This document shows positions 1 to 64,000 of a stretch of DNA of 64,000 nt, one piece after another. Positions within the stretch are counted from its first letter, which is position 1, and each line of letters starts with the position of its first letter. The notes beneath the pieces were generated by a model, which saw nothing but the letters and a program-made list of their open reading frames with translations, was not told where the DNA came from and did not search any database. This stretch comes from Mycolicibacterium helvum (lineage in GTDB: Bacteria; Actinomycetota; Actinomycetes; Mycobacteriales; Mycobacteriaceae), in contig NZ_AP022596.1 in NCBI RefSeq assembly GCF_010731895.1, positions 4,898,001-4,962,000 on the forward strand, given 5' to 3'. Both the position numbers and the translations under genes were made by a program.

Positions 1-1791
1 GACAACCGGGCGCCGTCGGTGCCCCGGATGTTCCTTGACCGGGTCGCGGCCACGCCCACCAGCGAAGCGTTTCGCTATCCCGACAACGACGGGTGGACCA
101 GCGTCACCTGGCAGCAGGTCGGTGATCGCGTCGAACTGATCGCGGCAGGGTTGATCGCCCTGGGAATCAACCCCGAGGATCGAGTCGCACTGGCATCGGG
201 GACTCGCTACGAGTGGGTAGTTGTCGACTTCGGCATCTTGGCTGCCGGGGCGGCCACGACCACGGTCTACCCGAGCACCAACGCCGAGGACACCGCGTTC
301 ATCGTCGCCAACTCGGGCAGCAGGGTTGTGGTGGCCGAGAACCAGTCTCAAGTCGACAAGCTGGTCGCGAACCGTGCTGACCTGCCGGCCGTCGAGAAGG
401 TGGTGATCATCGACGGCAAGAGCGACGACGACTGGGTGATCACACTCGAGGATCTCGAACAGCTGGGCAAGCAACTGTTGGCCGACAATCCCAGCGCGGT
501 GACCGACCGGATCGAGGCGATCACGCCCGGTCGGCTGGCCACCCTGATCTACACCTCCGGCACCACCGGCAAGCCCAAGGGGGTGCGGCTGCACCACGAG
601 GCCTGGACCTACACCGCCGCCGCGCTGCAATCACTGCGTGTGTTGTCGGACAAGGACCTCAACTACCTGTGGCTTCCGCTGGCCCATTCGTTCGGCAAGG
701 TGATGCTGGCCATGCCGCTGTTGATCGGCTTCCCGACGGTCATCGACGGCCGGGTCGACAAGATTGTCGAGAACTTGGCGATCATCAAGCCGACGTTCAT
801 GGGCGCGGTGCCGCGCATCTTCGAAAAGGTGCACGGCCGGATCACCGAGACGATCGCCGAAGAGGGTGGATTCAAGAAGACCCTGTTCGACTGGGCGATC
901 GAGGTGGGCTTGCGGGTCTCGCGGGCCAACCAGGCCGGTCACCGGATCGGCGCGGGGCTGGCATTGCAGCGTGCGATCGCCGACCGACTGGTGTTCTCCA
1001 CGATTCGCCAGCGGTTTGGCGGACGGCTGCGGTTCTTCATCTCGGGATCGGCGGCGCTGGACCGCGACGTCGCCCAGTGGTTCGACGCCGTCGGCACGGT
1101 CGTTCTGGAGGGGTACGGGCTAACCGAGACGTCGGCGGCCTCGACGCTGAATCGCCCGGAGGCCTACCGGTTCGGCACGGTGGGCTGGACGTTGCCCTAT
1201 ACCGACGTCAAGATCGCCGATGACGGTGAGGTGCTGCTCAAGGGGCCCGGCGTCATGAGCGGCTATCACGACCTGCCCGAGGCCACCGCCGAGACCCTCA
1301 CCAGTGAGGGCTGGTTCCACACCGGCGACATCGGTGAGCTCGACGCCGAGGGCTACCTGCGGATCACCGACCGCAAGAAGGACATGTTCAAGACCTCGCA
1401 GGGCAAGTATGTGGCGCCTTCGGCGATCTCGGCGTCGTTCAAGGGCATGTGCCCGTTCGCCAGCGAGATCATCGTTTACGGCGAGGGCAAGCCGTACTGC
1501 GTCGCATTGGTCAGTCTGGACGGGGAAGCCATCCGGGACTGGGCTGATCGAAACGGCTTGGAGGGCAAGTCTTTCAGTGAGGTCGCCCGCCACGAGAAGA
1601 CCAAGGAGATGGTTGAGGGCTACGTGGAGACCCTGAACAAGCATCTCAACCGCTGGGAGCAGGTGAAGCGGGTCGCCATCATCGATCGTGAATTGACGGT
1701 CGAGGCAGGCGATTTGACGCCGAGTCTCAAGCTCAAGCGCAAGGCTGTCGTGGAGAATTTTCACGACAACATCGACCAGCTGTACGGATAA
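1..1791 (+). CDS. Long-chain fatty-acid--CoA ligase (AMP-forming), 5' partial
   Basis: Activates a fatty acid to acyl-AMP and then acyl-CoA. The adenylate-forming family signature TSGTTGKPKGV is seen about residue 180, followed by GYGLTETSAA and then GWFHTGDIGEL and TDRKKDMFKTSQGK, in the order expected for ANL enzymes. The frame is open to the first base of the window, and a GTG at 19 is only an internal candidate. The family usually has about 600 residues, so little is missing. The C-terminal catalytic lysine region (LTPSLKLKRK) is present. It resembles the FadD11/FadD15 group of mycobacterial long-chain ligases; I cannot choose the orthologue. The next gene starts 2 bp downstream, so the two are probably cotranscribed. 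Confidence 0.9.
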   Translation, partial: DNRAPSVPRMFLDRVAATPTSEAFRYPDNDGWTSVTWQQVGDRVELIAAGLIALGINPEDRVALASGTRYEWVVVDFGILAAGAATTTVYPSTNAEDTAFIVANSGSRVVVAENQSQVDKLVANRADLPAVEKVVIIDGKSDDDWVITLEDLEQLGKQLLADNPSAVTDRIEAITPGRLATLIYTSGTTGKPKGVRLHHEAWTYTAAALQSLRVLSDKDLNYLWLPLAHSFGKVMLAMPLLIGFPTVIDGRVDKIVENLAIIKPTFMGAVPRIFEKVHGRITETIAEEGGFKKTLFDWAIEVGLRVSRANQAGHRIGAGLALQRAIADRLVFSTIRQRFGGRLRFFISGSAALDRDVAQWFDAVGTVVLEGYGLTETSAASTLNRPEAYRFGTVGWTLPYTDVKIADDGEVLLKGPGVMSGYHDLPEATAETLTSEGWFHTGDIGELDAEGYLRITDRKKDMFKTSQGKYVAPSAISASFKGMCPFASEIIVYGEGKPYCVALVSLDGEAIRDWADRNGLEGKSFSEVARHEKTKEMVEGYVETLNKHLNRWEQVKRVAIIDRELTVEAGDLTPSLKLKRKAVVENFHDNIDQLYG

Positions 1792-1793
1792 TC

Positions 1794-2285
1794 GTGCGGA
1801 GGTGTGGCGCGCTGATCGCGGCGGTGGCGGCCGCGCTGGCGTCCGCGGCGCCCGCGCATGCCGACGCACCCGTCCCGCAGGCCGGCGCGCCGTGCCCGCA
1901 GGACTTCGCCGATGTGATGACGCAACTGCCCGGCGGCGCGGACTTCCTGGTGTGCCAGGCGGTGCCGGATCAGCCGGGGCGCTGGGCGCCGGTGGTCACG
2001 CCGTTCGATCCCGCCAGCAGGTGGCTGAGCTACGGGCCGGAGATCACGTTACATGGCCAGGGTTTTCGTAACCCGAACCTGCGCTCGGGACAGTGGACCG
2101 CCACCCCGCTGGACCCGGCAACGGAGTGTGCAGCTGATCAAGTCACCGTGGTGAGTGCGGGAGTGCTTGCGCCCCTGGTTCATTCACAGGGTCAGCCGGG
2201 TCAGCCGTTGCGCCTGGACGTGTTGCCCAAGCTGTTCACCATCGTGCTGAGTGGCGAATGCCTGTGGTCGCAGGAGGGCGAGTAG
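1794..2285 (+). CDS. Small secreted protein
   Basis: 163 residues starting at GTG two bases after the ligase stop. The N-terminus has a short basic start and a hydrophobic Ala-rich stretch ending in APAHA-DA, a typical Sec signal peptide. Four cysteines remain in the mature part (APCPQD, LVCQA, TECAA, GECLW), suggesting two disulfides outside the membrane. I do not recognise a domain. Its tight linkage to the acyl-CoA ligase suggests a shared transcript but says little about function. Confidence 0.75.
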   Translation: MRRCGALIAAVAAALASAAPAHADAPVPQAGAPCPQDFADVMTQLPGGADFLVCQAVPDQPGRWAPVVTPFDPASRWLSYGPEITLHGQGFRNPNLRSGQWTATPLDPATECAADQVTVVSAGVLAPLVHSQGQPGQPLRLDVLPKLFTIVLSGECLWSQEGE

Positions 2286-2341
2286 CGCAGGCGTCCTGAC
2301 GTCAGGTGCCCTCGAGGTGAGCCGGTGGCGATCCGTCAAGT

Positions 2342-2410
2342 GGTCTCCAGGGGCGGGGGGCCCGGTGGCCCAAGGGGGTGGCCACGTCGCGTAGCCCGCC
2401 CCTGGAGACC
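2342..2410. repeat. Perfect 16-bp inverted repeat between convergent genes
   Basis: GGTCTCCAGGGGCGGG (2342-2357) is exactly complementary to 2395-2410, with a 37-bp spacer that is itself GC-rich (GGCCCGGTGGCCC). It lies between the secreted-protein gene and the oppositely oriented P450. It may act as a bidirectional terminator-like hairpin. There is no T tract, and the long loop is atypical. Confidence 0.5.
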
Positions 2411-2556
2411 CGCTTGTGTCGGTCAGGCTTCGGCTTGATCTATCACGGGGACCCGACCGGTCGGAAGTGCTCACAGCTCCGCCAGAAATGTACGACACCC
2501 AGCGACGGCAGGAAGCCGACTTCGCAAGAAAAATTGACGAATCAGTAAGAGGAGCT

Positions 2557-3732
2557 CTACCAGGTCACCGGCAGTGCGACCAGGCCGTGCGACAGAGAGT
2601 GGAAGCCGGCGGTCATGGTCGAGGGATCAGCGTTCAGCTTCAGGGTTGGGAACCGAGGAATGAGCTGGGAGTAGACGGTCTTGAGTTCCAGGCGCGCCAG
2701 CGCCGCGCCGATGCAGTAGTGCAGGCCGTAGCCGAATCCGACGTGGGCCGCGCCGGTGCGGGAGAGATCGACCCGATCGGGGTCGGCGAAGAACTCGGGG
2801 TCGTGATTGGCCGCGCCGGGATCCAACAGGACGAGGTCGCCGGCCCGAATGGTGACACCCTCGGCGTCGATATCGGCGCGGGCGTACCGCGGGACGCCGA
2901 CACCGCCGGTCATACCGGCGCGCAGGATTTCCTCGACCGCCTTGGGGATCAAGTCGGGGTCGGCCAGTAGGGCCTGCCATTGCTCGGGATTGGTCAGCAG
3001 CAACAGTGAGCCCACCCAGATCTGCGTCACCGTGGTCTCGTGTCCGGCGAACAGCAGTTGCATTGCCAGCGTGGCGATTTCGAAATCGGCGAGATCGGGC
3101 TCATCGCACAGCCGGGAGATGACGTCGTCATCGGGCTTCGCGCGCTTGGCGGCCACCAATTCCATGCCGTAGCCGAGGAGCTTTTCGAGGCCTTTCAGCG
3201 AGACGTCATCGTCGGGCGAGAACGCGGCGTCATCAACCCAAGCCCGGAACCGATCCCGGTCGTCGTACGGCACGCCCAGCAGATCGCAGATCACCAGAAT
3301 CGGCAGTTGCTGAGCCAGGCTCGTCAGCAGGTCCGCCGGTGAGCCCTGCTTCTCCATATCGTCGAGCAGGCCGGCGCACAGTCCCTCGACCTTCGGCTGC
3401 AGGGTGCGCATGTGCCGAGGCCCGAAGTGCGGTTGCAGCAGCCGGCGCATGCGGGCGTGGTCGGCAGGCTCGGAGTCGAAATCGCCGATCGGGCCGCCGA
3501 ACAACGCCGACGTCCGGCTGCGCGGAGCGTTGGCGGGGTCACGGTGGGTGCGGCCCAGCCGTTCGTCATCCATCAGCCGGCGCACCAGGGTGTAGCCGGT
3601 GACCAGCCAGGCTTCGTCGCCGACCGCGGTGAGGACTTTGTGAATCGGCCCGGTGCCCTGCAGGGCGAGCAGCTGGTCGGGGGAGTGCAGGGGATGACTC
3701 TGGCGAAACGGCAGCTGCGCGGTGGCGGTCAC
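2557..3732 (-). CDS. Cytochrome P450
   Basis: 391 residues, normal length for a soluble bacterial P450. It is a haem-thiolate monooxygenase that would need ferredoxin and ferredoxin reductase, and none is encoded nearby. Visible motifs in order: I-helix AGHETT about residue 230, ExxR as EEILR about 268, and haem loop FGYGLHYCIG with the proximal Cys about 342. Ends in HGLVALPVTW. The substrate cannot be told from sequence. A small inverted repeat lies 44 bp upstream of the start codon. The gene stands alone on its strand, convergent with the upstream secreted-protein gene. Confidence 0.9.
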   Translation of the reverse strand: MTATAQLPFRQSHPLHSPDQLLALQGTGPIHKVLTAVGDEAWLVTGYTLVRRLMDDERLGRTHRDPANAPRSRTSALFGGPIGDFDSEPADHARMRRLLQPHFGPRHMRTLQPKVEGLCAGLLDDMEKQGSPADLLTSLAQQLPILVICDLLGVPYDDRDRFRAWVDDAAFSPDDDVSLKGLEKLLGYGMELVAAKRAKPDDDVISRLCDEPDLADFEIATLAMQLLFAGHETTVTQIWVGSLLLLTNPEQWQALLADPDLIPKAVEEILRAGMTGGVGVPRYARADIDAEGVTIRAGDLVLLDPGAANHDPEFFADPDRVDLSRTGAAHVGFGYGLHYCIGAALARLELKTVYSQLIPRFPTLKLNADPSTMTAGFHSLSHGLVALPVTW

Positions 3733-3775
3733 GGTGGCAGCCTACGACGGAGCGGCGCTGCGAAAGCGGAGTTTT

Positions 3776-3790
3776 AAGACTATTGGTCTT
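3776..3790. promoter_or_regulatory. Possible operator upstream of the P450
   Basis: AAGAC-tattg-GTCTT, two perfect 5-bp arms, sits in the intergenic region between the divergent P450 (start 3732) and the secreted-protein gene (start 3852). The position suits a repressor site, but the arms are short and no regulator gene is adjacent. Confidence 0.25.
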
Positions 3791-3851
3791 GTTGGCCTCC
3801 CTCGGCAGCGAAACGGACGGGTCGGCCCCCGGACAGCCTTAGGATCGAGCC

Positions 3852-4361
3852 GTGGCTCACCCGGACCGTCGCAGCCTGAGCGCACTCCTTGGTTTGTGCG
3901 CGGCGCCGCTTTCGGTCGCCCTGTGCCTTCCCCTGACTGCTTCCGCTGACTCGCCGTCCTGGAATGGTGAGTATGCGATCACGTTCATCGTCGGTCCCAA
4001 AGCCGGAACGAGCATGGCGGCGGGTCAGCCCGAGCAGCAGCACACCGAGACCTACGGACTCCAATCGAGCTGTACAGGCGGAAAGTGCACCGCCACGATC
4101 ACGAGCGGTCCTCCGCCGAGCAACCCGACGGTTCCGCAGCCCATTCAATTCACCTGGGACGGTTCGTCGTGGACGCAAGCCAACGATTTCCAATGGCAAT
4201 GCATGATGCCCGACGAGACGATCCAATGGAGTCCGGCCCACGCCGACGTGCGTTACACACCCCAACCTGACGGGTCCCTTTCCGGCGTCATGCACACCGA
4301 GATTTTGAGCGGCGCGTGCCAGGGCACAGTTGACATGGAGATGACCGCCGAGCGCACGTAG
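3852..4361 (+). CDS. Secreted hypothetical protein with four cysteines
   Basis: 169 residues from a GTG start. The N-terminus (MAHPDRRSLSALLG, then a hydrophobic stretch ending LTASADS) reads as a Sec signal peptide. The mature part begins SWNGEYAITF and has cysteines in SSCTGGKC, QWQCMM and GACQG, likely two disulfides, with a beta-rich composition (WDGSSWTQ, YTPQPDGSLSG). It looks like the small extracellular beta domains common in mycobacterial exported proteins. I cannot name a family. Confidence 0.7.
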   Translation: MAHPDRRSLSALLGLCAAPLSVALCLPLTASADSPSWNGEYAITFIVGPKAGTSMAAGQPEQQHTETYGLQSSCTGGKCTATITSGPPPSNPTVPQPIQFTWDGSSWTQANDFQWQCMMPDETIQWSPAHADVRYTPQPDGSLSGVMHTEILSGACQGTVDMEMTAERT

Positions 4362-4515
4362 GAACTGGCCACGCTGCTGTGGACTCTGGTCCGGAGGGAT
4401 CGTATGGGTGGCATGTTCACTCAGGTCACCGGAAAAGGTACAGCTGACTGAGGTCGGCGGTCTACGCTCGGCTGGCGGTGCCTGATCGCACCGCGGTGGA
4501 GGTCGCGGCGGGGAT

Positions 4516-6168
4516 ATGAAGGCCAGCAAGGGGTTTACCCCGAAGGCGACACGAACGACCGTACTGTTATGCCTGCTTCTCGTGATCGCGCTCGGCACAT
4601 CGCTGCTCTTCGGCGGATCGACGCTCGAAGACGCCTTCATCACCTTCCGCTATGCCAGGAACCTGGCCGACGGCGCAGGCGTCGGTGTGTGGAATGTCGG
4701 CCAGCCACCGGTGGAGGGCGCGACGAGCTTCCTTTGGATGCTGATCCTCGGAATCGGGATGAAGGTGGGAATATCACCGTTCCTGCTGTCCAAAGTCATC
4801 GGTCTGGGCAGCCTGCTTGGCGTCATCCTTCTGTTCGGGTTCCTGTCGCGGTCAGCCGCACGCCGTAATGACGAGCGGACCTCTCGCGCTGCGCTCGCCA
4901 CGGCGGTGCTTGCCGCGCTTTATGTTCCGTTGGCGTGGTATTCGGTGAGCGGCATGGAGACCACCTTTTTCTCATTTCTGGTCGCCGTAGTCGTGGTGTC
5001 CATGATCGAGAGGCGCGGCACCTTAGTTTGGGTGCTCATCGACAGTGTTGCCATCGTCGTGCTTCTGCTCTTGCGCCCCGAAGGAATGGTGTTCGGCCTT
5101 TTGCTGGGGCTGTTCAAGATCTTCTTCAGCGACGACAGAGACCGGGCGCGCTTCGTACCGCTGGCGGTGTTCATCCTCGCCGTCATCGGAATCGAGGTAT
5201 TCCGACTCGTCCAGTTCGGTGAGCTATTGCCAAACACCTACTACGCCAAGGCTTCAGGGGGAGCCGCGGGGTTCTTCTTCACGTTCGGCGTCAGCTATCT
5301 ACGTGACTTCCTGCGCAACTGTTGGCCGATCTGGCTAGCCCTGGCGGCTGGCGGCGTTCTCGCCTTGCGCCGCAGAGACTGGACAGCGCCAGAGGTCATG
5401 CTCACGCTCGTCGTCGTGATCTACATCGGTTATGTCCTCAAGGTGGGCGGTGACCCGGTGTCGGCGTTTCCGCTGTGGCGCCACTTCGTCCACATCGCGC
5501 CGGTATGGCTATTCCTCACGGGCGCGGCCATCTCACGACTGAGCGCCGGCGACGTGCGCGCCGTCATGCTCGCCGCAGCCGTCGGCCTCCTGACCGTCGC
5601 GATGACATGGATGAAGACATTCACCCCTGCGGGTTCGCTCGCGGTGCAGCCGGGTCTTGCTGTGCGGCAAGCGGATAACGCCTATTTCGACTTTGTCAAT
5701 CGCTTCGCCGACAACAAGCAGGTAGCAGCCGTCTCGTTGGCGGGTCAATGGGGCTGGTACGTCCCCATCGCCACGATCGACATGCTCGGCCTCAACGACC
5801 GTCACGTCGCGCAGTTCGGCACCTTCCAGCGCGACGGCGCGCTTGATAGCAAGACTGATATGGCTTACGTGATGGGGCAGAAACCGACGATTGTCGACGG
5901 CCACGACAGCGGGCTCAAGTTGCGCCAAGGTCGCTGCCCGCAGAACATCATCCTGGGCCGCAACGGAGTCCGTCACGACATGCTGCTGGGCATCTTCAAG
6001 TCCGACGATTTCCTGGACAACTACTACTTCGTTGCCAACGCCCCCTACGAAGTATTGGACCGGGCGCTGTTCGTCTCCGCTTCGGTCGCCGATGCCGCGA
6101 GAGCCACCGGTGCCGAGCTGGTGCCGTTACGAAAGACTGTCCTCAACGATCGGACCTGTCTGCCGTGA
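4516..6168 (+). CDS. GT-C fold membrane glycosyltransferase, AftB-like
   Basis: 550 residues with about ten hydrophobic segments, from residue 14 to about 360, followed by a soluble C-terminal domain. The first periplasmic loop has EDAFITFRYARNLADG then NVGQPPVEGATSFLW, and later LLPNTYYAKASGG. This is the motif set I associate with AftB (terminal beta-1,2 arabinofuranosyltransferase) and related GT-C enzymes using polyprenyl-phosphate sugar donors. AftB-type enzymes usually show an acidic pair DD in the first loop; here it is ED. The true AftB orthologue normally sits in the emb/aft cell-wall cluster, so this is probably a paralogue with a different acceptor. GC is somewhat lower than its neighbours by eye. 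Confidence 0.7.
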   Translation: MKASKGFTPKATRTTVLLCLLLVIALGTSLLFGGSTLEDAFITFRYARNLADGAGVGVWNVGQPPVEGATSFLWMLILGIGMKVGISPFLLSKVIGLGSLLGVILLFGFLSRSAARRNDERTSRAALATAVLAALYVPLAWYSVSGMETTFFSFLVAVVVVSMIERRGTLVWVLIDSVAIVVLLLLRPEGMVFGLLLGLFKIFFSDDRDRARFVPLAVFILAVIGIEVFRLVQFGELLPNTYYAKASGGAAGFFFTFGVSYLRDFLRNCWPIWLALAAGGVLALRRRDWTAPEVMLTLVVVIYIGYVLKVGGDPVSAFPLWRHFVHIAPVWLFLTGAAISRLSAGDVRAVMLAAAVGLLTVAMTWMKTFTPAGSLAVQPGLAVRQADNAYFDFVNRFADNKQVAAVSLAGQWGWYVPIATIDMLGLNDRHVAQFGTFQRDGALDSKTDMAYVMGQKPTIVDGHDSGLKLRQGRCPQNIILGRNGVRHDMLLGIFKSDDFLDNYYFVANAPYEVLDRALFVSASVADAARATGAELVPLRKTVLNDRTCLP

Positions 6169-6446
6169 GAATGGCGCTGGAGTGCCCCGCAACGCGCATT
6201 CAGGCCATCGTGGTGGTCGCGGTAGACAATGACGTCACCGATGGCTCAGCAGCCCGGTAGCAGCAGGACGTCAGGTCAATAGCGTGGTGTCGCCGACGAG
6301 CGAGGCGGCTAACAGGTGCGTCGGGTGGGGAGGTCCGTTCCAGGATCAGCAATCCGGTGATGAAGACCACTTCATCGACCGTTCCCATCCCGGGGCTCCG
6401 CTGGAATTCGCCTGGGCTTCAAATGCGCGTTCCGGCCGCAACATAC

Positions 6447-6521
6447 TGGTGCGCGATACTGGGATTGAACCAGTGACCTCTTCCGTGTCAGGGAAGCGCT
6501 CTCCCGCTGAGCTAATCGCGC
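6447..6521 (-). tRNA. tRNA-Val(GAC)
   Basis: Reading the minus strand, acceptor GCGCGAT pairs with ATCGCGC. The anticodon stem is TTCCC/GGAA-type with loop CTGACAC, giving anticodon GAC. The T arm contains GGTTCAATCC. CCA is encoded (6447-6449). 75 nt including CCA. Confidence 0.95.
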
Positions 6522-6532
6522 TGGGCACATCT

Positions 6533-6606
6533 TGGAGGTGGAGACGGGAATCGAACCCGTGTGCACGGCTTTGCAGGCCGTTGCCTCACCACTCGGCCAC
6601 TCCACC
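6533..6606 (-). tRNA. tRNA-Cys(GCA)
   Basis: Minus strand: acceptor GGTGGAG/CTCCACC, anticodon loop CTGCAAA between ACGGC and GCCGT, T arm GGGTTCGATTCCC. The 3' CCA is encoded. 74 nt; lies 11 bp from the tRNA-Val gene on the same strand, probably one transcript. Confidence 0.95.
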
Positions 6607-6634
6607 GTTGGGTCTGATGCCGCTTGCACCTTCG

Positions 6635-6707
6635 AGCGGATGACGGGATTCGAACCCGCGACCCTCACCTTGGCAAGGTGATGCGCTACCAACTGCGCTA
6701 CATCCGC
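6635..6707 (-). tRNA. tRNA-Gly(GCC)
   Basis: Minus strand: acceptor GCGGATG/CATCCGC, anticodon loop TTGCCAA between TCACC and GGTGA, T arm GGGTTCGAATCCC. CCA is not encoded (CGA follows the discriminator). First gene of the minus-strand Gly-Cys-Val tRNA cluster. Confidence 0.95.
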
Positions 6708-6883
6708 ACGCCTCGGATGAGATCGTCACCCGGTGCGAAGGACGACAATAGTCGACGCAACCGAAGCCACACAAATCCCGACGTCGACCCGCTGCGACGA
6801 GCGCATTCTGGCCGGGTGGCGCCGTCGTGCTAGTGTTCCTGCTCGGCGAGGTCGCCACCCTTGGTGGTGTGTCCGCCACCCCG

Positions 6884-6958
6884 GGTCTCGTAGCTCAGTG
6901 GGAGAGCGTCCGCCTCACACGCGGAAGGTCGCTGGTTCGATACCAGCCGGGACCACCA
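6884..6958 (+). tRNA. tRNA-Val(CAC), integration site of the island
   Basis: GGTCTCG pairs with CGGGACC (one G-T pair). Anticodon loop CTCACAC lies between TCCGC and GCGGA, T arm GCTGGTTCGATACCAGC, CCA encoded. The gene is complete. Its 3' half is repeated at 13623, so an element integrated here and restored the tRNA on the left side. Confidence 0.95.
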
Positions 6959-6987
6959 GATAAAAGCCCAGATCAGAGGGCATATTT
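6912..6987 (+). repeat. attL: left direct repeat, within and beyond tRNA-Val(CAC)
   Basis: Aligns without gaps to 13623-13698 at a constant offset of 6711. The first 24 bases match exactly (GCCTCACACGCGG onward). Differences fall at 6936, 6950, 6957-6961, 6967, 6972 and 6978. Similarity continues about 30 bp past the tRNA end, implying a long core shared by attP and attB, and the mismatches imply an old integration. Confidence 0.85.
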
Positions 6988-7029
6988 TCAGCCAATCGGC
7001 ACCTCAAGAAACCACGATCGCGAGATCTA

Positions 7030-7051
7030 TAGGGCCAAAATGGGGCCAACC
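7030..7051 (+). repeat. Tandem 11-bp repeat near the left end (candidate integrase arm site)
   Basis: TAGGGCCAAAA followed by TGGGGCCAACC, period 11, located between attL and the 3' end of the integrase. The same pair occurs in the same orientation near the right end (13514-13535). Tyrosine integrases bind such arm-type repeats on both sides of attP, so these are the best candidates. Confidence 0.5.
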
Positions 7052-7052
7052 C

Positions 7053-8049
7053 TCAGGGGTGATCGACCTGGCGGTCGTCGAGCGCATCGAGAGCCGACGC
7101 CACGTCGTCGAGTTCGTCGTCGTAGAGATCGGCGTAGGTGTGCCGCAGATCGTGCACGCGCAGCGTGGGCCGGCCGAGTTCGGCGATCGAGTCGTACCAG
7201 TGCACCGAGCGCTTCCAGTTCTCCAGGCCCAGCCGCGAACCCTTCGGTGAGGTGATCGCCGGTTCGCCCGGGCGCCGACCTGCGAGACGCTGCTCCAGGA
7301 TCGGCACGACGCGTTGGGGGATCGGGATCGAGTGACGGCCGGCGGCTGATTTCGGATTGCCCTCGACGAGCTTGCCGCCGACCTGGGTGATCGAACGCCG
7401 GACGCGAATCCGGCGCGCCGTGAGGTCGACATCCTCGACGTTGAGACCGGTCAATTCGCCGAACCGCAGCCCGGTGTAGGCGAGCAGCGAAACGATGTCA
7501 CCGTTGTCGCCACAGATCTGTGTGAGTGCAGCGACCTCGGGGGCAGTGAGATAGGTGTGCGTTGTCTGGCGCATTGGCGGAAACTTGGTGCGCGCAGCGG
7601 GATTTCGGCCGAGAAGTTGCCCGTCGTCGGCGGCATGGTGCGGGCACATCTTGAGCACCGAGTGATACCAGCGCAGCGTGCGGGGGCTCAGGCCGTCGGC
7701 AGCCATCTCGTTGACCCACTTCTGAATCGACTGGTGATCGATCTTGTTGACCTGCCATCCGCCGAATCGCGGTTGCAGCCAGGCGCCAGATATCTTCATA
7801 TCCCCGCCGCACCTTGGGACTCAGGTCGAGCCGGGACGGAAGCCACGCTGCATAGACCTCTGCCAAGGTGATCCGCCCGGCCCGCGGGTCGACGACATCT
7901 CCGGCCGCGGTCTTGGTGACAATGGCCGCTTCGAAGATGCGTGCCTCGCGTTGGGTCTTGAAGGTCTTTCGGCGTTTCGACCGGTCAGGCAGTCGCCATT
8001 CGACGTCGAATCGGGGGCCGAGGCGGGTTTCGCGGCGAATGATAGCCAT
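7053..8049 (-). pseudogene. Tyrosine integrase, broken by a frameshift and an internal deletion
   Basis: The N-terminal part (from 8049, MAIIRRETRLGPRFDVEW, arm/AP2-like region) runs to RRGYEDIWRL. The core-binding and catalytic parts (QPRFGGWQVNKIDHQS onward) lie in another frame, so there is a +1 shift near 7770-7800. The catalytic domain has the first Arg in LLAYTGLRFGEL and box II as VHDLRHT. Directly after this comes YADLYDDELDDVASALD, which in L5-like integrases is the segment around the catalytic Tyr, normally some 30-35 residues further on. The region with the conserved GH motif is therefore deleted. The enzyme should be dead, fixing the island in place. Confidence 0.85.
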
Positions 8050-8239
8050 CAGTTACTCCATCAACAGGGCTGTGCTGCATAGTATTTCACCCCATGCCGA
8101 CAGAAATCGGTGTGCCGCAGCCCGCTGTGGATGATCGGGCTCCTGTGCATGCGCGAGGCCCGGCGCGAGGCCTAGACGGTTCTGCGAAGCGTCGCGGGTG
8201 ATCTCCGGGTGGACAACACGACCGTCCAAACCTCCTGAG

Positions 8240-11200
8240 TCATTCGGTCGGTTCGGTCGCAGCGACTACCGCTGCCGGATCCACCTTCGCGAGTGCCGGC
8301 AGTGGGATGAACCACGGCACACCCGACCACGCTCTAGCGATTGCAGCACGCCCAATGACTTCGTGGCCCGTCTCGGCAAGAAGAGCGCCAACCTCAGCGA
8401 GTTCGCGACTAGCAGGAATTGCGGCGAGAAGGTCGAGAGAACGATCTGTGTGGCCGGCAGTGATTGCCGCTTCGGCGATGATCGGGAGAGCTGCCGTCCG
8501 CTGCGCGGGATCTGGGATTGCGTTTACGCAGGCTTGCGCATGGTCGAGATGACCACTACGTGCTAGTGCAGACGCGACGGTCAGGTAGGCCGAAGCAACG
8601 TCCGTAGGACTAGTGACGCTGCGCACTAGACGATTGGCCAGGTCGGGATCAGATGCAGCCACGCCGGCAGCCATCGCGGTGATGGCACCAGGTCGCTTTC
8701 CTCTGGGAGCGGAACGAATAAGGCTCTCAGCGCGTTGGTGGTCCCCAATACGAGCCAGGGCGGCAACAGCAGCTATCAGCGCCCCGGAGTACTCGATATC
8801 ACGTATGCGTGAATGAGCGAGGGACAGCGCCTCGTCCATGATTCGGCGCGCCTGTTGAAAATCTCCCTCGGCAGCACACTCCTGTGCGATGCTGGCCAGC
8901 GCCGCGACACGAAGAGGTCTGTCGGAGATTCTATTTGCCGTCCTTCGAGCACGTTTCGACTTGCCTCCCTTCGCCAATGCAGCCATTACTACGGACATCC
9001 GCTGAATGGACGCATCTGGATCGTCGTACGTAACGTCCAGCTCGGCCGCGAATTTAGCCGCTCTCGGACGGCCCGCCTCCGCTAGAACCGCCACTAAATC
9101 CGACCGCGCTTCAGAACGTAGGTCGCCGTCGCTCATCAGTAGCAGCGTGCCAACCGCTCTGATGACCCTCCCGTGCCGGCCATACCCGATACTGACTGCG
9201 CTGAGCGTCTTCTCCCAGAGGATGTCGTCGTCTATCTCGGTGAGGCAAGATCTGGCCTTGCGAAACATTCCGTTGGCGGCTAATTCTCGTATGACAGCCA
9301 ACCAGCCCTCGCCGCGCTGAGGACCGCTTCTGACGTTACGAATCATCGCTATTGCTTGTTCAACGCGTCCCGCTCGGACCAACGCTGTGCACACGGCAAT
9401 TCGCTCCGCGGTCCGCTCTGTATCTGAGAACCCGCGAATGACCTGCTCGGCGCGTTCAAGATCACCGCTTCGGGTTAACTGAGTAGCTACGGCCGCCAAT
9501 GCAGCTCGGCGTAACCCATCGTTAGTAAGGGCATTCGCCGCACGCTCCGCCATCAGAACTGAGCCAGATTGGGCATGGGCAACAGCCACTCTAGTCAACA
9601 ATGCTGCCCGAACGTCGTCGAGATCCACACCTTCACACAATGATTCGGCAGACTCACACTGGCCAATCTCAAGTAGCGCAGAGACAATTACCGCCAACAT
9701 TTTGGCCTTCTCAGAAGCGTCTGTCGTACTTGTCGCATCGGCGTTCGCCGCATCAATGGCTTGTCGGTACTTGACGACATCCCCGGATTTTGCGAGAGCA
9801 ACGGCGGCAGTGCATTTCGCAATAACTCGGCCGTAGGGATCGCGGATTGCGAGCTCGGATGCCTCGTCGACAACTTTCGCGACCGAGGAGCGCGACTCAG
9901 TGTCGGCCATTGCGTGGGCAACGACATTCATAGCGGCTGCTCGACCACAGTGATTGGTTATCTTGCGAACGAGGTCCACAGCTATGGCTGGTTGACCGGC
10001 TTTCACTGTCTCCACCGCGACAATCAGGAGGGCCCGGGCTCCGCTCCCCGTCAATTCACCGATCGCGTCGGCAACTTGGCGATGCCATGCGAGAGGCGTC
10101 GTCTGGCTCATCATGAGCGACGGCAATTCGTACGGCAGTGGTCGCACCGATCCCGGTGTCGCCCCTATGATTTCCCCGATCCGCCGCGCTGTTGCGAGGT
10201 CACCAGCGCGCGTAAGCGCCTCCGCCAACCCTGCGAGCAGGTCAATACGTCTTGGATCAGAGTCGGAGATCAAGGAGGCTAATAGCTCGATCCAGTCAAA
10301 GCGTCCTGCGTCCGCCAGAGCTTGTGCTGCAGCGACGAGCGCGCTAACCCGACCTTGCTGCTTCTTGTCGATCCTGAAAAGCGCCGAGTTGAGCTGTGCC
10401 GCTGCGCCGTCTGTCGGGATGGCCGTCGTGGCCGTGACCTCGATTAGTGTTCGCATGCGCCAATGGTCGTCGGGAACTATCGCCACGACGCGACCAGCGA
10501 GCTCGGAGTCGCCGATTTTCGCCAAGGCGAAAGCAACTCGCGCATAGATTTTCGACCTAGAGTCGTTGGTAACCCGGCTCCCCAGATAGACCGCGGTCTG
10601 ACCATCGCCGAGTTCGGCAATCGCCGCGGCAGCCATCGCTAGGTCTTCGCTGTAGTCGGTGTATCTTGGGTCCGCGATAGCGACTGCTTCCATGGCTGCC
10701 CGTCCACAACGCGCGCGGTCGCCCATCGATCCGAACTCCGCTGCCAGCTCAGCCAACGCGCCAGCTCTGCGATTTTTGTCGATGATATTGGACGTTAATG
10801 CGATGGCGTAATCGGACAGTTCGGCCGCGCTATCCCGAGAATCACCGCGAACCATTGCCGCCGCAACGCGTGACAGAGCCGTCGCTCGGAGGCGGGCGTC
10901 GGAGACGTTCTTCAAAACATCCAGGGCTGAATTCGCTTCTGACAACTCGGAAAGCGCGGCCGCGACCGTTATGTACGCCCCATCGTCGCCTCGCGCCTGA
11001 GCAGCTGCCATTGCCCGGTGAAGTTGTCCTTGTTGCACCCAAGCTGTTAGCAAGAGCTCGGGTATAACTGTGCCTCGAGATGACACGGCATCACGGTGTC
11101 GCGCAAGAACGCAAATTCTCGCCAAGTCGGGGCAGGGTTGACGCGCGAGATAATCAATGGCGCCTGTCAGTTCTAGCATCGATGCGGCATCACCGCCCGT

Positions 11201-12289
11201 CATGAGATATAGGCGCTTATGGCGGTCATCATCAGAGGCGAAAAGATACACATCGTCGCCTCGGCCGGCGTTCTTCAGGACGCGGGGATAGTCGAGAAGC
11301 AAGTACACGGGACTAGAGTCAGGCCAGCGCTTCTCGACGTAACTCTTAGCCCATGAATGAATGCGATCCCGGTAATCCGCAACCCGGGGCGCAAGCTGCA
11401 GCTCAGCTTGAGTGAGCAGTTGGTCGTGCGCAAGAACATAGCGGTCTCCGAGCCCTCCTTGAAAAGAGGCTCCGCGTTGTGCCGTCAACAGTCGGCCAGC
11501 CTCGCCTGCCAAGGCGGCAGTGATGTCAGGCTTAACTCGGGACGTCAACTCGGACAGATCTGCGCAGCTGAGTCCACCCTGAGCGGCAACGATAAACCCC
11601 ACCACGTCTCGGAGCAGTGGGTCTTGCAGCGCCCGCTGTAACTCATCTTCGGCACGACGCCCGATCCCGCGAGCATGCGGCGACGGAGGTAGAGGTACTG
11701 AATGCCACTCGAACAGTGGATGCTCGGGTTGAAGCCTCTCCCGGACGAGAGGCGCGCGTCTGCTCGAAATGATAATTCGCAGCGCGGGGTGCGGCCGCAT
11801 CGGTAATTGCGATCCAATACTCGGGGAGCCATCGTCTTCGTCTAAGCCGTCGACGATAAGAGCGATCCGACGCCCTTTCCGCTGAGCCAGTTCACATGCA
11901 GTCTCAAGGAGTCTGCGCCTCAGGTCGTTCAACGCCGGCCCGGTCCAGTCGTTTGGCAATTGCTCACCGGTTATGACAGCTAATTGGGGAACGATCTTGA
12001 AGTTGAACCCCGCTAGATCGCATTCTGTGGCTATTCCACGACGGACAAAAAAATAAGCTGTGTCGACCTCGGAAGGGGGATCGAGCGCGAAAGTCGCCAG
12101 GAGACCCGTTTTGCCAGACCAGGGGTCGGCTTGCAGCCAGAGGTAAGGGCCGTCAGCCTCCAGGAATTGCCTCAGGTCAGCAAGCTCGGCTGACCGATCT
12201 AGTAACGGCCTAGGGGCAAGCTCTGAGACATATAGTCGATATCCCTGTTGCAACGTCGAAGCAGACGCCTGGGATTCGCCGAAATGCAC
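8240..12289 (-). CDS. Large STAND-type P-loop NTPase with C-terminal helical repeats
   Basis: 1349 residues from the GTG at 12289. Order: short N-terminal segment; NTPase with Walker A ADPWSGKT (54-61, where the first Gly of GxxxxGKT is Ala), Walker B IALIVDGLDEDD (142-153) and RIIISSRR (171-178); a middle region to about 370; then about 900 residues of short alpha-helical repeats (A.ALA..GD...A pattern, for example ALTRAGDLATARRI, TQLTRSGDLERAEQVI), resembling TPR/HEAT solenoids. This is the architecture of bacterial NLR/Avs-like STAND proteins, in which the repeats sense a trigger and the NTPase oligomerises. No effector domain is visible in this frame. The frame is open a further 40 codons upstream of the GTG without any start codon, and the upstream small gene ends at a slippery heptamer, so the true N-terminus may come from that gene. 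Function in defence is inferred, not shown. Confidence 0.8.
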   Translation of the reverse strand: MHFGESQASASTLQQGYRLYVSELAPRPLLDRSAELADLRQFLEADGPYLWLQADPWSGKTGLLATFALDPPSEVDTAYFFVRRGIATECDLAGFNFKIVPQLAVITGEQLPNDWTGPALNDLRRRLLETACELAQRKGRRIALIVDGLDEDDGSPSIGSQLPMRPHPALRIIISSRRAPLVRERLQPEHPLFEWHSVPLPPSPHARGIGRRAEDELQRALQDPLLRDVVGFIVAAQGGLSCADLSELTSRVKPDITAALAGEAGRLLTAQRGASFQGGLGDRYVLAHDQLLTQAELQLAPRVADYRDRIHSWAKSYVEKRWPDSSPVYLLLDYPRVLKNAGRGDDVYLFASDDDRHKRLYLMTGGDAASMLELTGAIDYLARQPCPDLARICVLARHRDAVSSRGTVIPELLLTAWVQQGQLHRAMAAAQARGDDGAYITVAAALSELSEANSALDVLKNVSDARLRATALSRVAAAMVRGDSRDSAAELSDYAIALTSNIIDKNRRAGALAELAAEFGSMGDRARCGRAAMEAVAIADPRYTDYSEDLAMAAAAIAELGDGQTAVYLGSRVTNDSRSKIYARVAFALAKIGDSELAGRVVAIVPDDHWRMRTLIEVTATTAIPTDGAAAQLNSALFRIDKKQQGRVSALVAAAQALADAGRFDWIELLASLISDSDPRRIDLLAGLAEALTRAGDLATARRIGEIIGATPGSVRPLPYELPSLMMSQTTPLAWHRQVADAIGELTGSGARALLIVAVETVKAGQPAIAVDLVRKITNHCGRAAAMNVVAHAMADTESRSSVAKVVDEASELAIRDPYGRVIAKCTAAVALAKSGDVVKYRQAIDAANADATSTTDASEKAKMLAVIVSALLEIGQCESAESLCEGVDLDDVRAALLTRVAVAHAQSGSVLMAERAANALTNDGLRRAALAAVATQLTRSGDLERAEQVIRGFSDTERTAERIAVCTALVRAGRVEQAIAMIRNVRSGPQRGEGWLAVIRELAANGMFRKARSCLTEIDDDILWEKTLSAVSIGYGRHGRVIRAVGTLLLMSDGDLRSEARSDLVAVLAEAGRPRAAKFAAELDVTYDDPDASIQRMSVVMAALAKGGKSKRARRTANRISDRPLRVAALASIAQECAAEGDFQQARRIMDEALSLAHSRIRDIEYSGALIAAVAALARIGDHQRAESLIRSAPRGKRPGAITAMAAGVAASDPDLANRLVRSVTSPTDVASAYLTVASALARSGHLDHAQACVNAIPDPAQRTAALPIIAEAAITAGHTDRSLDLLAAIPASRELAEVGALLAETGHEVIGRAAIARAWSGVPWFIPLPALAKVDPAAVVAATEPTE

Positions 12290-12415
12290 ATGCTCCGCGC
12301 GAAGCTCCGTGACGACGTTGTCGCGGCCAGCGACAAATAAATCTCTCCCGGTAGAAACATTCTCAATACGCGCGGCGAAACCGGGGGCTGGAGTCGCGCC
12401 TACTAAGGGTTTGGG
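12290..12415 (-). other. Candidate -1 frameshift site (CCCAAAC) and hidden coding linker
   Basis: On the minus strand the upstream gene ends CGC CCA AAC CCT TAG. The heptamer C-CCA-AAC (12409-12415) fits the X-XXY-YYZ slip pattern, two codons before the stop. After a -1 slip, reading continues as CCC TTA GTA and stays open for 40 codons into the STAND frame, with no ATG, GTG or TTG until 12289. The linker encodes NVSTGRDLFVAGRDNVV, a Gly-Arg-Asp repeat-like segment that reads like protein rather than chance. An 8-nt spacer precedes the GC-rich stretch GGCGCG, which can pair with downstream CGCC or CGCGC. A plain sequencing or evolutionary indel would look the same. Confidence 0.5.
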
Positions 12416-12861
12416 CGTTGCTGCTCGCCTGCGCGTATACCACTGATGTTTACAACACGTGCTTCTATGTCGCTGGCCCTGACGCCGATCGCGCCTGCGC
12501 CGGCGTCTACGTCGTGGACATTTAGTAATTCGGTACTAATTCTGTCTAGGTCGACACCAACGGCGGTCGCCGCGCTCGGTGCATGAATTCGGATCGCCTC
12601 TAAAAGGTAACTGGAGGCGGCGAGCAGTGCGGCATCTCCTTCCGCGCCAGCGTCTGTCAGTATTTCTTTAAGAGCTGCTCGCTGGACCTCCGAGTCAGGT
12701 TTGGCTTCAATGGCTTTGGTGTCAACCTGCGAATATCTCGCCTCTGATAGTAGTTCCTTAACTCTGCCGTAGGCATCCTTTATGGCTTCGGCGACGGTGT
12801 CTGTCAGCCCAGCCGATGCTCCCGCGGCCAGTGCCGCGACGACTATCGAAACGGGGTCCAT
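12403..12861 (-). CDS. Small STAND-associated protein (possible adaptor or death-like domain)
   Basis: 152 residues from ATG 12861, preceded by GGAAGG six bases upstream; a TTG five codons earlier is less likely. The start MDPVSIVVAALAAGASAGLTDT is a hydrophobic, Ala-rich helix followed by AEAIKDAYGRVKELLSEA. From memory this is a recurrent N-terminal module in actinobacterial proteins encoded next to, or fused to, NLR-like NTPases. The centre is helical. The end, GVRASDIEARVVNISGIRAG, has a beta-strand/Gly periodicity like short amyloid or beta-solenoid signalling motifs. It sits directly upstream of the STAND gene on the same strand and may be translated as its N-terminus by -1 slippage. 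The function assignment is inference. Confidence 0.65.
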   Translation of the reverse strand: MDPVSIVVAALAAGASAGLTDTVAEAIKDAYGRVKELLSEARYSQVDTKAIEAKPDSEVQRAALKEILTDAGAEGDAALLAASSYLLEAIRIHAPSAATAVGVDLDRISTELLNVHDVDAGAGAIGVRASDIEARVVNISGIRAGEQQRPNP

Positions 12862-13151
12862 AGTGGCGCCTTCCAACTTGAAGCCCGCAAAGGCGCAGGC
12901 GACTTTGCAGTCACTCTAATGGTGACCATTGACCACGCGTCAGATTGACTAAGGCACCCGCGCGTGGCGAGTCGCCTCCGCGCCTGCTAATCGCGGGCGC
13001 CACCTTTCTGGACGAGTGGGGCACGAATTCCGCAAGTAAGGCTGGACCGGCCACGCTGGATGACGTGGCCTGCCCCACTGACTTTTGATCAACGGGTTGG
13101 GGGTCCGAGACTGTGTGGCAGCGGAAGTCCGGACGGCCGGAAGATGGCCAG

Positions 13152-13174
13152 ATTTGGGAACAAATTTGGGAACA
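13152..13174 (+). repeat. Two direct copies of ATTTGGGAACA
   Basis: Exact 11-base copies at 13152-13162 and 13164-13174, period 12, about one helical turn apart. They lie in the non-coding right part of the island, 450 bp from attR, and may be protein-binding sites (integrase, excisionase or regulator). Confidence 0.4.
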
Positions 13175-13513
13175 CAACGCTGCGAAACCCCCAAAAGCAT
13201 GGGACCCAACGGTACTGAGTGGACTTACACAACGGACTGACCAGCTCTTTGGGATTCGGCGTGATGCCGAAAATGCCCGGTGCCTGGCTCATAACCCAGA
13301 GGTTGCATGCTCGGATCCTGCCCTCGCTACCACCCAAAACGGCCGTCCTCGGCAACGCGATCGAAGCAGGACATGGTCATAGGGCTCGGTGGCACCGCTT
13401 TGGAGCCCGGGCATGGTGGCGTTGACGGCAGGCCAACGAGTCGTTCTTTGAGCCCTAAGCCCGACCTCCCGCTTGGTGTCCGGATACTCGGGGTCGAATT
13501 GAGCCCGAATTCA

Positions 13514-13535
13514 TAGGGCCAAAATAGGGCCAAAC
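13514..13535 (+). repeat. Tandem 11-bp repeat near the right end (candidate integrase arm site)
   Basis: TAGGGCCAAAA then TAGGGCCAAAC, period 11. The 20-base string TAGGGCCAAAATRGGGCCAA is common to this site and 7030-7049 with one difference. In a circular form the two sites would flank the attP core. Confidence 0.5.
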
Positions 13536-13622
13536 TTTCAGACCAAGTGCTCCAGAGGGTCCAATCCGGCCCATCCGCAAGCCTCTGACCAGTGCAAACA
13601 GAAAGTTAGCGGGTCTAAGTCA

Positions 13623-13698
13623 GCCTCACACGCGGAAGGTCGCTGGCTCGATACCAGCCGAGACCACAGCGCAAAAGTCCAGTTCAGAGAGCATATTT
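13623..13698 (+). repeat. attR: right direct repeat of the tRNA-Val 3' half
   Basis: Carries the anticodon arm and T arm of tRNA-Val(CAC) and about 30 bp beyond, but no 5' half, so it cannot be a tRNA gene. The T loop has one change (GGCTCGATACC). It marks the right boundary of the island. Confidence 0.85.
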
Positions 13699-14086
13699 CA
13701 GCGATCCCGCACAGCGCGAGACGGCATTGCCGAGACCGCCAGGGCCAAACGGTCAGTGGACGCGACGTGACTCAATGTGTTGCCACATAAGGACAACGGG
13801 CGCATGGCAGCGTCGCCCAGAGCCGCCGACGAAGTATCCCTCTGTCGTTGAGCGTCCCCACGGCTGATTGATGGCGTGGGGCGATCGCGGGTAGCGATGG
13901 CGAGATTGCGCCGCAGTGCCTGGGCGCTGAAAGTCGCTGCACAGATCGCGGTGGTTCCGCTGTGTGGGCATTTTCCCTCGGAGAACTCGGTACCCTGAAC
14001 CCGACCGGAGCTCCCGCTGGCAGCGCATATCTCGCCCAGAACCGACGTTTTGCCGTGGTGAGTCGCCGATGCGGAGGAAGGGTGCG
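13699..14086. other. Intergenic region right of attR, no gene seen
   Basis: About 390 bp leading to the GAF-EAL gene. Open frames here are short and overlap without family signal. It presumably holds that gene's promoter; I see no clear promoter consensus or terminator. Confidence 0.4.
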
Positions 14087-15385
14087 ATGGATCGGCTGGT
14101 TCAGGCACTGACCGCTTCGGTCGATCCAGCGTCGTTAATGGTCCGCGTCGCTGAGCAGGCGTGTGCGTTCATGGCGAATGCCGATGGGGCCGCTATCAAT
14201 CTGCTTCGCGCCTCCGACAATTCCTATGTGACGGTTTCGGCAAGCGGCGTACTAGCACCTGCCATGGGATTCGTGGTCTCCAAGGACAACAGTTTGCAGG
14301 GCATCGCTGCGCAGGAGAAACACCCCATCCTGATCCACGATGCGCAGGCGGACCGGACGGTGTCGCGGAATGTCCGTGCGATCAACAAGCAGTGGGGCAC
14401 CCGATCTTGGGCGGTGATTCCGCTGTTGCACAACGACAGAGCCATCGGTTCGCTGATGCTGGCCGCCACAGCCGCCGGCGCCTTCACCCAGACAGACATC
14501 GACCCGATGGTCGCTGTCAGCGATTTTGTTTCGGCGTTGATCGGCAGTCAGTCGGAGCTTTCGACGCTGTTGACGGACGTGATCACAGACGGTCAAGACC
14601 GCGGGCAGGGGGCCTTCACAGCTCGATTTGTCGCGTCGGTGATGATGCCGGAAGCGGTCGAGGCCGAGGGGCACCAACTTCGACTGGACGCGCTGCTCGA
14701 ACAGCCTGACGTCCTCGGCGTGGCATTTCAGCCCATCGCGCATCTGGCGAGCCGCAGAACTATCGCCTACGAAGGGTTAGCGCGCTTTCCCGCGCCGATG
14801 GGGTTGACCCCGACGCAATGGTTCAGCACGGCCCGCCGCCTAGGTCGAGGCCTCGACCTGGAGGGCGCCGCCCTACGTGCCGTCTTGGCGGCAGCTCGTG
14901 GCATCCCGAGCGAGTGTCCGGTCTCGGTCAACCTGAGCCCGAGCGCTGTGCTGGAGACGGCGATTCAGGACATCCTGTTAGCCCAGGACCGTCAGCTGAT
15001 CGTAGAGATCACCGAGCACGAACCGTTTCCCGATGACCTCGGCGCGGGCCTGAAGGGTCTGCGCGAACGGGGAATCAAGGTGGCGGTCGACGATGCCGGC
15101 GCCGGATATGCCAGCTTCACTCAATTGCTGCGATTACGGCCAGACATCATCAAGATCGACGGCGAGTTGATCGCTGGCATCGACAGCGATCCGGCAAAGC
15201 GTGCGATAGCCACCGCACTCACGTCGCTGGCGGCCGAGCTGAACGCGAAGATAGTCGCCGAAGCCGTGGAGACGGCTGACCAACTACAGACACTGATTCG
15301 TCTCGGTATCGAATATGGCCAAGGCTTTCATCTAGGTCCGCCGCGGCGTGTGCCTCGCCAGGACCTCGGTGGCGCAATGTCTTGA
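14087..15385 (+). CDS. GAF-EAL cyclic-di-GMP phosphodiesterase
   Basis: 432 residues. ATG 14087 is chosen over upstream starts because GGAGGAAG ends six bases before it. A GAF sensor domain covers about 15-155 (GAAINLLRASD, KQWGTRSWAVIPLL, GSLMLAAT). An EAL domain covers about 205-425 with the catalytic set intact: EGL for EAL (229-231), N282, E308, DD 335-336 (VDDAGAGYAS), K356, E392 and Q412 (GQGFHLG). It should hydrolyse c-di-GMP to pGpG under control of a small ligand or redox signal at the GAF domain. A PAS-GGDEF gene of the same orientation follows after an IS110 insertion, so the two may once have been adjacent. Confidence 0.9.
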   Translation: MDRLVQALTASVDPASLMVRVAEQACAFMANADGAAINLLRASDNSYVTVSASGVLAPAMGFVVSKDNSLQGIAAQEKHPILIHDAQADRTVSRNVRAINKQWGTRSWAVIPLLHNDRAIGSLMLAATAAGAFTQTDIDPMVAVSDFVSALIGSQSELSTLLTDVITDGQDRGQGAFTARFVASVMMPEAVEAEGHQLRLDALLEQPDVLGVAFQPIAHLASRRTIAYEGLARFPAPMGLTPTQWFSTARRLGRGLDLEGAALRAVLAAARGIPSECPVSVNLSPSAVLETAIQDILLAQDRQLIVEITEHEPFPDDLGAGLKGLRERGIKVAVDDAGAGYASFTQLLRLRPDIIKIDGELIAGIDSDPAKRAIATALTSLAAELNAKIVAEAVETADQLQTLIRLGIEYGQGFHLGPPRRVPRQDLGGAMS

Positions 15386-15408
15386 TCGGTGGACTCTTCT
15401 ATGTCTTG

Positions 15409-16491
15409 TCAAGCGGCTTGAGGGTTGGCGTTGGGTTCGGCGTGGAGTTTTTCAAGGGTGCGGTAGAGATGGCGCGCGAGGTAGCGCTTGAGGCAGCGCC
15501 GGATCTCTTTGGTGGTGCGTCCTTCTGCGCGACGTCGTTCGACGTAGGCCTTGGTGTCGGGGTCGTGGGTCATCCGGACGATGACAGCCATGTGCAGGGC
15601 ACGGTTGAGCCGCCTGTCGCCGCCGCGGTTGAGTCGGTGGCGCACGGTGTTTCCGGAGGATGCGGGGATCGGGTTGACGCCGGCCAAAGCGGCGAACGCC
15701 GCTTCGGAACGGACCCGGCCGGCGTGCGACCAGGCGGTGTAGACGACCGCGACGGTGACTGGGCCGATGCCGGTTTTGTCCAGCAAGACAGCGGCCTTGC
15801 TGGCGTGAATGAGATCAATCATGTTCTTGTAATTGGTCGCGAGTTGCTCGGTGAGATCAACCACGCGCTTGGCCAGCCGTACTGCCTCGGCGCGTGCAGT
15901 AACGGTGACAAGGTCTTCGACTCGGGTGCGCCAGCGGGCGACCTCACTAATTTGACTGGCGGTCAGCGGCTTACGCGCATCAACACCCAGGGTGGCCACA
16001 CGCAACAACGCAGTGAGCGCGTTGACAGTCGCGGTGCGTTCGGTCGTCATGTGCTCACGGGCCGTGACAAGAATGCGCAATGCAGCTCGGATGCCGTCGT
16101 CACTTCGGGGACGGCGCAGCTGCTCAGGCTCAAGGGACAACACCGATGCCGCGATCCTGCGGGCATCGAAGAGGTCTGATTTGCCAGTCCCGCGATGGGC
16201 TCGTGCGTTCATCGCAGCCGCCTCCACGACTTCATAGCCAGCTCGCTTGGCTGCCGAAGCCAGGTGGGCTCCGTAGCTGGCGATGCCTTCAATGACCCAC
16301 AGGGTGGCCAATTCGCCTTCGGTGCGCCGCGCGGCCCAGGCGATGGCCCGATCCAGGCCGGCACCGGTGGCTGGAAACTGCTCACTGGCGACCAGCTCGC
16401 CAGTGGCCGCTACCAATACGGCCAGGGTGTGAGTGCGGGCGTGGGTGTCCACTCCGATGACGAACGGGTGGTTGTGCGCAACGATGGTCAT
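15409..16491 (-). CDS. IS110-family transposase (DEDD recombinase)
   Basis: 360 residues from ATG 16491; a longer frame upstream is not needed and lies in the presumed bridge-RNA region. The N-terminal RuvC-like DEDD domain begins VIGVDTHARTHTLAVL, with WVIEGIASYGAHL and KSDLFDARRIA. The C-terminal Transposase_20 region has DKTGIGPVTVAVVYTAW and the serine motif AALAGVNPIPASSGNTVRHR. Both halves are complete and in frame, so the element may be active. IS110 enzymes recombine donor and target guided by a bridge RNA made from the element itself. Confidence 0.9.
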   Translation of the reverse strand: MTIVAHNHPFVIGVDTHARTHTLAVLVAATGELVASEQFPATGAGLDRAIAWAARRTEGELATLWVIEGIASYGAHLASAAKRAGYEVVEAAAMNARAHRGTGKSDLFDARRIAASVLSLEPEQLRRPRSDDGIRAALRILVTAREHMTTERTATVNALTALLRVATLGVDARKPLTASQISEVARWRTRVEDLVTVTARAEAVRLAKRVVDLTEQLATNYKNMIDLIHASKAAVLLDKTGIGPVTVAVVYTAWSHAGRVRSEAAFAALAGVNPIPASSGNTVRHRLNRGGDRRLNRALHMAVIVRMTHDPDTKAYVERRRAEGRTTKEIRRCLKRYLARHLYRTLEKLHAEPNANPQAA

Positions 16492-16800
16492 GGTGGTGGG
16501 ATTCCTTCCATACGCGGGACAGATCCGGCCGCCAAAACGGCCGGCGCCGGCCTGGATGGAAGTCACGTCGGGGCAGCACTGTGATGAGCCACGATCCGCC
16601 CCTGGGGCGGGGACGGGCAGTCTTCTGATCAAGTCACCGAGGTGGAGCCGGGTCAGCGTCGGCCGTCCGCCCCTGCGCTGGACAAGTCCACCGAAACGCA
16701 CCCAACGGGGCGAATGATTGTAAGAGTCACAACCCAAGGCGAGGCGACCGCCGCTAACCCTGCCAGCCAGTCCCAGACCAGCCACTCGAAGACTCACAGT
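16492..16800 (-). ncRNA. Candidate bridge-RNA region of the IS110 element
   Basis: The 300 bp upstream of the transposase contain no convincing gene but several self-complementary stretches, for example CCGCCCC-T-GGGGCGG (16596-16610) and GGCCG/CGGCC near 16530-16545. In the IS110 group the non-coding end upstream of the transposase encodes the bridge RNA. Folding and comparison with other copies are needed to place the loops. The remaining 16801-16985 is the leader of the PAS-GGDEF gene. Confidence 0.35.
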
Positions 16801-16985
16801 GGTTGTATTCCCGGTCCCGTCAGGAGCACTGAGGAAGCGGTGGGGTGCGCGAGTGCGCCGCGGCCGCCGCGAACGACATGCGGCTCGCGAAACCGTACCT
16901 GCTTCTTTAAGGTCAACGGTAGGAGAGTAGCTGGCGAGCGATGCTAGCTGGCGGGGGATGTGTATGGCCTGCCGGAGGGAATATC

Positions 16986-18263
16986 ATGGCGCAAATAGCC
17001 GCGTCTGACGATGCGCAACGACTTCAGCAACTCATCGATCGCCTGCCGGCGATGCTCGCCTACTGGGACGGTGATTTGCGCAATGTTGTTGCCAATCAGG
17101 CCCATTGGAACTTCTTCGGTAAGACTCCCAGTGAGATCCGGGGTCTGCATATTACCGAGTTACTGGTCGGGGATCTTGGCGTGGCGAGCTTGCCCTATGT
17201 CTATGCGGCGATGGCAGGTCAGGATCAGGTGTTCGAAAAGACCCTGACCGACCATAACGGCGTCACCCGACACGTGCAGGCCGCCTATCTCCCTGACATT
17301 GTCGACGGCCGTGTGCAGGGTTTGTACGTCCAGGTGACCGACGTGACGGCGCGGGTCGAGGCCGAACGGTCTCGGGACGAGGCCCAGCGCTTGTTCCAAA
17401 TCACCCTTGACAGTGCACCATTCGGGAAGGCCGTGTTCGCCAGGGACGGGCAGGCGCTGTTTGTTAACCCAGCGCTGCGCCAGCTGCTGGGTCAGCCGCC
17501 GCACGCCGCAGCGGTGCTGAGGTACGACGATGGCGTGCATCCCGAAGATCTCGCTGTGGCGCAGCAGGATTGGCGCGAGTTGCTCTCGGGTGCGGTATCA
17601 CAGACCTCGACCGAGGTCCGCTACGTCAAAAGTGACGGCACTACGATCTGGGCGCACCGCGTCGCGGTATTGGTACCCGGTGGTCATGGCGGTGCCGATG
17701 TCGTGGTCGCACAGCTTCACGATGTCACTTCCCGAAAAGTTGCCGAAGCCGAACTTGCGCGCCTTGCGGTGACCGATCCGCTGACCGGGCTATACAACCG
17801 GCACTCGTTGGTCGCTCGAATCGCCGATTATCGCGCCACCCAGCCGACCGCTTTGGTTGGAGCCGTGTTCATCGACCTCGATGGGTTCAAACAGGTCAAC
17901 GATCTCCACGGCCACGCCGCGGGCGACACCGTCCTGGAGGCCGCGTCTCGCCGGCTCGTCGAGGCGGTGGCGCCACCTTCTTCGGTATACCGGCTCGGCG
18001 GTGATGAGTTTGTCGTCCTGGTCATCGATGATGTCCGCCCATCTGCCGTCGAACGGCTGGCCAAGGACCTGATCGCGGTACTCACCGGGTCGTATCTCGT
18101 CAACGGTGGCGAGGTCACGCTCACCGCCTCGGCGGGATGGGCCTGCAGTGCCACAGCAGATGCTGCTGAACTCATCCGGGAAGCTGATGCCAGCATGTAC
18201 CGGCACAAGGCGCGGGGCAGGAACGAATCCGCGTTGGGACGCAACGATTGCCGCAATTTCTAG
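16986..18263 (+). CDS. PAS-PAS-GGDEF diguanylate cyclase
   Basis: 425 residues; ATG 16986 follows GGAGGG by six bases. Two PAS domains (about 12-125 and 135-255; QDQVFEKTLTDHNG and TEVRYVKSDGTTIWAH are typical PAS/PAC segments) precede a GGDEF domain (about 260-415) with intact active site RLGGDEFVVL and the usual VFIDLDGFKQVND and ADASMYRHKARGRN. It should make c-di-GMP from two GTP. No RxxD inhibitory site is visible five residues before GGDEF. No membrane segments. Likely functional partner of the GAF-EAL phosphodiesterase at 14087. Confidence 0.9.
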   Translation: MAQIAASDDAQRLQQLIDRLPAMLAYWDGDLRNVVANQAHWNFFGKTPSEIRGLHITELLVGDLGVASLPYVYAAMAGQDQVFEKTLTDHNGVTRHVQAAYLPDIVDGRVQGLYVQVTDVTARVEAERSRDEAQRLFQITLDSAPFGKAVFARDGQALFVNPALRQLLGQPPHAAAVLRYDDGVHPEDLAVAQQDWRELLSGAVSQTSTEVRYVKSDGTTIWAHRVAVLVPGGHGGADVVVAQLHDVTSRKVAEAELARLAVTDPLTGLYNRHSLVARIADYRATQPTALVGAVFIDLDGFKQVNDLHGHAAGDTVLEAASRRLVEAVAPPSSVYRLGGDEFVVLVIDDVRPSAVERLAKDLIAVLTGSYLVNGGEVTLTASAGWACSATADAAELIREADASMYRHKARGRNESALGRNDCRNF

Positions 18264-18324
18264 AGTCGCCCGTAAGCCTTCGCGTCCCGACGCAGACAGG
18301 TCGGCTAAGACGTGGTCTCAGATC

Positions 18325-18804
18325 TCAGCTAGCAAGAATCTGTTCGCGCAGGATGTCGGCGTGACCGCAGTGGTGAGCCAGTTCGCGCAGAACCTGCAGG
18401 TACACCCAGTGCAACGTGCGGGGCCCGCCCCGATGGCCCGTCACGACAGCGTCTAGCGGGAGGCCGGACACGGCCGCCCGAGCCGTCGCACAGGCCTGCC
18501 TGTGCGCCGCCACAACGCTGGTGCTGCTGTTCTCGTCAGCGAGTTGGAAGGACTCGTCTGGACTGTTCACCAGTCCTAGCTCCCCACGGGGTCTACCTCC
18601 GACGCACTCCTCGAACCACACTCGCTGCATCCATGTGACGTGCTTAAGCAACCCGAGCAACGTCGTCGCCGAGGGCACGAGCTGGACACGAACCTGCTCC
18701 TCGGTGAGACCGCTGAGTGCGGCTTCGATGGCGCCCCGATACTCCTCGATAAACGCGTCGAGCTGAGTGCGCTCGTCATCCAGCAGCACCTCGAACGGGC
18801 GCAT
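18325..18804 (-). CDS. DinB-like (DUF664) protein
   Basis: 159 residues. ATG 18804 has GGGAGG upstream. A four-helix DinB/YfiT-like fold is indicated by ERTQLDAFIEEYRGAI at the start, LGLLKHVTWMQRVWFEE with a conserved His, and the C-terminal LRELAHHCGHADILREQ, whose His residues normally bind a metal. In actinobacteria this family includes mycothiol-dependent S-transferases and isomerases; the substrate is unknown. It is a single gene convergent with the diguanylate cyclase. Confidence 0.8.
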   Translation of the reverse strand: MRPFEVLLDDERTQLDAFIEEYRGAIEAALSGLTEEQVRVQLVPSATTLLGLLKHVTWMQRVWFEECVGGRPRGELGLVNSPDESFQLADENSSTSVVAAHRQACATARAAVSGLPLDAVVTGHRGGPRTLHWVYLQVLRELAHHCGHADILREQILAS

Positions 18805-18913
18805 TAGAACCTCCCATCACAGCGCCAATCAGGTGGTCCCCAATGGCACGTACGAACAGCGTTGACGTTAGCGATCGTGGCTCGACCAGAAGTCGATGGA
18901 CGACACGTCGTGC

Positions 18914-19708
18914 TTACGCGATCATCGGGTCGATCGCGGACCGCGGCACCAGAACGTGCAAGGCCCCGGCTGAGGTGGGCAACAACACGCCCTGGTCGAA
19001 GAAGAAAATCACCCCGTCGTTGACCACCGCGAAATTCTGATAGTTGGCCGGGTTGTACAGCGCTGCTGGCGCGAACGGCAACGGCGCTGGCGGGGGTGGC
19101 GGCGTGCTGGTCGGCGTGGCCGTAACCGGTTGTCCGGGTTGTGCGGGCGGCGCAACGGCCGGCGGCGGTGCCAGTTGCTGCTGCAGCTCGGACTCGACGA
19201 TGGGCGCGACGGTCTTCAGCGGGTCATCCACCCGCCACAGCGGCGCATGTTCTTTATCGTCGGGTGCGGCGGTGTAGGTGATCGCCTTGCGATAGCTCTG
19301 GTCCCAGTTGAATGCTTTGTACGTCGTCTGAGGACCCCCACCGCCGATGTCTTGGGTCACCGTGAATACCACGGCCTGCGTGCCGCGCGGGGGAACCGAC
19401 GAGTTGTACTCCGTCGGCGTGATTTTCAGCTCGTATGGCGTGCTGTGGGGCGCGCCGGACTTGGCCGTGTTGAGGAACGCGTCACGTGTCTGGGAGATGT
19501 AGTCGGCGACCGATTTCTGGTCGGGGTAATCCAGCGGGACGCTGATATCGACGCTGTACCCGGCGTCCGAGAGCTGGATCTCACAGGTGCTGCCGGTGTT
19601 GGCGCCCTTGAGGTCGGCGCAGTAATCCTTCGGGGCCGCCGCCGCCAGCCCAGAGGAAACGGACATCGCGGCAACCGTGACGACTACTGCCACGCTAAAA
19701 GAACGCAT
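18914..19708 (-). CDS. mpt64: MPT64/MPB64 homologue with a proline-rich insertion
   Basis: 264 residues; ATG 19708 follows GGAGGT and begins a signal peptide (MRSFSVAVVVTVAAM ... AAAAPKDYC). The mature part tracks the M. tuberculosis secreted antigen MPT64 closely: PKDYCADLKGANTGSTC, PPRGTQAVVFTV, TTYKAFNWDQSYRK, NYQNFAVVNDGVIFFF, LVPRSAID. The DUF3298/RsiV-like fold is expected. Residues about 181-213 form a Pro/Thr/Ala-rich segment (APPAQPGQPVT, PPPPPAPLPF) that MPT64 itself lacks at this point. Function of the family is not settled; MPT64 is exported and implicated in virulence. Confidence 0.88.
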   Translation of the reverse strand: MRSFSVAVVVTVAAMSVSSGLAAAAPKDYCADLKGANTGSTCEIQLSDAGYSVDISVPLDYPDQKSVADYISQTRDAFLNTAKSGAPHSTPYELKITPTEYNSSVPPRGTQAVVFTVTQDIGGGGPQTTYKAFNWDQSYRKAITYTAAPDDKEHAPLWRVDDPLKTVAPIVESELQQQLAPPPAVAPPAQPGQPVTATPTSTPPPPPAPLPFAPAALYNPANYQNFAVVNDGVIFFFDQGVLLPTSAGALHVLVPRSAIDPMIA

Positions 19709-19954
19709 GAGTGATACCTCCAAACACACGCGGCGCGCGCCGCGACCAAAGATCATCGTGCGCCACGCCAGCAAAGCGCCCCGACGGCATTGGCGCTCCA
19801 CATCGTAGCCCAGGGGTCACGCCGCGCGCGGCGAGTAGTCCGGGGCAGCGCATGATGGGCTTCGTCCAATCATGTTCTGCCCCAGCAGTTTCTCTGTCGA
19901 GGTGGCTCAACCAGCCTCGAACACGTGGCGTCGGCCCTATGCAGAAGAGGGCCA

Positions 19955-20239
19955 CTAGCCATGCGGCGCCTCTGAGATCTTGGTGTCTTCTTTGCCGAGT
20001 GTCTGGCAATAGAGCGTGACGGAGGCCTTCGTGGCAGTGATCTCTAGATTTGCCGGGTCCTGCCCGCTCTTGTCCTTGAGCATCTTGCTGACTTCATCGT
20101 TCTGCTTCTTCTCGTCTTGAGTGAGGAAGTCCTTGCACTTGGTGTCGCCGCCGGTGTTGATGACCTCGGAGGCTGAGCAGCCGCTGAGGACGGCCGCCGC
20201 CGCCGATGCTGCAAGAACGGAATGCGCGATTCGCTTCAC
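19955..20239 (-). CDS. Small lipoprotein, possibly HdeA-like
   Basis: 94 residues from GTG 20239 (MKRIAHSVLAASAAAAVLSGC). The lipobox LSGC at the end of the hydrophobic stretch marks a lipoprotein. The mature part has two cysteines, KCKDFLTQDEKKQ and VTLYCQTLGKED, about 50 residues apart. This spacing and the CKDFL motif recall HdeA-type acid-stress chaperones, but the likeness is weak and from memory. It precedes the MPT64 homologue on the same strand with a 246-bp gap in which I see no gene. Confidence 0.65.
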   Translation of the reverse strand: MKRIAHSVLAASAAAAVLSGCSASEVINTGGDTKCKDFLTQDEKKQNDEVSKMLKDKSGQDPANLEITATKASVTLYCQTLGKEDTKISEAPHG

Positions 20240-20345
20240 TGGGAACCTCTCTCGGGTGGGACACGGCACGCAGGTGATTCACAGAATTGCGGAATTTGAA
20301 ACCCAGCGATGGGTTGTGCCTGTCCACCTGGGGCGTTCGACCCGC

Positions 20346-20783
20346 TCAGTCCAAGTCTGCGAGCGCCTTACGGGCGGCTTCCAACTCGGCTTCGAGTGCG
20401 GCGACCCGGGCGGCCTGTTCCGAGCGCGCCTCCTCGATGACCTCGTCGATCGGGGTGGCGAGATCCTGATGCAGTTCCTTGGCCGCTCGGGAAACGGCGG
20501 CCGCCGCAACCGCGAGGTTACGCGCCACGTATGTGGTGCCCCGCTTGAGCTCCGCGTGCCATTCACCGTCGGCGGTACCGGTGACAGTGAGTGTGAGCTC
20601 GAGCGTCTTGGACTTCTTGCCGGCCTTCTTGGCCGGGGTCTTCGCCGGCTCCTCGGTGTCCGCCGGGGCGGGCGCCACCTGGGTTTCGGGCACCGTCGCC
20701 GCGACCGGGCGAAGCAACAGGTCCGGCATTTCAGTATTGGTAGACGGTGCTTCGGTTGCCCAAGTGTCTACAGTCATGGTCAC
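20346..20783 (-). CDS. Conserved actinobacterial protein with Lys/Ala/Pro linker and C-terminal coiled coil
   Basis: 145 residues from GTG 20783, six bases after GGAGGAG; ATG 20777 is an alternative. An Ala/Pro-rich N-terminus passes into PAKKAGKKSK, then a compact region (LELTLTVTGTADGEWHAELKRG), then a C-terminal coiled coil (EEARSEQAARVAALEAELEAARKALADLD). It resembles a DUF6319-type protein; I am not certain. The basic linker and coiled coil suggest nucleic-acid or surface binding. No operon partner. Confidence 0.6.
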   Translation of the reverse strand: MTMTVDTWATEAPSTNTEMPDLLLRPVAATVPETQVAPAPADTEEPAKTPAKKAGKKSKTLELTLTVTGTADGEWHAELKRGTTYVARNLAVAAAAVSRAAKELHQDLATPIDEVIEEARSEQAARVAALEAELEAARKALADLD

Positions 20784-20903
20784 GTCGGTCTCCTCCTGAA
20801 GGACGCCCGCAGTGCGCAGGCTGGCGATGCCCTTCAGTAGAACATACGTTCGACATACGGCCAAGTGGCCGACCCGGCATGTCGCAACGAAACCTCTGCC
20901 GGA

Positions 20904-22262
20904 TTATTGGTGAATCGCGGTGTTGTTGCGGATGTTTCGCAATTCTTGTGCGGCCCGCAGTCGCGCCACGGTGATCCGTGCGCCGCGCTTCGGTGTGAGA
21001 ATCACGTGCTTGACCCGCTGGCTCTCGCCGCGCGCCGTCGTCGGCACCAGGTCCGTCCGGCGCAGCACCTCGCCCAGCACCACCCGCATCTCGGCCATCG
21101 CGAACGTCGCCCCCAGACACCGGCGCGCCCCGCCACCGAACGGCAGCCATGTCGTCGGGCTCAGCGTCGCCCCGATCATCCGATCAGGGTCGAAGCGATC
21201 CGCATCGGGATAGACCCGGTCATCGGAGTGCACCAGACCCACTCCGGGCGCCACCATCACCCCGGCTGGCAGCAGATACCCGGCGATCTCCACCGGCTGT
21301 TTCAGAACCCTGCCGACGTCGAACACCACGGGCCGGTTGCGCAACGTCTCCTTGGCCACCGCATCCAGGTACTCGTCGTCGCCCGCCTCGGCGGCCCGCA
21401 CCGCCTTGGCCAGCACCGCGGGATGTCGTGTCAGCCGCTCCAGGGCCCACGACAAACCCGTCGCCGTGGTGTCGTGCCCGGCCACCAGCAGGGTCATCAA
21501 CTGGTCGCGCAACTCCGAGTCGGTCATCGTGCGCCCGTCCTGATCGGCGGCGCGCACCAGCATCGCCAGCGCATCGGTCCGTGACGCCAGGTCCGGATCG
21601 GCGCGACGTTCCGCGATCTCGGCATACAGCAGCCGGTCGGCCTCCTCGATGCGCCGGCGCACCCCGCGCCAGGGCCGCCGCTGTTGCAGGCTGGGCGTGC
21701 CGATCGCCAGCAGCTGGAACGCCGACAGGTTCAGCAGCTTGGGCAGCACCTCGCGCAGCGCGGCCAGCCGCGCGGCGTCGCTGGCGCCGATGACCAGGCG
21801 CATGATCACCTCCAGGGTGATCTCCGACATCTTCGGTGCCACCGCAAACGGCTTACCCACCGGCCAGCCGGCGATATTGGCTGCGGCGATCTGTGCCATC
21901 ACCTCGGTCTGACGTGCCACGGCGTCGCGGTGGAACGGCTCCAGCATCAGCCGGCGTCGATCGCGGTGTACCTCGTCGTCGACCACTAGCACCGAGGCCG
22001 GGCCCAGCAGGCCGGAGAGCATCGAATTCGCCTCGCCGGCATGATAAATCGCGGGATCTCCCGCGAACACCTGCTTGATGTCGGCTGGGTCATCGAGGTA
22101 CACCAGCGTGCCCATCTGGGCGATTCGCAGGGTGAATGTCCGCCCATAGCGTCGCCGGCAGGCCGATACTAAGTGCGGCCAGTAACGCAACATCAGCACG
22201 GCCTGAATCGCAGGGGGCAGACCGGGGCCTGGCGGCAGCGCCGTCGTCGGCTTATTAAACAT
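20904..22262 (-). CDS. Cytochrome P450, CYP135/138-like
   Basis: 452 residues, longer than the P450 at 2557 and of the eukaryote-like bacterial group. Motifs: PPGP near the N-terminus, I-helix AGHDTT, ExxR as ETLR, PERF variant ADRFDPDRM, and haem loop FGGGARRCLG with the Cys ligand. In mycobacteria this resembles CYP135/CYP138 enzymes, whose substrates are mostly unknown. Single gene; the start is 312 bp from the next divergent gene. Confidence 0.9.
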   Translation of the reverse strand: MFNKPTTALPPGPGLPPAIQAVLMLRYWPHLVSACRRRYGRTFTLRIAQMGTLVYLDDPADIKQVFAGDPAIYHAGEANSMLSGLLGPASVLVVDDEVHRDRRRLMLEPFHRDAVARQTEVMAQIAAANIAGWPVGKPFAVAPKMSEITLEVIMRLVIGASDAARLAALREVLPKLLNLSAFQLLAIGTPSLQQRRPWRGVRRRIEEADRLLYAEIAERRADPDLASRTDALAMLVRAADQDGRTMTDSELRDQLMTLLVAGHDTTATGLSWALERLTRHPAVLAKAVRAAEAGDDEYLDAVAKETLRNRPVVFDVGRVLKQPVEIAGYLLPAGVMVAPGVGLVHSDDRVYPDADRFDPDRMIGATLSPTTWLPFGGGARRCLGATFAMAEMRVVLGEVLRRTDLVPTTARGESQRVKHVILTPKRGARITVARLRAAQELRNIRNNTAIHQ

Positions 22263-22574
22263 GAGTCCAGTATAGAAAATTCACCCTCCGACGCACCGGG
22301 ATTGACGGAAAGGTGCGATTTACCGGGGCTAAGGCGACGGTTTGTCGATTCGGCCGGCGCGGGCGCACACCCTGACGTTGGTCACCGCTCCCACATTTGG
22401 AGGCGGTGTACGTTAGCCTTTAGTGGTCTCGCCGGGAAGTTTCCGATGCTGACCCCGCGCCGTAAGCAGACCGGCGCAGGCCTGCTAACAAGTTCATGCC
22501 AGGTTCAGACGGCAGCCTCGCAGAGACGACGTATTCGCGAGCGTGCCGTCTGGCGCGTGCAAATGAGGTGAATC
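22263..22574. other. Intergenic region between the divergent P450 and STAS genes
   Basis: 312 bp with no supported gene. It must contain both promoters. I see no clear sigma-F type box (GTTT-N15-GGGTA) although the downstream genes are of the sigma-regulator type. Confidence 0.4.
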
Positions 22575-22964
22575 TTGGACGAGCAAGGCACTGCCACCAC
22601 CGGCACAACGACCGCTGCCAACACAGGCTGTGTGATCGACGAGCAATGGATCGGGCGGACGGTTGTCATCTCCGCGACCGGCGTGGTGGACATGCTGACG
22701 TCACCGCAACTGGAGACCAGCATTGCCACCTCGCTGACGCGGGATCCGAAGGCCATCATCGTCGACCTCTCGGGCGTCGACTTCCTCGCTTCGGCGGGAA
22801 TGGGTGTCCTGGTCGCAGCCCGCGACAAGGCTTCCGCCGACATCGGCTTCGGCGTCGTGGCCAGCGGGCCCGCCACAAGCCGGCCCCTCAAACTGGTCGG
22901 TTTGGCCGATATTGTCGGTCTCTACGAGACTCTGGAAGAGGCACGCGCCGCACTGGGTGAGTAA
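22575..22964 (+). CDS. STAS-domain anti-anti-sigma factor
   Basis: 129 residues starting at TTG 22575, four bases after GAGGTG. An STAS domain covers about 20-125 with the phosphorylation motif DLSGVDFLASAGMGVL, in which a Ser of LASAG is the likely phosphoacceptor. Such proteins bind and neutralise an anti-sigma kinase when unphosphorylated. The following gene is a HATPase of that class, 30 bp downstream, so the two form a partner-switch pair. No sigma gene is in the immediate neighbourhood. Confidence 0.85.
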   Translation: MDEQGTATTGTTTAANTGCVIDEQWIGRTVVISATGVVDMLTSPQLETSIATSLTRDPKAIIVDLSGVDFLASAGMGVLVAARDKASADIGFGVVASGPATSRPLKLVGLADIVGLYETLEEARAALGE

Positions 22965-22994
22965 TTCTCGGAAGTTGGGTATAAGAGATTTGCC

Positions 22995-23465
22995 ATGACG
23001 ACACCGAGTTACCCATGCCCCACAGCTGACGGTGACCGTTTCATCCGTAACGATGTCGTCGCTGATGCGCACAACGCAGCCAGGGTTCGCGATGAGTTCG
23101 CGACCTGGCTGCGAGCTTGCGGGGATCTGGACAGGGTTCGGTACAGCGACGTCGTCCTCGCGGTCAATGAAGCGCTCGCCAATACCGCCGAGTTCGCCTA
23201 CCTGCACACCGGCGGCCCCGGCACCATCGATGTGGAAGCTGTCCGCGACGGCGCCACCTTGACCATCACCGTCGCCGACCAGGGCCGTTGGCGTGAATCC
23301 ACCCCGGCCACGCAAAGCCGCTCCCGCGGCCGCGGCATCCCGCTGATGCAGGCATTGGCCGACGACGTCACCATCGATTCCTCCGCGCTGGGCACCACGG
23401 TCTGCCTGCGCTTCGAACACCTCAACGCCATCCGCCGCGACGACGCCGACTCAATAGTCAGTTAG
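22995..23465 (+). CDS. RsbW-like anti-sigma factor / serine kinase
   Basis: 156 residues. GHKL ATPase motifs: N box VVLAVNEALANTAEFAY, G1 VADQGRWRES, G2 RGRGIPLMQALADD, then GTTVCLRF. This is the RsbW/SpoIIAB type, which binds a sigma factor and phosphorylates the STAS partner. Encoded directly after the STAS protein; the cognate sigma factor must lie elsewhere. Confidence 0.85.
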   Translation: MTTPSYPCPTADGDRFIRNDVVADAHNAARVRDEFATWLRACGDLDRVRYSDVVLAVNEALANTAEFAYLHTGGPGTIDVEAVRDGATLTITVADQGRWRESTPATQSRSRGRGIPLMQALADDVTIDSSALGTTVCLRFEHLNAIRRDDADSIVS

Positions 23466-23466
23466 C

Positions 23467-23877
23467 TCAAGCCGGTTCGTAGCGCAGCATCGTCACACCG
23501 GAATCGGGATAGTCGACAAACACCGGCTGCAGCCGCATGCCGACTTCCAGTTCGGTCGGCTCGGCGTTGACGATCTCGGTGGAGAACCGCGGCCCTTCGT
23601 CCCACTGCACCACGGCCAGCAGCTGCGGCACATCCTCGGCAAAATGCGGTGCTGTCGGCCGGTAGGCCACCGTGTAGGTGTAAAGCGATGCGGCCCCGGA
23701 GATCTCCCGCCACTGGAGGTCGTCGGCCAGCGTGCCCGGCGCCAACACCCGGGGATAGAACATGTACTGCTGCGCGGACGGCGAGTACTGGATCCGAATC
23801 TTGTGTTCGCCCAGCGCATCCCAGAACGGCTGGGTGGTGGGCGTCGGGATCGGCATCGGCTTGACGAAATCGCCCAT
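23467..23877 (-). CDS. DUF35 OB-fold protein lacking zinc-ribbon cysteines
   Basis: 136 residues. The DUF35 pattern is clear: N-terminal helix FWDALGEHKIRIQ, then a region that normally carries two CxxC pairs, then the OB-fold (WREISGAASLYTYTVAYRPTAP, LLAVVQWDEGPRFSTEIVN). Here the ribbon reads QYSPSAQQYMFYPRVL and has no cysteines, so zinc binding is lost. DUF35 proteins pair with thiolase-like lipid-transfer proteins, as in the Ltp2-ChsH2 retro-aldolase of steroid side-chain breakdown. The thiolase-like partner is encoded immediately upstream (23880-25085). Confidence 0.85.
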   Translation of the reverse strand: MGDFVKPMPIPTPTTQPFWDALGEHKIRIQYSPSAQQYMFYPRVLAPGTLADDLQWREISGAASLYTYTVAYRPTAPHFAEDVPQLLAVVQWDEGPRFSTEIVNAEPTELEVGMRLQPVFVDYPDSGVTMLRYEPA

Positions 23878-23879
23878 GA

Positions 23880-25085
23880 CTAATCGCCTTCCAGGACAAG
23901 GGTGGTCTGTTCACTCAAGATGCCGCCGTTGCCGGAGACGAAGGCGCGGTGGCAATCGGCCACCTGGGTGGCCCCCGAGCGGCCCATGATCTGACGGGTG
24001 GCATCGCAGATGTGGTGCATGCCGCCGGCGGTGCCGGCCTGCCCGTAACCCAGCTGCCCGCCGGCGGTGTTCATCGGGAAGTCGCCGCGGAACGTCAGGT
24101 CGTGTTCGGCGATGAACTGCAGGCCCTTGCCCTTCTGGCAGAATCCCGCGTCCTCGAGGCTGAGCAGCACGGTGATGGTGTAGCAGTCGTAGATCGACAC
24201 CATGTCCATATCGGACGGGGCCAGCCCGGCCATCGAGAATGCCGACGCGGCTGCCTTGATCATCGGTGTCTGCAGAAGCTCATGGGCGTAGGTGGGCGTC
24301 TTGTAGGGGACCCGCTCCCCGAATCCCTTGACCCACACCGGCCGATTGGTGCTGCGACGGGCCAGCTCGGCGTTGGTCACCAGGACAGCTGCGCCCCCCA
24401 TCACCGGCATGACGATCTCCAGCATGTGCAGCGGCGCGGCGATCACCGGGCTGTTGACCACGTCGTCGATGGTGATCGGGGTGTCTTTGAAGATCGCCCC
24501 CGGTGTGTGATTGGCGTTGACACGCTGGTCGACGCTGATCTTGGCCATGGCGCGTTCGTCGTAGCCGTAGGTGGCGCCGTAGCGGGTCGCGACCTGCCCG
24601 TAGGGGCCGTTCTGTCCGAGATTGCCGTAGGGGATCTCGAATTCGGCCTGCGGCGAGCCATACCGGTTGCTCGACGCCCCGAAGTACATCAGCTCGCTGA
24701 CGTCCAGCGGTTTCTGCGCGCTGACCGGGGTCATCGGCGTCGCGGGGATCACGCACAGCACGGCGTTGCACAGCCCCAGCTCGATGGCAGCCGCGGCGCG
24801 CCACACCATCGCGACCGCGCTGGCGCCGCCAAGGTCGACCATCTCGGCGAAATTGGCTTTGATGCCCAGATATTCGATGACGGTCGAAGGGACGAAGATC
24901 TGTGATTCCTGCAGGTGCGTGGTGCAGATGCCGTCCACATCAGACGCCGACAGGCCCGCGTCGGCCAGGGTGGCCGCTGCCAGCCGGGCCCACTGTTCGA
25001 GGGTGAACTCCAGTGGCCCGGTCGGTCGCTTGGTGGAGGGGAGTTCGGTATAGCCGACGATTGCGGCCTCTCCGCGCAAGCCCAT
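23880..25085 (-). CDS. Thiolase-like lipid-transfer protein (SCPx/Ltp family)
   Basis: 401 residues from ATG 25085 (MGLRGEAAIVGYTELPS); longer starts add an unrelated N-terminus. The thiolase fold is evident from EQWARLAAATLADAGLSASDVDGI, DLGGASAVAMVWRAAAAIELG, GGAAVLVTNAELAR and the final VADCHRAFVSGNGGILSEQTTLVLEG. Such proteins act as acyl-CoA thiolases or retro-aldolases with a DUF35 partner, which follows 2 bp downstream. Divergent from an SDR gene; together with it and the DHDPR-like gene it suggests CoA-thioester catabolism (lipid, terpenoid or steroid side chain). Confidence 0.85.
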   Translation of the reverse strand: MGLRGEAAIVGYTELPSTKRPTGPLEFTLEQWARLAAATLADAGLSASDVDGICTTHLQESQIFVPSTVIEYLGIKANFAEMVDLGGASAVAMVWRAAAAIELGLCNAVLCVIPATPMTPVSAQKPLDVSELMYFGASSNRYGSPQAEFEIPYGNLGQNGPYGQVATRYGATYGYDERAMAKISVDQRVNANHTPGAIFKDTPITIDDVVNSPVIAAPLHMLEIVMPVMGGAAVLVTNAELARRSTNRPVWVKGFGERVPYKTPTYAHELLQTPMIKAAASAFSMAGLAPSDMDMVSIYDCYTITVLLSLEDAGFCQKGKGLQFIAEHDLTFRGDFPMNTAGGQLGYGQAGTAGGMHHICDATRQIMGRSGATQVADCHRAFVSGNGGILSEQTTLVLEGD

Positions 25086-25119
25086 TCGGCAGCCCTTCGT
25101 CGCATCATTGCCCAATAAC

Positions 25120-25150
25120 ATTGAGCATGTAATCATATTGAGCGCTTAAT
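25120..25150. promoter_or_regulatory. Candidate operator between the divergent thiolase and SDR genes
   Basis: ATTGAGCGCTTAAT (25137-25150) is a near-palindrome (12 of 14 positions). The half-site ATTGAGC also occurs at 25120-25126. It lies between divergent starts 25085 and 25183, AT-rich for this genome, and could bind the TetR encoded at 27110. Confidence 0.4.
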
Positions 25151-25182
25151 GAGAATCTGGATGTAGGGAGAGGTAGCTCACA

Positions 25183-26049
25183 GTGGTATTACCGCTGGAC
25201 GGAAAGGTCGCCGTCGTCACCGGCACCAGCCGCGGCGTGGGACTTGGTATCGCGCACGAACTGCTGCGGGCCGGGGCCACGGTTGTCGGCTGCTCGCGAG
25301 GACCGTTGGACGCGATCCCCGGCGTGGCCGACAACCCGGACTGGCTGGGCCGCTCGTCGCAGCGGGTCTGCGATCAGGGCGACTACCGGGCCATCGACGC
25401 GTTCGTCGACGCCGTGGTGGCCGACTACGGCCGCATCGACATCCTGGTCAACAATGCCGGCGGCACGGTACCCGCACCGCACGTCGAGGACATCCCGGAG
25501 CTCGTCTCGCGCATTCAGGGCGCACCGGCGGCCGCCGACGACTACGAACGCACGGTGTTGTTCCACGCCTTCGCCATTCAGATGAACCTGATCAGCCCGA
25601 TGTGGTTCGCCATTCGGGTGTTTCGGCAGATGCGTGACCAGGACGGCGTCGGCTCGATCGTCAACATCTCCAGTGGCGCAGGCCATCCCGCCGGATCGCC
25701 CACGCTGGTGTCCTACGGCGCGGCCAAATCCGGGCTCAATCATCTGACCCGCTCGCTGGCCGAGGAATGGGGACCGAAGGTGCGGGTCAACTGTTTGGCA
25801 CTGGGCCCCACCATGACCGACAACTTCAAGTCGTTCGTGCTGCCCAAGGATGACCCGACGGGGGAGAAGTACTTCCACGCCGTGCCGATGAACCGAGCCG
25901 GCGAGCCCGCCGAGGTCGGCCGTGCGGTGGTGTTCTTGTGCAGTGGCACAGCCGATTTCATCAACGGCACCACCATCGAGATCGACGGCGGCATGATGCC
26001 CGGCGTGCTGTACGAGGCGGGCCTGAAGACCATTACGGATCTGCTATGA
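25183..26049 (+). CDS. Short-chain dehydrogenase/reductase
   Basis: 288 residues. Classical SDR: cofactor motif TGTSRGVGLG (14-23), NNAG (about 93), catalytic Ser in NISSGAG and YGAAK (S-Y-x-x-x-K), then GPTMTDNF. NAD(P)-dependent oxidation of a hydroxyl, probably on a CoA ester, given its neighbours. The preferred start is GTG 25183. The stop overlaps the ATG of the next gene (ATGA). Confidence 0.9.
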   Translation: MVLPLDGKVAVVTGTSRGVGLGIAHELLRAGATVVGCSRGPLDAIPGVADNPDWLGRSSQRVCDQGDYRAIDAFVDAVVADYGRIDILVNNAGGTVPAPHVEDIPELVSRIQGAPAAADDYERTVLFHAFAIQMNLISPMWFAIRVFRQMRDQDGVGSIVNISSGAGHPAGSPTLVSYGAAKSGLNHLTRSLAEEWGPKVRVNCLALGPTMTDNFKSFVLPKDDPTGEKYFHAVPMNRAGEPAEVGRAVVFLCSGTADFINGTTIEIDGGMMPGVLYEAGLKTITDLL

Positions 26050-27113
26050 AGCGCGTCATCCAGTTCGCCACCGGCAATGTCGGCAAGCATGCCCTGCCGA
26101 TGATCATCGAGCGGCCCGACCTGCAACTCGTCGGGTTACACGCGTACGGCGCCGACAAGGTCGGTCGCGACGCCGCCCAGGTCTGCGGGCTGACCGAGCC
26201 CACCGGCGTCATCGCCACCAACGACATCGATGCGCTGGTCGACCTGGGCGCCGACTGCGTGGTCTACACCTCGCAGGCCGAGATGCGCCCCCAGCAGGCG
26301 ATCGAGGAGATCTGCCGGTTCCTGCGGGCGGGCACCAACGTCGTCGGCACGTCGATGGTCTGGCTGGTCGCCCCACACCACGCCGACGCCTGGATCCGCG
26401 AACCGCTGGCCCAGGCCTGTGCCGACGGCGGCACCTCGCTGTACATCAACGGCGTCGACCCGGGCTACTCCGGTGACAGTCTGGTCTACACCGCGCTGAC
26501 CTTGGCCGGGCGGGCCACCGCGATCACCGTGTCGGAGATCTGTGACTACGGCAGCTACGACGACGCCGAATTCACCGGCGTCAGTTTCGGTTTCGGCACC
26601 GCGCCGGACCACACGCCGATCATGTTCGCGCCCGGGGTGCTGTCCTCGCTGTGGGGCGGGCAGGTCCGCTCGCTGGCCGAGGTGCTCGGGGTCACCCTCG
26701 ACGAGGTGCGCGAGCGGCACGAGAGCTGGGTCACCCCCGAGCCGATCGACTGCACGATGATGAGTGTGGCGCCCGGTCAGGTGGCTGCCGTCCGCTTCGC
26801 GGTCGAGGGCATCCGCGACGGGCAGCCGGTGATCACCATGGAGCACGTCAACCGGCTCACCCCGGCAACCGCACCGCACTGGCCCTACCCGCCCGACGGC
26901 CGCCTTGGCGTGCATCGGGTGGTCGTACACGGAAACCCCGGGGTGGAGATCAACACCCACCTCGGTCTGGACGGCGTGGACCACAACGACGGCGGGGTGA
27001 TCTCCACCGCCGCGCGAGCCGTCAACGCCATCGACGCGGTGTGTGCCGCGCCGCCGGGTCTGGTGTCCGTCAAGGATCTGCCCGCCGCGCACGCCGACGC
27101 AGTGATGTGGTGA
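26046..27113 (+). CDS. Dihydrodipicolinate reductase-like oxidoreductase
   Basis: 355 residues from ATG 26046, overlapping the SDR stop by four bases. A Rossmann start VIQFATGNVGKHAL and the domain content of the DHDPR-like/DAP-dehydrogenase-like family are seen (NGVDPGYSGDSLVYTA, HESWVTPEPIDCTMMSVAPGQVAAVRFAVEG). Members are frequent in mycobacterial lipid and steroid gene clusters; the substrate is not established. It is the middle gene of SDR - DHDPR-like - TetR, all overlapping. Confidence 0.8.
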   Translation: MKRVIQFATGNVGKHALPMIIERPDLQLVGLHAYGADKVGRDAAQVCGLTEPTGVIATNDIDALVDLGADCVVYTSQAEMRPQQAIEEICRFLRAGTNVVGTSMVWLVAPHHADAWIREPLAQACADGGTSLYINGVDPGYSGDSLVYTALTLAGRATAITVSEICDYGSYDDAEFTGVSFGFGTAPDHTPIMFAPGVLSSLWGGQVRSLAEVLGVTLDEVRERHESWVTPEPIDCTMMSVAPGQVAAVRFAVEGIRDGQPVITMEHVNRLTPATAPHWPYPPDGRLGVHRVVVHGNPGVEINTHLGLDGVDHNDGGVISTAARAVNAIDAVCAAPPGLVSVKDLPAAHADAVMW

Positions 27114-27736
27114 CCAAGGCTTCGCCGCGGCGTCCGCCCGGCGGCAGCCAGCTGCGCGCCGACCGGACTCGCGACGCGGTACTCGACGAGACAGTGCGCT
27201 GCGTGGTCGAGGAGGGGTTTGCCGCCGCCAGCGCCAAGCACATCGCCGAACGGGCCGGCGTGACCTGGGGCGTGGTGCAATACCACTTCGGTGACCGGGA
27301 CGGTCTGCTGATGGCCGTTGTCGACCGGGGTTTCACCGAGCTGCTCGATTTGTTGCGCAGCCTGCCGCCCCCGTCGGGCGATCAAAGCCGCCGCAAGCGG
27401 GTCGAATTGGTGGTCCACGCCGCGTGGGAGGCGTTCTCCAGCCCGACGTCGCGGGCCTCCCTGGAGATTCTCATCGGCACCCGGGCGATGCGCGACAAGC
27501 GGGCCACCCGCCATCTCGTCGAATTGCACAGGGCAATCACCGATTTGAGTGGCGACATCGCCGAAGGCCTGGACAGTCCGCACGCGGCGGCCATCGGCGA
27601 CCTGATCTGGGCCACCATGCGTGGTCTGGTGATCACTCAACTGGTCATGGCCGGACCGTTGCGCAACAGCCGGGAACTGACGGCGCTGGTCGATGTGATC
27701 TGCTCGTACCTGGATCTACATGGGCAAACACAGTGA
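27110..27736 (+). CDS. TetR-family regulator
   Basis: 208 residues from GTG 27110, overlapping the preceding stop (GTGA); GTG 27107 is equally possible. The N-terminal HTH is clear: DETVRCVVEEGFAAASAKHIAERAGVTWGVVQYHFGDRDGLL. Third gene of the SDR operon, so it probably controls this cluster and the divergent DUF35/thiolase pair from the site near 25137. Confidence 0.9.
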   Translation: MTKASPRRPPGGSQLRADRTRDAVLDETVRCVVEEGFAAASAKHIAERAGVTWGVVQYHFGDRDGLLMAVVDRGFTELLDLLRSLPPPSGDQSRRKRVELVVHAAWEAFSSPTSRASLEILIGTRAMRDKRATRHLVELHRAITDLSGDIAEGLDSPHAAAIGDLIWATMRGLVITQLVMAGPLRNSRELTALVDVICSYLDLHGQTQ

Positions 27737-27827
27737 GCACCAGGCAAAGTCACAGTTAGGTCATAGGCGTGCGCGCGCTCGGCGCGCCTGAGTGACATTC
27801 GTCGTGAGCCATGGTGATCATGGCCAA

Positions 27828-29309
27828 ATGACCGAACCACTGGGTATCTCCGTGGGCTCAACCAGCCTGGTGGCCGCGCGTGCCGGAGCTGCGCCGGTCA
27901 TCTGTCCTGCCGAATTGACACTCGGCGACCAGGTGTGGACCGGCTTTGTCGACCGGGTCGGTGACCCGATGCCGCTGGTTGGGGACGACGGGGTGTCCTA
28001 TCGCGCCGAACAGCTGCTGGCCCTGGCGCTGTCCGCGCTCGCCGATGCCGGCGGCGCGGGTCTTGCGGCGGTAGCGGGTGTGGCGGTTCCGGCGCACTGG
28101 GGGCCCGGCCGCCGCGACGCGCTGCGCGACGCCATGTGGAGCTTGCCCGCACTGGCCGGCGCCGGCGCACCACCACTGCTGGTCTCCGACGCCACCGCCG
28201 CGCTGCGCTCGCTGCAGAACGATCCGGGCCTACCGCGCCACGGCGTGATCCTGGTGTGCGACTTCGGTGCCAGCGGCACGTCGCTGACCCTGGCTGATGC
28301 CGGTGCCGACTACCGCCAGATCGGTGAGACCGCACGCCGCGCGGGTTTGCCCGCCGAACTCGAGGCGTTCATCGATGACACGCTGGCGCAGGCGCGGATC
28401 TCCCGCGAGAGTATCAGCGCCGTCGCGGCTATCGGCGATTCGGAATCGATACCGGCTGCTGTGCAACAACTCTCGGAGCACTTGCGGCTGCCGGTCACGA
28501 TGTCGGCGTATCCGCAGCTTGATGCGGCGCTAGGCGCGAGTGTGGCCGCGGCACGACAGCTGGCGGCCGACGCACCGACCGGTCTGGCGCCCGCACCGCT
28601 GATCGCTGATGTCGGCCCGCAATCGGCGACCATGGCCGCCGCGCTGGCCTGGTCGAGCGACGAAACCCCCGATGACCCGATCGCGCAAGACCAGTCGTAT
28701 TCCTACGGCGACTACGACTACCGCGGCTATGGCGACTACGAGAGCGACGACGATCTCGCCATCCTCGGCGGCGACGAGTCCGAGCGACGCGAGTCGGGCC
28801 TGACCCGCAGCGTGCCCCTGCTGCTCGGCGGGGCCGCCGCCGTCGCTGCCGTGGCAGTCGGTGGCTTCGCCTACACCCTCACAGGTGCCAGCACCCCCGA
28901 CACACCGAGCACGCAGTCGGTGAAGCCGGCTCCGGCCACGGCGGTCACCGCGCTCACCCCGGCACAGCAGAGTCCTGCGGCGCCTCCACCGGTCCCGACG
29001 GAAACCGTCACGATGACCAATGCGCCCATCAGCACGGTCACCGAACAGGCACCGCCACCCCAAACCACCATCGTCACCGTGGAAACGACGATCACGACGC
29101 CGCCGACCACCACCACGACAACGCCGACGACGACCACCACAACAACGGCGACCACGACGCCGCCGACCACCACCACGACAACGCCGACGACGACCACCAC
29201 CCAGTGGGACACCACAACCAGCACGACGCGAAAGCCGTTGATCCCCGGGTTGCCGCCGCCACCGCACATCCCCGGCCTGCCTCCGCTACCGAACCTCAAC
29301 GTGGGCTGA
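27828..29309 (+). CDS. Hsp70-like membrane protein with Thr/Pro-rich extracellular tail
   Basis: 493 residues from ATG 27828. The first ~270 residues resemble the actin-like ATPase of Hsp70 (LGISVGSTSLVAARAG, GVAVPAHWGPGRRDALRDAM, VILVCDFGASGTSLTL, SAVAAIGDSESIPAAVQQL). An acidic Tyr/Asp-rich stretch (SYGDYDYRGYGDYESDDD) follows, then one transmembrane segment about 328-350 (SVPLLLGGAAAVAAVAVGGF), then a long Thr/Pro tail with a 60-bp DNA repeat. It lacks a peptide-binding domain, so it is not a chaperone of the DnaK type. Role unknown; cytosolic ATPase fold coupled to an exposed tail. Confidence 0.75.
   Translation: MTEPLGISVGSTSLVAARAGAAPVICPAELTLGDQVWTGFVDRVGDPMPLVGDDGVSYRAEQLLALALSALADAGGAGLAAVAGVAVPAHWGPGRRDALRDAMWSLPALAGAGAPPLLVSDATAALRSLQNDPGLPRHGVILVCDFGASGTSLTLADAGADYRQIGETARRAGLPAELEAFIDDTLAQARISRESISAVAAIGDSESIPAAVQQLSEHLRLPVTMSAYPQLDAALGASVAAARQLAADAPTGLAPAPLIADVGPQSATMAAALAWSSDETPDDPIAQDQSYSYGDYDYRGYGDYESDDDLAILGGDESERRESGLTRSVPLLLGGAAAVAAVAVGGFAYTLTGASTPDTPSTQSVKPAPATAVTALTPAQQSPAAPPPVPTETVTMTNAPISTVTEQAPPPQTTIVTVETTITTPPTTTTTTPTTTTTTTATTTPPTTTTTTPTTTTTQWDTTTSTTRKPLIPGLPPPPHIPGLPPLPNLNVG
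29094..29201 (+). repeat. 60-bp-period direct repeat in the Thr-rich tail
   Basis: 29094-29141 is repeated exactly at 29154-29201, inside the Hsp70-like gene. It encodes PPTTTTTTPTTTTT-type sequence and keeps frame, so it can vary in copy number without breaking the protein. Confidence 0.8.
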
Positions 29310-29486
29310 GCCGGCTCCTTAACACGCAGGTAGAAGCGTGATGTGTGCGATGACACAGGAGATTTCGAACGTTTCAAGTAGGTGATGCCGTTTGCGTCCG
29401 CTCCTCGACGGGAAGACGGAAGCAGGCCGACGGGGATTTTCCCCTCACGTCCAACGGGGCGTGGTGCCACACCGAGAGGAAACACT

Positions 29487-29726
29487 ATGGGCGAGCACAA
29501 CAGCGGACCAGAAGAAGCCGTCAAGGGCGTCGTCGAAGGCGTCAAGGGTAAGGCCAAGGAAGTCATCGGCGCCGTGACGGGCCGCGATGACCTACAGCGC
29601 GAGGGACAGGCCCAGCAGGACAAGGCCGATTCTCAGCGTGAGGCCGCTCAAAAGGAAGCCGAGGCCGAGAGCGCCCGGGCCGCCGCGAAGGCGAACGAGG
29701 CGCGCGAAAAGGCCGAACAGAACTAG
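29487..29726 (+). CDS. CsbD-family stress protein
   Basis: 79 residues from ATG 29487, with GAGAGGA six bases upstream. Sequence KGVVEGVKGKAKEVIGAVTGRDDLQREGQAQQDKA is the CsbD signature (general-stress proteins, mostly helical and very hydrophilic), followed by an Ala/Glu/Lys-rich helix. A strong hairpin terminator follows 10 bp downstream, so it is a separate transcript end. Confidence 0.9.
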   Translation: MGEHNSGPEEAVKGVVEGVKGKAKEVIGAVTGRDDLQREGQAQQDKADSQREAAQKEAEAESARAAAKANEAREKAEQN

Positions 29727-29736
29727 TGTTTGAGCC

Positions 29737-29775
29737 TAGACAGGCCCGGCACCCATTCGGTGCCGGGCCTGTCTA
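29737..29775 (+). terminator. Hairpin terminator after csbD-like gene
   Basis: TAGACAGGCCCGGCACC pairs perfectly with 29759-29775 over 17 bp, loop CATTC. A short TACGTTT follows rather than a T run, as is common in mycobacterial terminators. Confidence 0.75.
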
Positions 29776-29842
29776 CGTTTAGCGATGGCCGGCGTGGGCA
29801 TTCTGTTGAGACCCAAGCCGCCTGGACTGAAAGCTCCGAACC

Positions 29843-30100
29843 ATGCCGAACGCATCGATCAAGAACGAGAAGATGTACCGGGACCTTCGTCAGGAAGGCA
29901 GCTCGAAGGAGAAGGCCGCCCGCATTTCGAATGCTGCCGCGTCCCGGGGTGCGTCGGAAGTCGGTCGCAAGGGCGGCAAGTCAGGCACCTACGACCACTG
30001 GACAGTGGTCGAACTGAGAAGGCGCGCCAAGGAAATCGGGCTCTCGGGGTACTCCAAGCTCACCAAAGACAAGTTGATCGCGGAACTCCGCGATCACTGA
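29843..30100 (+). CDS. Small DUF7218-like protein with Rho-N/SAP-like C-terminus
   Basis: 85 residues. Charged N-terminus MPNASIKNEKMYRDLRQEGSSKEKAARISNAAA and Gly/Lys-rich middle GRKGGKSGTYDHW, then ELRRRAKEIGLSGYSKLTKDKLIAELRDH, a helix-extended loop-helix pattern of Rho-N/SAP modules that bind nucleic acid. Lies with CsbD and a small membrane protein, a stress-like grouping. Confidence 0.75.
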   Translation: MPNASIKNEKMYRDLRQEGSSKEKAARISNAAASRGASEVGRKGGKSGTYDHWTVVELRRRAKEIGLSGYSKLTKDKLIAELRDH

Positions 30101-30117
30101 CAATAGAAGGGCGTGTC

Positions 30118-30273
30118 ATGATCGTTCTCGGAATCATCCTGTTGGTGCTCGGCATCGTTCTAGGGGTCTCCATCCTGGAGACCATCGGCGTCATCTTGCT
30201 GGTGGTTGGCGCGGTGCTGTGGATTCTCGGCGCTGTTGGTCGGCCAGTCGGCGGACGCAAGGTCTGGTTCTAG
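30118..30273 (+). CDS. Small two-helix membrane protein (DUF6131-like)
   Basis: 51 residues from ATG 30118, 17 bp after the preceding stop, with AGAAGGG upstream. Nearly all is hydrophobic: MIVLGIILLVLGIVLGVSI then IGVILLVVGAVLWILGAV, ending in GRPVGGRKVWF. Two short transmembrane helices. Function unknown; probably cotranscribed with the gene before it. Confidence 0.75.
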   Translation: MIVLGIILLVLGIVLGVSILETIGVILLVVGAVLWILGAVGRPVGGRKVWF

Positions 30274-30281
30274 AAGACGTT

Positions 30282-30905
30282 TCAGGCACCCGGTACGGCC
30301 GTGCGGGCTGCGACAGACTGGGCTGACCGGGTGTCGAATACCGCGATGGCAACATCGTCATCGCGGTATTCGGCTATCCGGTGCAGGCCGGCAGTCGCGC
30401 CGATGACTGCGTTGGCCTCGTCCCCCGACAGCGGATAGTCGGCCACCGGATGACGCCAATGCGCCGCGATCACGGTGACGCCCGCGTGCAGACGGGGCAG
30501 CTCTCGATCGAGTATCGCTCGAAGTGTCGGGGCATCGAAGTAGTACGCAACCTCAGAGATCATCACTAGGTCGAAATCGATTGCTGGCCAAGGCATATCG
30601 AAGGCTCGATGCAACAATGTGACGGTTTCTCGTCGCCCGCACCTGCGTAGCCGGGCATCTGCATGCGCCAGAGCGCCCTCGGCGACGTCGATGGCCGTAA
30701 CGTGATCGCACCGAGCGCTGAGCTGCTCGGTGAGCACCCCGACCGAGCACCCCGGCTCGAACGCATGCTGGTAGCGCTCCTCGGGCAGCAGCGCGAGAGT
30801 GATCGCGTACTTGCGGCGTTCATACCAACGAGATTCGAGCTGCCACGGGTCCGTCGAGGCCTCGTAGAGGGCGGCGAAATACTCGTCGGGCAGGCGGGGC
30901 GTCAC
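30282..30905 (-). CDS. NodS-like SAM-dependent methyltransferase
   Basis: 207 residues from GTG 30905. N-terminus YFAALYEASTDPWQLESRWYERRKYAITLALLP is the typical start of NodS-type methyltransferases. The SAM motif is EPGCSVGVLTEQL, with AIDVAEGALAHA and FDLVMISEVAYYF. NodS N-methylates an amino sugar after deacetylation; here the gene directly upstream is a PIG-L deacetylase whose stop overlaps this start. Last gene of a four-gene operon. Confidence 0.85.
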   Translation of the reverse strand: MTPRLPDEYFAALYEASTDPWQLESRWYERRKYAITLALLPEERYQHAFEPGCSVGVLTEQLSARCDHVTAIDVAEGALAHADARLRRCGRRETVTLLHRAFDMPWPAIDFDLVMISEVAYYFDAPTLRAILDRELPRLHAGVTVIAAHWRHPVADYPLSGDEANAVIGATAGLHRIAEYRDDDVAIAVFDTRSAQSVAARTAVPGA

Positions 30906-31666
30906 CGGAACACCACTTCGCCCACGGCCTGAAGCCGCGACAGGACATGCGGCGGCACTATCGGATCTCGGCCATCGTCGGGGTCGAGCTGACTGCGGAA
31001 CACCGCCACGGCGTGTTGTTTACGTTCGGTCGCAACGGGATCCAGAATCACCCGGCTTGCCCGTTGCCACGGCACGTTTGCCTCGCCCGGACGCGCCCAG
31101 TGCCACATCCAGACCGGGTACTCCAGCAGGACCGCGCCGGTGCGGGACGTGGCGACAGCCGCGGCACGACCGACTGCCTCGTGATCGGGATGACCGTCGC
31201 CGCGCCAGGTTGCCGCGCACCACGTCCCGTCCACGCATTCGTCCAGCATGCCGGTCAGGATGTCGGCCAGCCGGGATTCCTCATCGGCCAGCCCGCCGTC
31301 GGGCAGCCCGAGAAAGGTCGGTGCGCGAAGGCCGAGCGCAGACGCCGCGCGCCGTGACTCGCTGCGTCGTGCGCGCTCGAGGTGCGTCTGGTCGCGCGAT
31401 GAGAGGCCCGGCCAGGCCGCGCCGCCGTCGCTGGCGACGACCGTGCGGACAGCGATTCCGCGGGCCGCGATCGCGCCGGCCGCCCCGCCGAAGCCGAGGG
31501 TCTCGTCATCGGGGTGCGGTGCTACCACGAGCAGGCCCGGGCAGCTGTCGAGATCAACGGGCGGAAAGTGACAGCCCCACTCCAGCCACTCCTGCGTCGG
31601 CGTACCGCCGCCGGCGATCGGCACATCGGCGAACCGCGCGGCGTTGCTCGCCGCCCTCGGACTCAT
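30902..31666 (-). CDS. PIG-L family deacetylase
   Basis: 254 residues. Zinc motif APHPDDETLGFGG about 48-60, with the distal His in GHPDHEAVGRAA, as in GlcNAc-PI deacetylases and MshB. It should remove an acetyl group from an N-acetylated sugar or sugar-lipid. Overlaps both neighbours by four bases, so it is translated with the GT2, the dehydrogenase-like protein and the methyltransferase. Confidence 0.88.
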   Translation of the reverse strand: MSPRAASNAARFADVPIAGGGTPTQEWLEWGCHFPPVDLDSCPGLLVVAPHPDDETLGFGGAAGAIAARGIAVRTVVASDGGAAWPGLSSRDQTHLERARRSESRRAASALGLRAPTFLGLPDGGLADEESRLADILTGMLDECVDGTWCAATWRGDGHPDHEAVGRAAAVATSRTGAVLLEYPVWMWHWARPGEANVPWQRASRVILDPVATERKQHAVAVFRSQLDPDDGRDPIVPPHVLSRLQAVGEVVFR

Positions 31667-32604
31667 CGGGCCACCAGGCGGCCCAGCGCCGCCAGATCCT
31701 TCTCCGCGTGACTCTGCCTGATGTACATGGTCAGATCCGCGACGCGGCGGGCGTGCGCGGCATCGAGGGCCAACGGGGCGGGGCCCAGCGCGCGGGCCGC
31801 GCGAGCGATGACCTCATCGACAGCCGTTTCGACCACCGCGCGCAGCCGCCGGGCCGCCACCTCGCCGTGATCGCCATCCGGATCGGCATCGATCTGTTCG
31901 GCGGTGCGGGCAAGCAAGGCCTCGGCGGCAGCCAGCGCGGCGTCGGCCGCGCCGAGATGGGCCTGGGCGTGGGGGTCACCACTGCCGCGTGCGTCGTTGT
32001 CGCACACCGCCCGGTAGAGCGGTGCCGCGACGGCCCGCGCGGCGCCCAGCCAGCAAGCGGCAACCCCGGCCGCGCCATGCCAGAAGCCCGGTCGGCGCAG
32101 ATAGTCACCCAGTCGGCCGACCAGAACGGCCGGTGCGGCAGTGAATTGCACCGATCGGGTGTCTGACTCGGCCATGCCCGCGTTGCGCCACGTACTCGGT
32201 AACGGATGCACACCCGGTCCGCGCAGATCCACCGCGTACAAGCCACGCTCGCCGGTCGCGGTAACGGCGGTCACCAGCGCATCCGAGCACAGGCCGGCAC
32301 CCGAGCACCATGCTTTGGTGCCGCTCAGCGACGCCACGTCGCCCTCGAGACGGGCGGTGACCGCGGCCCCGGGGGCCTCAGCCGCCCAGACTCCCCACAA
32401 CCGGCCTGGCAGCGCCGGTCGTCCCGACAGCTCGGCCAGGATTGCGACGGCGTCGGTGTGGGCCTCGGCGAGTCGGCCTGCCACCACATCGATCTCGGAC
32501 AACTCGGCCAGTTTGCGCCAGCGCAACAGCGTTCGGCCCGAACCGGGCAGTGGCAGCTCCAGCGCGCCGGTGTCGAGCCAGCGTTGCACCAACGTGGCCG
32601 TCAC
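31663..32604 (-). CDS. Acyl-CoA dehydrogenase-like protein
   Basis: 313 residues, shorter than normal ACADs (about 380). Recognisable parts: GRLWGVWAAEAPGAAVTARLEGDVASLSGTKAWCSGAG (flavin-binding beta domain) and a C-terminal helical domain. The N-terminal helical domain is reduced and I cannot place the catalytic Glu. It may use FAD for a reaction other than acyl-CoA desaturation. Translationally coupled in the GT2/PIG-L/NodS-like operon. Confidence 0.75.
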   Translation of the reverse strand: MTATLVQRWLDTGALELPLPGSGRTLLRWRKLAELSEIDVVAGRLAEAHTDAVAILAELSGRPALPGRLWGVWAAEAPGAAVTARLEGDVASLSGTKAWCSGAGLCSDALVTAVTATGERGLYAVDLRGPGVHPLPSTWRNAGMAESDTRSVQFTAAPAVLVGRLGDYLRRPGFWHGAAGVAACWLGAARAVAAPLYRAVCDNDARGSGDPHAQAHLGAADAALAAAEALLARTAEQIDADPDGDHGEVAARRLRAVVETAVDEVIARAARALGPAPLALDAAHARRVADLTMYIRQSHAEKDLAALGRLVAR

Positions 32605-33359
32605 GCCGGGTCCTTTTCCGGCCCGGCCAGTACCGTGCGCAGGTGATCGGCGAATCCGGCTGGCGCGCGGCCGATCTGGCGTGCTGACGTGACCACCGAG
32701 AGTCGGGTGTCTCGGTGGATCCGGTAGCCGGCCAGTTCGAAGCGGCGCACCAGGTCGACGTCCTCGCCGGTCGCCCGTTCAGGAAATCCGCCCACCCTCC
32801 AGTATGCGTCGGCCGCGAAACCCATGTTCGCGCCGTGGATGTGCTCATGGCGACCGCGATCCGGATGGATCTTGGCGTGGTAGGCCCGTAGGTAGCGCCG
32901 TGCCGCGGCGGCGGGGATCTGCCGCCAGTTGCTGATCCGGACGACGCCGAGCACCATGTCGGCCCGCGCGGTGAGTTGACGGGTCAGCCAGTTGCGGTCG
33001 ACGCAGCTGTCCGCGTCGGTGGTCGCGTACCACGCACCCGAATCGGTGTGACCGTCCCCGAGTTGGTCGCGCGCGAACGAGAAGCCCGCGGCACGCGCCT
33101 TGCCCACGTTCTGAGCGTCGATCTCCAGGAAGTGCACCGTCGGCCCGAATCGGTCGGTCAATGCGCTGCTTCCGTCGTCGCACGTGTCGAGCACCACGAC
33201 CACCGCCACCGGGATATCGACACGCGCGGCGGCAGCCAGGATGGCGGCCAGGCAGCCCGGTAACGCCCTCGCCTCGTTGTGTGCGGGAATCACGATCACT
33301 GCCCGATCGAAACGTGGTGTGCTCACCTCCCTGAAATAGCCGCTAACCGCGCATTTCAC
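32601..33359 (-). CDS. Family 2 glycosyltransferase
   Basis: 252 residues from GTG 33359; a second GTG at 33326 overlaps a GGGAGG and is less likely. GT-A start VIVIPAHNEARALPGCL, donor motif TTDADS (DxD) about 118, and GANMGFAADAYWRVGGFPERATGEDVDLVRR (acceptor/ED motif). First gene of the operon, so the pathway probably begins with sugar transfer and continues with deacetylation and methylation. No transmembrane segments. Confidence 0.85.
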   Translation of the reverse strand: MKCAVSGYFREVSTPRFDRAVIVIPAHNEARALPGCLAAILAAAARVDIPVAVVVVLDTCDDGSSALTDRFGPTVHFLEIDAQNVGKARAAGFSFARDQLGDGHTDSGAWYATTDADSCVDRNWLTRQLTARADMVLGVVRISNWRQIPAAAARRYLRAYHAKIHPDRGRHEHIHGANMGFAADAYWRVGGFPERATGEDVDLVRRFELAGYRIHRDTRLSVVTSARQIGRAPAGFADHLRTVLAGPEKDPA

Positions 33360-33404
33360 ACCCGATGGCTGACATGGCCTCGGGTGGGGCCATCATCGAA
33401 CACC

Positions 33405-34496
33405 ATGGGCGTCACCACAGCTTCGAATAATGATCGTCGCCGCTCGCGTCGCGGCCCGATCACCCGCAATGCCGTCGGTCCGGCGAACGCGGAAGCGTTT
33501 GTCATTATTGCCATCACGACGATCCTGCTGACCCGCTTCTACCTGAAGCTCACCGGCTACCCGCAGATAGGCGGCGGCCAGCTGCACATCGCGCACGCGT
33601 TGTGGGGTGGTGCGCTGATGATGCTGGCCCTGCTGATCGGTTGGCTGACACTGGGTTTCGGTGCTCGGGTAGTGGCCGTGGTGGCGGGTGGCATCGGATT
33701 CGGTCTTTTCCTCGACGAAGTAGGCAAATTCGTCACCAAGGACAACGACTATTTCTACGGGCCGGCGGCCGAGATCATGTACATCCTCGTGTGCCTGATT
33801 CTCGTCGGCGCCCGGGTTGTGCGGGCGATCCGTCCCCTCAGCGCACACGAATGCCTGGCCTCGGCCGCCTCGATCGCAGCCGACGGAATGGCCCGCGGTT
33901 TGGCCGACCATCGCCGTGAGATCGGATTTCGGCTCGTCGAACAAGCGCGCGCCGGGGGAGCGCCACCGGCCGACGTGGACCACGTCCACTCGCTGCTGTC
34001 ATCGGCCGGTCATGCCAGTGATCGGCTGCACCTCTTACAGAATCGGGCTGCGCGGCTGATCCCGAACGTGTTTCGCAGTCCGAAGTGGGTGCCGTGGGTG
34101 GGTTGGCTGCTCGTTGCCGGCGCAGTGGTCGGCTTGTTCTTCCACACGCTCGGCATCGCGCTCGGCGGATACTTCTTCGAGGACAAAGACATCAAGCTTC
34201 ATCTTGATGGCAAGAGCCCGGCCACCCTCATCTTGTTGGTCGCCGCCGCGCTGACGTTGGCGATGGCCCTACCCGCCATGATCGCGCTGCCACGCACCAA
34301 CAAGCTTCTGCCACTGCGTTTACTGCGCAGCGCGGCACTGACGTTCACGTTTCTCAGTGCTCTCGTCCACTTCGCCACCGAGGGCTTCGCGGCCCTGATC
34401 ACGCTGTCGATCGGCCTGTTCGGGTTGGCCATCCTGTCGTATCAGCTCGACGTAGCGGCGGGAAAGGTGACGTCGACGCCGGACGGCAAAGCCTGA
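33405..34496 (+). CDS. Integral membrane protein
   Basis: 363 residues from ATG 33405. Basic N-terminus (NNDRRRSRRGP), then at least seven hydrophobic segments in two groups (FVIIAITTILLTRF to YILVCLILVGARVV; WVGWLLVAGAVVGLFF to LSIGLFGLAILSY) around a soluble helical middle (about 145-225). GGGQLHIAHALWGGALMML, GFGLFLDEVGKFVTKDNDYFY and the central helices look conserved. I do not recognise the family. Confidence 0.65.
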   Translation: MGVTTASNNDRRRSRRGPITRNAVGPANAEAFVIIAITTILLTRFYLKLTGYPQIGGGQLHIAHALWGGALMMLALLIGWLTLGFGARVVAVVAGGIGFGLFLDEVGKFVTKDNDYFYGPAAEIMYILVCLILVGARVVRAIRPLSAHECLASAASIAADGMARGLADHRREIGFRLVEQARAGGAPPADVDHVHSLLSSAGHASDRLHLLQNRAARLIPNVFRSPKWVPWVGWLLVAGAVVGLFFHTLGIALGGYFFEDKDIKLHLDGKSPATLILLVAAALTLAMALPAMIALPRTNKLLPLRLLRSAALTFTFLSALVHFATEGFAALITLSIGLFGLAILSYQLDVAAGKVTSTPDGKA

Positions 34497-34497
34497 C

Positions 34498-35208
34498 TCA
34501 ACGCACGTTCGCTTGCGCCGCATCGACAACCTTGGTGGCCACCTCCGCCAACGGAACGTTGGAGTCGTGGGACAGCTGGCGGAGCAACTCGAAAGCCTGG
34601 TTGGCGCGCATGGCGTAGCGCTCCATGATCATGCCCTTGGCCTGTCCGATGATGTCACGGCTGGCCAGCGCCTCCCGGAACTGCAATTCGCGTCGTGCCG
34701 CGTCCCAGATCAGCGCCACCTGGGTAGCGAACAACGAGCCAAGCCGCCGGGTGCGCTCGTCGAACGCGTTCGGGCGTTCGGCGAACACATTCAGCGCACC
34801 CATCGATGTCCCGTTCACGAATAGCTGGAAGCCCATGATGCTGCGCACGGGTGTGCTGTTGAGAGCTTCGGCACGAAACTTCGGCCAGCGGGTCTCCTGG
34901 GTAAGGTCTCGGACGTGCACGGTGTGGTGCTGCCAAGCCGAGGACAAGCACGGGCCCTCCCAGTGGCGGCGCTGGATTGCGTCGATGCGCTCCGCCCACG
35001 GATGCGTTGACGCGGGGGTGTCGAAGTCGTCGGGGCCCGAGATCACCATGATGTTCGCGTAGTCGGCACCGGGCAGTTCCGCCGCGGCGTGTTCGGCTAC
35101 TTCAGCGGCGACATCGCCGTCGAGACTCCGGCGTTCGTAGAGACTTCGGGCTATCTCGGCGATCCTGATGGCCGCGTCCGTCGGTGGAGACCCATCGTCG
35201 ACCGACAT
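34498..35208 (-). CDS. GAF-ANTAR antiterminator-type regulator
   Basis: 236 residues. GAF domain about 25-165 (YANIMVISG, MGFQLFVNGTSMGALNVFAE) and C-terminal ANTAR domain about 170-230 (FREALASRDIIGQAKGMIMERYAMRANQAFELLRQLS). ANTAR proteins bind paired hairpins in leader RNA and prevent termination. Its RNA targets are not evident here. Single gene, divergent from none; convergent with the membrane protein at 33405. Confidence 0.9.
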   Translation of the reverse strand: MSVDDGSPPTDAAIRIAEIARSLYERRSLDGDVAAEVAEHAAAELPGADYANIMVISGPDDFDTPASTHPWAERIDAIQRRHWEGPCLSSAWQHHTVHVRDLTQETRWPKFRAEALNSTPVRSIMGFQLFVNGTSMGALNVFAERPNAFDERTRRLGSLFATQVALIWDAARRELQFREALASRDIIGQAKGMIMERYAMRANQAFELLRQLSHDSNVPLAEVATKVVDAAQANVR

Positions 35209-35254
35209 GGTTCAGCGATACCCACCGCCGCCGAGCCCAATCCTTCAGTGGCGG

Positions 35255-35764
35255 TTACACCACCGACAGATACCGCTGGGTGATCACTCGCTGCACGATC
35301 GAGGCGACCGGTGCCCCGATTTGGCTCCACCACATCGCCGGCGTGGAGAACGCCACCACCTCGGCATGTACGGATTCATCGGCGGGCTCGAAGCGCACCC
35401 CGAACATTTCCTCACCGGACACGGCGTGCCCCGGCAGGCTGCCGTAGGCGAAGCCGCGGTGATTGGGTTCGTCGACCACGTAGACCACCCGGCAGGGCGC
35501 CGAAAACGGCCCCAGCCGGCCCAGTACATCGGTGCCGACCTCGGCCACCTCGGTGGTCGCGGTGATGCGCAGGCCGGCGCCGCGCAGCATTCCGTAGTGC
35601 ATCACCGCGCTCGCGGCCTGCTCGAAACGGGCCCGGCCGCTGCCGATCCGCGACGACAGCCGCACATGGTGATAACCCGCAGGCAGGTCCGCTGCCGTCG
35701 CGCCCACCTCGGTATAGGTCAACGGAAGGCCGGCCAAGTCGCTGAGCTTCACGGGGTCCACCAT
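35255..35764 (-). CDS. DUF1990 family protein
   Basis: 169 residues from ATG 35764 (MVDPVKLSDLAGLPLTYTEVG). Conserved-looking blocks: AGYHHVRLSSRIGSGRARFEQA, VVYVVDEPNHRGFAYGSLPGHAVSGEE and VVAFSTPAMWWSQIGAP, as in DUF1990 proteins of actinobacteria and plants. Biochemical role unknown. Confidence 0.8.
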   Translation of the reverse strand: MVDPVKLSDLAGLPLTYTEVGATAADLPAGYHHVRLSSRIGSGRARFEQAASAVMHYGMLRGAGLRITATTEVAEVGTDVLGRLGPFSAPCRVVYVVDEPNHRGFAYGSLPGHAVSGEEMFGVRFEPADESVHAEVVAFSTPAMWWSQIGAPVASIVQRVITQRYLSVV

Positions 35765-35858
35765 GCCATCTGCGCAACGTCGGGGCGGCCACCACTTACG
35801 TACTCTCGAGATGAGCCGCCGGCACCCGGCGGCATACGGTAACCAGGTGGCAGAGGAC

Positions 35859-36494
35859 ATGACGGCGATCCGTGAAGCCGTGGCGGCATTGCATCCAGGC
35901 GGGGGATTCAACCCGCCGGTGCCGACGACCAAGGGCGGCCCCGACTACGGCCGGTTCATCGAGGCCGTCCGCGAGCTGCAGGATCAGGCGCGTGCCGTCG
36001 ACGCGCCCGACGAAGTGATCACCCAAGCCGCCGAGCTGCTGGAGCAGGCATCGGCGCTGTTGACGCCGTACGACGCCGACGAGTGGTCGACCCCGTCGGG
36101 CCGGCGGATGGACCTCCCGATGCGCGGCAGCATCGTGAGCGTTCCCAACGAGACCGAGGTCGGCGAGGACGGGCGGCTGCGCGGCTGGGTCCGATTCCGG
36201 CGCTACCACCTGGGCCGCAACGGGGCCGTGCACGGTGGGTTCATTGCCCACCTGTTCGACTCAGTGCTGGGCAAGACGTCGTTCCTGGTGACCGGCGGGC
36301 CCTACCAGCGCACCGCCTATCTGCACGTCAACTACCGCAAGATCGTGCCGATCGAGAAAGAGCTCCAGGTCGACGCCGGGATGGCGCGCACCGAGGGGCG
36401 CAAGATCTTCGTCGACATCCGGCTCTCCGACGGCGAGGACCTGCTCGCCGACGGCGAAGGACTGTTCGTGACGCTCAAACCGGGGCAACCATGA
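35859..36494 (+). CDS. PaaI-type hotdog thioesterase
   Basis: 211 residues from ATG 35859; GTG 35847 is an alternative since the spacing to AGAGG is short. The C-terminal half is the hotdog fold with RYHLGRNGAVHGGFIAHLFDSVLGKTS (nucleophile-helix motif) and AYLHVNYRKIVPIEKELQVDAG. The N-terminal 80 residues (REAVAALHPGGGFNPPVPTTKGGPDY) are a mycobacterial addition. Probably hydrolyses acyl-CoA. Overlaps the next gene by four bases. Confidence 0.85.
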   Translation: MTAIREAVAALHPGGGFNPPVPTTKGGPDYGRFIEAVRELQDQARAVDAPDEVITQAAELLEQASALLTPYDADEWSTPSGRRMDLPMRGSIVSVPNETEVGEDGRLRGWVRFRRYHLGRNGAVHGGFIAHLFDSVLGKTSFLVTGGPYQRTAYLHVNYRKIVPIEKELQVDAGMARTEGRKIFVDIRLSDGEDLLADGEGLFVTLKPGQP

Positions 36495-36904
36495 AGCAAT
36501 GGTTGGGTGCGTGGGCGCGTCGGCGGGACAAGCTGCGGGAGCGGCGTGTCGCCGATTTCGTCTACCGGGCCGTGGTCGGGGTCGTCGGACTGACCGTGCT
36601 GTTGGTCGGGATCGTCGCCATCCCGTACCCCGGCCCAGGCTGGGCGATCGTGTTCGTCGGGCTGGCGATCCTGGCCACCGAGTTCTACTGGGCACACCGA
36701 ACCCTGGCGTTCACCCGCGGCCGCTATGACAGTGCGATGGCGTGGTTCCGCAGGCAGGGCTGGTTTGTCCAGGCGTTGGGTGCGGTGTTCACCGCCGCGG
36801 TGGTGGTGGCCACGCTGTGGCTGGTCGGCGCGGTGGGCTGGTCGGCGGGACTGCTGGGGTTGGACCATCCCGCCTTGAACAGCCCCATCGGCCTCGGTGC
36901 CTGA
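36491..36904 (+). CDS. TIGR02611-type membrane protein (PGPGW motif)
   Basis: 137 residues from ATG 36491. Basic N-terminus, a transmembrane pair around the motif IPYPGPGWAIVFVGLAILATEF, a polar stretch FTRGRYDSAMAWFRRQGW, and a third transmembrane helix (ALGAVFTAAVVVATLWLVGAV). The PGPGW loop defines the family; function unknown. Cotranslated with the thioesterase. Confidence 0.85.
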   Translation: MKQWLGAWARRRDKLRERRVADFVYRAVVGVVGLTVLLVGIVAIPYPGPGWAIVFVGLAILATEFYWAHRTLAFTRGRYDSAMAWFRRQGWFVQALGAVFTAAVVVATLWLVGAVGWSAGLLGLDHPALNSPIGLGA

Positions 36905-36948
36905 CCAGCACCCCGATAGCATGGTCGCGTCCGACCGCGAGCGATCGC

Positions 36949-36968
36949 GGCGGTGGTTTGCCACCGCC
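36949..36968 (+). promoter_or_regulatory. Hairpin in the thrS leader
   Basis: GGCGGTGG-TTTG-CCACCGCC, a perfect 8-bp stem with tetraloop, 42 bp before the thrS start, followed by GGTGAAGCGGAG. It may terminate the upstream transcript or affect thrS. I see no T-box consensus (TGGNACCGCG) so a T-box is not supported. Confidence 0.4.
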
Positions 36969-37010
36969 CGGTGAAGCGGAGCTAGTCACATCAGCCGAAA
37001 GAGGCCAGCA

Positions 37011-39062
37011 ATGAGCGCCCCCGCACACCCCGCCCCCGCAGCCCCGATCCGGGTGCCTGCCGGGACTACCGCGGGCGCTGCGGTGCGCGACGCGGGACTG
37101 CCGGGCCGCGGTGAACCCGGCGCGATCATCGTCGTACGCGACGGTGAGGACAAGCTGCACGATCTGAGCTGGACGCCCGACGCCGACGTCGACGTCATCC
37201 CGGTTCCCGCCGACACCGACGACGGTCGCAGTGTCATCCGGCACTCGGCCGCCCACGTGCTGGCGCAGGCGGTGCAGGAACTCTTCCCGCAGGCCAAGCT
37301 GGGCATCGGCCCGCCGATCACCGACGGCTTCTACTACGACTTCGACGTGCCCGAGGCCTTCACGCCCGAGGACCTCGAGGCGCTGGAGAAGCGGATGCGC
37401 AAGATCGTCAAGGACGGTCAGCTGTTCTCCCGGCGGGTCTACGGCTCCAAAGACGAAGCCCGTGCTGAACTCGCCGGCGAGCCCTACAAGCTCGAACTGG
37501 TCGACGACAAGTCCGGTGATGCCGACATCATGGAAGTCGGCGGCGATGAGCTGACCGCCTACGACAACCTCAATCCCCGTACCCGCGAACGCATTTGGGG
37601 CGATCTGTGCCGCGGACCGCACATCCCGACCACCAAGGACATCCCTGCCTTCAAGCTCACACGCAGCTCGGCCGCCTACTGGCGTGGTGACCAGAACAAC
37701 GCCAGCCTGCAACGCATCTACGGCACCGCGTGGGAGTCTCAGGAGGCACTTGACCGCCATCTGGAGCTGATCGAGGAGGCCCAGCGCCGCGACCACCGCA
37801 GGCTCGGGGTCGAACTGGATCTGTTCAGCTTCCCCGACGAATTGGGTTCTGGCCTGCCGGTTTTCCATCCCAAGGGCGGCATCATTCGGCGCGAGTTGGA
37901 AGACTACTCGCGTCGTAAACATGAGCAGGCCGGGTACGAGTTCGTCAACACCCCGCACATCACCAAAGAACAGCTCTACATCACCTCGGGGCACCTGGAG
38001 TGGTACGCCGACGGGATGTTCCCGCCGATGCACATCGACGCCGAGTTCGATGAGGACGGCAAGCTGCGCAAGCCGGGGCAGGACTATTACCTCAAGCCGA
38101 TGAACTGCCCGATGCACCATCTGATCTACCGGTCCCGGGGACGGTCTTACCGGGAACTTCCGTTGCGGCTCTTCGAATTCGGCTCGGTGTACCGCTACGA
38201 GAAATCCGGTGTGGTGCACGGCCTGACCCGGGTGCGCGGCATGACCCAGGACGACGCGCACATCTACACCACCCGCGAGCAGATGCGCGACGAGCTGGCC
38301 TCGCTGCTGCAGTTCGTGCTCGACCTGCTCGCCGATTACGGCCTGAACGACTTCTATCTGGAGCTCTCCACGAAGAACCCGGACAAGGCCGTCGGCTCCG
38401 ACGAGATGTGGGAAGAAGCCACCGAAACCCTGCGTGAGGTCGCCGAGGCGTCTGGTCTGCAGCTGGTTCCCGACCCGGGCGGTGCGGCGTTCTACGGACC
38501 CAAGATCTCTGTTCAGGTCAAGGATGCGCTGGGCCGCAGCTGGCAGATGTCGACCATCCAGCTCGACTTCAACATGCCTGACCGCTTCGAGTTGGAGTAC
38601 ACCGCCTCCGATGGCACCCGACAGCGGCCGGTGCTGATCCACCGCGCGTTGTTCGGCTCGATCGAGCGGTTCTTCGGGGTGCTCACCGAGCACTACGCGG
38701 GAGCCTTCCCGGTATGGCTGGCACCGGTGCAGGTGGTCGGCATCCCAGTCGCCGAGGCGCACGCGGCGTATCTGGAAGACGTTGCCGCCGAGCTGAAATC
38801 CCAGGGTGTGCGGGTCGAGGTCGACACCAGTGACGACCGGATGGCCAAGAAGATCGTCAACCACACCAACCAGAAGGTGCCGTTCATGCTGCTCGCGGGG
38901 GACCGCGATGTCGAAGCGGGCGCGGTGTCGTTCCGGTTCGGGGACCGTACTCAGATCAACGGAGTGCCCAGGCATCAGGCGGTCGCCACGATCAAGAAGT
39001 GGATCGCTGACCGCGAGAATGCCACTCCCACAGCAGAACTGGTGAAGGTTGACGGTGGCTGA
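37011..39062 (+). CDS. thrS: Threonyl-tRNA synthetase
   Basis: 683 residues, normal length. N-terminal TGS domain, then the editing domain with [11 protein letters not shown] (HxxxH), FYYDFDV and RGPHIPTT. The class II catalytic core follows with the zinc ligand region [26 protein letters not shown], motif 2 [22 protein letters not shown] and motif 3 [16 protein letters not shown]. The C-terminal anticodon-binding domain ends [14 protein letters not shown]. First gene of the cluster leading to PIM synthesis; its stop overlaps the HIT gene. Confidence 0.97.
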
Positions 39063-39609
39063 CGAAGCGGACGCGATCATCGATCGGGGCATAGGGGAGC
39101 CGGACCGGCTGCAGCGCCTGTGGACCCCGCACCGGATGAGCTACATCCTGGACGTGCCCGCGCAGAAGAACTCATCCGAACCATCCCGACCGTTCACCGA
39201 CATTCCCACCTTGCCCGACGAGGACGGCCTGGTGGTCGCCCGCGGTGAGCAGGTCTACGCGGTGCTCAACCTCTACCCGTACAACCCTGGCCACCTGATG
39301 GTGGTGCCCTACCGGCAGGTGTCGGAGCTGGAGGATCTCACCACGGCCGAGAGCGCCGAGCTGATGGCCTTCACCCAGAAGGCGATTCGCGTCATCAAGT
39401 CGGTGTCGAGCCCGGACGGGTTCAACGTGGGGCTCAACCTCGGGAAGTCCGCGGGCGGCTCACTGGCCGAGCACCTGCACATGCATGTGGTGCCGCGCTG
39501 GGCCGGCGACGCCAACTTCATCACGATCGTCGGTGAAACCAAAGTCATCCCGCAGCTGCTGCGCGATACCCGCAGGCTGCTCGCGCAGGCGTGGGCCGGT
39601 CAGCCGTGA
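39055..39609 (+). CDS. HIT-family hydrolase/phosphorylase (Ap4A phosphorylase type)
   Basis: 184 residues from GTG 39055, overlapping thrS by 8 bp (a TTG two codons earlier is possible). HIT motif [14 protein letters not shown] (HxHxHxx) near residue 145; [19 protein letters not shown] is typical of the HIT core. The M. tuberculosis orthologue (Rv2613c, thrS-linked) is described as an Ap4A phosphorylase. Likely removes diadenosine polyphosphates, by-products of aminoacyl-tRNA synthetases such as ThrS. Confidence 0.9.
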
Positions 39610-40289
39610 GCGACTTTTACCTGATGACCCGCGCGGCCTACGCCAAGCTCAGTGGACCGGTGGCCAAGGGCGCGCTGAAGATCGGGCTGACCCCCGACAT
39701 GGTCACCATCATCGGTACCGCGGGTTCAGTGCTGGCTGCACTGACCCTGTTCCCGATCGGCGTGCTGTGGTGGGGCGCGGTGGCCGTGTTCGTCTTCGTG
39801 CTCGCCGACATGCTCGACGGCGCGATGGCACGCGAACGAGGTGGCGGCACGCGGTTCGGCGCGGTCCTGGACGCCACCTGTGATCGGATCAGCGACGGTG
39901 CGATCTTCTGCGGGTTGCTGTGGTGGGTGATTTTCGGCCTGCACAGCTCGTCGCTGGCGGTGGCCACCATGATCTGCTTGGTGACCTCGCAGGTGATCTC
40001 CTACGTCAAAGCCCGCGCCGAGGCCAGCGGCCTCGAAGGGGGCGGCGGGCTCATCGAACGTCCCGAACGACTGATCATCGTGCTGGTCGGCGCCGGATTC
40101 TCCGATCTGCCCTTCTTCCCGATGCCCGTGTTTCTCCCCGTCGCCATGTGGGTACTGGCGGTGCTCAGCCTGGTGACGGTGGGTCAGCGGGTGCACTCGG
40201 TGCGCAGCAGCACCGGTGCGATGGACAAGATCGCGCCGGCGCGCCCGCAACAGCCCACCGGCGACGAGCCGACAGGCACCGAGCAGTGA
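39606..40289 (+). CDS. pgsA: Phosphatidylinositol (phosphate) synthase
   Basis: 227 residues from GTG 39606, GTGA overlap with the HIT gene. CDP-alcohol phosphotransferase motif DMLDGAMARERGGGTRFGAVLDATCDRISD with the four catalytic Asp, set among about six transmembrane helices. Makes phosphatidylinositol phosphate from CDP-diacylglycerol and inositol phosphate in the inner membrane, the first lipid of the PIM/LM/LAM pathway that continues with the next two genes. Confidence 0.95.
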   Translation: MSDFYLMTRAAYAKLSGPVAKGALKIGLTPDMVTIIGTAGSVLAALTLFPIGVLWWGAVAVFVFVLADMLDGAMARERGGGTRFGAVLDATCDRISDGAIFCGLLWWVIFGLHSSSLAVATMICLVTSQVISYVKARAEASGLEGGGGLIERPERLIIVLVGAGFSDLPFFPMPVFLPVAMWVLAVLSLVTVGQRVHSVRSSTGAMDKIAPARPQQPTGDEPTGTEQ

Positions 40290-41314
40290 TCAGCAGACCG
40301 GGACAGCTGTGGACGCCGGGCCGCAGCTGGCTGCCGCGCGGCGAGGACATCAGCGACCTCGGCTACGCCGCTGGCTGGCGGGTGGTGCGGGCTTTGCCGG
40401 AGTTCGTGGCGCGCAACGCTTTCGATGCCGGCGCTTGGTACGCGGCGCAGGGCGGTGGACCCGATCAGCTGCGCAAGAACCTAGCCCGGGTGATCGGCAC
40501 AACACCCGCCGAGGTGCCGGATTCGCTGGTTCGTGCTTCGCTGGCCTCGTACGCCCGATATTGGCGGGAGGCATTCCGGTTGCCCACGATGGACCACACG
40601 ACGTTGGGGCCTCTGCTCGACAAGACCGCGTTCGGTAAGGAACACCTGGAGGCGGCGCTGGCCGCAGGCCGTGGGGCGATCCTGGCGCTGCCGCACAGTG
40701 GCAACTGGGACATGGCCGGGGTCTGGCTGGTCCAACTGAACGGCACCTTCACCACGGTCGCGGAACGGCTCAAGCCCGAATCGCTGTACCGACGGTTCCT
40801 CGACTACCGCGAAAGCCTGGGCTTCGAGGTGCTGCCGTTGACCGGCGGCGAGCGGCCCGCCTACGAGGTCTTGGTCGAACGCCTCCAGGCCAATCGGGTG
40901 GTCTGCCTGATGGCCGAGCGGGACCTGAGTCGCTCGGGGGTGCCCGTCGACCTGTTCGGGGAGCCCACCCGGATGCCCGCCGGCTCGGCCAAGCTCGCGT
41001 TGGATACCGGCGCGGCGCTGATACCGGTGCATTCCTGGTTCACCGATGACGGTTGGGTCGTCGACCTCTACCCGGAGCTCGATTGCTCCAGTGGCGATGT
41101 CGGCGTCATCACTCAGGCACTGGCCGACCGATTCGGCGCCAATATCGCTGAGCATCCCGAGGATTGGCACATGCTGCAGCCGCAGTGGCTGGCTGATCTG
41201 TCCGATGAGCGCCGGGCTCGGCTGGGGGATGACGCTCGGCGGGCAGGAGCGCAGCGACCGGGGGATGACGCTCGGCGGGCAGGAGCGCAGCGACCGGGGG
41301 ATGACACAGCCTGA
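40286..41314 (+). CDS. patA: Phosphatidylinositol mannoside acyltransferase
   Basis: 342 residues from GTG 40286, GTGA overlap with pgsA. Acyltransferase motif HSGNWD (HxxxxD) about residue 130 and NRVVCLMAERDLSRSGVPVDLFG with the substrate-binding Arg region. Transfers palmitate to the 6-position of the inositol-linked mannose of PIM1/PIM2. The C-terminus is extended by two exact copies of GDDARRAGAQRP plus GDDTA, encoded by a 36-bp tandem repeat; the family does not need this tail. The stop overlaps pimA (TGATG). Confidence 0.95.
   Translation: MISRPGQLWTPGRSWLPRGEDISDLGYAAGWRVVRALPEFVARNAFDAGAWYAAQGGGPDQLRKNLARVIGTTPAEVPDSLVRASLASYARYWREAFRLPTMDHTTLGPLLDKTAFGKEHLEAALAAGRGAILALPHSGNWDMAGVWLVQLNGTFTTVAERLKPESLYRRFLDYRESLGFEVLPLTGGERPAYEVLVERLQANRVVCLMAERDLSRSGVPVDLFGEPTRMPAGSAKLALDTGAALIPVHSWFTDDGWVVDLYPELDCSSGDVGVITQALADRFGANIAEHPEDWHMLQPQWLADLSDERRARLGDDARRAGAQRPGDDARRAGAQRPGDDTA
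41224..41305 (+). repeat. 36-bp tandem repeat, 2.3 copies, MIRU-like
   Basis: 41224-41259 is repeated exactly at 41260-41295, followed by the first ten bases of a third copy (GGGGGATGAC). Each copy carries ATGA (overlapping start/stop in other frames) and sits at a gene junction in an operon, the classic setting of mycobacterial interspersed repetitive units. Confidence 0.75.
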
Positions 41315-42438
41315 TGCGGATCGGCATGGTCTGCCCGTACTCGTTCGACGTGCCCGGCGGGGTGCAGTCGCACATCTTGCAGCTTGCCGAGGTGCTGCGC
41401 GCCCGCGGTCACGAGGTGAGCGTGCTGGCGCCGTCGTCGCCGCATGTGGAGCTGCCCGACTACGTCGTCTCCGGCGGCAAGGCGGTGCCGATTCCCTACA
41501 ACGGATCGGTGGCCCGGCTGCGGTTCGGCCCGGCCACCCATCGGCAGGTCAAAAAGTGGCTCGCGCAAGGCGATTTCGACGTGCTGCATCTGCATGAACC
41601 CAATGCGCCGAGTCTGTCGATGCTGGCGCTGCAGGCCGCCGAAGGCCCGATCGTCGCGACATTCCATACCTCGACCACAAAGTCGTTGACGCTGAGCGTG
41701 TTTCAGGGCATCCTGCGGCCATACCACGAGAAGATCATCGGCCGGATCGCGGTGTCGGATTTGGCTCGGCGCTGGCAAATGGAAGCACTGGGCTCCGATG
41801 CCGTCGAGATTCCGAACGGCGTCGACGTCGCGGCCCTCAAGTCGGCGCCGCGGCTGGAGGGCTATCCGCGGCCGGGCAAGACGGTGCTGTTCCTCGGGCG
41901 CTTTGACGAGCCGCGCAAAGGCATGGCGGTGTTGGTCGGTGCGCTGCCCACGCTGGTCGAGCGGTTCGACGACATCGAGATCCTGATTGTCGGGCGCGGC
42001 GACGAGGACGAGCTGCGGAAGGAGTGCGGCGAGCTGGCTTCTCATCTGCGCTTCCTCGGACAGGTCGACGACGCCGAGAAAGCGTCCGCGCTGCGCTCCG
42101 CGGATGTCTACTGCGCGCCGCACACCGGCGGCGAGAGCTTCGGCATCGTGCTGGTCGAGGCGATGGCCGCGGGAACCCCCGTGGTGGCCAGCGATCTCGA
42201 CGCCTTCCGCCGAGTGCTCGTCGACGGCAAGGCGGGCCGGCTGGTTCCCGTCGACGACTCCGAGGCGCTTGCACAGGGGCTGATCGAGGTGCTCGACGAT
42301 GAGGCTCTGCGCAAGCGCTACGTGGCGGCGGCCACTATCGAGGTGCGCCGCTACGACTGGCCGGTGGTAGCCGACCAGATCATGCGGGTGTACGAGACCG
42401 TGGCGGGTGCCGGGGTCAAGGTGCAGGTGGCCGGCTAG
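41314..42438 (+). CDS. pimA: Phosphatidylinositol alpha-mannosyltransferase
   Basis: 374 residues, GT4/GT-B. N-terminal donor/acceptor loop CPYSFDVPGGVQSHILQLA, amphipathic membrane-binding basic stretch (FGPATHRQVKKWLAQ), HLHEPNAPSLS, then the C-terminal Rossmann domain LFLGRFDEPRKGM and the GDP-mannose motif HTGGESFGIVLVEAMAAG (E-x7-E). Transfers the first mannose to phosphatidylinositol on the cytoplasmic face. Follows patA with overlapping stop and start. Confidence 0.97.
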   Translation: MRIGMVCPYSFDVPGGVQSHILQLAEVLRARGHEVSVLAPSSPHVELPDYVVSGGKAVPIPYNGSVARLRFGPATHRQVKKWLAQGDFDVLHLHEPNAPSLSMLALQAAEGPIVATFHTSTTKSLTLSVFQGILRPYHEKIIGRIAVSDLARRWQMEALGSDAVEIPNGVDVAALKSAPRLEGYPRPGKTVLFLGRFDEPRKGMAVLVGALPTLVERFDDIEILIVGRGDEDELRKECGELASHLRFLGQVDDAEKASALRSADVYCAPHTGGESFGIVLVEAMAAGTPVVASDLDAFRRVLVDGKAGRLVPVDDSEALAQGLIEVLDDEALRKRYVAAATIEVRRYDWPVVADQIMRVYETVAGAGVKVQVAG

Positions 42439-43478
42439 TGGGTCCGGGGTTGTACTGGTCGTTGACCGCGGTGCTGATCGTTGTGCTGGTCGTGAGCGCG
42501 CTACTGGCGCTGCAGACCGCCAACCGGCTGGACCGCCTGCACATCCGCTACGACCTGTCCTGGCAGGCGCTGGACGGGGCGCTGGGCCGGCGCGCGGTGG
42601 TCGCGCGGGCGGTGGCTGCCGACACCTACCGCGGACGCCCGGAGGGCCAGCGGCTGGCTGCGCTGGCCGCCGCAGCCGAACGCGCGCCTCGCTCCAGCCG
42701 GGAAGCTGCCGAGAACGAGCTGTCCGCGGCGCTGGCGGCGGTCGACCCCACGTCGATGCCGGTGGCGCTGGTCGCCGAGCTCGCCGACGCCGAAGCCCGG
42801 GTGCTGTTGGCCCGTCGGTTCCACAACGACGCCGTGCGCGACACACTTGCGCTGCGGGAACGCCGCCCGGTCCGGTGGCTGCGGCTGGGTGGCACCGCGG
42901 CGCTGCCCAGCTATTTCGAGATCGCCGAACGGGCCGCACCACCGGCAACCGAGGACCCTGACCGAGTGGATCGCCGCACGTCGGCACGAGTGGTACTGCT
43001 CGACGAACAGGGCGCGGTGCTGCTGTTTTGCGGGTCCGACCCGGCCGTGACGAGCGGCGTGGCGCCACGCTGGTGGTTCACCGTCGGCGGTCAGGCGTTG
43101 CCGGGGGAGCGGCTGGTCGATGCCGCCGTCCGCGAGATCGCCGAGGAGACCGGATTGCAGGTGGCACCGGCTGACATGGTCGGGCCGGTGTGGCGTCGCG
43201 ATTCGCTGATCGACTTCAACGGCACCGTGGTTTCCAGCCAGGAGTTCTATTTCGTGCATCGCACGGCCCGGTTCGAACCGACCGCGGCTGGGCGCACCCA
43301 GTTGGAACTGCGGTACATTCACGGCCACCGATGGTGTGACTCCGCTGCGATTGCTGCGCTGGCCGAGGGTGGGCAGACGGTGTATCCATTGCAGCTCGGT
43401 GAGCTGCTCGAGGAAGCCAACCTGCTGGCCGACGGACGTGCCGGCCGGCCGGACACGGAGTTACACCCGATCCGCTGA
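42438..43478 (+). CDS. Membrane-anchored Nudix hydrolase
   Basis: 346 residues from GTG 42438 (one-base overlap with pimA). N-terminal transmembrane helix (LYWSLTAVLIVVLVVSALLAL), a helical region (about 30-170), and a C-terminal Nudix domain with box GGQALPGERLVDAAVREIAEETGL (G-x5-E-x7-REUxEExGU intact). The orthologue in M. tuberculosis is annotated MutT-like. Conserved in this position next to PIM genes; substrate unknown, possibly a sugar nucleotide. Confidence 0.88.
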   Translation: MGPGLYWSLTAVLIVVLVVSALLALQTANRLDRLHIRYDLSWQALDGALGRRAVVARAVAADTYRGRPEGQRLAALAAAAERAPRSSREAAENELSAALAAVDPTSMPVALVAELADAEARVLLARRFHNDAVRDTLALRERRPVRWLRLGGTAALPSYFEIAERAAPPATEDPDRVDRRTSARVVLLDEQGAVLLFCGSDPAVTSGVAPRWWFTVGGQALPGERLVDAAVREIAEETGLQVAPADMVGPVWRRDSLIDFNGTVVSSQEFYFVHRTARFEPTAAGRTQLELRYIHGHRWCDSAAIAALAEGGQTVYPLQLGELLEEANLLADGRAGRPDTELHPIR

Positions 43479-43586
43479 ACCGAACACGGCCCGATACGCG
43501 GGTCGCTTCGTTCCAGCCCACCGGTGGAGAAATTCAGTTTGGGGTCGCCCTTTACACTGGATCCGTATCAAACGAAGGGACTGACA

Positions 43587-44495
43587 GTGGATACCAACGG
43601 CTCGGGCAGCCCCGCGCAGACCGGTACCGCTCGGGTGAAGCGCGGCATGGCGGAGATGCTCAAGGGCGGCGTCATCATGGATGTCGTCACTCCCGAGCAG
43701 GCGCGCATCGCCGAGGGCGCCGGAGCAGTGGCCGTCATGGCGCTGGAACGCGTCCCGGCGGACATCCGCGCACAAGGCGGCGTGGCCCGGATGAGCGACC
43801 CGGACCTGATCGAGGGCATCATCTCGGCGGTCACCATCCCGGTGATGGCCAAGGCTCGCATCGGGCATTTCGTCGAGGCGCAGATCTTGCAGAGCCTCGG
43901 CGTGGACTACATCGACGAGTCCGAGGTGCTGACGCCGGCCGACTACACCCACCACATCGACAAGTGGCGCTTCACGGTTCCCTTCGTCTGCGGGGCCACC
44001 AACCTGGGTGAGGCCCTGCGCCGCATCACCGAGGGTGCGGCGATGATCCGCTCCAAGGGTGAGGCCGGCACGGGCGACGTCTCGAACGCGACCACGCACA
44101 TGCGGTCCATCGGCGGGGAGATCCGTCGGCTGTCGTCGCTGTCGGAGGACGAGCTTTACGTCGCAGCCAAGGAATTGCAGGCCCCCTACGACCTGGTCGT
44201 CGAGGTGGCCCGGGCGGGCAAACTTCCGGTGACGATGTTCACCGCGGGCGGCATCGCCACCCCGGCTGACGCCGCGATGATGATGCAGCTCGGTGCCGAG
44301 GGTGTCTTCGTCGGCTCGGGGATCTTCAAGTCCGGCGACCCCGCCCTGCGGGCCGCCGCCATCGTCAAGGCCACCACCTTCTTCGACGATCCCGACGTAT
44401 TGGCGCGGGTGTCTCGTGGTCTGGGTGAGCCGATGGTCGGAATCAACGTGGAGGAGATCGCGGAGCCGCACCGACTCGCACAGCGCGGCTGGTAA
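43587..44495 (+). CDS. pdxS: Pyridoxal 5'-phosphate synthase, PdxS subunit
   Basis: 302 residues from GTG 43587, six bases after GAAGGGA. TIM-barrel synthase with [23 protein letters not shown], catalytic lysines in [15 protein letters not shown] and [15 protein letters not shown], and ending in the flexible [11 protein letters not shown] tail. Builds PLP from ribose 5-phosphate, glyceraldehyde 3-phosphate and ammonia provided by PdxT, encoded two genes downstream. Confidence 0.97.
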
Positions 44496-45338
44496 GTGGC
44501 GATCGAAGAGATCCTCGATCTGGAACAGCTCGAGGTCAATATTTACCGCGGTCAGGTTTTCAGCCCTGAATCCGGTTTCCTGCAGCGCACTTTCGGCGGC
44601 CATGTCGCCGGACAGTCACTGGTGTCGGCGGTGCGCACCGTCGACCCCACCTTCGAGGTGCACTCGCTGCACGGCTACTTCCTGCGTCCCGGCGACGCGA
44701 CCGCTCCAGCGGTCTACATCGTTGAGCGGCTGCGCGATGGCGGATCGTTCGTCACCCGGCGGGTCAACGCCATCCAGCACGGCGAGACCATCTTCTCGAT
44801 GTCGGCGTCGTTCCAGCGGGACCAGAGCGGCATCGAGCACCAGGACGAAATGCCCGCCGCGCCGCCGCCGGACGATTTGCCCGGGTTCATCTCCAAGGGC
44901 GGGGTCTTCGATGACGCTGGCTTCTCGCAGTTCGCCGAATGGGATGTCCGCATCGTCCCCCGCGACCAGGTGGTCCTGTTACCGGGCAAGGCTTCCCAGC
45001 AGCAGGTGTGGTTCAAACACCGCGACCCGCTGCCCGACGATTACGTGCTGCACATCTGCGCGCTGGCCTACATGAGCGACCTCACGCTGCTGGGTTCGGC
45101 ACAGGTCAACCACCCTGAGGAACGCCAACACCTCAACGTCGCCTCGCTGGATCACGCCATGTGGTTCATGCGGCCGTTCCGCGCCGACGAGTGGCTGCTC
45201 TACGACCAGTCCTCGCCGTCGTCGTGCGGCGGCCGATCGCTCACCCAGGGCAAGATCTTCAATCAGTACGGGGAGATGGTCGCGGCCGTCATGCAGGAGG
45301 GCCTCACCCGGTACCGGCGCGGATACCCCGGCCCATGA
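44496..45338 (+). CDS. tesB: Acyl-CoA thioesterase II
   Basis: 280 residues, double hotdog. [22 protein letters not shown] (first hotdog), [29 protein letters not shown], and the C-terminal [43 protein letters not shown] with the catalytic Asp/Thr-Gln region. Starts directly at the pdxS stop and overlaps pdxT by four bases, as in other mycobacteria. Confidence 0.95.
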
Positions 45339-45958
45339 CGGTACCCACTGTCGCCGGCCCAGCGGAGCCGGTGCGCGTCGGCGTGCTGGCACTGCAGGGC
45401 GACACCCGCGAGCACCTGGCGGCCCTGCGCGAGGCTGGTGCCGAGGTGTGCACGGTGCGCCGCCGCAGTGAGCTCGACGCGGTCGACGCCCTGGTGATCC
45501 CCGGTGGCGAATCGACCACGATGAGCCACCTGCTGCGCGCCTTCGAGCTGCTGGACCCGCTGCGGCAACGCTTGGCCGACGGGATGCCGGCCTACGGTTC
45601 GTGTGCGGGAATGATCTTGCTGGCCACCGAGATTCTCGACGCCGGCGCGCCGGGCCGCGAGGCGGTGCCGCTGGGCGGCATTGATATGACGGTGCGGCGC
45701 AACGCATTCGGACGCCAGGTGGATTCCTTCGAAGGTGACATCGACTTCGACGGTTTGGATGGACCCGCGCACGCCGTCTTCATCCGCGCGCCGTGGGTGG
45801 AGCGGGTCGGTTCGCAGGTGCAGGTCCTGGCTCGCGCTGGTGACCACATTGTGGCGGTACGGCAGGGTCGCGTGCTGGCCACCGCGTTTCACCCCGAGAT
45901 GACCGGTGATCGTCGGGTGCACAAGCTGTTCGTCGACATCGTCGCCGGCGCCAGGTAA
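45335..45958 (+). CDS. pdxT: Pyridoxal 5'-phosphate synthase glutaminase, PdxT subunit
   Basis: 207 residues from ATG 45335. Glutaminase fold with [34 protein letters not shown], catalytic Cys in [11 protein letters not shown] and His/Glu in [11 protein letters not shown]. Releases ammonia from glutamine and channels it to PdxS. Last gene of the conserved block; the accessory region begins after it. Confidence 0.97.
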
Positions 45959-45983
45959 CTGCAGGCCAGACTGGCCGAACCCC

Positions 45984-47090
45984 TTACCGAATCAGTGCGC
46001 TCAACTGGCTGTTGCGGGCGTCGATCTCCTGCTGGGTGGCTGGCACCAACCGGTCGCCACCGGGGCCCGCGGTGCCCTGGGCGTAGGTAACGTGCGGGAG
46101 TTGCGCACGCTCGTATTGATCGAACGCCGCGGCGATGTCGTCCGGGTGATCGCGCAGCGCTTCGGCGAGCGACCAGGCGCCGGTCATGGCCAGACTGGTG
46201 CCGCGGCCGGACAGCGGAGACGCGCAGTACGCGGAGTCCCCGACCAGTACGACGCGCCCTTGGTGCCAGGTCGGCATGTGAATCTGGCTGACCGAGTCGA
46301 AGTAGAGTTCGGGGTCGCTGACCGCCGCGTCGAGTAGTTCGGGGATCTTCCACTCGTCGTGGCCCGCGAAGGCGTCGATCAGAAGCTGCTTCTGCGCGGC
46401 CAGGTCGTGGTAGTCGTAGTTGATCCACGGCGAGCGAAATATGAATACCGCCAACGCTTTATCGCGATACGCGGCGATACCGGCCATCCGCCCTGGGGTG
46501 TTGTACATCGGGTTGCGGCGGTCAGGTTGTGCGTAGCTCGGCAGATCGGCCAGCGCCACATAGAAGCCGAGGTGGTGGATGAATTGACTCTCCGGGCCGA
46601 AGACCAGACCGCGAGTCGCCGAGTGCATGCCGTCGGCACCGACGACGATGTCGTAGCGCTCTTGCCTGCCGGAGGTGAATCGCACAACCACGCCGTCGCC
46701 GTCGTCGTGAAGCGCGGCGACGGATTCGCCGAACGTCACGGGTGTGGCGGGGTCGAGGGCACCGCGCAGAACCAGGGCGAGATCCTCGCGGGGAATCTCG
46801 GTGTCGTCGGGGCAGTCGTTGACCTCCGAGTCGGGCATCTCGGCGAGCGTTTCACCGGAGGCGTCGATGAACTGGACTCGTTCACTCATGTCCACCCGGT
46901 GGGCGCGAATCGCGTCGAGGACTCCCATCTTGTCCGCGACCGCGAGCGCGTCGCCGCGGATGTCGATCGGCGATCCGTTGACGCGAAGATGGTTGGCCCG
47001 TTCGACGATGGCCACGTCGTGGCCGGCTGCTCCGAGAGTGATACCGGTGCTCAGACCGGCCATGCCTGCCCCAGAAACCAGAATGCGCAT
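45984..47090 (-). CDS. FAD-dependent monooxygenase (TetX/PHBH group)
   Basis: 368 residues. FAD-binding GxGxxG as VSGAGMAGLSTGITLGAAGHDVAIVERA, the DG motif VVGADGMHSATRGLV and the GD motif GRVVLVGDSAYCASPLSGRGTSLAMTGAWSLAEAL. Hydroxylates small aromatic or polyketide-like molecules with NAD(P)H and oxygen. Divergent from a TetR gene with a shared 71-bp spacer carrying operator-like repeats, so it is probably induced by a drug- or xenobiotic-type ligand. Confidence 0.88.
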   Translation of the reverse strand: MRILVSGAGMAGLSTGITLGAAGHDVAIVERANHLRVNGSPIDIRGDALAVADKMGVLDAIRAHRVDMSERVQFIDASGETLAEMPDSEVNDCPDDTEIPREDLALVLRGALDPATPVTFGESVAALHDDGDGVVVRFTSGRQERYDIVVGADGMHSATRGLVFGPESQFIHHLGFYVALADLPSYAQPDRRNPMYNTPGRMAGIAAYRDKALAVFIFRSPWINYDYHDLAAQKQLLIDAFAGHDEWKIPELLDAAVSDPELYFDSVSQIHMPTWHQGRVVLVGDSAYCASPLSGRGTSLAMTGAWSLAEALRDHPDDIAAAFDQYERAQLPHVTYAQGTAGPGGDRLVPATQQEIDARNSQLSALIR

Positions 47091-47097
47091 GTGAGAT

Positions 47098-47130
47098 CGT
47101 CCCTTCCATTAAGATACGAACCGTCCCTTA
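47098..47130. promoter_or_regulatory. Operator between monooxygenase and TetR genes
   Basis: TAAGATACG-AAC-CGTCCCTTA (47110-47130) is an imperfect palindrome (seven of nine arm positions). CGTCCCTT also occurs at 47098-47105, giving two similar sites between divergent starts 47090 and 47162. Confidence 0.5.
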
Positions 47131-47161
47131 TGGACCATAGCCCGGCTATTTAGGAAACGCA

Positions 47162-47779
47162 ATGTCTCTTAAAGAGGATGTGCCGCCGCAGCGCCGCCGC
47201 GGAGAGGTGCTGGAGAAAGCGCTGCTGGACGCGGCGTGGTTAGAGCTGACCGAGACCGGATACGACGACCTGACCATCGACGCGGTCGCAACGCGCGCGG
47301 GCACCAGCCGTGCCGTGTTGTATCGCCGGTGGCCCAACAAGAAGGACTTGGTGCTGGCAACCCTGCTGGACCACGTGAGATCGGATGCTGTCCCGATGCC
47401 GGACACCGGGTCGTTGCGCGGGGATGTCGTCGCGCTGCTCAAGGCTGCGAACGAACTTCGTTCGCGGATGGCCATATTGGTGTTCACCCGGCTCGGCGGG
47501 TTCTATCGCGACGCCGGCACCAACCTCGCCGAACTTGCTGCCGTCGTCGAGGGCGATCGGACCACCGTGCTCGACGAGATCATCGCGCAGGCCGTTGCGC
47601 GCGGCGAGGTCAAACCGGGCCAGATCAGCGAGCGAGTGGCACGGGTGCCGGTCGAGTTGTTCCGCTACGAGCTGATGGTGCGTCTGAAGCCGGTTCCCAA
47701 CGACGTGCTGGAGGGGATCGTCGACGACGTGTTCCTCCCGCTGGTCAACCTGGGCGCCTCCCGGTCGCCGGGCGACTAA
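47162..47779 (+). CDS. TetR-family regulator of the monooxygenase
   Basis: 205 residues. HTH: EKALLDAAWLELTETGYDDLTIDAVATRAGTSRAVLYRRWPNKKDLVLATLLDH. The C-terminal half resembles TetR_C_16-like ligand domains (LRSRMAILVFTRLGGFYRDAGTNLAEL). Divergent from the FAD monooxygenase, a standard local repressor arrangement. Confidence 0.9.
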   Translation: MSLKEDVPPQRRRGEVLEKALLDAAWLELTETGYDDLTIDAVATRAGTSRAVLYRRWPNKKDLVLATLLDHVRSDAVPMPDTGSLRGDVVALLKAANELRSRMAILVFTRLGGFYRDAGTNLAELAAVVEGDRTTVLDEIIAQAVARGEVKPGQISERVARVPVELFRYELMVRLKPVPNDVLEGIVDDVFLPLVNLGASRSPGD

Positions 47780-47942
47780 CGATGGTGGCCTACACTTTCA
47801 CCGGCCGGTACCGGTTATTCGGTTGACGAGTGCCACCAATTCTTCGACTGACGTTTAGATGACGTCAATCTGGGCCAACTCCGTCTGCCGGGACGCTCAT
47901 CCATACTCGGTGTCTTGGATCGCGGCACAACGGTAGGAGGTC

Positions 47943-48092
47943 GTGGTGGCAGCATCACGCAACTGGTTGGGTCGTCGGGTGCGGCACATGCTGGAGGGTC
48001 AGCCCGCCAAATCCACGCTGGGCCTGTGGCGCCCGGCTTGGCAGAGTAATTCGCCTGTGGTGCGGCCGACCAGTTGGTGGCGCGCGCTCTAG
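47943..48092 (+). CDS. Small Trp/Arg-rich protein
   Basis: 49 residues. GTG 47943 or 47946 follows AGGAGG by a few bases. Product VAASRNWLGRRVRHMLEGQP... ending VVRPTSWWRAL is basic with five Trp, with no predicted signal or membrane helix. A hairpin at 48096 follows the stop directly. Ribosome site and terminator support a real gene; I recognise no family. Confidence 0.5.
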   Translation: MVAASRNWLGRRVRHMLEGQPAKSTLGLWRPAWQSNSPVVRPTSWWRAL

Positions 48093-48095
48093 CTT

Positions 48096-48120
48096 GCCCG
48101 ATCGGTCTATGCGGTCGGGC
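48096..48120 (+). terminator. Hairpin after the small protein gene
   Basis: GCCCGATCG-GTCTATG-CGGTCGGGC, 9-bp stem with one G-T pair, four bases after the TAG. No T tract. Confidence 0.55.
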
Positions 48121-48160
48121 GCCGTCTCTGGCTCTGGTGAAACTGGCGCTGGTCTTCGGT

Positions 48161-49888
48161 TCAGCTCAGAACGGGTAGCAGTAGCCGCGACGACGAGCGC
48201 ACGGTGTTGATGCTGCTGGTTCCCACGCTGGCATGGCGGAAGTTCATGATCGCGGGAATGTCGGGGTCCTGGTCGTCGCTGGTGATCGTGACCTGGATGC
48301 GATGACCAGCTGCGAAATGATGGGCATTGGGCACCAATGGAATTCGATACTCCACGTCTTCACCGATGGGTACCGCGCCCGGGAGGCGGCACGGCAGTAC
48401 CGGCGCGCCGGGCCGGCTGGCCGCTGCGTCCACCTCGCGCAGGCTGGCCCGCAGCCAGCCGGCGGTGACGGCCTCGGTGCTGCCGTCCGGGGCGACGTCG
48501 GTCAGCGTGACGATCCACGCGGTGTCGGCTGCGGTGGCGCTGGCCACCAGGCGCAGCTCGACGTCGCCGACGACGTCGATCGCCTCGGTCAGCGGCTCAC
48601 CGGTCCACGTCAGTGACGACGGAGGATCGATCTCACTGGGCTTGGCCCGGCCTAATCCGGCGCCGAGCACCATGAATTCCCTTGCCCCATGAGCTCCTTC
48701 GTCGTCGTCGAGTCCGCCGTCGGCGCGCAGGGCGAGTTCACGATGGGTGCCGGCCGGTGGCCAGGAGTCGGCGGTGCGCCACTCGTCGGTGCCGGGCAGG
48801 ACGTAGCGGATGGCCGGACCGTCGAGGATTCCGGTGTCGCGGCCCTTGAGCCAATGGTCGTACCACGCCAGCGCTTCGACGTGCAGGCTCTCCCATGGCC
48901 AGGTCAAGCCGTACTGGCCGAGCATGCCCATCTGGACCGCCGGACTGTTGGTCAGGCCGGCGAAGGTGGTGAAGGTCGACGGCAGGTGCAGCGGCACGTT
49001 CTGCCAGTCACAGCCCAAATAGACTGGAATATCGATATTTTCGAGCAGCGGCAGCAGGTTTCGCTCGTCCCACCAGGCGTCACGGGTGGGATGGCGCACC
49101 GCGGCATCGAGCCACAGGTCGTCCCAGGGATGCGGGTCGTGCGGCACCTTGAGCAGCCCGCGCATCATCGTCACCGCCGCCTCGCCGTTCATGGTGGCGA
49201 ACTTGTGGTGCAGCGGCTTGGTGTTGAGCACCCAGCGCGCCAGGCCCAATGGCCGGCTGCGCCAGAACGAGTCGCTGCGGGCGGCAGTCAGCCCCAGCAT
49301 GGACAGGAACGGCGTCACGAACGACGCGCTGGATAAGCCGTGGTGCACCGCGGCGTCGTACAGGTCGGCGGTGACCGCCACCGGGAAGATGGCCTTGAGA
49401 TGGGGCGGGCGTTCGACGGCGGCCTCCAGCTGGGTCATCGCGAAATAGCTGATGCCGATCATCCCGACGTTGCCGTCGCACCACGGCTGGCCGGCCACCC
49501 ACTCCACGAGGTCGTACATGTCGCGGCGTTCCTGGGCGTCGAAGAAGCCGAAGGTGCCGCCGGAGCCACCGGTGCCGCGCAGGTTGGCGATGACGTGCCC
49601 GTAGCCGCGCGGCACCCAGAAGTCGGTCGCGCCCGCTTCGATGAACCCGGCCGGGGCGCCGAGGTCCTGGATCTGCCGGGGGTAGGGCGACGCGGCGATC
49701 AGGGCGGGGAAGCGCGCGCCCTTCGCTGCTGGGCCGTCCGGGCGGTGCACGTCGGCGAGCAGCGTGACGCCGTCGCGCATGGGGACGGTGACGTTGATAT
49801 CGGTGGTCGTGCCGTGGTCCGGCGTGCTGAGGTTTCGGTACTCCCGGCCGGTGGTCTGCGGCCCGTTCAGGAGTCGTTCGGTCGTCAT
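48161..49888 (-). CDS. CocE/NonD-type alpha/beta hydrolase
   Basis: 575 residues from ATG 49888. X-Pro dipeptidyl-peptidase S15 family: VPMRDGVTLLADVHRPDG, GYGHVIANLRGTGGSGGTFGFFDAQE, nucleophile GMIGISYFAM, and the C-terminal jelly-roll (EPLTEAIDVVGDVELRLVASATAADTAWIVTL). The segments that usually hold the acid (GGWYD) and His (GPWxH) read LGCDWQN and MLGQYGLTW, so the triad is doubtful. An operator-like palindrome and a divergent TetR lie upstream. Confidence 0.88.
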   Translation of the reverse strand: MTTERLLNGPQTTGREYRNLSTPDHGTTTDINVTVPMRDGVTLLADVHRPDGPAAKGARFPALIAASPYPRQIQDLGAPAGFIEAGATDFWVPRGYGHVIANLRGTGGSGGTFGFFDAQERRDMYDLVEWVAGQPWCDGNVGMIGISYFAMTQLEAAVERPPHLKAIFPVAVTADLYDAAVHHGLSSASFVTPFLSMLGLTAARSDSFWRSRPLGLARWVLNTKPLHHKFATMNGEAAVTMMRGLLKVPHDPHPWDDLWLDAAVRHPTRDAWWDERNLLPLLENIDIPVYLGCDWQNVPLHLPSTFTTFAGLTNSPAVQMGMLGQYGLTWPWESLHVEALAWYDHWLKGRDTGILDGPAIRYVLPGTDEWRTADSWPPAGTHRELALRADGGLDDDEGAHGAREFMVLGAGLGRAKPSEIDPPSSLTWTGEPLTEAIDVVGDVELRLVASATAADTAWIVTLTDVAPDGSTEAVTAGWLRASLREVDAAASRPGAPVLPCRLPGAVPIGEDVEYRIPLVPNAHHFAAGHRIQVTITSDDQDPDIPAIMNFRHASVGTSSINTVRSSSRLLLPVLS

Positions 49889-49901
49889 GAGTTTCACGCT
49901 A

Positions 49902-49921
49902 CGTTGAAACTAGTCTCAACG
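49902..49921. promoter_or_regulatory. Palindromic operator between the hydrolase and TetR
   Basis: CGTTGAAACTAGTCTCAACG, palindromic at 18 of 20 positions, centred on ACTAGT, between divergent starts 49888 and 49952. It very likely binds the adjacent TetR. Confidence 0.65.
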
Positions 49922-49951
49922 CAACGAGAAACTATTGCTAGGCTCGTCGTC

Positions 49952-50548
49952 GTGCCGAAGAACACGCCCCCAGGACCGCGCGATGAAAAGGGCGTCCTGT
50001 CTGCCCGGATCCTCGAGGCCGCCCGCGGTGAGTTCGCCCAGCATGGGTCAGCGGGCACCACGATCAGGGCAGTGGCCCGTGCCGCCGATGTCGACCCGGC
50101 CCTGGTGTATCACTACTTCAGCTCCAAGGACGGCCTGCTCGACGCGGCGACGAACCCGCCGCAGCGCTGGCTCGAAAGCGTGGCGAAAACCTGGACGACG
50201 CCGGTCGCGCAGCTCGGGGAGGCGCTCTTGCACCTGATGCTGCGCGCCTGGGCCGACGACGAGATCGGCCCGATTCTGCGGGCGGTGTTGCAGACCGCGG
50301 CTCATGAGGCCACCACCCGCGAGAAGCTGCGCAGAATCGTCGAGGGCCAGCTGATGGGGGCCTCGCAGCTGGGTATCGACACCGACGACCGCCGCAAGCG
50401 CAGCGGTCTGATCTCATCTCAGATCATGGGGCTGGCGATGATGCGCTACATCTGGAAGATCGAACCCGTCGCGTCGATGCGTGAGGACGAGATCGTCGCG
50501 GCCATCGCGCCGAACCTGCAGCGCTACATCGACGGCGATTTGGGCTAA
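49952..50548 (+). CDS. TetR-family regulator of the CocE-type hydrolase
   Basis: 198 residues from GTG 49952. HTH: SARILEAARGEFAQHGSAGTTIRAVARAADVDPALVYHYFSSKDGLLDAAT. The C-terminal ligand domain (AQLGEALLHLMLRAW to REKLRRIVEGQLMG) is of the TetR_C_17-like kind common in mycobacteria. Divergent from the hydrolase, with a palindromic site between. Confidence 0.88.
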   Translation: MPKNTPPGPRDEKGVLSARILEAARGEFAQHGSAGTTIRAVARAADVDPALVYHYFSSKDGLLDAATNPPQRWLESVAKTWTTPVAQLGEALLHLMLRAWADDEIGPILRAVLQTAAHEATTREKLRRIVEGQLMGASQLGIDTDDRRKRSGLISSQIMGLAMMRYIWKIEPVASMREDEIVAAIAPNLQRYIDGDLG

Positions 50549-50625
50549 CGCCAAGCGTGGGGGATCTCGTTGAAGTTCGTCGGTAATTTCACCGACAACC
50601 CGCACGCTCGGCGTTCGGGCCGACG

Positions 50626-51216
50626 TCAGGTGAGCGTTGCCGCAATTCGCTCGGCCGCCCAGGACCGTGCCTGGGTGATCGGGTCGGTGGACCGCGAAAT
50701 CTTGGAGCCCACCAGCGCGCCGTCGTACAGCAGTTGGATCTGCCTTGCCAGGCTCTCCGGGTCGCCCACTCCCGCATCGGCAAGCAGGCTCTCGAGGACC
50801 TCCAGCAGCCAGCGCCGGTGCGCGGCCACGGGTTCGAGTTCGACCCCGGGGAACTCGGTGGCCGCATTGGCATAAAGACAGCCTCGGAAGTCGCGCGCTG
50901 TCGCCGCCAAGGCGGCCAGGTCGAAGAACAGCAGGACTTTGTCCACTGCGTCAGGCTTCGCTGTGGCCGCGTGCAGCCAGCGGTTGCGATCAGCCTGATC
51001 CAAATCATTCAGGTAGGCCAGCACCAGGGCGTCTTTTGAGCCGTAGGTACTGTAAAGGCTCGCCTTTGCCACCCCCGCTTCACGCAGAATCTGATCAATG
51101 CCCACGGCCCGAATCCCTTGTGAAGCAAAGAGTTTCGCGGCGGTACGCAACAGCCGTTCGGCGGGCCGGGAGCCCGTCTCGGGCTGGGCCGCGGATGGCT
51201 GCGCGGTCGACGTCAT
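50626..51216 (-). CDS. TetR-family regulator (LmrA/YxaF-like)
   Basis: 196 residues from ATG 51216. HTH: ERLLRTAAKLFASQGIRAVGIDQILREAGVAKASLYSTYGSKDALVLAYL; followed by FRGCLYANAATEFPG, a hallmark of this subgroup. A perfect palindrome typical of this group lies in its upstream region, shared with the divergent DUF4242/flavoprotein/ABC operon, which it probably controls. Confidence 0.9.
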   Translation of the reverse strand: MTSTAQPSAAQPETGSRPAERLLRTAAKLFASQGIRAVGIDQILREAGVAKASLYSTYGSKDALVLAYLNDLDQADRNRWLHAATAKPDAVDKVLLFFDLAALAATARDFRGCLYANAATEFPGVELEPVAAHRRWLLEVLESLLADAGVGDPESLARQIQLLYDGALVGSKISRSTDPITQARSWAAERIAATLT

Positions 51217-51246
51217 AGAGGCAGAGTAGCCCATCAGGGGCAGTGG

Positions 51247-51260
51247 ACAGACCGGTCTGT
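51247..51260. promoter_or_regulatory. Perfect 14-bp palindrome, TetR operator
   Basis: ACAGACCGGTCTGT, fully self-complementary, between divergent starts 51216 and 51305. Sites of this form are known for LmrA/AcnR-type TetR repressors, consistent with the adjacent gene. Confidence 0.7.
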
Positions 51261-51304
51261 TCATGCAACCGTCGTGGAACCGAGCCGACGACGAAAGAGC
51301 TACC

Positions 51305-51826
51305 GTGTCCCTCTATCTCTACGAGATCGCCCCCGCCAGTGCCGACGCCAACCAGCTGCTCAAGGAGGTCGACGCGCTGATCCAGCGCCTCGGCGGCGAT
51401 CTGATCGAAGCGCAGGTCACCGCGGCCCGTCGGATCTTCGCTGTGGCCGAGTTCAGCGCCGGGGAGGCGCCGAACCTGGATGCAGCCGCACTGGGTGGGG
51501 CTGAAGTCACCGGCCCACACCAGGTCCGGCTGGTGGGTGCCGCACTCGAGGACGTGAAGGCGGCCCGGCCCGCCGCGGGCTACCTGGTCGAGTGGGACCT
51601 TCCCGCCGAGCTCGACATGGATTCCTACCTCGCGCGCAAGAAGGCCAACGCGCCGCGCTACGCCGACGTGCCTGAGGTCAGCTTCTTGCGCACCTACGTC
51701 CGCGAGGACATGGACAAATGCCTGTGCTTCTACGACGCCCCGGACGAAGCCGCGGTGCGGCGTGCCCGCGATGCGGTGTCGACTCCGATCGACCGGCTGC
51801 ACCGGCTCGACGAGGACCGGAGATGA
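51305..51826 (+). CDS. DUF4242 protein
   Basis: 173 residues from GTG 51305. C-terminal part SFLRTYVREDMDKCLCFYDAPDEAAVRRARDA is the DUF4242 (SCO4226-like) signature; the N-terminal half (YLYEIAPASADANQLLKEVDALIQRL) is a second ferredoxin-like region. Some members bind nickel; function is unclear. First gene of an operon with a flavoprotein and an ABC importer, ATGA overlap with the next gene. Confidence 0.75.
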   Translation: MSLYLYEIAPASADANQLLKEVDALIQRLGGDLIEAQVTAARRIFAVAEFSAGEAPNLDAAALGGAEVTGPHQVRLVGAALEDVKAARPAAGYLVEWDLPAELDMDSYLARKKANAPRYADVPEVSFLRTYVREDMDKCLCFYDAPDEAAVRRARDAVSTPIDRLHRLDEDRR

Positions 51827-52872
51827 CCAGGGCGCTCACCGAAAACCGTGCCGCGACAGTGGCTGCGGCCGTCCGCACCGTCGCGGGGCGGGCAGCCGCG
51901 TTGGACGAGCCTGGCGTCGATGTGCGCACTGACCTCGCTGGTCTCGGTGCCGCCGGCCTGTTCGATGCCGCGTTGTCCGATACCGGTCTGCCCGAGATCG
52001 TCGGGCTCATCGACGACATCGCCACCGAGAGCCTCACGGTCGCGTTCAGCACCTGGGCGCACGTCATGGCGCTGACGTACCTGAGCCACGGTTCGCCACA
52101 ACTGCGTGAGGGACACATCGAGGCGTTGCGTACCGGCTCCCGCATCGGGGTCACCGCCATGGCCGCCGGAATCAAACAGGTGGCCGGCCTTGGCGAGGTG
52201 CCTGTGGTCGCTCGCTGGCGCGGTGACGGCTTGACACTCAGTGGCCCAATCCGCTGGGCGTCCAACCTGTTCGACGATGCGGTGATCGTGTTGCCCGCCC
52301 GCGACGACACCGGCACGAGCCATGTGGTCGCGATCGATGCCGCCACACCTGGTGTCACCGTCGACCCGCCGCCCACACTGATGGCGCTGAATGCGACTGT
52401 GTCGAGTTCGTTGCGACTCGAGGAGGTGGCGGTGGGCCCGGACCAGATCATCAGCACTGATCTGGCGGGGTTCGTCGCCGCTATCCGGCCGGCATTCTTG
52501 TTGGCGCAGACGGCTTTCTGTGTCGGTGTCACCCGGGCGGCAGTCGCCGGCGCGAGCCACGCCGACGGTGTGCTGGCCGATCCGTTCGCCGACGACATCA
52601 CCGCACTCGGCGAACGTGCCGCTGCGCTGCGCAACCGTCTCTACGAATTCGCCCGCGGCACCTCACCAGCGAGCATCGCGGACCTGATCCGGCTACGGCT
52701 CGAGGCCGCCGGCGCGGCGTTGGCCGCGACCCGGCTGGAATCCACCCTCGTCGGCGGAGCCGGCTACGTACGAGGCAACAGTGCCAACCGGCGGTTTAGG
52801 GAAGCGGCTTTCCTGCCCGTTCAATCACCTTCGGAAGGACAACTGCGGTGGGAACTGAGACGGTACGAATAA
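51823..52872 (+). CDS. Acyl-CoA dehydrogenase-like flavoprotein (SfnB/DszC-like group possible)
   Basis: 349 residues. ACAD fold with DLAGLGAAGLFDAAL, RIGVTAMAAGIKQVAG, RGDGLTLSGPIRWASNLFDDAVIVLPARDDTGTSHVVAID and GNSANRRFREAAFLPVQSPSEGQLRWEL. No obvious catalytic Glu of true ACADs. Such proteins next to sulfonate-type ABC importers are often flavin monooxygenases that cleave organosulfur compounds. Overlaps the ATPase gene by 25 bp. Confidence 0.75.
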   Translation: MTRALTENRAATVAAAVRTVAGRAAALDEPGVDVRTDLAGLGAAGLFDAALSDTGLPEIVGLIDDIATESLTVAFSTWAHVMALTYLSHGSPQLREGHIEALRTGSRIGVTAMAAGIKQVAGLGEVPVVARWRGDGLTLSGPIRWASNLFDDAVIVLPARDDTGTSHVVAIDAATPGVTVDPPPTLMALNATVSSSLRLEEVAVGPDQIISTDLAGFVAAIRPAFLLAQTAFCVGVTRAAVAGASHADGVLADPFADDITALGERAAALRNRLYEFARGTSPASIADLIRLRLEAAGAALAATRLESTLVGGAGYVRGNSANRRFREAAFLPVQSPSEGQLRWELRRYE

Positions 52873-53579
52873 GCGCGGGCACCAAGCGGTTTGGGGCGAC
52901 AACCGCGCTGCGCGATATCGACCTGACCATCGAAGGCGGGGAATTCCTGGCGGTGCTCGGGCGCAGCGGCAGCGGAAAGTCCACGCTGCTGCGGGTGCTT
53001 GCCGGACTGGACACCCTCTCGACCGGTGAGATCGCCTGGTCGGGCGCCGAGGGCCGCCCGCGAACCGGGGTCGTCTTTCAACAACCCCTGCTCATGCCGT
53101 GGCTTACGGTAACCGAAAACGTATGCTTTGCCCGACGATTCGGCGCTCACCGGCACGCGTTCGACGACAAGCACGTGGCCCAGCTGATGCAGCGATTCGG
53201 CATCGACTCACTCGCGGCACGGTATCCCGACCAGCTCTCCGGCGGGCAGGCCCAACGGGTGGCCATTCTGCGGGCTGTCGCTACCAACCCGGTATTGCTG
53301 CTGCTCGACGAACCGTTCAGCGCGCTAGACCCCGCCACCAAGAACGACCTGCAACGCTGGCTGGCCGATCTGGCTGCCGCCCTGACGATCACCGTTGTGC
53401 TCGTTACCCACGACGTCGACGAGGCGCTCGGGCTGGCCGACCGGGTGGTCTTACTGGGTTCGGACAGTGCACTGCATGGTCAGTGGCAGATCGTCGGCGC
53501 ACCGACCGCCGACGACACAGTCGAGCTGCGCCGCGTGATCCTGGACCACTACCACCAGACCGCCGGATCCCTCCGGTGA
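52848..53579 (+). CDS. ABC transporter ATPase, sulfonate/nitrate/taurine type
   Basis: 243 residues from GTG 52848. Walker A GRSGSGKST, Q loop VFQQPLLMPWLTV, signature LSGGQAQRVAILRAV, Walker B LLLLDEPFSALD, H loop VTHDVDEAL. SsuB/TauB-like. Operates with the substrate-binding protein and permease that follow, all overlapping by four bases. Confidence 0.92.
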   Translation: MGTETVRISAGTKRFGATTALRDIDLTIEGGEFLAVLGRSGSGKSTLLRVLAGLDTLSTGEIAWSGAEGRPRTGVVFQQPLLMPWLTVTENVCFARRFGAHRHAFDDKHVAQLMQRFGIDSLAARYPDQLSGGQAQRVAILRAVATNPVLLLLDEPFSALDPATKNDLQRWLADLAAALTITVVLVTHDVDEALGLADRVVLLGSDSALHGQWQIVGAPTADDTVELRRVILDHYHQTAGSLR

Positions 53580-54739
53580 CGGGCCTGTCCCGGCGACGGC
53601 TGCTGGCGGGAGCAGCAGGGCTGGCCGCCACCGGTGGTCTGCTCGGTATCGCCGATCTGACTCGCAGTGCAACCACCAACGCCGCCAACGTCAGTGGGCA
53701 ACTGCGGATCGGATATCTGCCGATCACCGACGCCGCACCACTGCTCATTGCCCACAGCGCGACGCTGTATCCGGCCGGTGTGGTGAGTTCGGCGAAGCCG
53801 ACGCTGTTCCGCAGCTGGGCCGCGCTGGCCGAGGCGTTCATCAGCCGCCAGGTCGACGTCGTGCACCTGCTGATGCCGATGGCGGTGCAGCTGCGCTATG
53901 GCCTGGGTGGGGGAGTGCGGGTGCTGGGCTGGAACCACACCAACGGCTCGGCGCTGACCGTCGCCCCGCACATCCACGACCTGTCCGATCTGGCTGGCGC
54001 CCAGGTCGCGATCCCGTTCTGGTGGTCCATTCACAACATCGTTCTGCAGCAACTGCTGCGGGCAAACGGGTTACGACCGGTGGTGCGCCGCAGCGCATCT
54101 CGCTCCGAGCGCACCGTCGAGCTCGTCGTGATGAGCCCATCGGACATGGTGCCGGCGCTGGCCAACCGGTCGATCGCCGGATACGTCGTCGCCGACCCGT
54201 TCAACGCGATGGCCCAGATCAAGAAGATCGGCCGCATCCATACCTTCCTGGGTGACGTGTGGCGCGATCACGCCTGCTGCGTACTCATCACCCGCGACGA
54301 TGTCATCGCCTCGCGGCCCGCCGCGATACAGGCCGTCACCGACGCCGTCGTGGCGGCGCAACTGAAGATCAACGCCGACCGCAAGGCCGCCGCGGCGGTG
54401 CTCTCCGGCCGCTATCTGCCCCAGCCGCTGCCGGCGGTGCAGACGGCGCTGACTTACCCCACGGCGCCGTACCCGTTCGCCCATCCGCAATGGCAGCCGC
54501 AACATATCGGGTTCCAGCCCTTTCCTTTTCCCAGCTTCACGAAGCGGTTGCTGGAGGCGATGGGTGACACCGTCGTCGACGGGGACCGGCGATTCCTTGA
54601 TCGCCTCGATCCCGCCCATGTCCACCTCGACCTGGTGGACGACCAGTTCGTGCGCCACTCCCTGCACGCCCACGGCGGTCCATCCGCCTTCGGGCTGCCC
54701 ACCGATCTCACCCGAATCGAAGAGGTGCAACCGCTATGA
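53576..54739 (+). CDS. ABC transporter substrate-binding protein, Tat-exported
   Basis: 387 residues from GTG 53576. Twin-arginine signal LSRRRLLAGAAGLAATGGLL. Body of the NMT1/SsuA type: LRIGYLPITDAAPLLIAHSATL, FRSWAALAEAFISRQVDVVHLLMPMAV, AGAQVAIPFWWSIHNIVLQQLLRANGL and GYVVADPFNAMAQIKKIGRI. Captures a small anion or organosulfur compound outside the membrane for the permease and ATPase beside it. Confidence 0.9.
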   Translation: MTGLSRRRLLAGAAGLAATGGLLGIADLTRSATTNAANVSGQLRIGYLPITDAAPLLIAHSATLYPAGVVSSAKPTLFRSWAALAEAFISRQVDVVHLLMPMAVQLRYGLGGGVRVLGWNHTNGSALTVAPHIHDLSDLAGAQVAIPFWWSIHNIVLQQLLRANGLRPVVRRSASRSERTVELVVMSPSDMVPALANRSIAGYVVADPFNAMAQIKKIGRIHTFLGDVWRDHACCVLITRDDVIASRPAAIQAVTDAVVAAQLKINADRKAAAAVLSGRYLPQPLPAVQTALTYPTAPYPFAHPQWQPQHIGFQPFPFPSFTKRLLEAMGDTVVDGDRRFLDRLDPAHVHLDLVDDQFVRHSLHAHGGPSAFGLPTDLTRIEEVQPL

Positions 54740-55572
54740 CGACCACCCAGGCAGACCCGGCCGATTCGCTCGTCGGCAGCACGGTCCCCGTCACCAGTTC
54801 GCCCCGCGGGTGGGTGTGGCGCCGGGTCTGGCCGCCGGTGATCGCCGTCGCCGTTTCGGTCGGTCTGTGGTGGCTGGCCACCTCGGTGCTGTGCGACCCG
54901 ACATCGCTGCTACGCCAGACGGCACCGCAGAAGGCGCTGCCCGCAGTCGGTGAACTGCTCAGTCGAGGGGTGCTGCTGTCGGACACCGGATACAGCTTGT
55001 ACCGGCTGCTGGTGGGTTTGCTCGTCGCCGCGGTTATCGGCGTCCCGGCCGGGCTGCTGATCGGGCTGAACACGACGGTCGAACGTGCCGCCACCCCGTT
55101 GGTGCAATTCCTGCGGATGATCTCCCCGCTGTCGTGGACACCGATCGCGTTAGCGGTCTTCGGGATCGGCAACCAGCCGGTGATCTTTCTGATCGCGGCC
55201 GCCGCGGTGTGGCCGATCCTGCTGAACACCGTCGCGGGTGTGCGCGCCATCGAACCCGGCTTCCTGCACGTCGCGCGCTCCTTTCACGCCACCCGTACCG
55301 AACTGCTGACCGCTGTGGTGTTGCCGGCCATTCGCGGCCACGTTCAGACGGGTCTGCGCCTCGCACTCGGCATCGCCTGGGTCGTCCTGGTTCCCGCGGA
55401 AATGCTGGGGGTTCGATCGGGGTTGGGCTACCAGATCCTCAACGCCCGCGATCAACTCGCTTACGACCAGGTGGTCGCTGTCGTTCTGGTGATCGGCCTC
55501 GTCGGCTACCTGCTGGACCTCATCGCCCGGCTCGCGCTGGGCGGCCGGCTGGGCCGCAGCCTGGACGGATAG
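54736..55572 (+). CDS. ABC transporter permease, sulfonate/nitrate/taurine type
   Basis: 278 residues, six transmembrane helices. EAA loop region VRAIEPGFLHVARSFHATRTELLTAVVLPAIRGHVQTGLRLALGIAW. SsuC/TauC-like. Last gene of the DUF4242-flavoprotein-ABC operon. Confidence 0.92.
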   Translation: MTTTQADPADSLVGSTVPVTSSPRGWVWRRVWPPVIAVAVSVGLWWLATSVLCDPTSLLRQTAPQKALPAVGELLSRGVLLSDTGYSLYRLLVGLLVAAVIGVPAGLLIGLNTTVERAATPLVQFLRMISPLSWTPIALAVFGIGNQPVIFLIAAAAVWPILLNTVAGVRAIEPGFLHVARSFHATRTELLTAVVLPAIRGHVQTGLRLALGIAWVVLVPAEMLGVRSGLGYQILNARDQLAYDQVVAVVLVIGLVGYLLDLIARLALGGRLGRSLDG

Positions 55573-55641
55573 CTCGGCGACGGTCACTGACCAGTAGACT
55601 CGTCGGGTTATGGCAGGACGGAAAGTACGGAGAAGAACCCG

Positions 55642-56394
55642 ATGAGCGGCCATTCCAAATGGGCTACCACCAAACACCAGAAGGCCGTCAAGGATGCGCG
55701 CCGCGGCAAGGAGTTCGCCCGGCTGATCAAGAACATCGAGGTCGCGGCCCGTACCGGTGGTGGTGATCCGGGCGGTAACCCCACCTTGTACGACGCCATC
55801 CAGAAAGCCAAGAAGACCTCGGTCCCCAACGACAATATCGAGCGGGCCCGCAAGCGTGGTGCCGGTGAAGAAGCCGGCGGCGCCGACTGGCAGACGATCA
55901 TGTACGAGGGCTACGGACCCAATGGTGTCGCGGTCCTCATCGAGTGCCTGACCGATAACCGCAATCGCGCCGCCGGTGAGGTCCGGGTCGCGATGACCCG
56001 CAATGGCGGCAACATGGCCGACCCCGGGTCGGTGTCCTACCTGTTCTCCCGCAAGGGCGTGGTGACGCTGCAGAAGAACGGTCTGTCCGAAGACGACGTG
56101 CTGCTGGCGGTCCTGGAGGCCGGCGCCGAAGAGGTCAACGATCTCGGTGAGAGCTTCGAGGTCATCTCCGAGCCGACTGATCTGGTCGCGGTGCGCACTG
56201 CGCTGCAGGACGCCGGAATCGACTACGACTCCGCCGACGCCGGTTTCCAGGCCTCGGTGACGGTGCCGCTGGACGCCGACGGCGCCCGCAAGATCATGAA
56301 GCTCGTCGACGCGCTGGAGGACAGCGACGACGTGCAGGACGTGTACACCAACGCCGACATCTCCGATGAGGTCCTGGCCGAGATCGACGAGTGA
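55642..56394 (+). CDS. yebC: YebC/PmpR-type transcriptional regulator
   Basis: 250 residues, full family length. [61 protein letters not shown] and [28 protein letters not shown] are diagnostic. Family members regulate transcription (TACO1-like members aid translation). Orthologue of Rv2603c, here followed by the ruv cluster. Confidence 0.95.
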
Positions 56395-56402
56395 GCTAGG
56401 GC

Positions 56403-56717
56403 ATGGCGGAGGTGACCGACCCCGACGGTGTCGGCTGGTCGGTGCGTCGCTGGTGGTGGAAGACGATCCCCTGGGAGACCGGGTTCGCCACCATCGACGC
56501 GCTGATCTTCTTGGTTGTGCTGCCGTTCATGCTGCTGTGGCCGTTTTGGTTGGCGTCCAAGTGGCTTGGCGCGTCGTGGACCATCAACGTCAGGCGCGAC
56601 GGAACCAAGGTGGGCAGCGAGCGGGTGCGCGGGTGGAAGCAGTCCGGTCAACGCGTCGAGGAACTCGCCCGCGCAGCGCAGGAAGGCACGCTGACGCAGT
56701 TCAACACCGAGGCCTGA
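56403..56717 (+). CDS. Small membrane protein
   Basis: 104 residues from ATG 56403. One strong transmembrane region (IDALIFLVVLPFMLLWPFWLASKWLG) between Trp-rich WSVRRWWWKTIPWE and a polar tail (NVRRDGTKVGSERVRGW). Family not recognised. Confidence 0.65.
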   Translation: MAEVTDPDGVGWSVRRWWWKTIPWETGFATIDALIFLVVLPFMLLWPFWLASKWLGASWTINVRRDGTKVGSERVRGWKQSGQRVEELARAAQEGTLTQFNTEA

Positions 56718-56881
56718 TCAGTTGCATGCCACCGGTTTGACCGGTGTCACCGTCGAGCACTGTGGCCCATGGTCTGACGATAGCCACTGCTCAGCGATCC
56801 GCGTGGCGTGTCATCACCGATCCGGGCAGCCCGGCCCGCTACTGTTATCGAACAGCTGTTCGTAGTGGGAAAGGGCGATCC

Positions 56882-57460
56882 GTGCGCGTGATGGGAGTCG
56901 ACCCGGGGTTGACGCGATGCGGTCTCTCGGTGATCGAGAGTCGGGGCGGCCGCCAGGTCACCGCGCTGGATGTCGATGTGGTGCGCACCCCGGCCGACGA
57001 GGCGCTCCAGTGGCGCCTGATGACCATCAGCGACACCGTCGACCATTGGATGGACACCCACCTGCCCGACGTGATCGCGATCGAGCGGGTCTTCGCCAAC
57101 CAGAACGCGAACACCGCGATGGGCACCGCCCAGGCCGCCGGGGTCATCGCGCTGGCCGCCGCCCGCCGCGATATCGACGTGCATTTCCACACCCCCAGCG
57201 AGGTGAAGGCCGCTGTCACCGGCAACGGCCGGGCGGACAAGGCACAGGTCACCGCGATGGTCACCCGGATCCTGCAGTTGCAGCAGAAGCCGACGCCCGC
57301 GGACGCCGCCGACGCGCTGGCCCTGGCGATCTGCCACTGCTGGCGCGCCCCGATGATCGCCCGCATGGCGCAGGCAGAGGCGATGGCCGCCGAACAGAAA
57401 CGTGCCTACCAGGCCCGGCTGAAGGCCGCGAAAAAGCCGATGTCACGGAGCGCAAAATGA
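56882..57460 (+). CDS. ruvC: Holliday junction resolvase RuvC
   Basis: 192 residues from GTG 56882. Acidic active site: [15 protein letters not shown] (Asp), [23 protein letters not shown] (Glu), and [13 protein letters not shown] (two Asp). Dimeric endonuclease that resolves junctions moved by RuvAB. ATGA overlap with ruvA. Confidence 0.97.
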
Positions 57461-58050
57461 TCGCCTCGGTGCGCGGGGAAGTCCTCGACATCGCCCTCGA
57501 TCACGTCGTCATCGAGGCCGCCGGCGTCGGCTACAAGGTGATGGTCACCCCTGCCACGCTGGCGACGCTGCGGCGCGGCACCGAGGCCCGGCTGATCACA
57601 GCGATGATCGTGCGCGAGGACTCCCAGACGCTTTACGGCTTCGCCGACTCCGATGCGCGCGACCTGTTCTTGACGCTGCTCGGGGTGTCCGGGGTCGGGC
57701 CGAAGATCGCGCTGGCGACGCTGGCCGTTTACGACGCGACCGCGCTGCGCCAGGCACTGGCCGACGGTGACGTGACCGCCTTGACGCGGGTACCCGGCAT
57801 CGGCAAACGTGGTGCCGAACGGATGGTGCTGGAATTGCGGGACAAGATCGGCGCGGTCTCCGGCGGTGCGGGTCTGGCCGCGGCCACCGGTCATGCGGTG
57901 CGGGCGCCAGTGGTCGAAGCCCTTGTCGGACTTGGTTTTGCGGCCAAACAGGCCGAGGAGGCATGCGACAAGGTGCTCGCCGGTGACCCGGATGCGACCA
58001 CCCAGAGTGCGCTGCGCGCGGCGCTGTCACTGCTGGGGAAGACCAAGTGA
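57457..58050 (+). CDS. ruvA: Holliday junction DNA helicase subunit RuvA
   Basis: 197 residues. OB-fold start [28 protein letters not shown], tandem HhH motifs [16 protein letters not shown] and [19 protein letters not shown], and a C-terminal RuvB-binding domain ([18 protein letters not shown]). Binds four-way junctions and recruits RuvB. GTGA overlap with ruvB. Confidence 0.97.
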
Positions 58051-59114
58051 GCCGGTTCGACGCCGACGACGAGGACGCGGAACTAGAGCGGGACGTCTCG
58101 CCGGCGCTGACCGTCGGCGAAGGCGATATCGATGCCAGCCTGCGACCGCGCTCGCTGCGCGAATTCATCGGCCAGCCACGAGTGCGCGAACAGCTGCAGC
58201 TGGTCCTGGAGGGCGCCAAGAATCGCGGCGGCACACCGGATCACATCCTGCTGTCCGGTCCACCGGGACTGGGCAAGACGTCGCTGGCGATGATCATCGC
58301 CGCTGAACTGGGCACCTCGCTGCGCGTCACCTCCGGACCTGCCCTGGAACGGGCCGGCGATCTGGCTGCGATGCTGTCGAACCTCGTCGAGCACGATGTG
58401 CTGTTCATCGACGAGATCCACCGCATCGCCCGGCCCGCCGAGGAGATGCTGTACCTGGCCATGGAGGACTTCCGCGTCGACGTCGTCGTCGGCAAAGGCC
58501 CTGGGGCGACGTCGATTCCGCTCGAAGTCGCCCCCTTCACGCTGGTGGGTGCCACCACCCGGTCGGGCGCACTGACCGGGCCGCTGCGCGACCGCTTCGG
58601 GTTCACCGCACACATGGACTTCTACGAGCCCGCCGAGTTGGAGCGAGTGCTGGCCCGCTCGGGGGGCATCCTCGGCATTGAAGTGGGAGCCGAGGCCGGT
58701 GCCGAGATCGCGCGCCGATCGCGGGGCACGCCGCGTATCGCCAACCGGCTGTTGCGGCGCGTGCGCGACTACGCCGAGGTGCGTGCCGACGGGGTCATCA
58801 CCCGCGATATCGCCAAGGCGGCGCTGGCTGTTTACGACGTCGACGAACTCGGCCTGGACCGGCTCGACCGCGCAGTGCTCACTGCGTTGACCAAGAGTTT
58901 CGGCGGCGGCCCGGTCGGGGTGTCCACCCTGGCCGTCGCGGTGGGGGAGGAAGCCACCACAGTCGAGGAGGTGTGCGAGCCATTCCTGGTCCGCGCGGGC
59001 ATGATCGCGCGGACTCCCCGCGGCCGGGTGGCGACGCCGCTAGCCTGGACCCACCTCGGCATGGTGCCACCGCCGCGGGCCAGCGGACTCGGTCAGTCCG
59101 GCCTTTTCGAATAA
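58047..59114 (+). CDS. ruvB: Holliday junction branch migration ATPase RuvB
   Basis: 355 residues from GTG 58047. AAA+ Walker [10 protein letters not shown], Walker [10 protein letters not shown], sensor [18 protein letters not shown] with the Arg finger region, and a C-terminal winged helix. Hexameric motor of RuvAB. Confidence 0.97.
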
Positions 59115-59125
59115 TGGGAGCCCCA

Positions 59126-59509
59126 ATGGTCACTGCCGCACTGGTTTTCGCCGGCCTCGCCGCGCTGCTGCATATCTACATCTTCACCATGGAATCACTG
59201 ACCTGGACGACGCCGCGGACCCGCGCGGTGTTCGGCACCAGCGCCGAGGAAGCCGAGACCACCAAACTGATGGCCCTCAACCAGGGCTTCTACAACCTGT
59301 TCCTGGCGATCGTGAGCGTCGTCGGTATTGTCGCAATCATTCTGGGGCACAACGGTATCGGTGCGGCACTGGTGTTCGCCGGCGTCGGATCGATGCTCGC
59401 CGCGGCGGTCGTGCTGCTGGCGTCCGCGCCGGACAAGGCGCGCGCCGCCATCACTCAGGGAGCGTTCCCGCTGGTGGCCGTCGTGCTGCTGGCGATCGCC
59501 ATCATCTGA
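59126..59509 (+). CDS. DUF1304 membrane protein
   Basis: 127 residues from ATG 59126 (GGGAG upstream); ATG 59114 is possible. Four transmembrane helices with LHIYIFTMESLTWTTPRTRAVFG, ALNQGFYNLFLAIVSVVGI and NGIGAALVFAGVGSMLAAAVVL, the DUF1304 pattern. Unknown function. Its end overlaps the convergent dioxygenase gene by 8 bp. Confidence 0.85.
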   Translation: MVTAALVFAGLAALLHIYIFTMESLTWTTPRTRAVFGTSAEEAETTKLMALNQGFYNLFLAIVSVVGIVAIILGHNGIGAALVFAGVGSMLAAAVVLLASAPDKARAAITQGAFPLVAVVLLAIAII

Positions 59510-60374
59510 TCTCCAGGATTCGCTTGGGGTGCATGCCGTCGACCATGCCCATGAACGGCGGATGGATGCTGTAGCCGAGCATGCGGCGAATGTCCTCCGA
59601 CACGGTCCGCACCGTGGCGGGAGGCGTCGACAGCGTGAAGGCCTCTTGGGGGCGCAACCAGGGCTCACAGTATTGCGCGGTGACGCCGAGCCGACTCTGG
59701 TCAGCGGTATGGTTGGCGCCGCCGCCGTGCCACAGCGTGCCGACGAAGAACACCACCGACCCGGCCGGCATCACGACACTGACATGCTCATCGGTGTCGG
59801 TGGGCTTACGGTCGTCGCCCCAGTGGTGGCTGCCCGGGATGACCACAGTGGCGCCGTTGTCCGCAGTGAAGTCGGTGATCGCCCAGATGGTGGCCGCGCT
59901 CAACGACGGACGCGGGCGCGGCACCGGATACATGCCGTCATCGAAATGCAGGAACTGCGCGGTTTCCTCAGGTCCGATCCTGATGGCCTGCAGCTGAGAC
60001 AGTAGATAGTTGGGCATCAACAGCCGATCCAGCAGTGCCAGCACCCGCGGATGCTGGACCAGGGTGTCGCAGATGCGGGTCTTGGTCAGCAGGCTGTAGG
60101 CCCGCTGAGTATGCAGGCCCTCGAAGACATTTCGGCCGACCGGCCCCAGCAGCGGGTCCACCGTCGCGGCGATGTCCTGGCACGCCTGGGGCGAGAGCAG
60201 GCCTTCGATGACGAGGTATCCGTCGCGCTCGAGCGTCGCCAGGTCGGACTCGATGCAGTTGGGTACGCCCGACGCGGATGTAGTGGCGGTCGATCGGTAT
60301 GTCCCGGCGATGTCGGCATAGAGATCCTCGACCTTCTCAACACGAACATCGTTGCGGGATATGTAGTGGGACAT
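59502..60374 (-). CDS. Phytanoyl-CoA dioxygenase (PhyH) family oxygenase
   Basis: 290 residues from ATG 60374. Fe(II)/2-oxoglutarate enzyme: HFDDGMYP (HxD), distal His in TLWHGGGANHT, and Arg in QSRLGVTAQY. DGYLVIEGLLSPQACQDIA is typical of the family start. Substrate unknown. Directly downstream of a TetR gene on the same strand, 4 bp apart, so likely its target. Confidence 0.88.
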   Translation of the reverse strand: MSHYISRNDVRVEKVEDLYADIAGTYRSTATTSASGVPNCIESDLATLERDGYLVIEGLLSPQACQDIAATVDPLLGPVGRNVFEGLHTQRAYSLLTKTRICDTLVQHPRVLALLDRLLMPNYLLSQLQAIRIGPEETAQFLHFDDGMYPVPRPRPSLSAATIWAITDFTADNGATVVIPGSHHWGDDRKPTDTDEHVSVVMPAGSVVFFVGTLWHGGGANHTADQSRLGVTAQYCEPWLRPQEAFTLSTPPATVRTVSEDIRRMLGYSIHPPFMGMVDGMHPKRILEIR

Positions 60375-60378
60375 CGAT

Positions 60379-60978
60379 TTAACCTTTCGCGGTTGGATCA
60401 AGGCCGACCGCCCCGGCGACGAACGACCACAGCTGGTCGATCACGTCGGGCGCGGGTGGACGGGGATCGCGGGTCAAGCACACCGCGACGACCGCGTTGG
60501 TGCCGCCGATCGTGGCGGCGGCCAGGTATTCGGGGTCACGGTCGGCAGGGATCTCGCCATCGCGTTGCCCTTGGGCCATGTTGCGCGCGCCGATCTTGCT
60601 CATCTCCTGCTGCCAGCGACTGCGTGCGGTGGCCAGCTCGCCGTCGCCGAGCCCGGCCAGTATCGCGGCAGCCACCGGTTCCCCGTAGAGGAAGTGCACC
60701 CAGTCGGCAATGCGTTGCCGTTCCCGTTCGGCCCAGGTCGGTGCGTCATAGCTGCGAAGGGCGATCGAGTCGGAGAAGCGTTGGTAGAACGCGTCGACGA
60801 CGGCCACGAGCAGGCCGGTGCGGGTGCCGAAGTAGCGGTAGGGCAATCCGGCGCTGACTCCTGCCCGGCGCGCGACCCCGGCGACCTCGAAGGGCGCGGG
60901 GCCGGCCAACTCCGCCGTCGCGGCTTCGATCAGCCGTTCCCGAGCCTGGATGCCTCGCATCGTCATCGCTGTCGCCAC
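60379..60978 (-). CDS. TetR-family regulator
   Basis: 199 residues. HTH: RERLIEAATAELAGPAPFEVAGVARRAGVSAGLPYRYFGTRTGLLVAVV. First gene of a two-gene unit with the PhyH dioxygenase; a palindrome lies 17 bp before its start, suggesting autorepression. Confidence 0.88.
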   Translation of the reverse strand: MATAMTMRGIQARERLIEAATAELAGPAPFEVAGVARRAGVSAGLPYRYFGTRTGLLVAVVDAFYQRFSDSIALRSYDAPTWAERERQRIADWVHFLYGEPVAAAILAGLGDGELATARSRWQQEMSKIGARNMAQGQRDGEIPADRDPEYLAAATIGGTNAVVAVCLTRDPRPPAPDVIDQLWSFVAGAVGLDPTAKG

Positions 60979-60994
60979 AGGTGCGATCTTAAGT

Positions 60995-61007
60995 TGAGTT
61001 CAACTCA
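60995..61007. promoter_or_regulatory. Palindromic operator upstream of the TetR-PhyH pair
   Basis: TGAGTTCAACTCA, perfect around a central base, and nested in AAGTTGAGTTCAACTCATTT. Position just before the start codon suits autoregulation. Confidence 0.6.
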
Positions 61008-61048
61008 TTTCCAAGAGCTGATCGTGAAGTCCCGCCAGGGTCGCGACG

Positions 61049-62158
61049 TCAGCTGTGGTTGCCCATAGCAGTGCGGTAGCGAACCTGGTTGCCGCCCGCT
61101 CGTTTGGCCTCGTACATCGCGGCATCGGCGGTGTCCGCCAACTTCGCGATCGTCGTGGCGACCGGCCGCTCGTCGATGTCGGTCAGGTCCAGCGTCGCCA
61201 TACCAACGCTGGCGGTCACGCCACCCGGCGCGGCCGCGACGGCCGCACGCAGGCGCTCGGCACTGGCGGTAGGGTCGCCCGGCTCGGTCAGTTCGGCGAT
61301 CAGGAACTCCTCGCCGCCGAGGCGGGCCACGACCGAGTTCATCGCGCTGGCCCGCCGCAGATTGTCGGCGACCGCGATCAGAACGGCGTCGCCAAAGCCG
61401 TGGCCGTGACGATCGTTGATCTGCTTGAACCCGTCCAGGTCGATCATGATCACGGCCAGCCATCGTGACTCTGATCGATCCGCCGCGGCGACCAGCCGCG
61501 CGGCCAACTGGTAGTAACCGCGCCGGTTACGCAGACCGGTCAGCGGATCGGTATGCGACATCAGCGCATCGAGGGTCAACAAGTGCAGCAGCACCTGACC
61601 GGCGAACGGAACCGCCAGCACCGCGATCGCCACGCCCACCACGTGGCCGGCCGCCAGCGCGATATCGCCGTCATCGGCCACCCGTGCGGCGGCGATCGCG
61701 GTGGCCAGGGCCGCGTTGGCCAGCGTCGCCGCCAGCAGCCGGCTGGAGTGGAACAAGGCCACGTACCCGGCCAGCGGTGCGAAGGTGGTGCACGCCAGCA
61801 GACCGGTGACCGGGCTCCCGGCGATCAGGCAGGCGAGGGTCACGCACGCATTGCCGCCGAGGGCGAACAGCGTCGATTGGCGTTGGCTCGGCCAGCCGGC
61901 CACCCAGATGCAGGCCCCGCCGACACACACCACCGAGATCATGATGGCCGCGGACCGGTGCAGCTCACCTTGGGGGCCCGACGGGCTGAACAGCATCACG
62001 ATCGGCACCAAGCCGAGTATCGCGGCGATCGATGCGATCATGACGCGGGTGAAGCGCTGCAGTTGGCGCGACACAAGGTATTCGGACAGCCAGTTGTACT
62101 GATCGGGCTGACGCCACCACTGCCGGATCGACGCCGCCATGCCCACGTCTTTGCGCAT
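61049..62158 (-). CDS. Membrane diguanylate cyclase (GGDEF)
   Basis: 369 residues from ATG 62158; ATG 62140 is an alternative. Six hydrophobic segments in the first ~195 residues (MASE-like sensor: VMIASIAAILGLVPIVML through VVGVAIAVLAVPFAGQ), then a GGDEF domain with TDPLTGLRNRRGYYQLAARL, MIDLDGFKQINDRHGHGFGD and intact RLGGEEFLIAEL. Should synthesise c-di-GMP in response to a membrane signal. Third c-di-GMP gene in the window. Confidence 0.9.
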   Translation of the reverse strand: MRKDVGMAASIRQWWRQPDQYNWLSEYLVSRQLQRFTRVMIASIAAILGLVPIVMLFSPSGPQGELHRSAAIMISVVCVGGACIWVAGWPSQRQSTLFALGGNACVTLACLIAGSPVTGLLACTTFAPLAGYVALFHSSRLLAATLANAALATAIAAARVADDGDIALAAGHVVGVAIAVLAVPFAGQVLLHLLTLDALMSHTDPLTGLRNRRGYYQLAARLVAAADRSESRWLAVIMIDLDGFKQINDRHGHGFGDAVLIAVADNLRRASAMNSVVARLGGEEFLIAELTEPGDPTASAERLRAAVAAAPGGVTASVGMATLDLTDIDERPVATTIAKLADTADAAMYEAKRAGGNQVRYRTAMGNHS

Positions 62159-62261
62159 AAGCTCCCGAACCGCCCGCAGCCCGCCCCCAAGGGCTGGAAG
62201 TCTGCGCGAAATCTTACTGCGAAGACCTCCAACCTGCCTGGGGAAGGACTGGGGGTTCGGC

Positions 62262-64000
62262 CTACAGCAGGCCGAGGAGCTGTAGATCGGTCACGTACTT
62301 GACGATGACCTCCGGTGTGACGTGCGGAATATCTTTGTCCGGACCGATTTTCGCGTCTTGAACCGCAGTGCGGAACCGCTCGGTCGGCGCGATCGATCCG
62401 CGGACGGGCCGCTCCGGATGCTGGTAGTTATGCAGCAACGGTAGGAGCGAGTACTGGCGCTGGCGGTCCGGCAGTGCCCGCATCGAGGTTTCGAACCGCT
62501 GCAACCACGCGCCGTACTCGTTGATCCGCTGGATCGGGTAGCCGGCCTCGACCAGCCAGTCGACGAACTCGTCGAGCCCGATGCCGTCGTCGTAGGGGTT
62601 CATCACGTGATACGTCTCGAATCCTTCGGTGACCTGAGCACCCAGCGTGGAGATCGCCTCGGCGATGAATTCCACCGGCAGGCCGTCATAGTGGGCACGC
62701 TGGCGGTTGCCATCGGCGTCGAGCTCGTAGAACGAGGCCGGCGCGACCCCGGTCGCCACCAGGCTCAGCATCATCCGGGTGAACATATCGGGCAGGTTGA
62801 GCTGGCCGCCGTAGGTAGTGTCGGCCAGGATCATGTCGCAGCGGAACACCGAGACCGGAAGGCCGCACAGGTCGTTGGCCTCGCGCAGCAGAACTTCGCC
62901 GGCCCACTTGCTGTTGCCGTAACCATTGGCGTAGGAGTCGTCCACCGCCCGGGTCGGGCTGATTGAGCGGATATCGCCGTCCTCGACGAACTGCCCCGGC
63001 GTGATACCGGCACCGACGCCGATCGTCGAGACATACACGAACGGCTTCACCTTGCTGGTCAGCGCGATCCGGATCAGTTCCGCGGTACCAACAGCGTTGG
63101 GGCCGAACAATTCCCGGTACGGAAGCACGTGGTTGACCAGGGCGGCGGGATCGACGATCAGATCGACGGTGTCGGCCAGCCGCTGCCAGGTCTGGGCGTC
63201 GAGCCCGAGGTTCTCCTCGCCCTTGTCACCGGCGATGACCTGGAGATGCCCTTCGGCCAGTTCGCGATAATGCGCCAGCAGCTCGGGATCGCCGCTGTCG
63301 AACGTCGCATCCAGTCGGCGGCGGGCATCCTCGTTGGTGCGGGCGCGCACCAGGGCGATCACCGTGCCGTCGACCAGGCTCATTCGCTCCAGCCATTCCA
63401 GGGCGAGGTAGCGACCCAGGAATCCGGTTGCGCCGGTGAGTAGTACGGTGCGGATCTCGCTGCTCGCCGGGGGGAGTTGCGGCGCGGCGGCCAGTGTCGC
63501 GGTATCGATGAAGCGGTCCAGTGTCAGATCACTGGCGTGCGCCTCGGTGGCGCCGGCACCGTGAACGGAGGCGAAGGTCGGCCGCTTGCTGCCCGAACTC
63601 CGCTCGGCCTCGATGTAGCCGGCGATGGCCTGTAGGTCGTTGGCCGGGCTGACGATGACGCCCACCGGCACCTCGATCGCGAAGATCTCGTTGAGCAGGT
63701 TGGCGAAGGTCAGCGCCGAGAGCGAATCTCCACCCAGGTCGGTGAAGTGCGCGTCGGGTTGCAGGTCTGCGGCCCCGGCGCCCAACAGTGCGCCGGCGGC
63801 GCGGGTGATGGTCACCAGCACCGGAGCGTCGGCGCCGCTCTGCCGAAGTGCACGCAGCTCGTCGGCCTGGCCTTCGGCCAGATCGGTGTAGAGCTGTTCC
63901 AGCGCAGAGCCGTAGCGTTCTTTCAGGCGGGGCCACGCCAGCTTGCGGATACCGGTCAGCAGGCCGTTCTCGACGGTGAAAGGCGTTGTCTCGATGAGGA
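62262..64000 (-). CDS. car: Carboxylic acid reductase (FadD9 type), C-terminal part
   Basis: The frame continues off the right edge of the window; 578 residues are visible. The end of the adenylation domain ([22 protein letters not shown]) is followed by a carrier domain with [18 protein letters not shown] (phosphopantetheine Ser), then a terminal reductase: [35 protein letters not shown] and [17 protein letters not shown] (Y-x-x-x-K). The whole enzyme reduces carboxylic acids to aldehydes with ATP and NADPH. The M. tuberculosis counterpart is Rv2590 (fadD9), also near ruvB. Confidence 0.95.

What the first reader, a model, noticed from the sequence alone, without database searches (positions are those of the whole stretch)
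12290..12415. Slippery heptamer that may fuse a small adaptor to a STAND NTPase by -1 frameshifting
Seen: the upstream gene ends C-CCA-AAC-CCT-TAG, an exact X-XXY-YYZ heptamer two codons before its stop. The -1 frame then runs 40 codons with no start codon into the 1349-aa NTPase. The extra residues look protein-like. Inferred: a -1 slip makes a ~1540-aa fusion beside a 152-aa free adaptor, giving two products in a fixed ratio. I know of no described STAND defence gene organised this way.
Basis: partly seen in the sequence, partly recalled or inferred. Interest (0 to 1): 0.82.

Follow-up and report, generated by a model that had tools for sequence, protein, structure and literature searches.

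The report
Frameshift links adaptor to immune NTPase
In this bacterium and many of its relatives, ribosomes appear to slip back one base near the end of a small gene so that the small protein is made both on its own and joined to a large immune-receptor-like ATPase, an arrangement we found no report of for such receptors.

Summary
In detail: the 152-aa upstream gene ends CGC CCA AAC CCT TAG, and the -1 frame runs about 40 start-less codons into the 1349-aa STAND NTPase. Relatives strongly support -1 frameshifting. Of 69 analysed adaptor loci (64 Nocardia-search, 5 order-search, window included), 62 have a -1 ORF of at least 150 codons past the adaptor stop; 60 of these have no ATG/GTG/TTG from the site to 30 nt past the stop. 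Sixty-six of 69 carry a C_CCN site. The Pro codon CCT, 9% elsewhere in these genes, is 50 of 61 at the site. Six nt later comes a hairpin with compensatory changes; most have a GGAG upstream. Divergent, mostly RHIM-tailed pairs lack the signal and have a start near the stop (18 of 19). Natural in-frame fusions exist. The window copy keeps slip site, spacing and stem core, but its hairpin and SD are weak. No protein was measured.

The parts
12403..12861 (-). upstream gene: 152-aa adaptor (predicted 5 helices then 4 strands), free product
   Evidence: homologues mostly end at the same place; AF2 mean pLDDT 84.1
12406..12409 (-). conserved slip tetramer C_CCT (last base of AAC plus CCT), directly before the stop TAG 12405-12403
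   Evidence: aligned with the relatives' C_CCY site
12395..12399 (-). 5' arm GCGCG of the putative stimulatory hairpin, 6 nt after CCT
12370..12374 (-). 3' arm CGCGC of the hairpin core
   Evidence: RNAfold structure (window copy z = +0.82, not better than shuffles by itself)
12290..12402 (-). linker in the -1 frame without ATG/GTG/TTG
8240..12289 (-). STAND-like NTPase with C-terminal repeats, 1349 codons from the first GTG
   Evidence: NPHP3_N E 2.4e-7; PADLOC STAND_TPR E 3.6e-75
11759..12166 (-). NTPase domain (Pfam NPHP3_N match)
6908..6987 (+). left direct repeat in and after tRNA-Val (attachment-site-like)
13619..13698 (+). right direct repeat, 86% identical over 80 nt; would bound an element of about 6.7 kb that holds this locus

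Best explanation
The adaptor and the STAND NTPase are one expression unit read by -1 programmed ribosomal frameshifting. Most ribosomes stop after the 152-aa adaptor. A fraction slips back one base while tRNA-Pro reads CCT in C_CCT (re-pairing with CCC), reads through the start-less linker, and makes an adaptor-linker-NTPase fusion of about 1540 aa. In the family a hairpin 6 nt downstream and a Shine-Dalgarno-like GGAG about 10 nt upstream stimulate the slip, as in dnaX (dnaX recalled). The product logic is probably that of the effector-associated-domain systems: a minor, receptor-bound copy of the adaptor can nucleate the abundant free copy when the STAND module is triggered. Shown: sequence architecture, its conservation, covariation, controls. 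Inferred: that ribosomes slip, the ratio, homotypic recruitment, defence function.
For: 62 of 69 loci have the downstream ORF in the -1 frame (>=150 codons past the stop); 60 of these 62 have no start codon from the site to 30 nt past the stop, median 72.5 nt, maximum 404. The site is within 12 codons of the stop in 64 of 69, and L086 and L103 have CACCCC-N6-GCGCGG at the 13th codon before the stop. Of 62 non-redundant sites CCT 51, CCC 10, CCG 1, matching the E. coli hierarchy in which C_CC.U = C_CC.C slip and C_CCA/C_CCG hardly do (PMC4066793, passages). CCT is 9.1% of Pro codons elsewhere in the same genes but 50 of 61 at the site, window excluded. Own 5'/3' arm pairing averages -18.3 kcal/mol at the expected offset against -7.0 to -14.1 at 14 other offsets, 0 of 5000 permutations as low. 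6 of 7 pairs have compensatory changes on the 30-locus set A6. Arm distance is 35, 38, 41 or 44 nt in 52 of 62. Start-less linker: 88/60/106 differences at codon positions 1/2/3, p=0.0018. A covariance model built without the window puts its best of 11 window hits exactly on the junction (18.7 bits; next 13.4). Natural in-frame fusions L111 and L119, without a signal hit.
Against: No product is measured. In E. coli the slip-prone tetramers gave only 0.26-5.6% even with a strong pseudoknot, C_CC.Y in the lower part of that ranking. Window copy: E=0.11 in 64 kb; genome-wide 7 other places score 19.8-25.3 bits, above its 18.7 (150 of 14,647 candidates scored); hairpin z=+0.82 and its own arms beat only 21% of swapped pairings; no SD-like pairing with 8-mers starting at -17..-8. 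RNAalifold on the full alignment A5 gave no pair. In one search the partner slid by -2 also gave 8 double-changed cells (4 pairs). Median hairpin z over 62 loci is only -1.07. Seven of 69 loci lack an intact -1 partner, 4 of them despite a site. L092 and L098 have a GTG overlapping the stop. An unanchored comparison of linkers was not significant (78/81/97, p=0.29). The model does not hit the four divergent C_CCY loci. Defence: of 10 downstream proteins, PADLOC gave only weak matches in 2.
Confidence: 0.8

Rival explanations
1. In the window copy the two genes are separate: the adaptor terminates and the NTPase is initiated at GTG 12289 (or by reinitiation); the frameshift signal is ancestral and decayed.
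For: Weak hairpin, weak SD, GTG with GGAG three bases upstream, model score not distinctive genome-wide.
Against: Slip tetramer, 6-nt spacing and stem core are kept; the linker is open and by eye has a GRD motif like that of several relatives; 60 of 62 loci have no nearby start.
Confidence: 0.17
2. The true slip site in the window is the heptamer C_CCA_AAC.
For: Exact in-frame heptamer.
Against: Relatives align on C_CCY one codon later and have no such heptamer at that place. In E. coli the efficient A-type heptamers end in R (V_VV.A_AA.R; PMC4066793 passages). The product would be identical, so only mutation can tell the sites apart.
Confidence: 0.15
3. A frameshift mutation, pseudogene or sequencing error split one gene.
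For: A few relatives are natural single ORFs.
Against: The same -1 relation recurs in 62 of 69 loci; adaptor homologues found are stand-alone proteins, most with the same C-terminus (the tool's length filter hides fusions).
Confidence: 0.02
4. The conserved RNA elements serve translational coupling or mRNA stability rather than frameshifting.
For: A hairpin spanning the stop could affect reinitiation; L092/L098 have an overlapping GTG.
Against: Starts lie up to 404 nt downstream, the linker shows a coding-like pattern in the -1 frame, and the slip codon is constrained at synonymous positions.
Confidence: 0.06

Closest known systems
dnaX-type bacterial -1 programmed frameshifting (architecture recalled; review PMC5009743, passages only)
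   Same: In-frame slip site, SD-like element upstream, hairpin a few nt downstream, two products from one start
   Different: Single-tRNA tetramer C_CCY instead of A_AAA_AAG; here frameshifting yields the LONGER product and joins an adaptor to a receptor NTPase
IS-element frameshifting with Z_ZZN tetramers (PMC4066793, passages)
   Same: Short product plus transframe product; slip-prone tetramer plus stimulator
   Different: Not a transposase; cellular STAND genes with differing downstream modules
BASS/BELL amyloid NLR gene pairs (PMC7889193, passages)
   Same: Small helical effector gene followed by adjacent or overlapping NLR gene in filamentous bacteria; the RHIM-tailed relatives found here look like that type
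   Different: The frameshift class here has no RHIM match and would join the two proteins by recoding instead of (or besides) a shared motif
EAD-principle systems (PMC8195603 and PMC7159879, passages)
   Same: One adaptor copy at the NTPase N-terminus, other copies on effectors
   Different: There separate genes supply the copies; here one gene would supply both by frameshifting

Membership tests
-1 programmed ribosomal frameshifting | slip-prone site in the zero frame near its stop | tested here: met
   C_CCT in window; 64 of 69 loci within 12 codons, 2 more at the 13th codon
-1 programmed ribosomal frameshifting | open -1 frame across the stop with no usable start nearby | tested here: met
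   window; family: 60 of 62 loci with an intact -1 ORF
-1 programmed ribosomal frameshifting | downstream stimulatory hairpin, in the family | tested here: met
-1 programmed ribosomal frameshifting | downstream stimulatory hairpin, in the window copy | tested here: inconclusive
   5-bp core in place but z = +0.82; own arms beat 21% of swaps
-1 programmed ribosomal frameshifting | SD-like stimulator (bacterial type), in the window copy | tested here: not met
   no favourable anti-SD duplex for 8-mers starting at -17..-8; in the family best dG <= -4 in 75.8% of 62
-1 programmed ribosomal frameshifting | transframe protein made in vivo | not testable with these tools
   needs peptides, ribosome profiling or reporters
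STAND NTPase with TPR-like repeats | STAND/NACHT-type NTPase domain and superstructure repeats | tested here: met
   Pfam NPHP3_N and PPR above cutoff, TPR_19 below; PADLOC STAND_TPR E 3.6e-75, residues 62-502
PADLOC STAND_TPR as described (Xre-HTH fused, beside cas1-less I-E) | Xre-HTH domain | tested here: not met
   no HTH match in P0001 or P0002; only part of the model matched
BASS/BELL amyloid NLR pair | RHIM-like or other BASS motif shared by effector C-terminus and NLR N-terminus | tested here: inconclusive
   no RHIM match in the window proteins at E <= 0.1; other BASS motifs not tested
BASS/BELL amyloid NLR pair | BELL domain | tested here: inconclusive
   no Pfam match for the window adaptor; PDB fold comparison gave no clear match
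Effector-associated domains (Pfam EAD) | match to an EAD profile | tested here: not met
   0 families for P0001 at E <= 0.1

The most novel reading that the evidence does not exclude
A portable recoding cassette (adaptor + C_CCT slip site + hairpin) is joined in evolution to many different STAND/NLR-like receptor modules, and the frameshift ratio sets the receptor-to-free-adaptor stoichiometry of an immune complex; because the slip depends on tRNA-Pro and on termination, the switch could itself sense translation stress such as phage takeover.
Probability: 0.15. Interest if true: 0.93.

Novelty: new variant of a known kind. Interest (0 to 1): 0.82.

Why it matters
If right, a whole gene family, common in Nocardia (74 of 150 genomes have an adaptor-family match at E <= 1e-6, some of them partial), uses -1 frameshifting to make both a free adaptor and an adaptor-receptor fusion from one start. 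Gene callers would then truncate such receptors: the window's own protein is held in the protein collection as a 1022-aa internal-start product (P0082). It would give a tractable system for testing single-tRNA C_CCY slippage and receptor-to-adaptor stoichiometry, and it makes the question directly testable with short reporter inserts.

Tried and rejected

Left out before the counts. Of 76 full-length-type loci fetched, 7 were set aside: L111, L116, L118, L119 (adaptor reads on in frame), L117, and L112, L113 (zero-frame stop far downstream; not analysed further). L120-L128 (partial matches) were fetched but not counted; five of them were looked at. L074 and L088 were dropped as near-duplicates. 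In one search, L086 and L103 got other C_CCN codons as site; I reset them to 'no site' and then saw the canonical site at the 13th codon, which the model also hit. L039 was left out because its stored position was not the adaptor's; L029 in that call is not a clean adaptor ORF.

Full report
WHAT IS THERE. The window is part of a complete 6.40-Mb genome. Because of that I searched the two reading frames apart and joined nothing. The upstream gene (12861-12403, minus) encodes 152 aa and ends CGC CCA AAC CCT TAG TAG. The -1 frame is open from 12535 to 8240; after the junction its first ATG/GTG/TTG is GTG 12289, 116 nt past the stop. The downstream protein matches Pfam NPHP3_N above cutoff and PADLOC STAND_TPR over residues 62-502.

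THE UPSTREAM PROTEIN IS A STAND-ALONE FAMILY. A search found 80 proteins at E <= 0.001, the query included, 105-220 aa long; the length filter of the tool would hide fusions. In 16 aligned full-length members one Pro column at the C-terminus is invariant. Most of the 31 sequences of A3 end (N/H/D...)P plus nought to a few residues.

RELATIVES' JUNCTIONS. Profile searches hit 30 of 397 genomes of the order (E <= 1e-6), 5 of 394 of the class (E <= 1e-12) and 74 of 150 of the Nocardia genus (E <= 1e-6). I fetched 76 full-length-type loci and analysed 69, the window among them (the 7 set aside are named under Tried and rejected). In 62 of 69 the -1 frame stays open for at least 150 codons past the adaptor stop; in 60 of those 62 no ATG/GTG/TTG occurs from the site to 30 nt past the stop (median 72.5, maximum 404 nt). 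At the codon usage of the downstream ORFs about 126 start codons would be expected in 1828 start-less codons, though these stretches end at the first start by definition. The 7 without an intact -1 ORF are L051, L056, L079, L082, L084, L087, L102; L051, L056, L082 and L084 have a site, L087 and L102 have none, and L079 has CAT CCT instead of CAC CCT.

THE SLIP SITE. Sixty-four of 69 loci have the site in the last 12 codons; L086 and L103 have CAC CCC-N6-GCGCGG at the 13th codon before the stop. In 62 non-redundant sites the codon is CCT 51, CCC 10, CCG 1, after CAC 31, GAC 27 and four others once each. CCT is only 9.1% of Pro codons elsewhere in these genes, against 50 of 61 here (window excluded; p about 1e-41), and His and Asp codons elsewhere are split about evenly between C and T endings (54:52 and 309:298), while the site by definition needs C. 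That points to selection on the RNA. In E. [quoted passage not shown] all slip-prone tetramers lay between 0.26 and 5.6% (PMC4066793, passages).

STIMULATORS. Six nt after the slip codon 33 of 62 loci read GCGCGG, the rest variants, and a complementary arm follows in most. The duplex energy of arm and downstream stretch averages -18.3 kcal/mol at this offset and -7.0 to -14.1 at the 14 other offsets tested; 0 of 5000 permutations of arms among loci reached the observed total (z -9.9; permutation ignores relatedness). On 30 loci with one loop length, 6 of 7 pairs show changes on both sides, which none of 500 shuffles reached; a control with partners slid by -2 had 4 pairs and the same number of double-changed cells, 8. 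Arm distances are 35, 38, 41 or 44 nt in 52 of 62, i.e. steps of whole codons. G, G, A, G at -13 to -10 are the commonest bases (69-79% each), with best anti-SD energy <= -4 in 75.8% of 62. Individual hairpin z-scores are modest (median -1.07).

MODEL TEST. A covariance model from the 30-locus set, without the window, was run on 36 loci of other or doubtful type: it hit the junctions of L079, L086, L103, L016, L017 (E 7.8e-7 to 7.6e-5) and one place in L024 at E 0.98; the other RHIM-tailed loci, the in-frame fusions L111, L116, L118, L119, the site-less L087 and L102, and also the divergent C_CCY loci L018, L020, L032, L038 gave no match at E <= 1. Of 35 frameshift-type loci (L049 and L050 of them in the training set), 34 had their junction found at E <= 0.29, 32 of them at E <= 0.022; L056 was missed. 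In the 64-kb window its best of 11 hits is 12432-12359, the junction (18.7 bits, E 0.11; next 13.4). In the whole genome 7 other places score 19.8-25.3 bits. So the window copy is identified by position and homology, not by an outstanding score; its hairpin is no better than shuffles (z +0.82) and it lacks the SD-like element.

CONTROLS. Of 27 more divergent adaptor loci, 4 show no downstream frame of 150 codons. Four (L018, L020, L032, L038), all of family f15, have C_CCY 7-8 codons before the stop, a -1 partner and first starts at +62 to +140; L020, L032 and L038 carry C_CCC_CCR. Of the other 19, 18 have a start within -1 to +25 nt of the stop in mixed frames; L019 is the exception (+116). 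One of the 18, L043, also has a C_CCY codon, and L029 is doubtful. Most of these end in a RHIM-like tail (GVQVGDxNxQxNxF by eye); of the 5 proteins of this type or its partner scanned, Pfam RHIM was weak or absent, the best just under cutoff (L048); P0072 is above it.

TRANSLATED LINKER AND NATURAL FUSIONS. In 17 disjoint homologous pairs the start-less linker shows 88/60/106 differences at codon positions 1/2/3 of the -1 frame (p=0.0018), like but weaker than the downstream ORFs (302/265/611); a pairing that did not ensure homology showed nothing. GC by position is 0.66/0.64/0.77 over 1828 codons.

WHAT IT DOES. Downstream modules differ: of 10 scanned, three have NB-ARC above cutoff, others AAA-type or TPR matches, and two (about 230 aa) no Pfam match, so the junction is conserved while the partner varies. 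PADLOC recognises only the window's NTPase well; among those 10 it gave two weak matches, so a defence role is inference. EAD work describes one adaptor copy fused to the NTPase and others on effectors (PMC8195603, passages); BELL/BASS work describes a small helical effector beside an NLR (PMC7889193, passages). Frameshifting would let one gene supply both. The window adaptor matches no Pfam EAD or RHIM model at E <= 0.1, and its predicted fold has no clear PDB match, so I do not file it in either family.

CONTEXT. The locus sits between two 80-nt direct repeats (86%) at tRNA-Val (6908-6987) and 13619-13698, with a Phage_integrase ORF at 7799-7053: probably a mobile element of about 6.7 kb. 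The NTPase frame has no match at E <= 1e-10 in 197 other genomes of the genus, though two of them have the adaptor with another partner (L016, L017).

LITERATURE. Searches listed no paper on frameshifting in STAND/NLR or related defence genes; I saw listings and abstract starts, and where many papers matched only the top 8-15 rows (15 of 38, 8 of 18, 10 of 72). The GeneTack survey's main text has no mention of Nocardia or NB-ARC (PMC3711429, term counts and passages). Most subscription journals are not held, so this is not proof of novelty.

VERDICT. My estimates: family-level -1 frameshifting about 0.93; working in the window copy about 0.75; overall 0.8.

Noticed in passing
window 6884-13698: 80-nt direct repeats at tRNA-Val and 13619-13698 (86% identical) seem to bound an integrated element of about 6.7 kb that carries the frameshift locus.
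   Followed up: partly
window 7053-8049: Phage_integrase ORF 7799-7053 is preceded by an overlapping ORF in another frame (8049-7498) with only a sub-threshold Arm-DNA-bind match, so the integrase may be split or decayed.
   Followed up: partly
L018, L020, L032, L038: More divergent adaptor-STAND pairs in another actinomycete family show C_CCT or C_CCC_CCR, a -1 partner without near start and a possible hairpin: perhaps a second variant of the signal.
   Followed up: partly
L026 and other RHIM-tailed pairs: Adaptor tails of the type GVQVGDxNxQxNxF recur near the start of the downstream STAND ORF, as in BASS-type amyloid pairs.
   Followed up: partly
L092, L098: Both keep the slip site and a changed but complementary stem (GTGTG../..CACAC) although a GTG overlaps the adaptor stop.
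   Followed up: no
window 15409-16797: Transposase-like ORF (IS110-like by recall, not tested) just outside the element.
   Followed up: no
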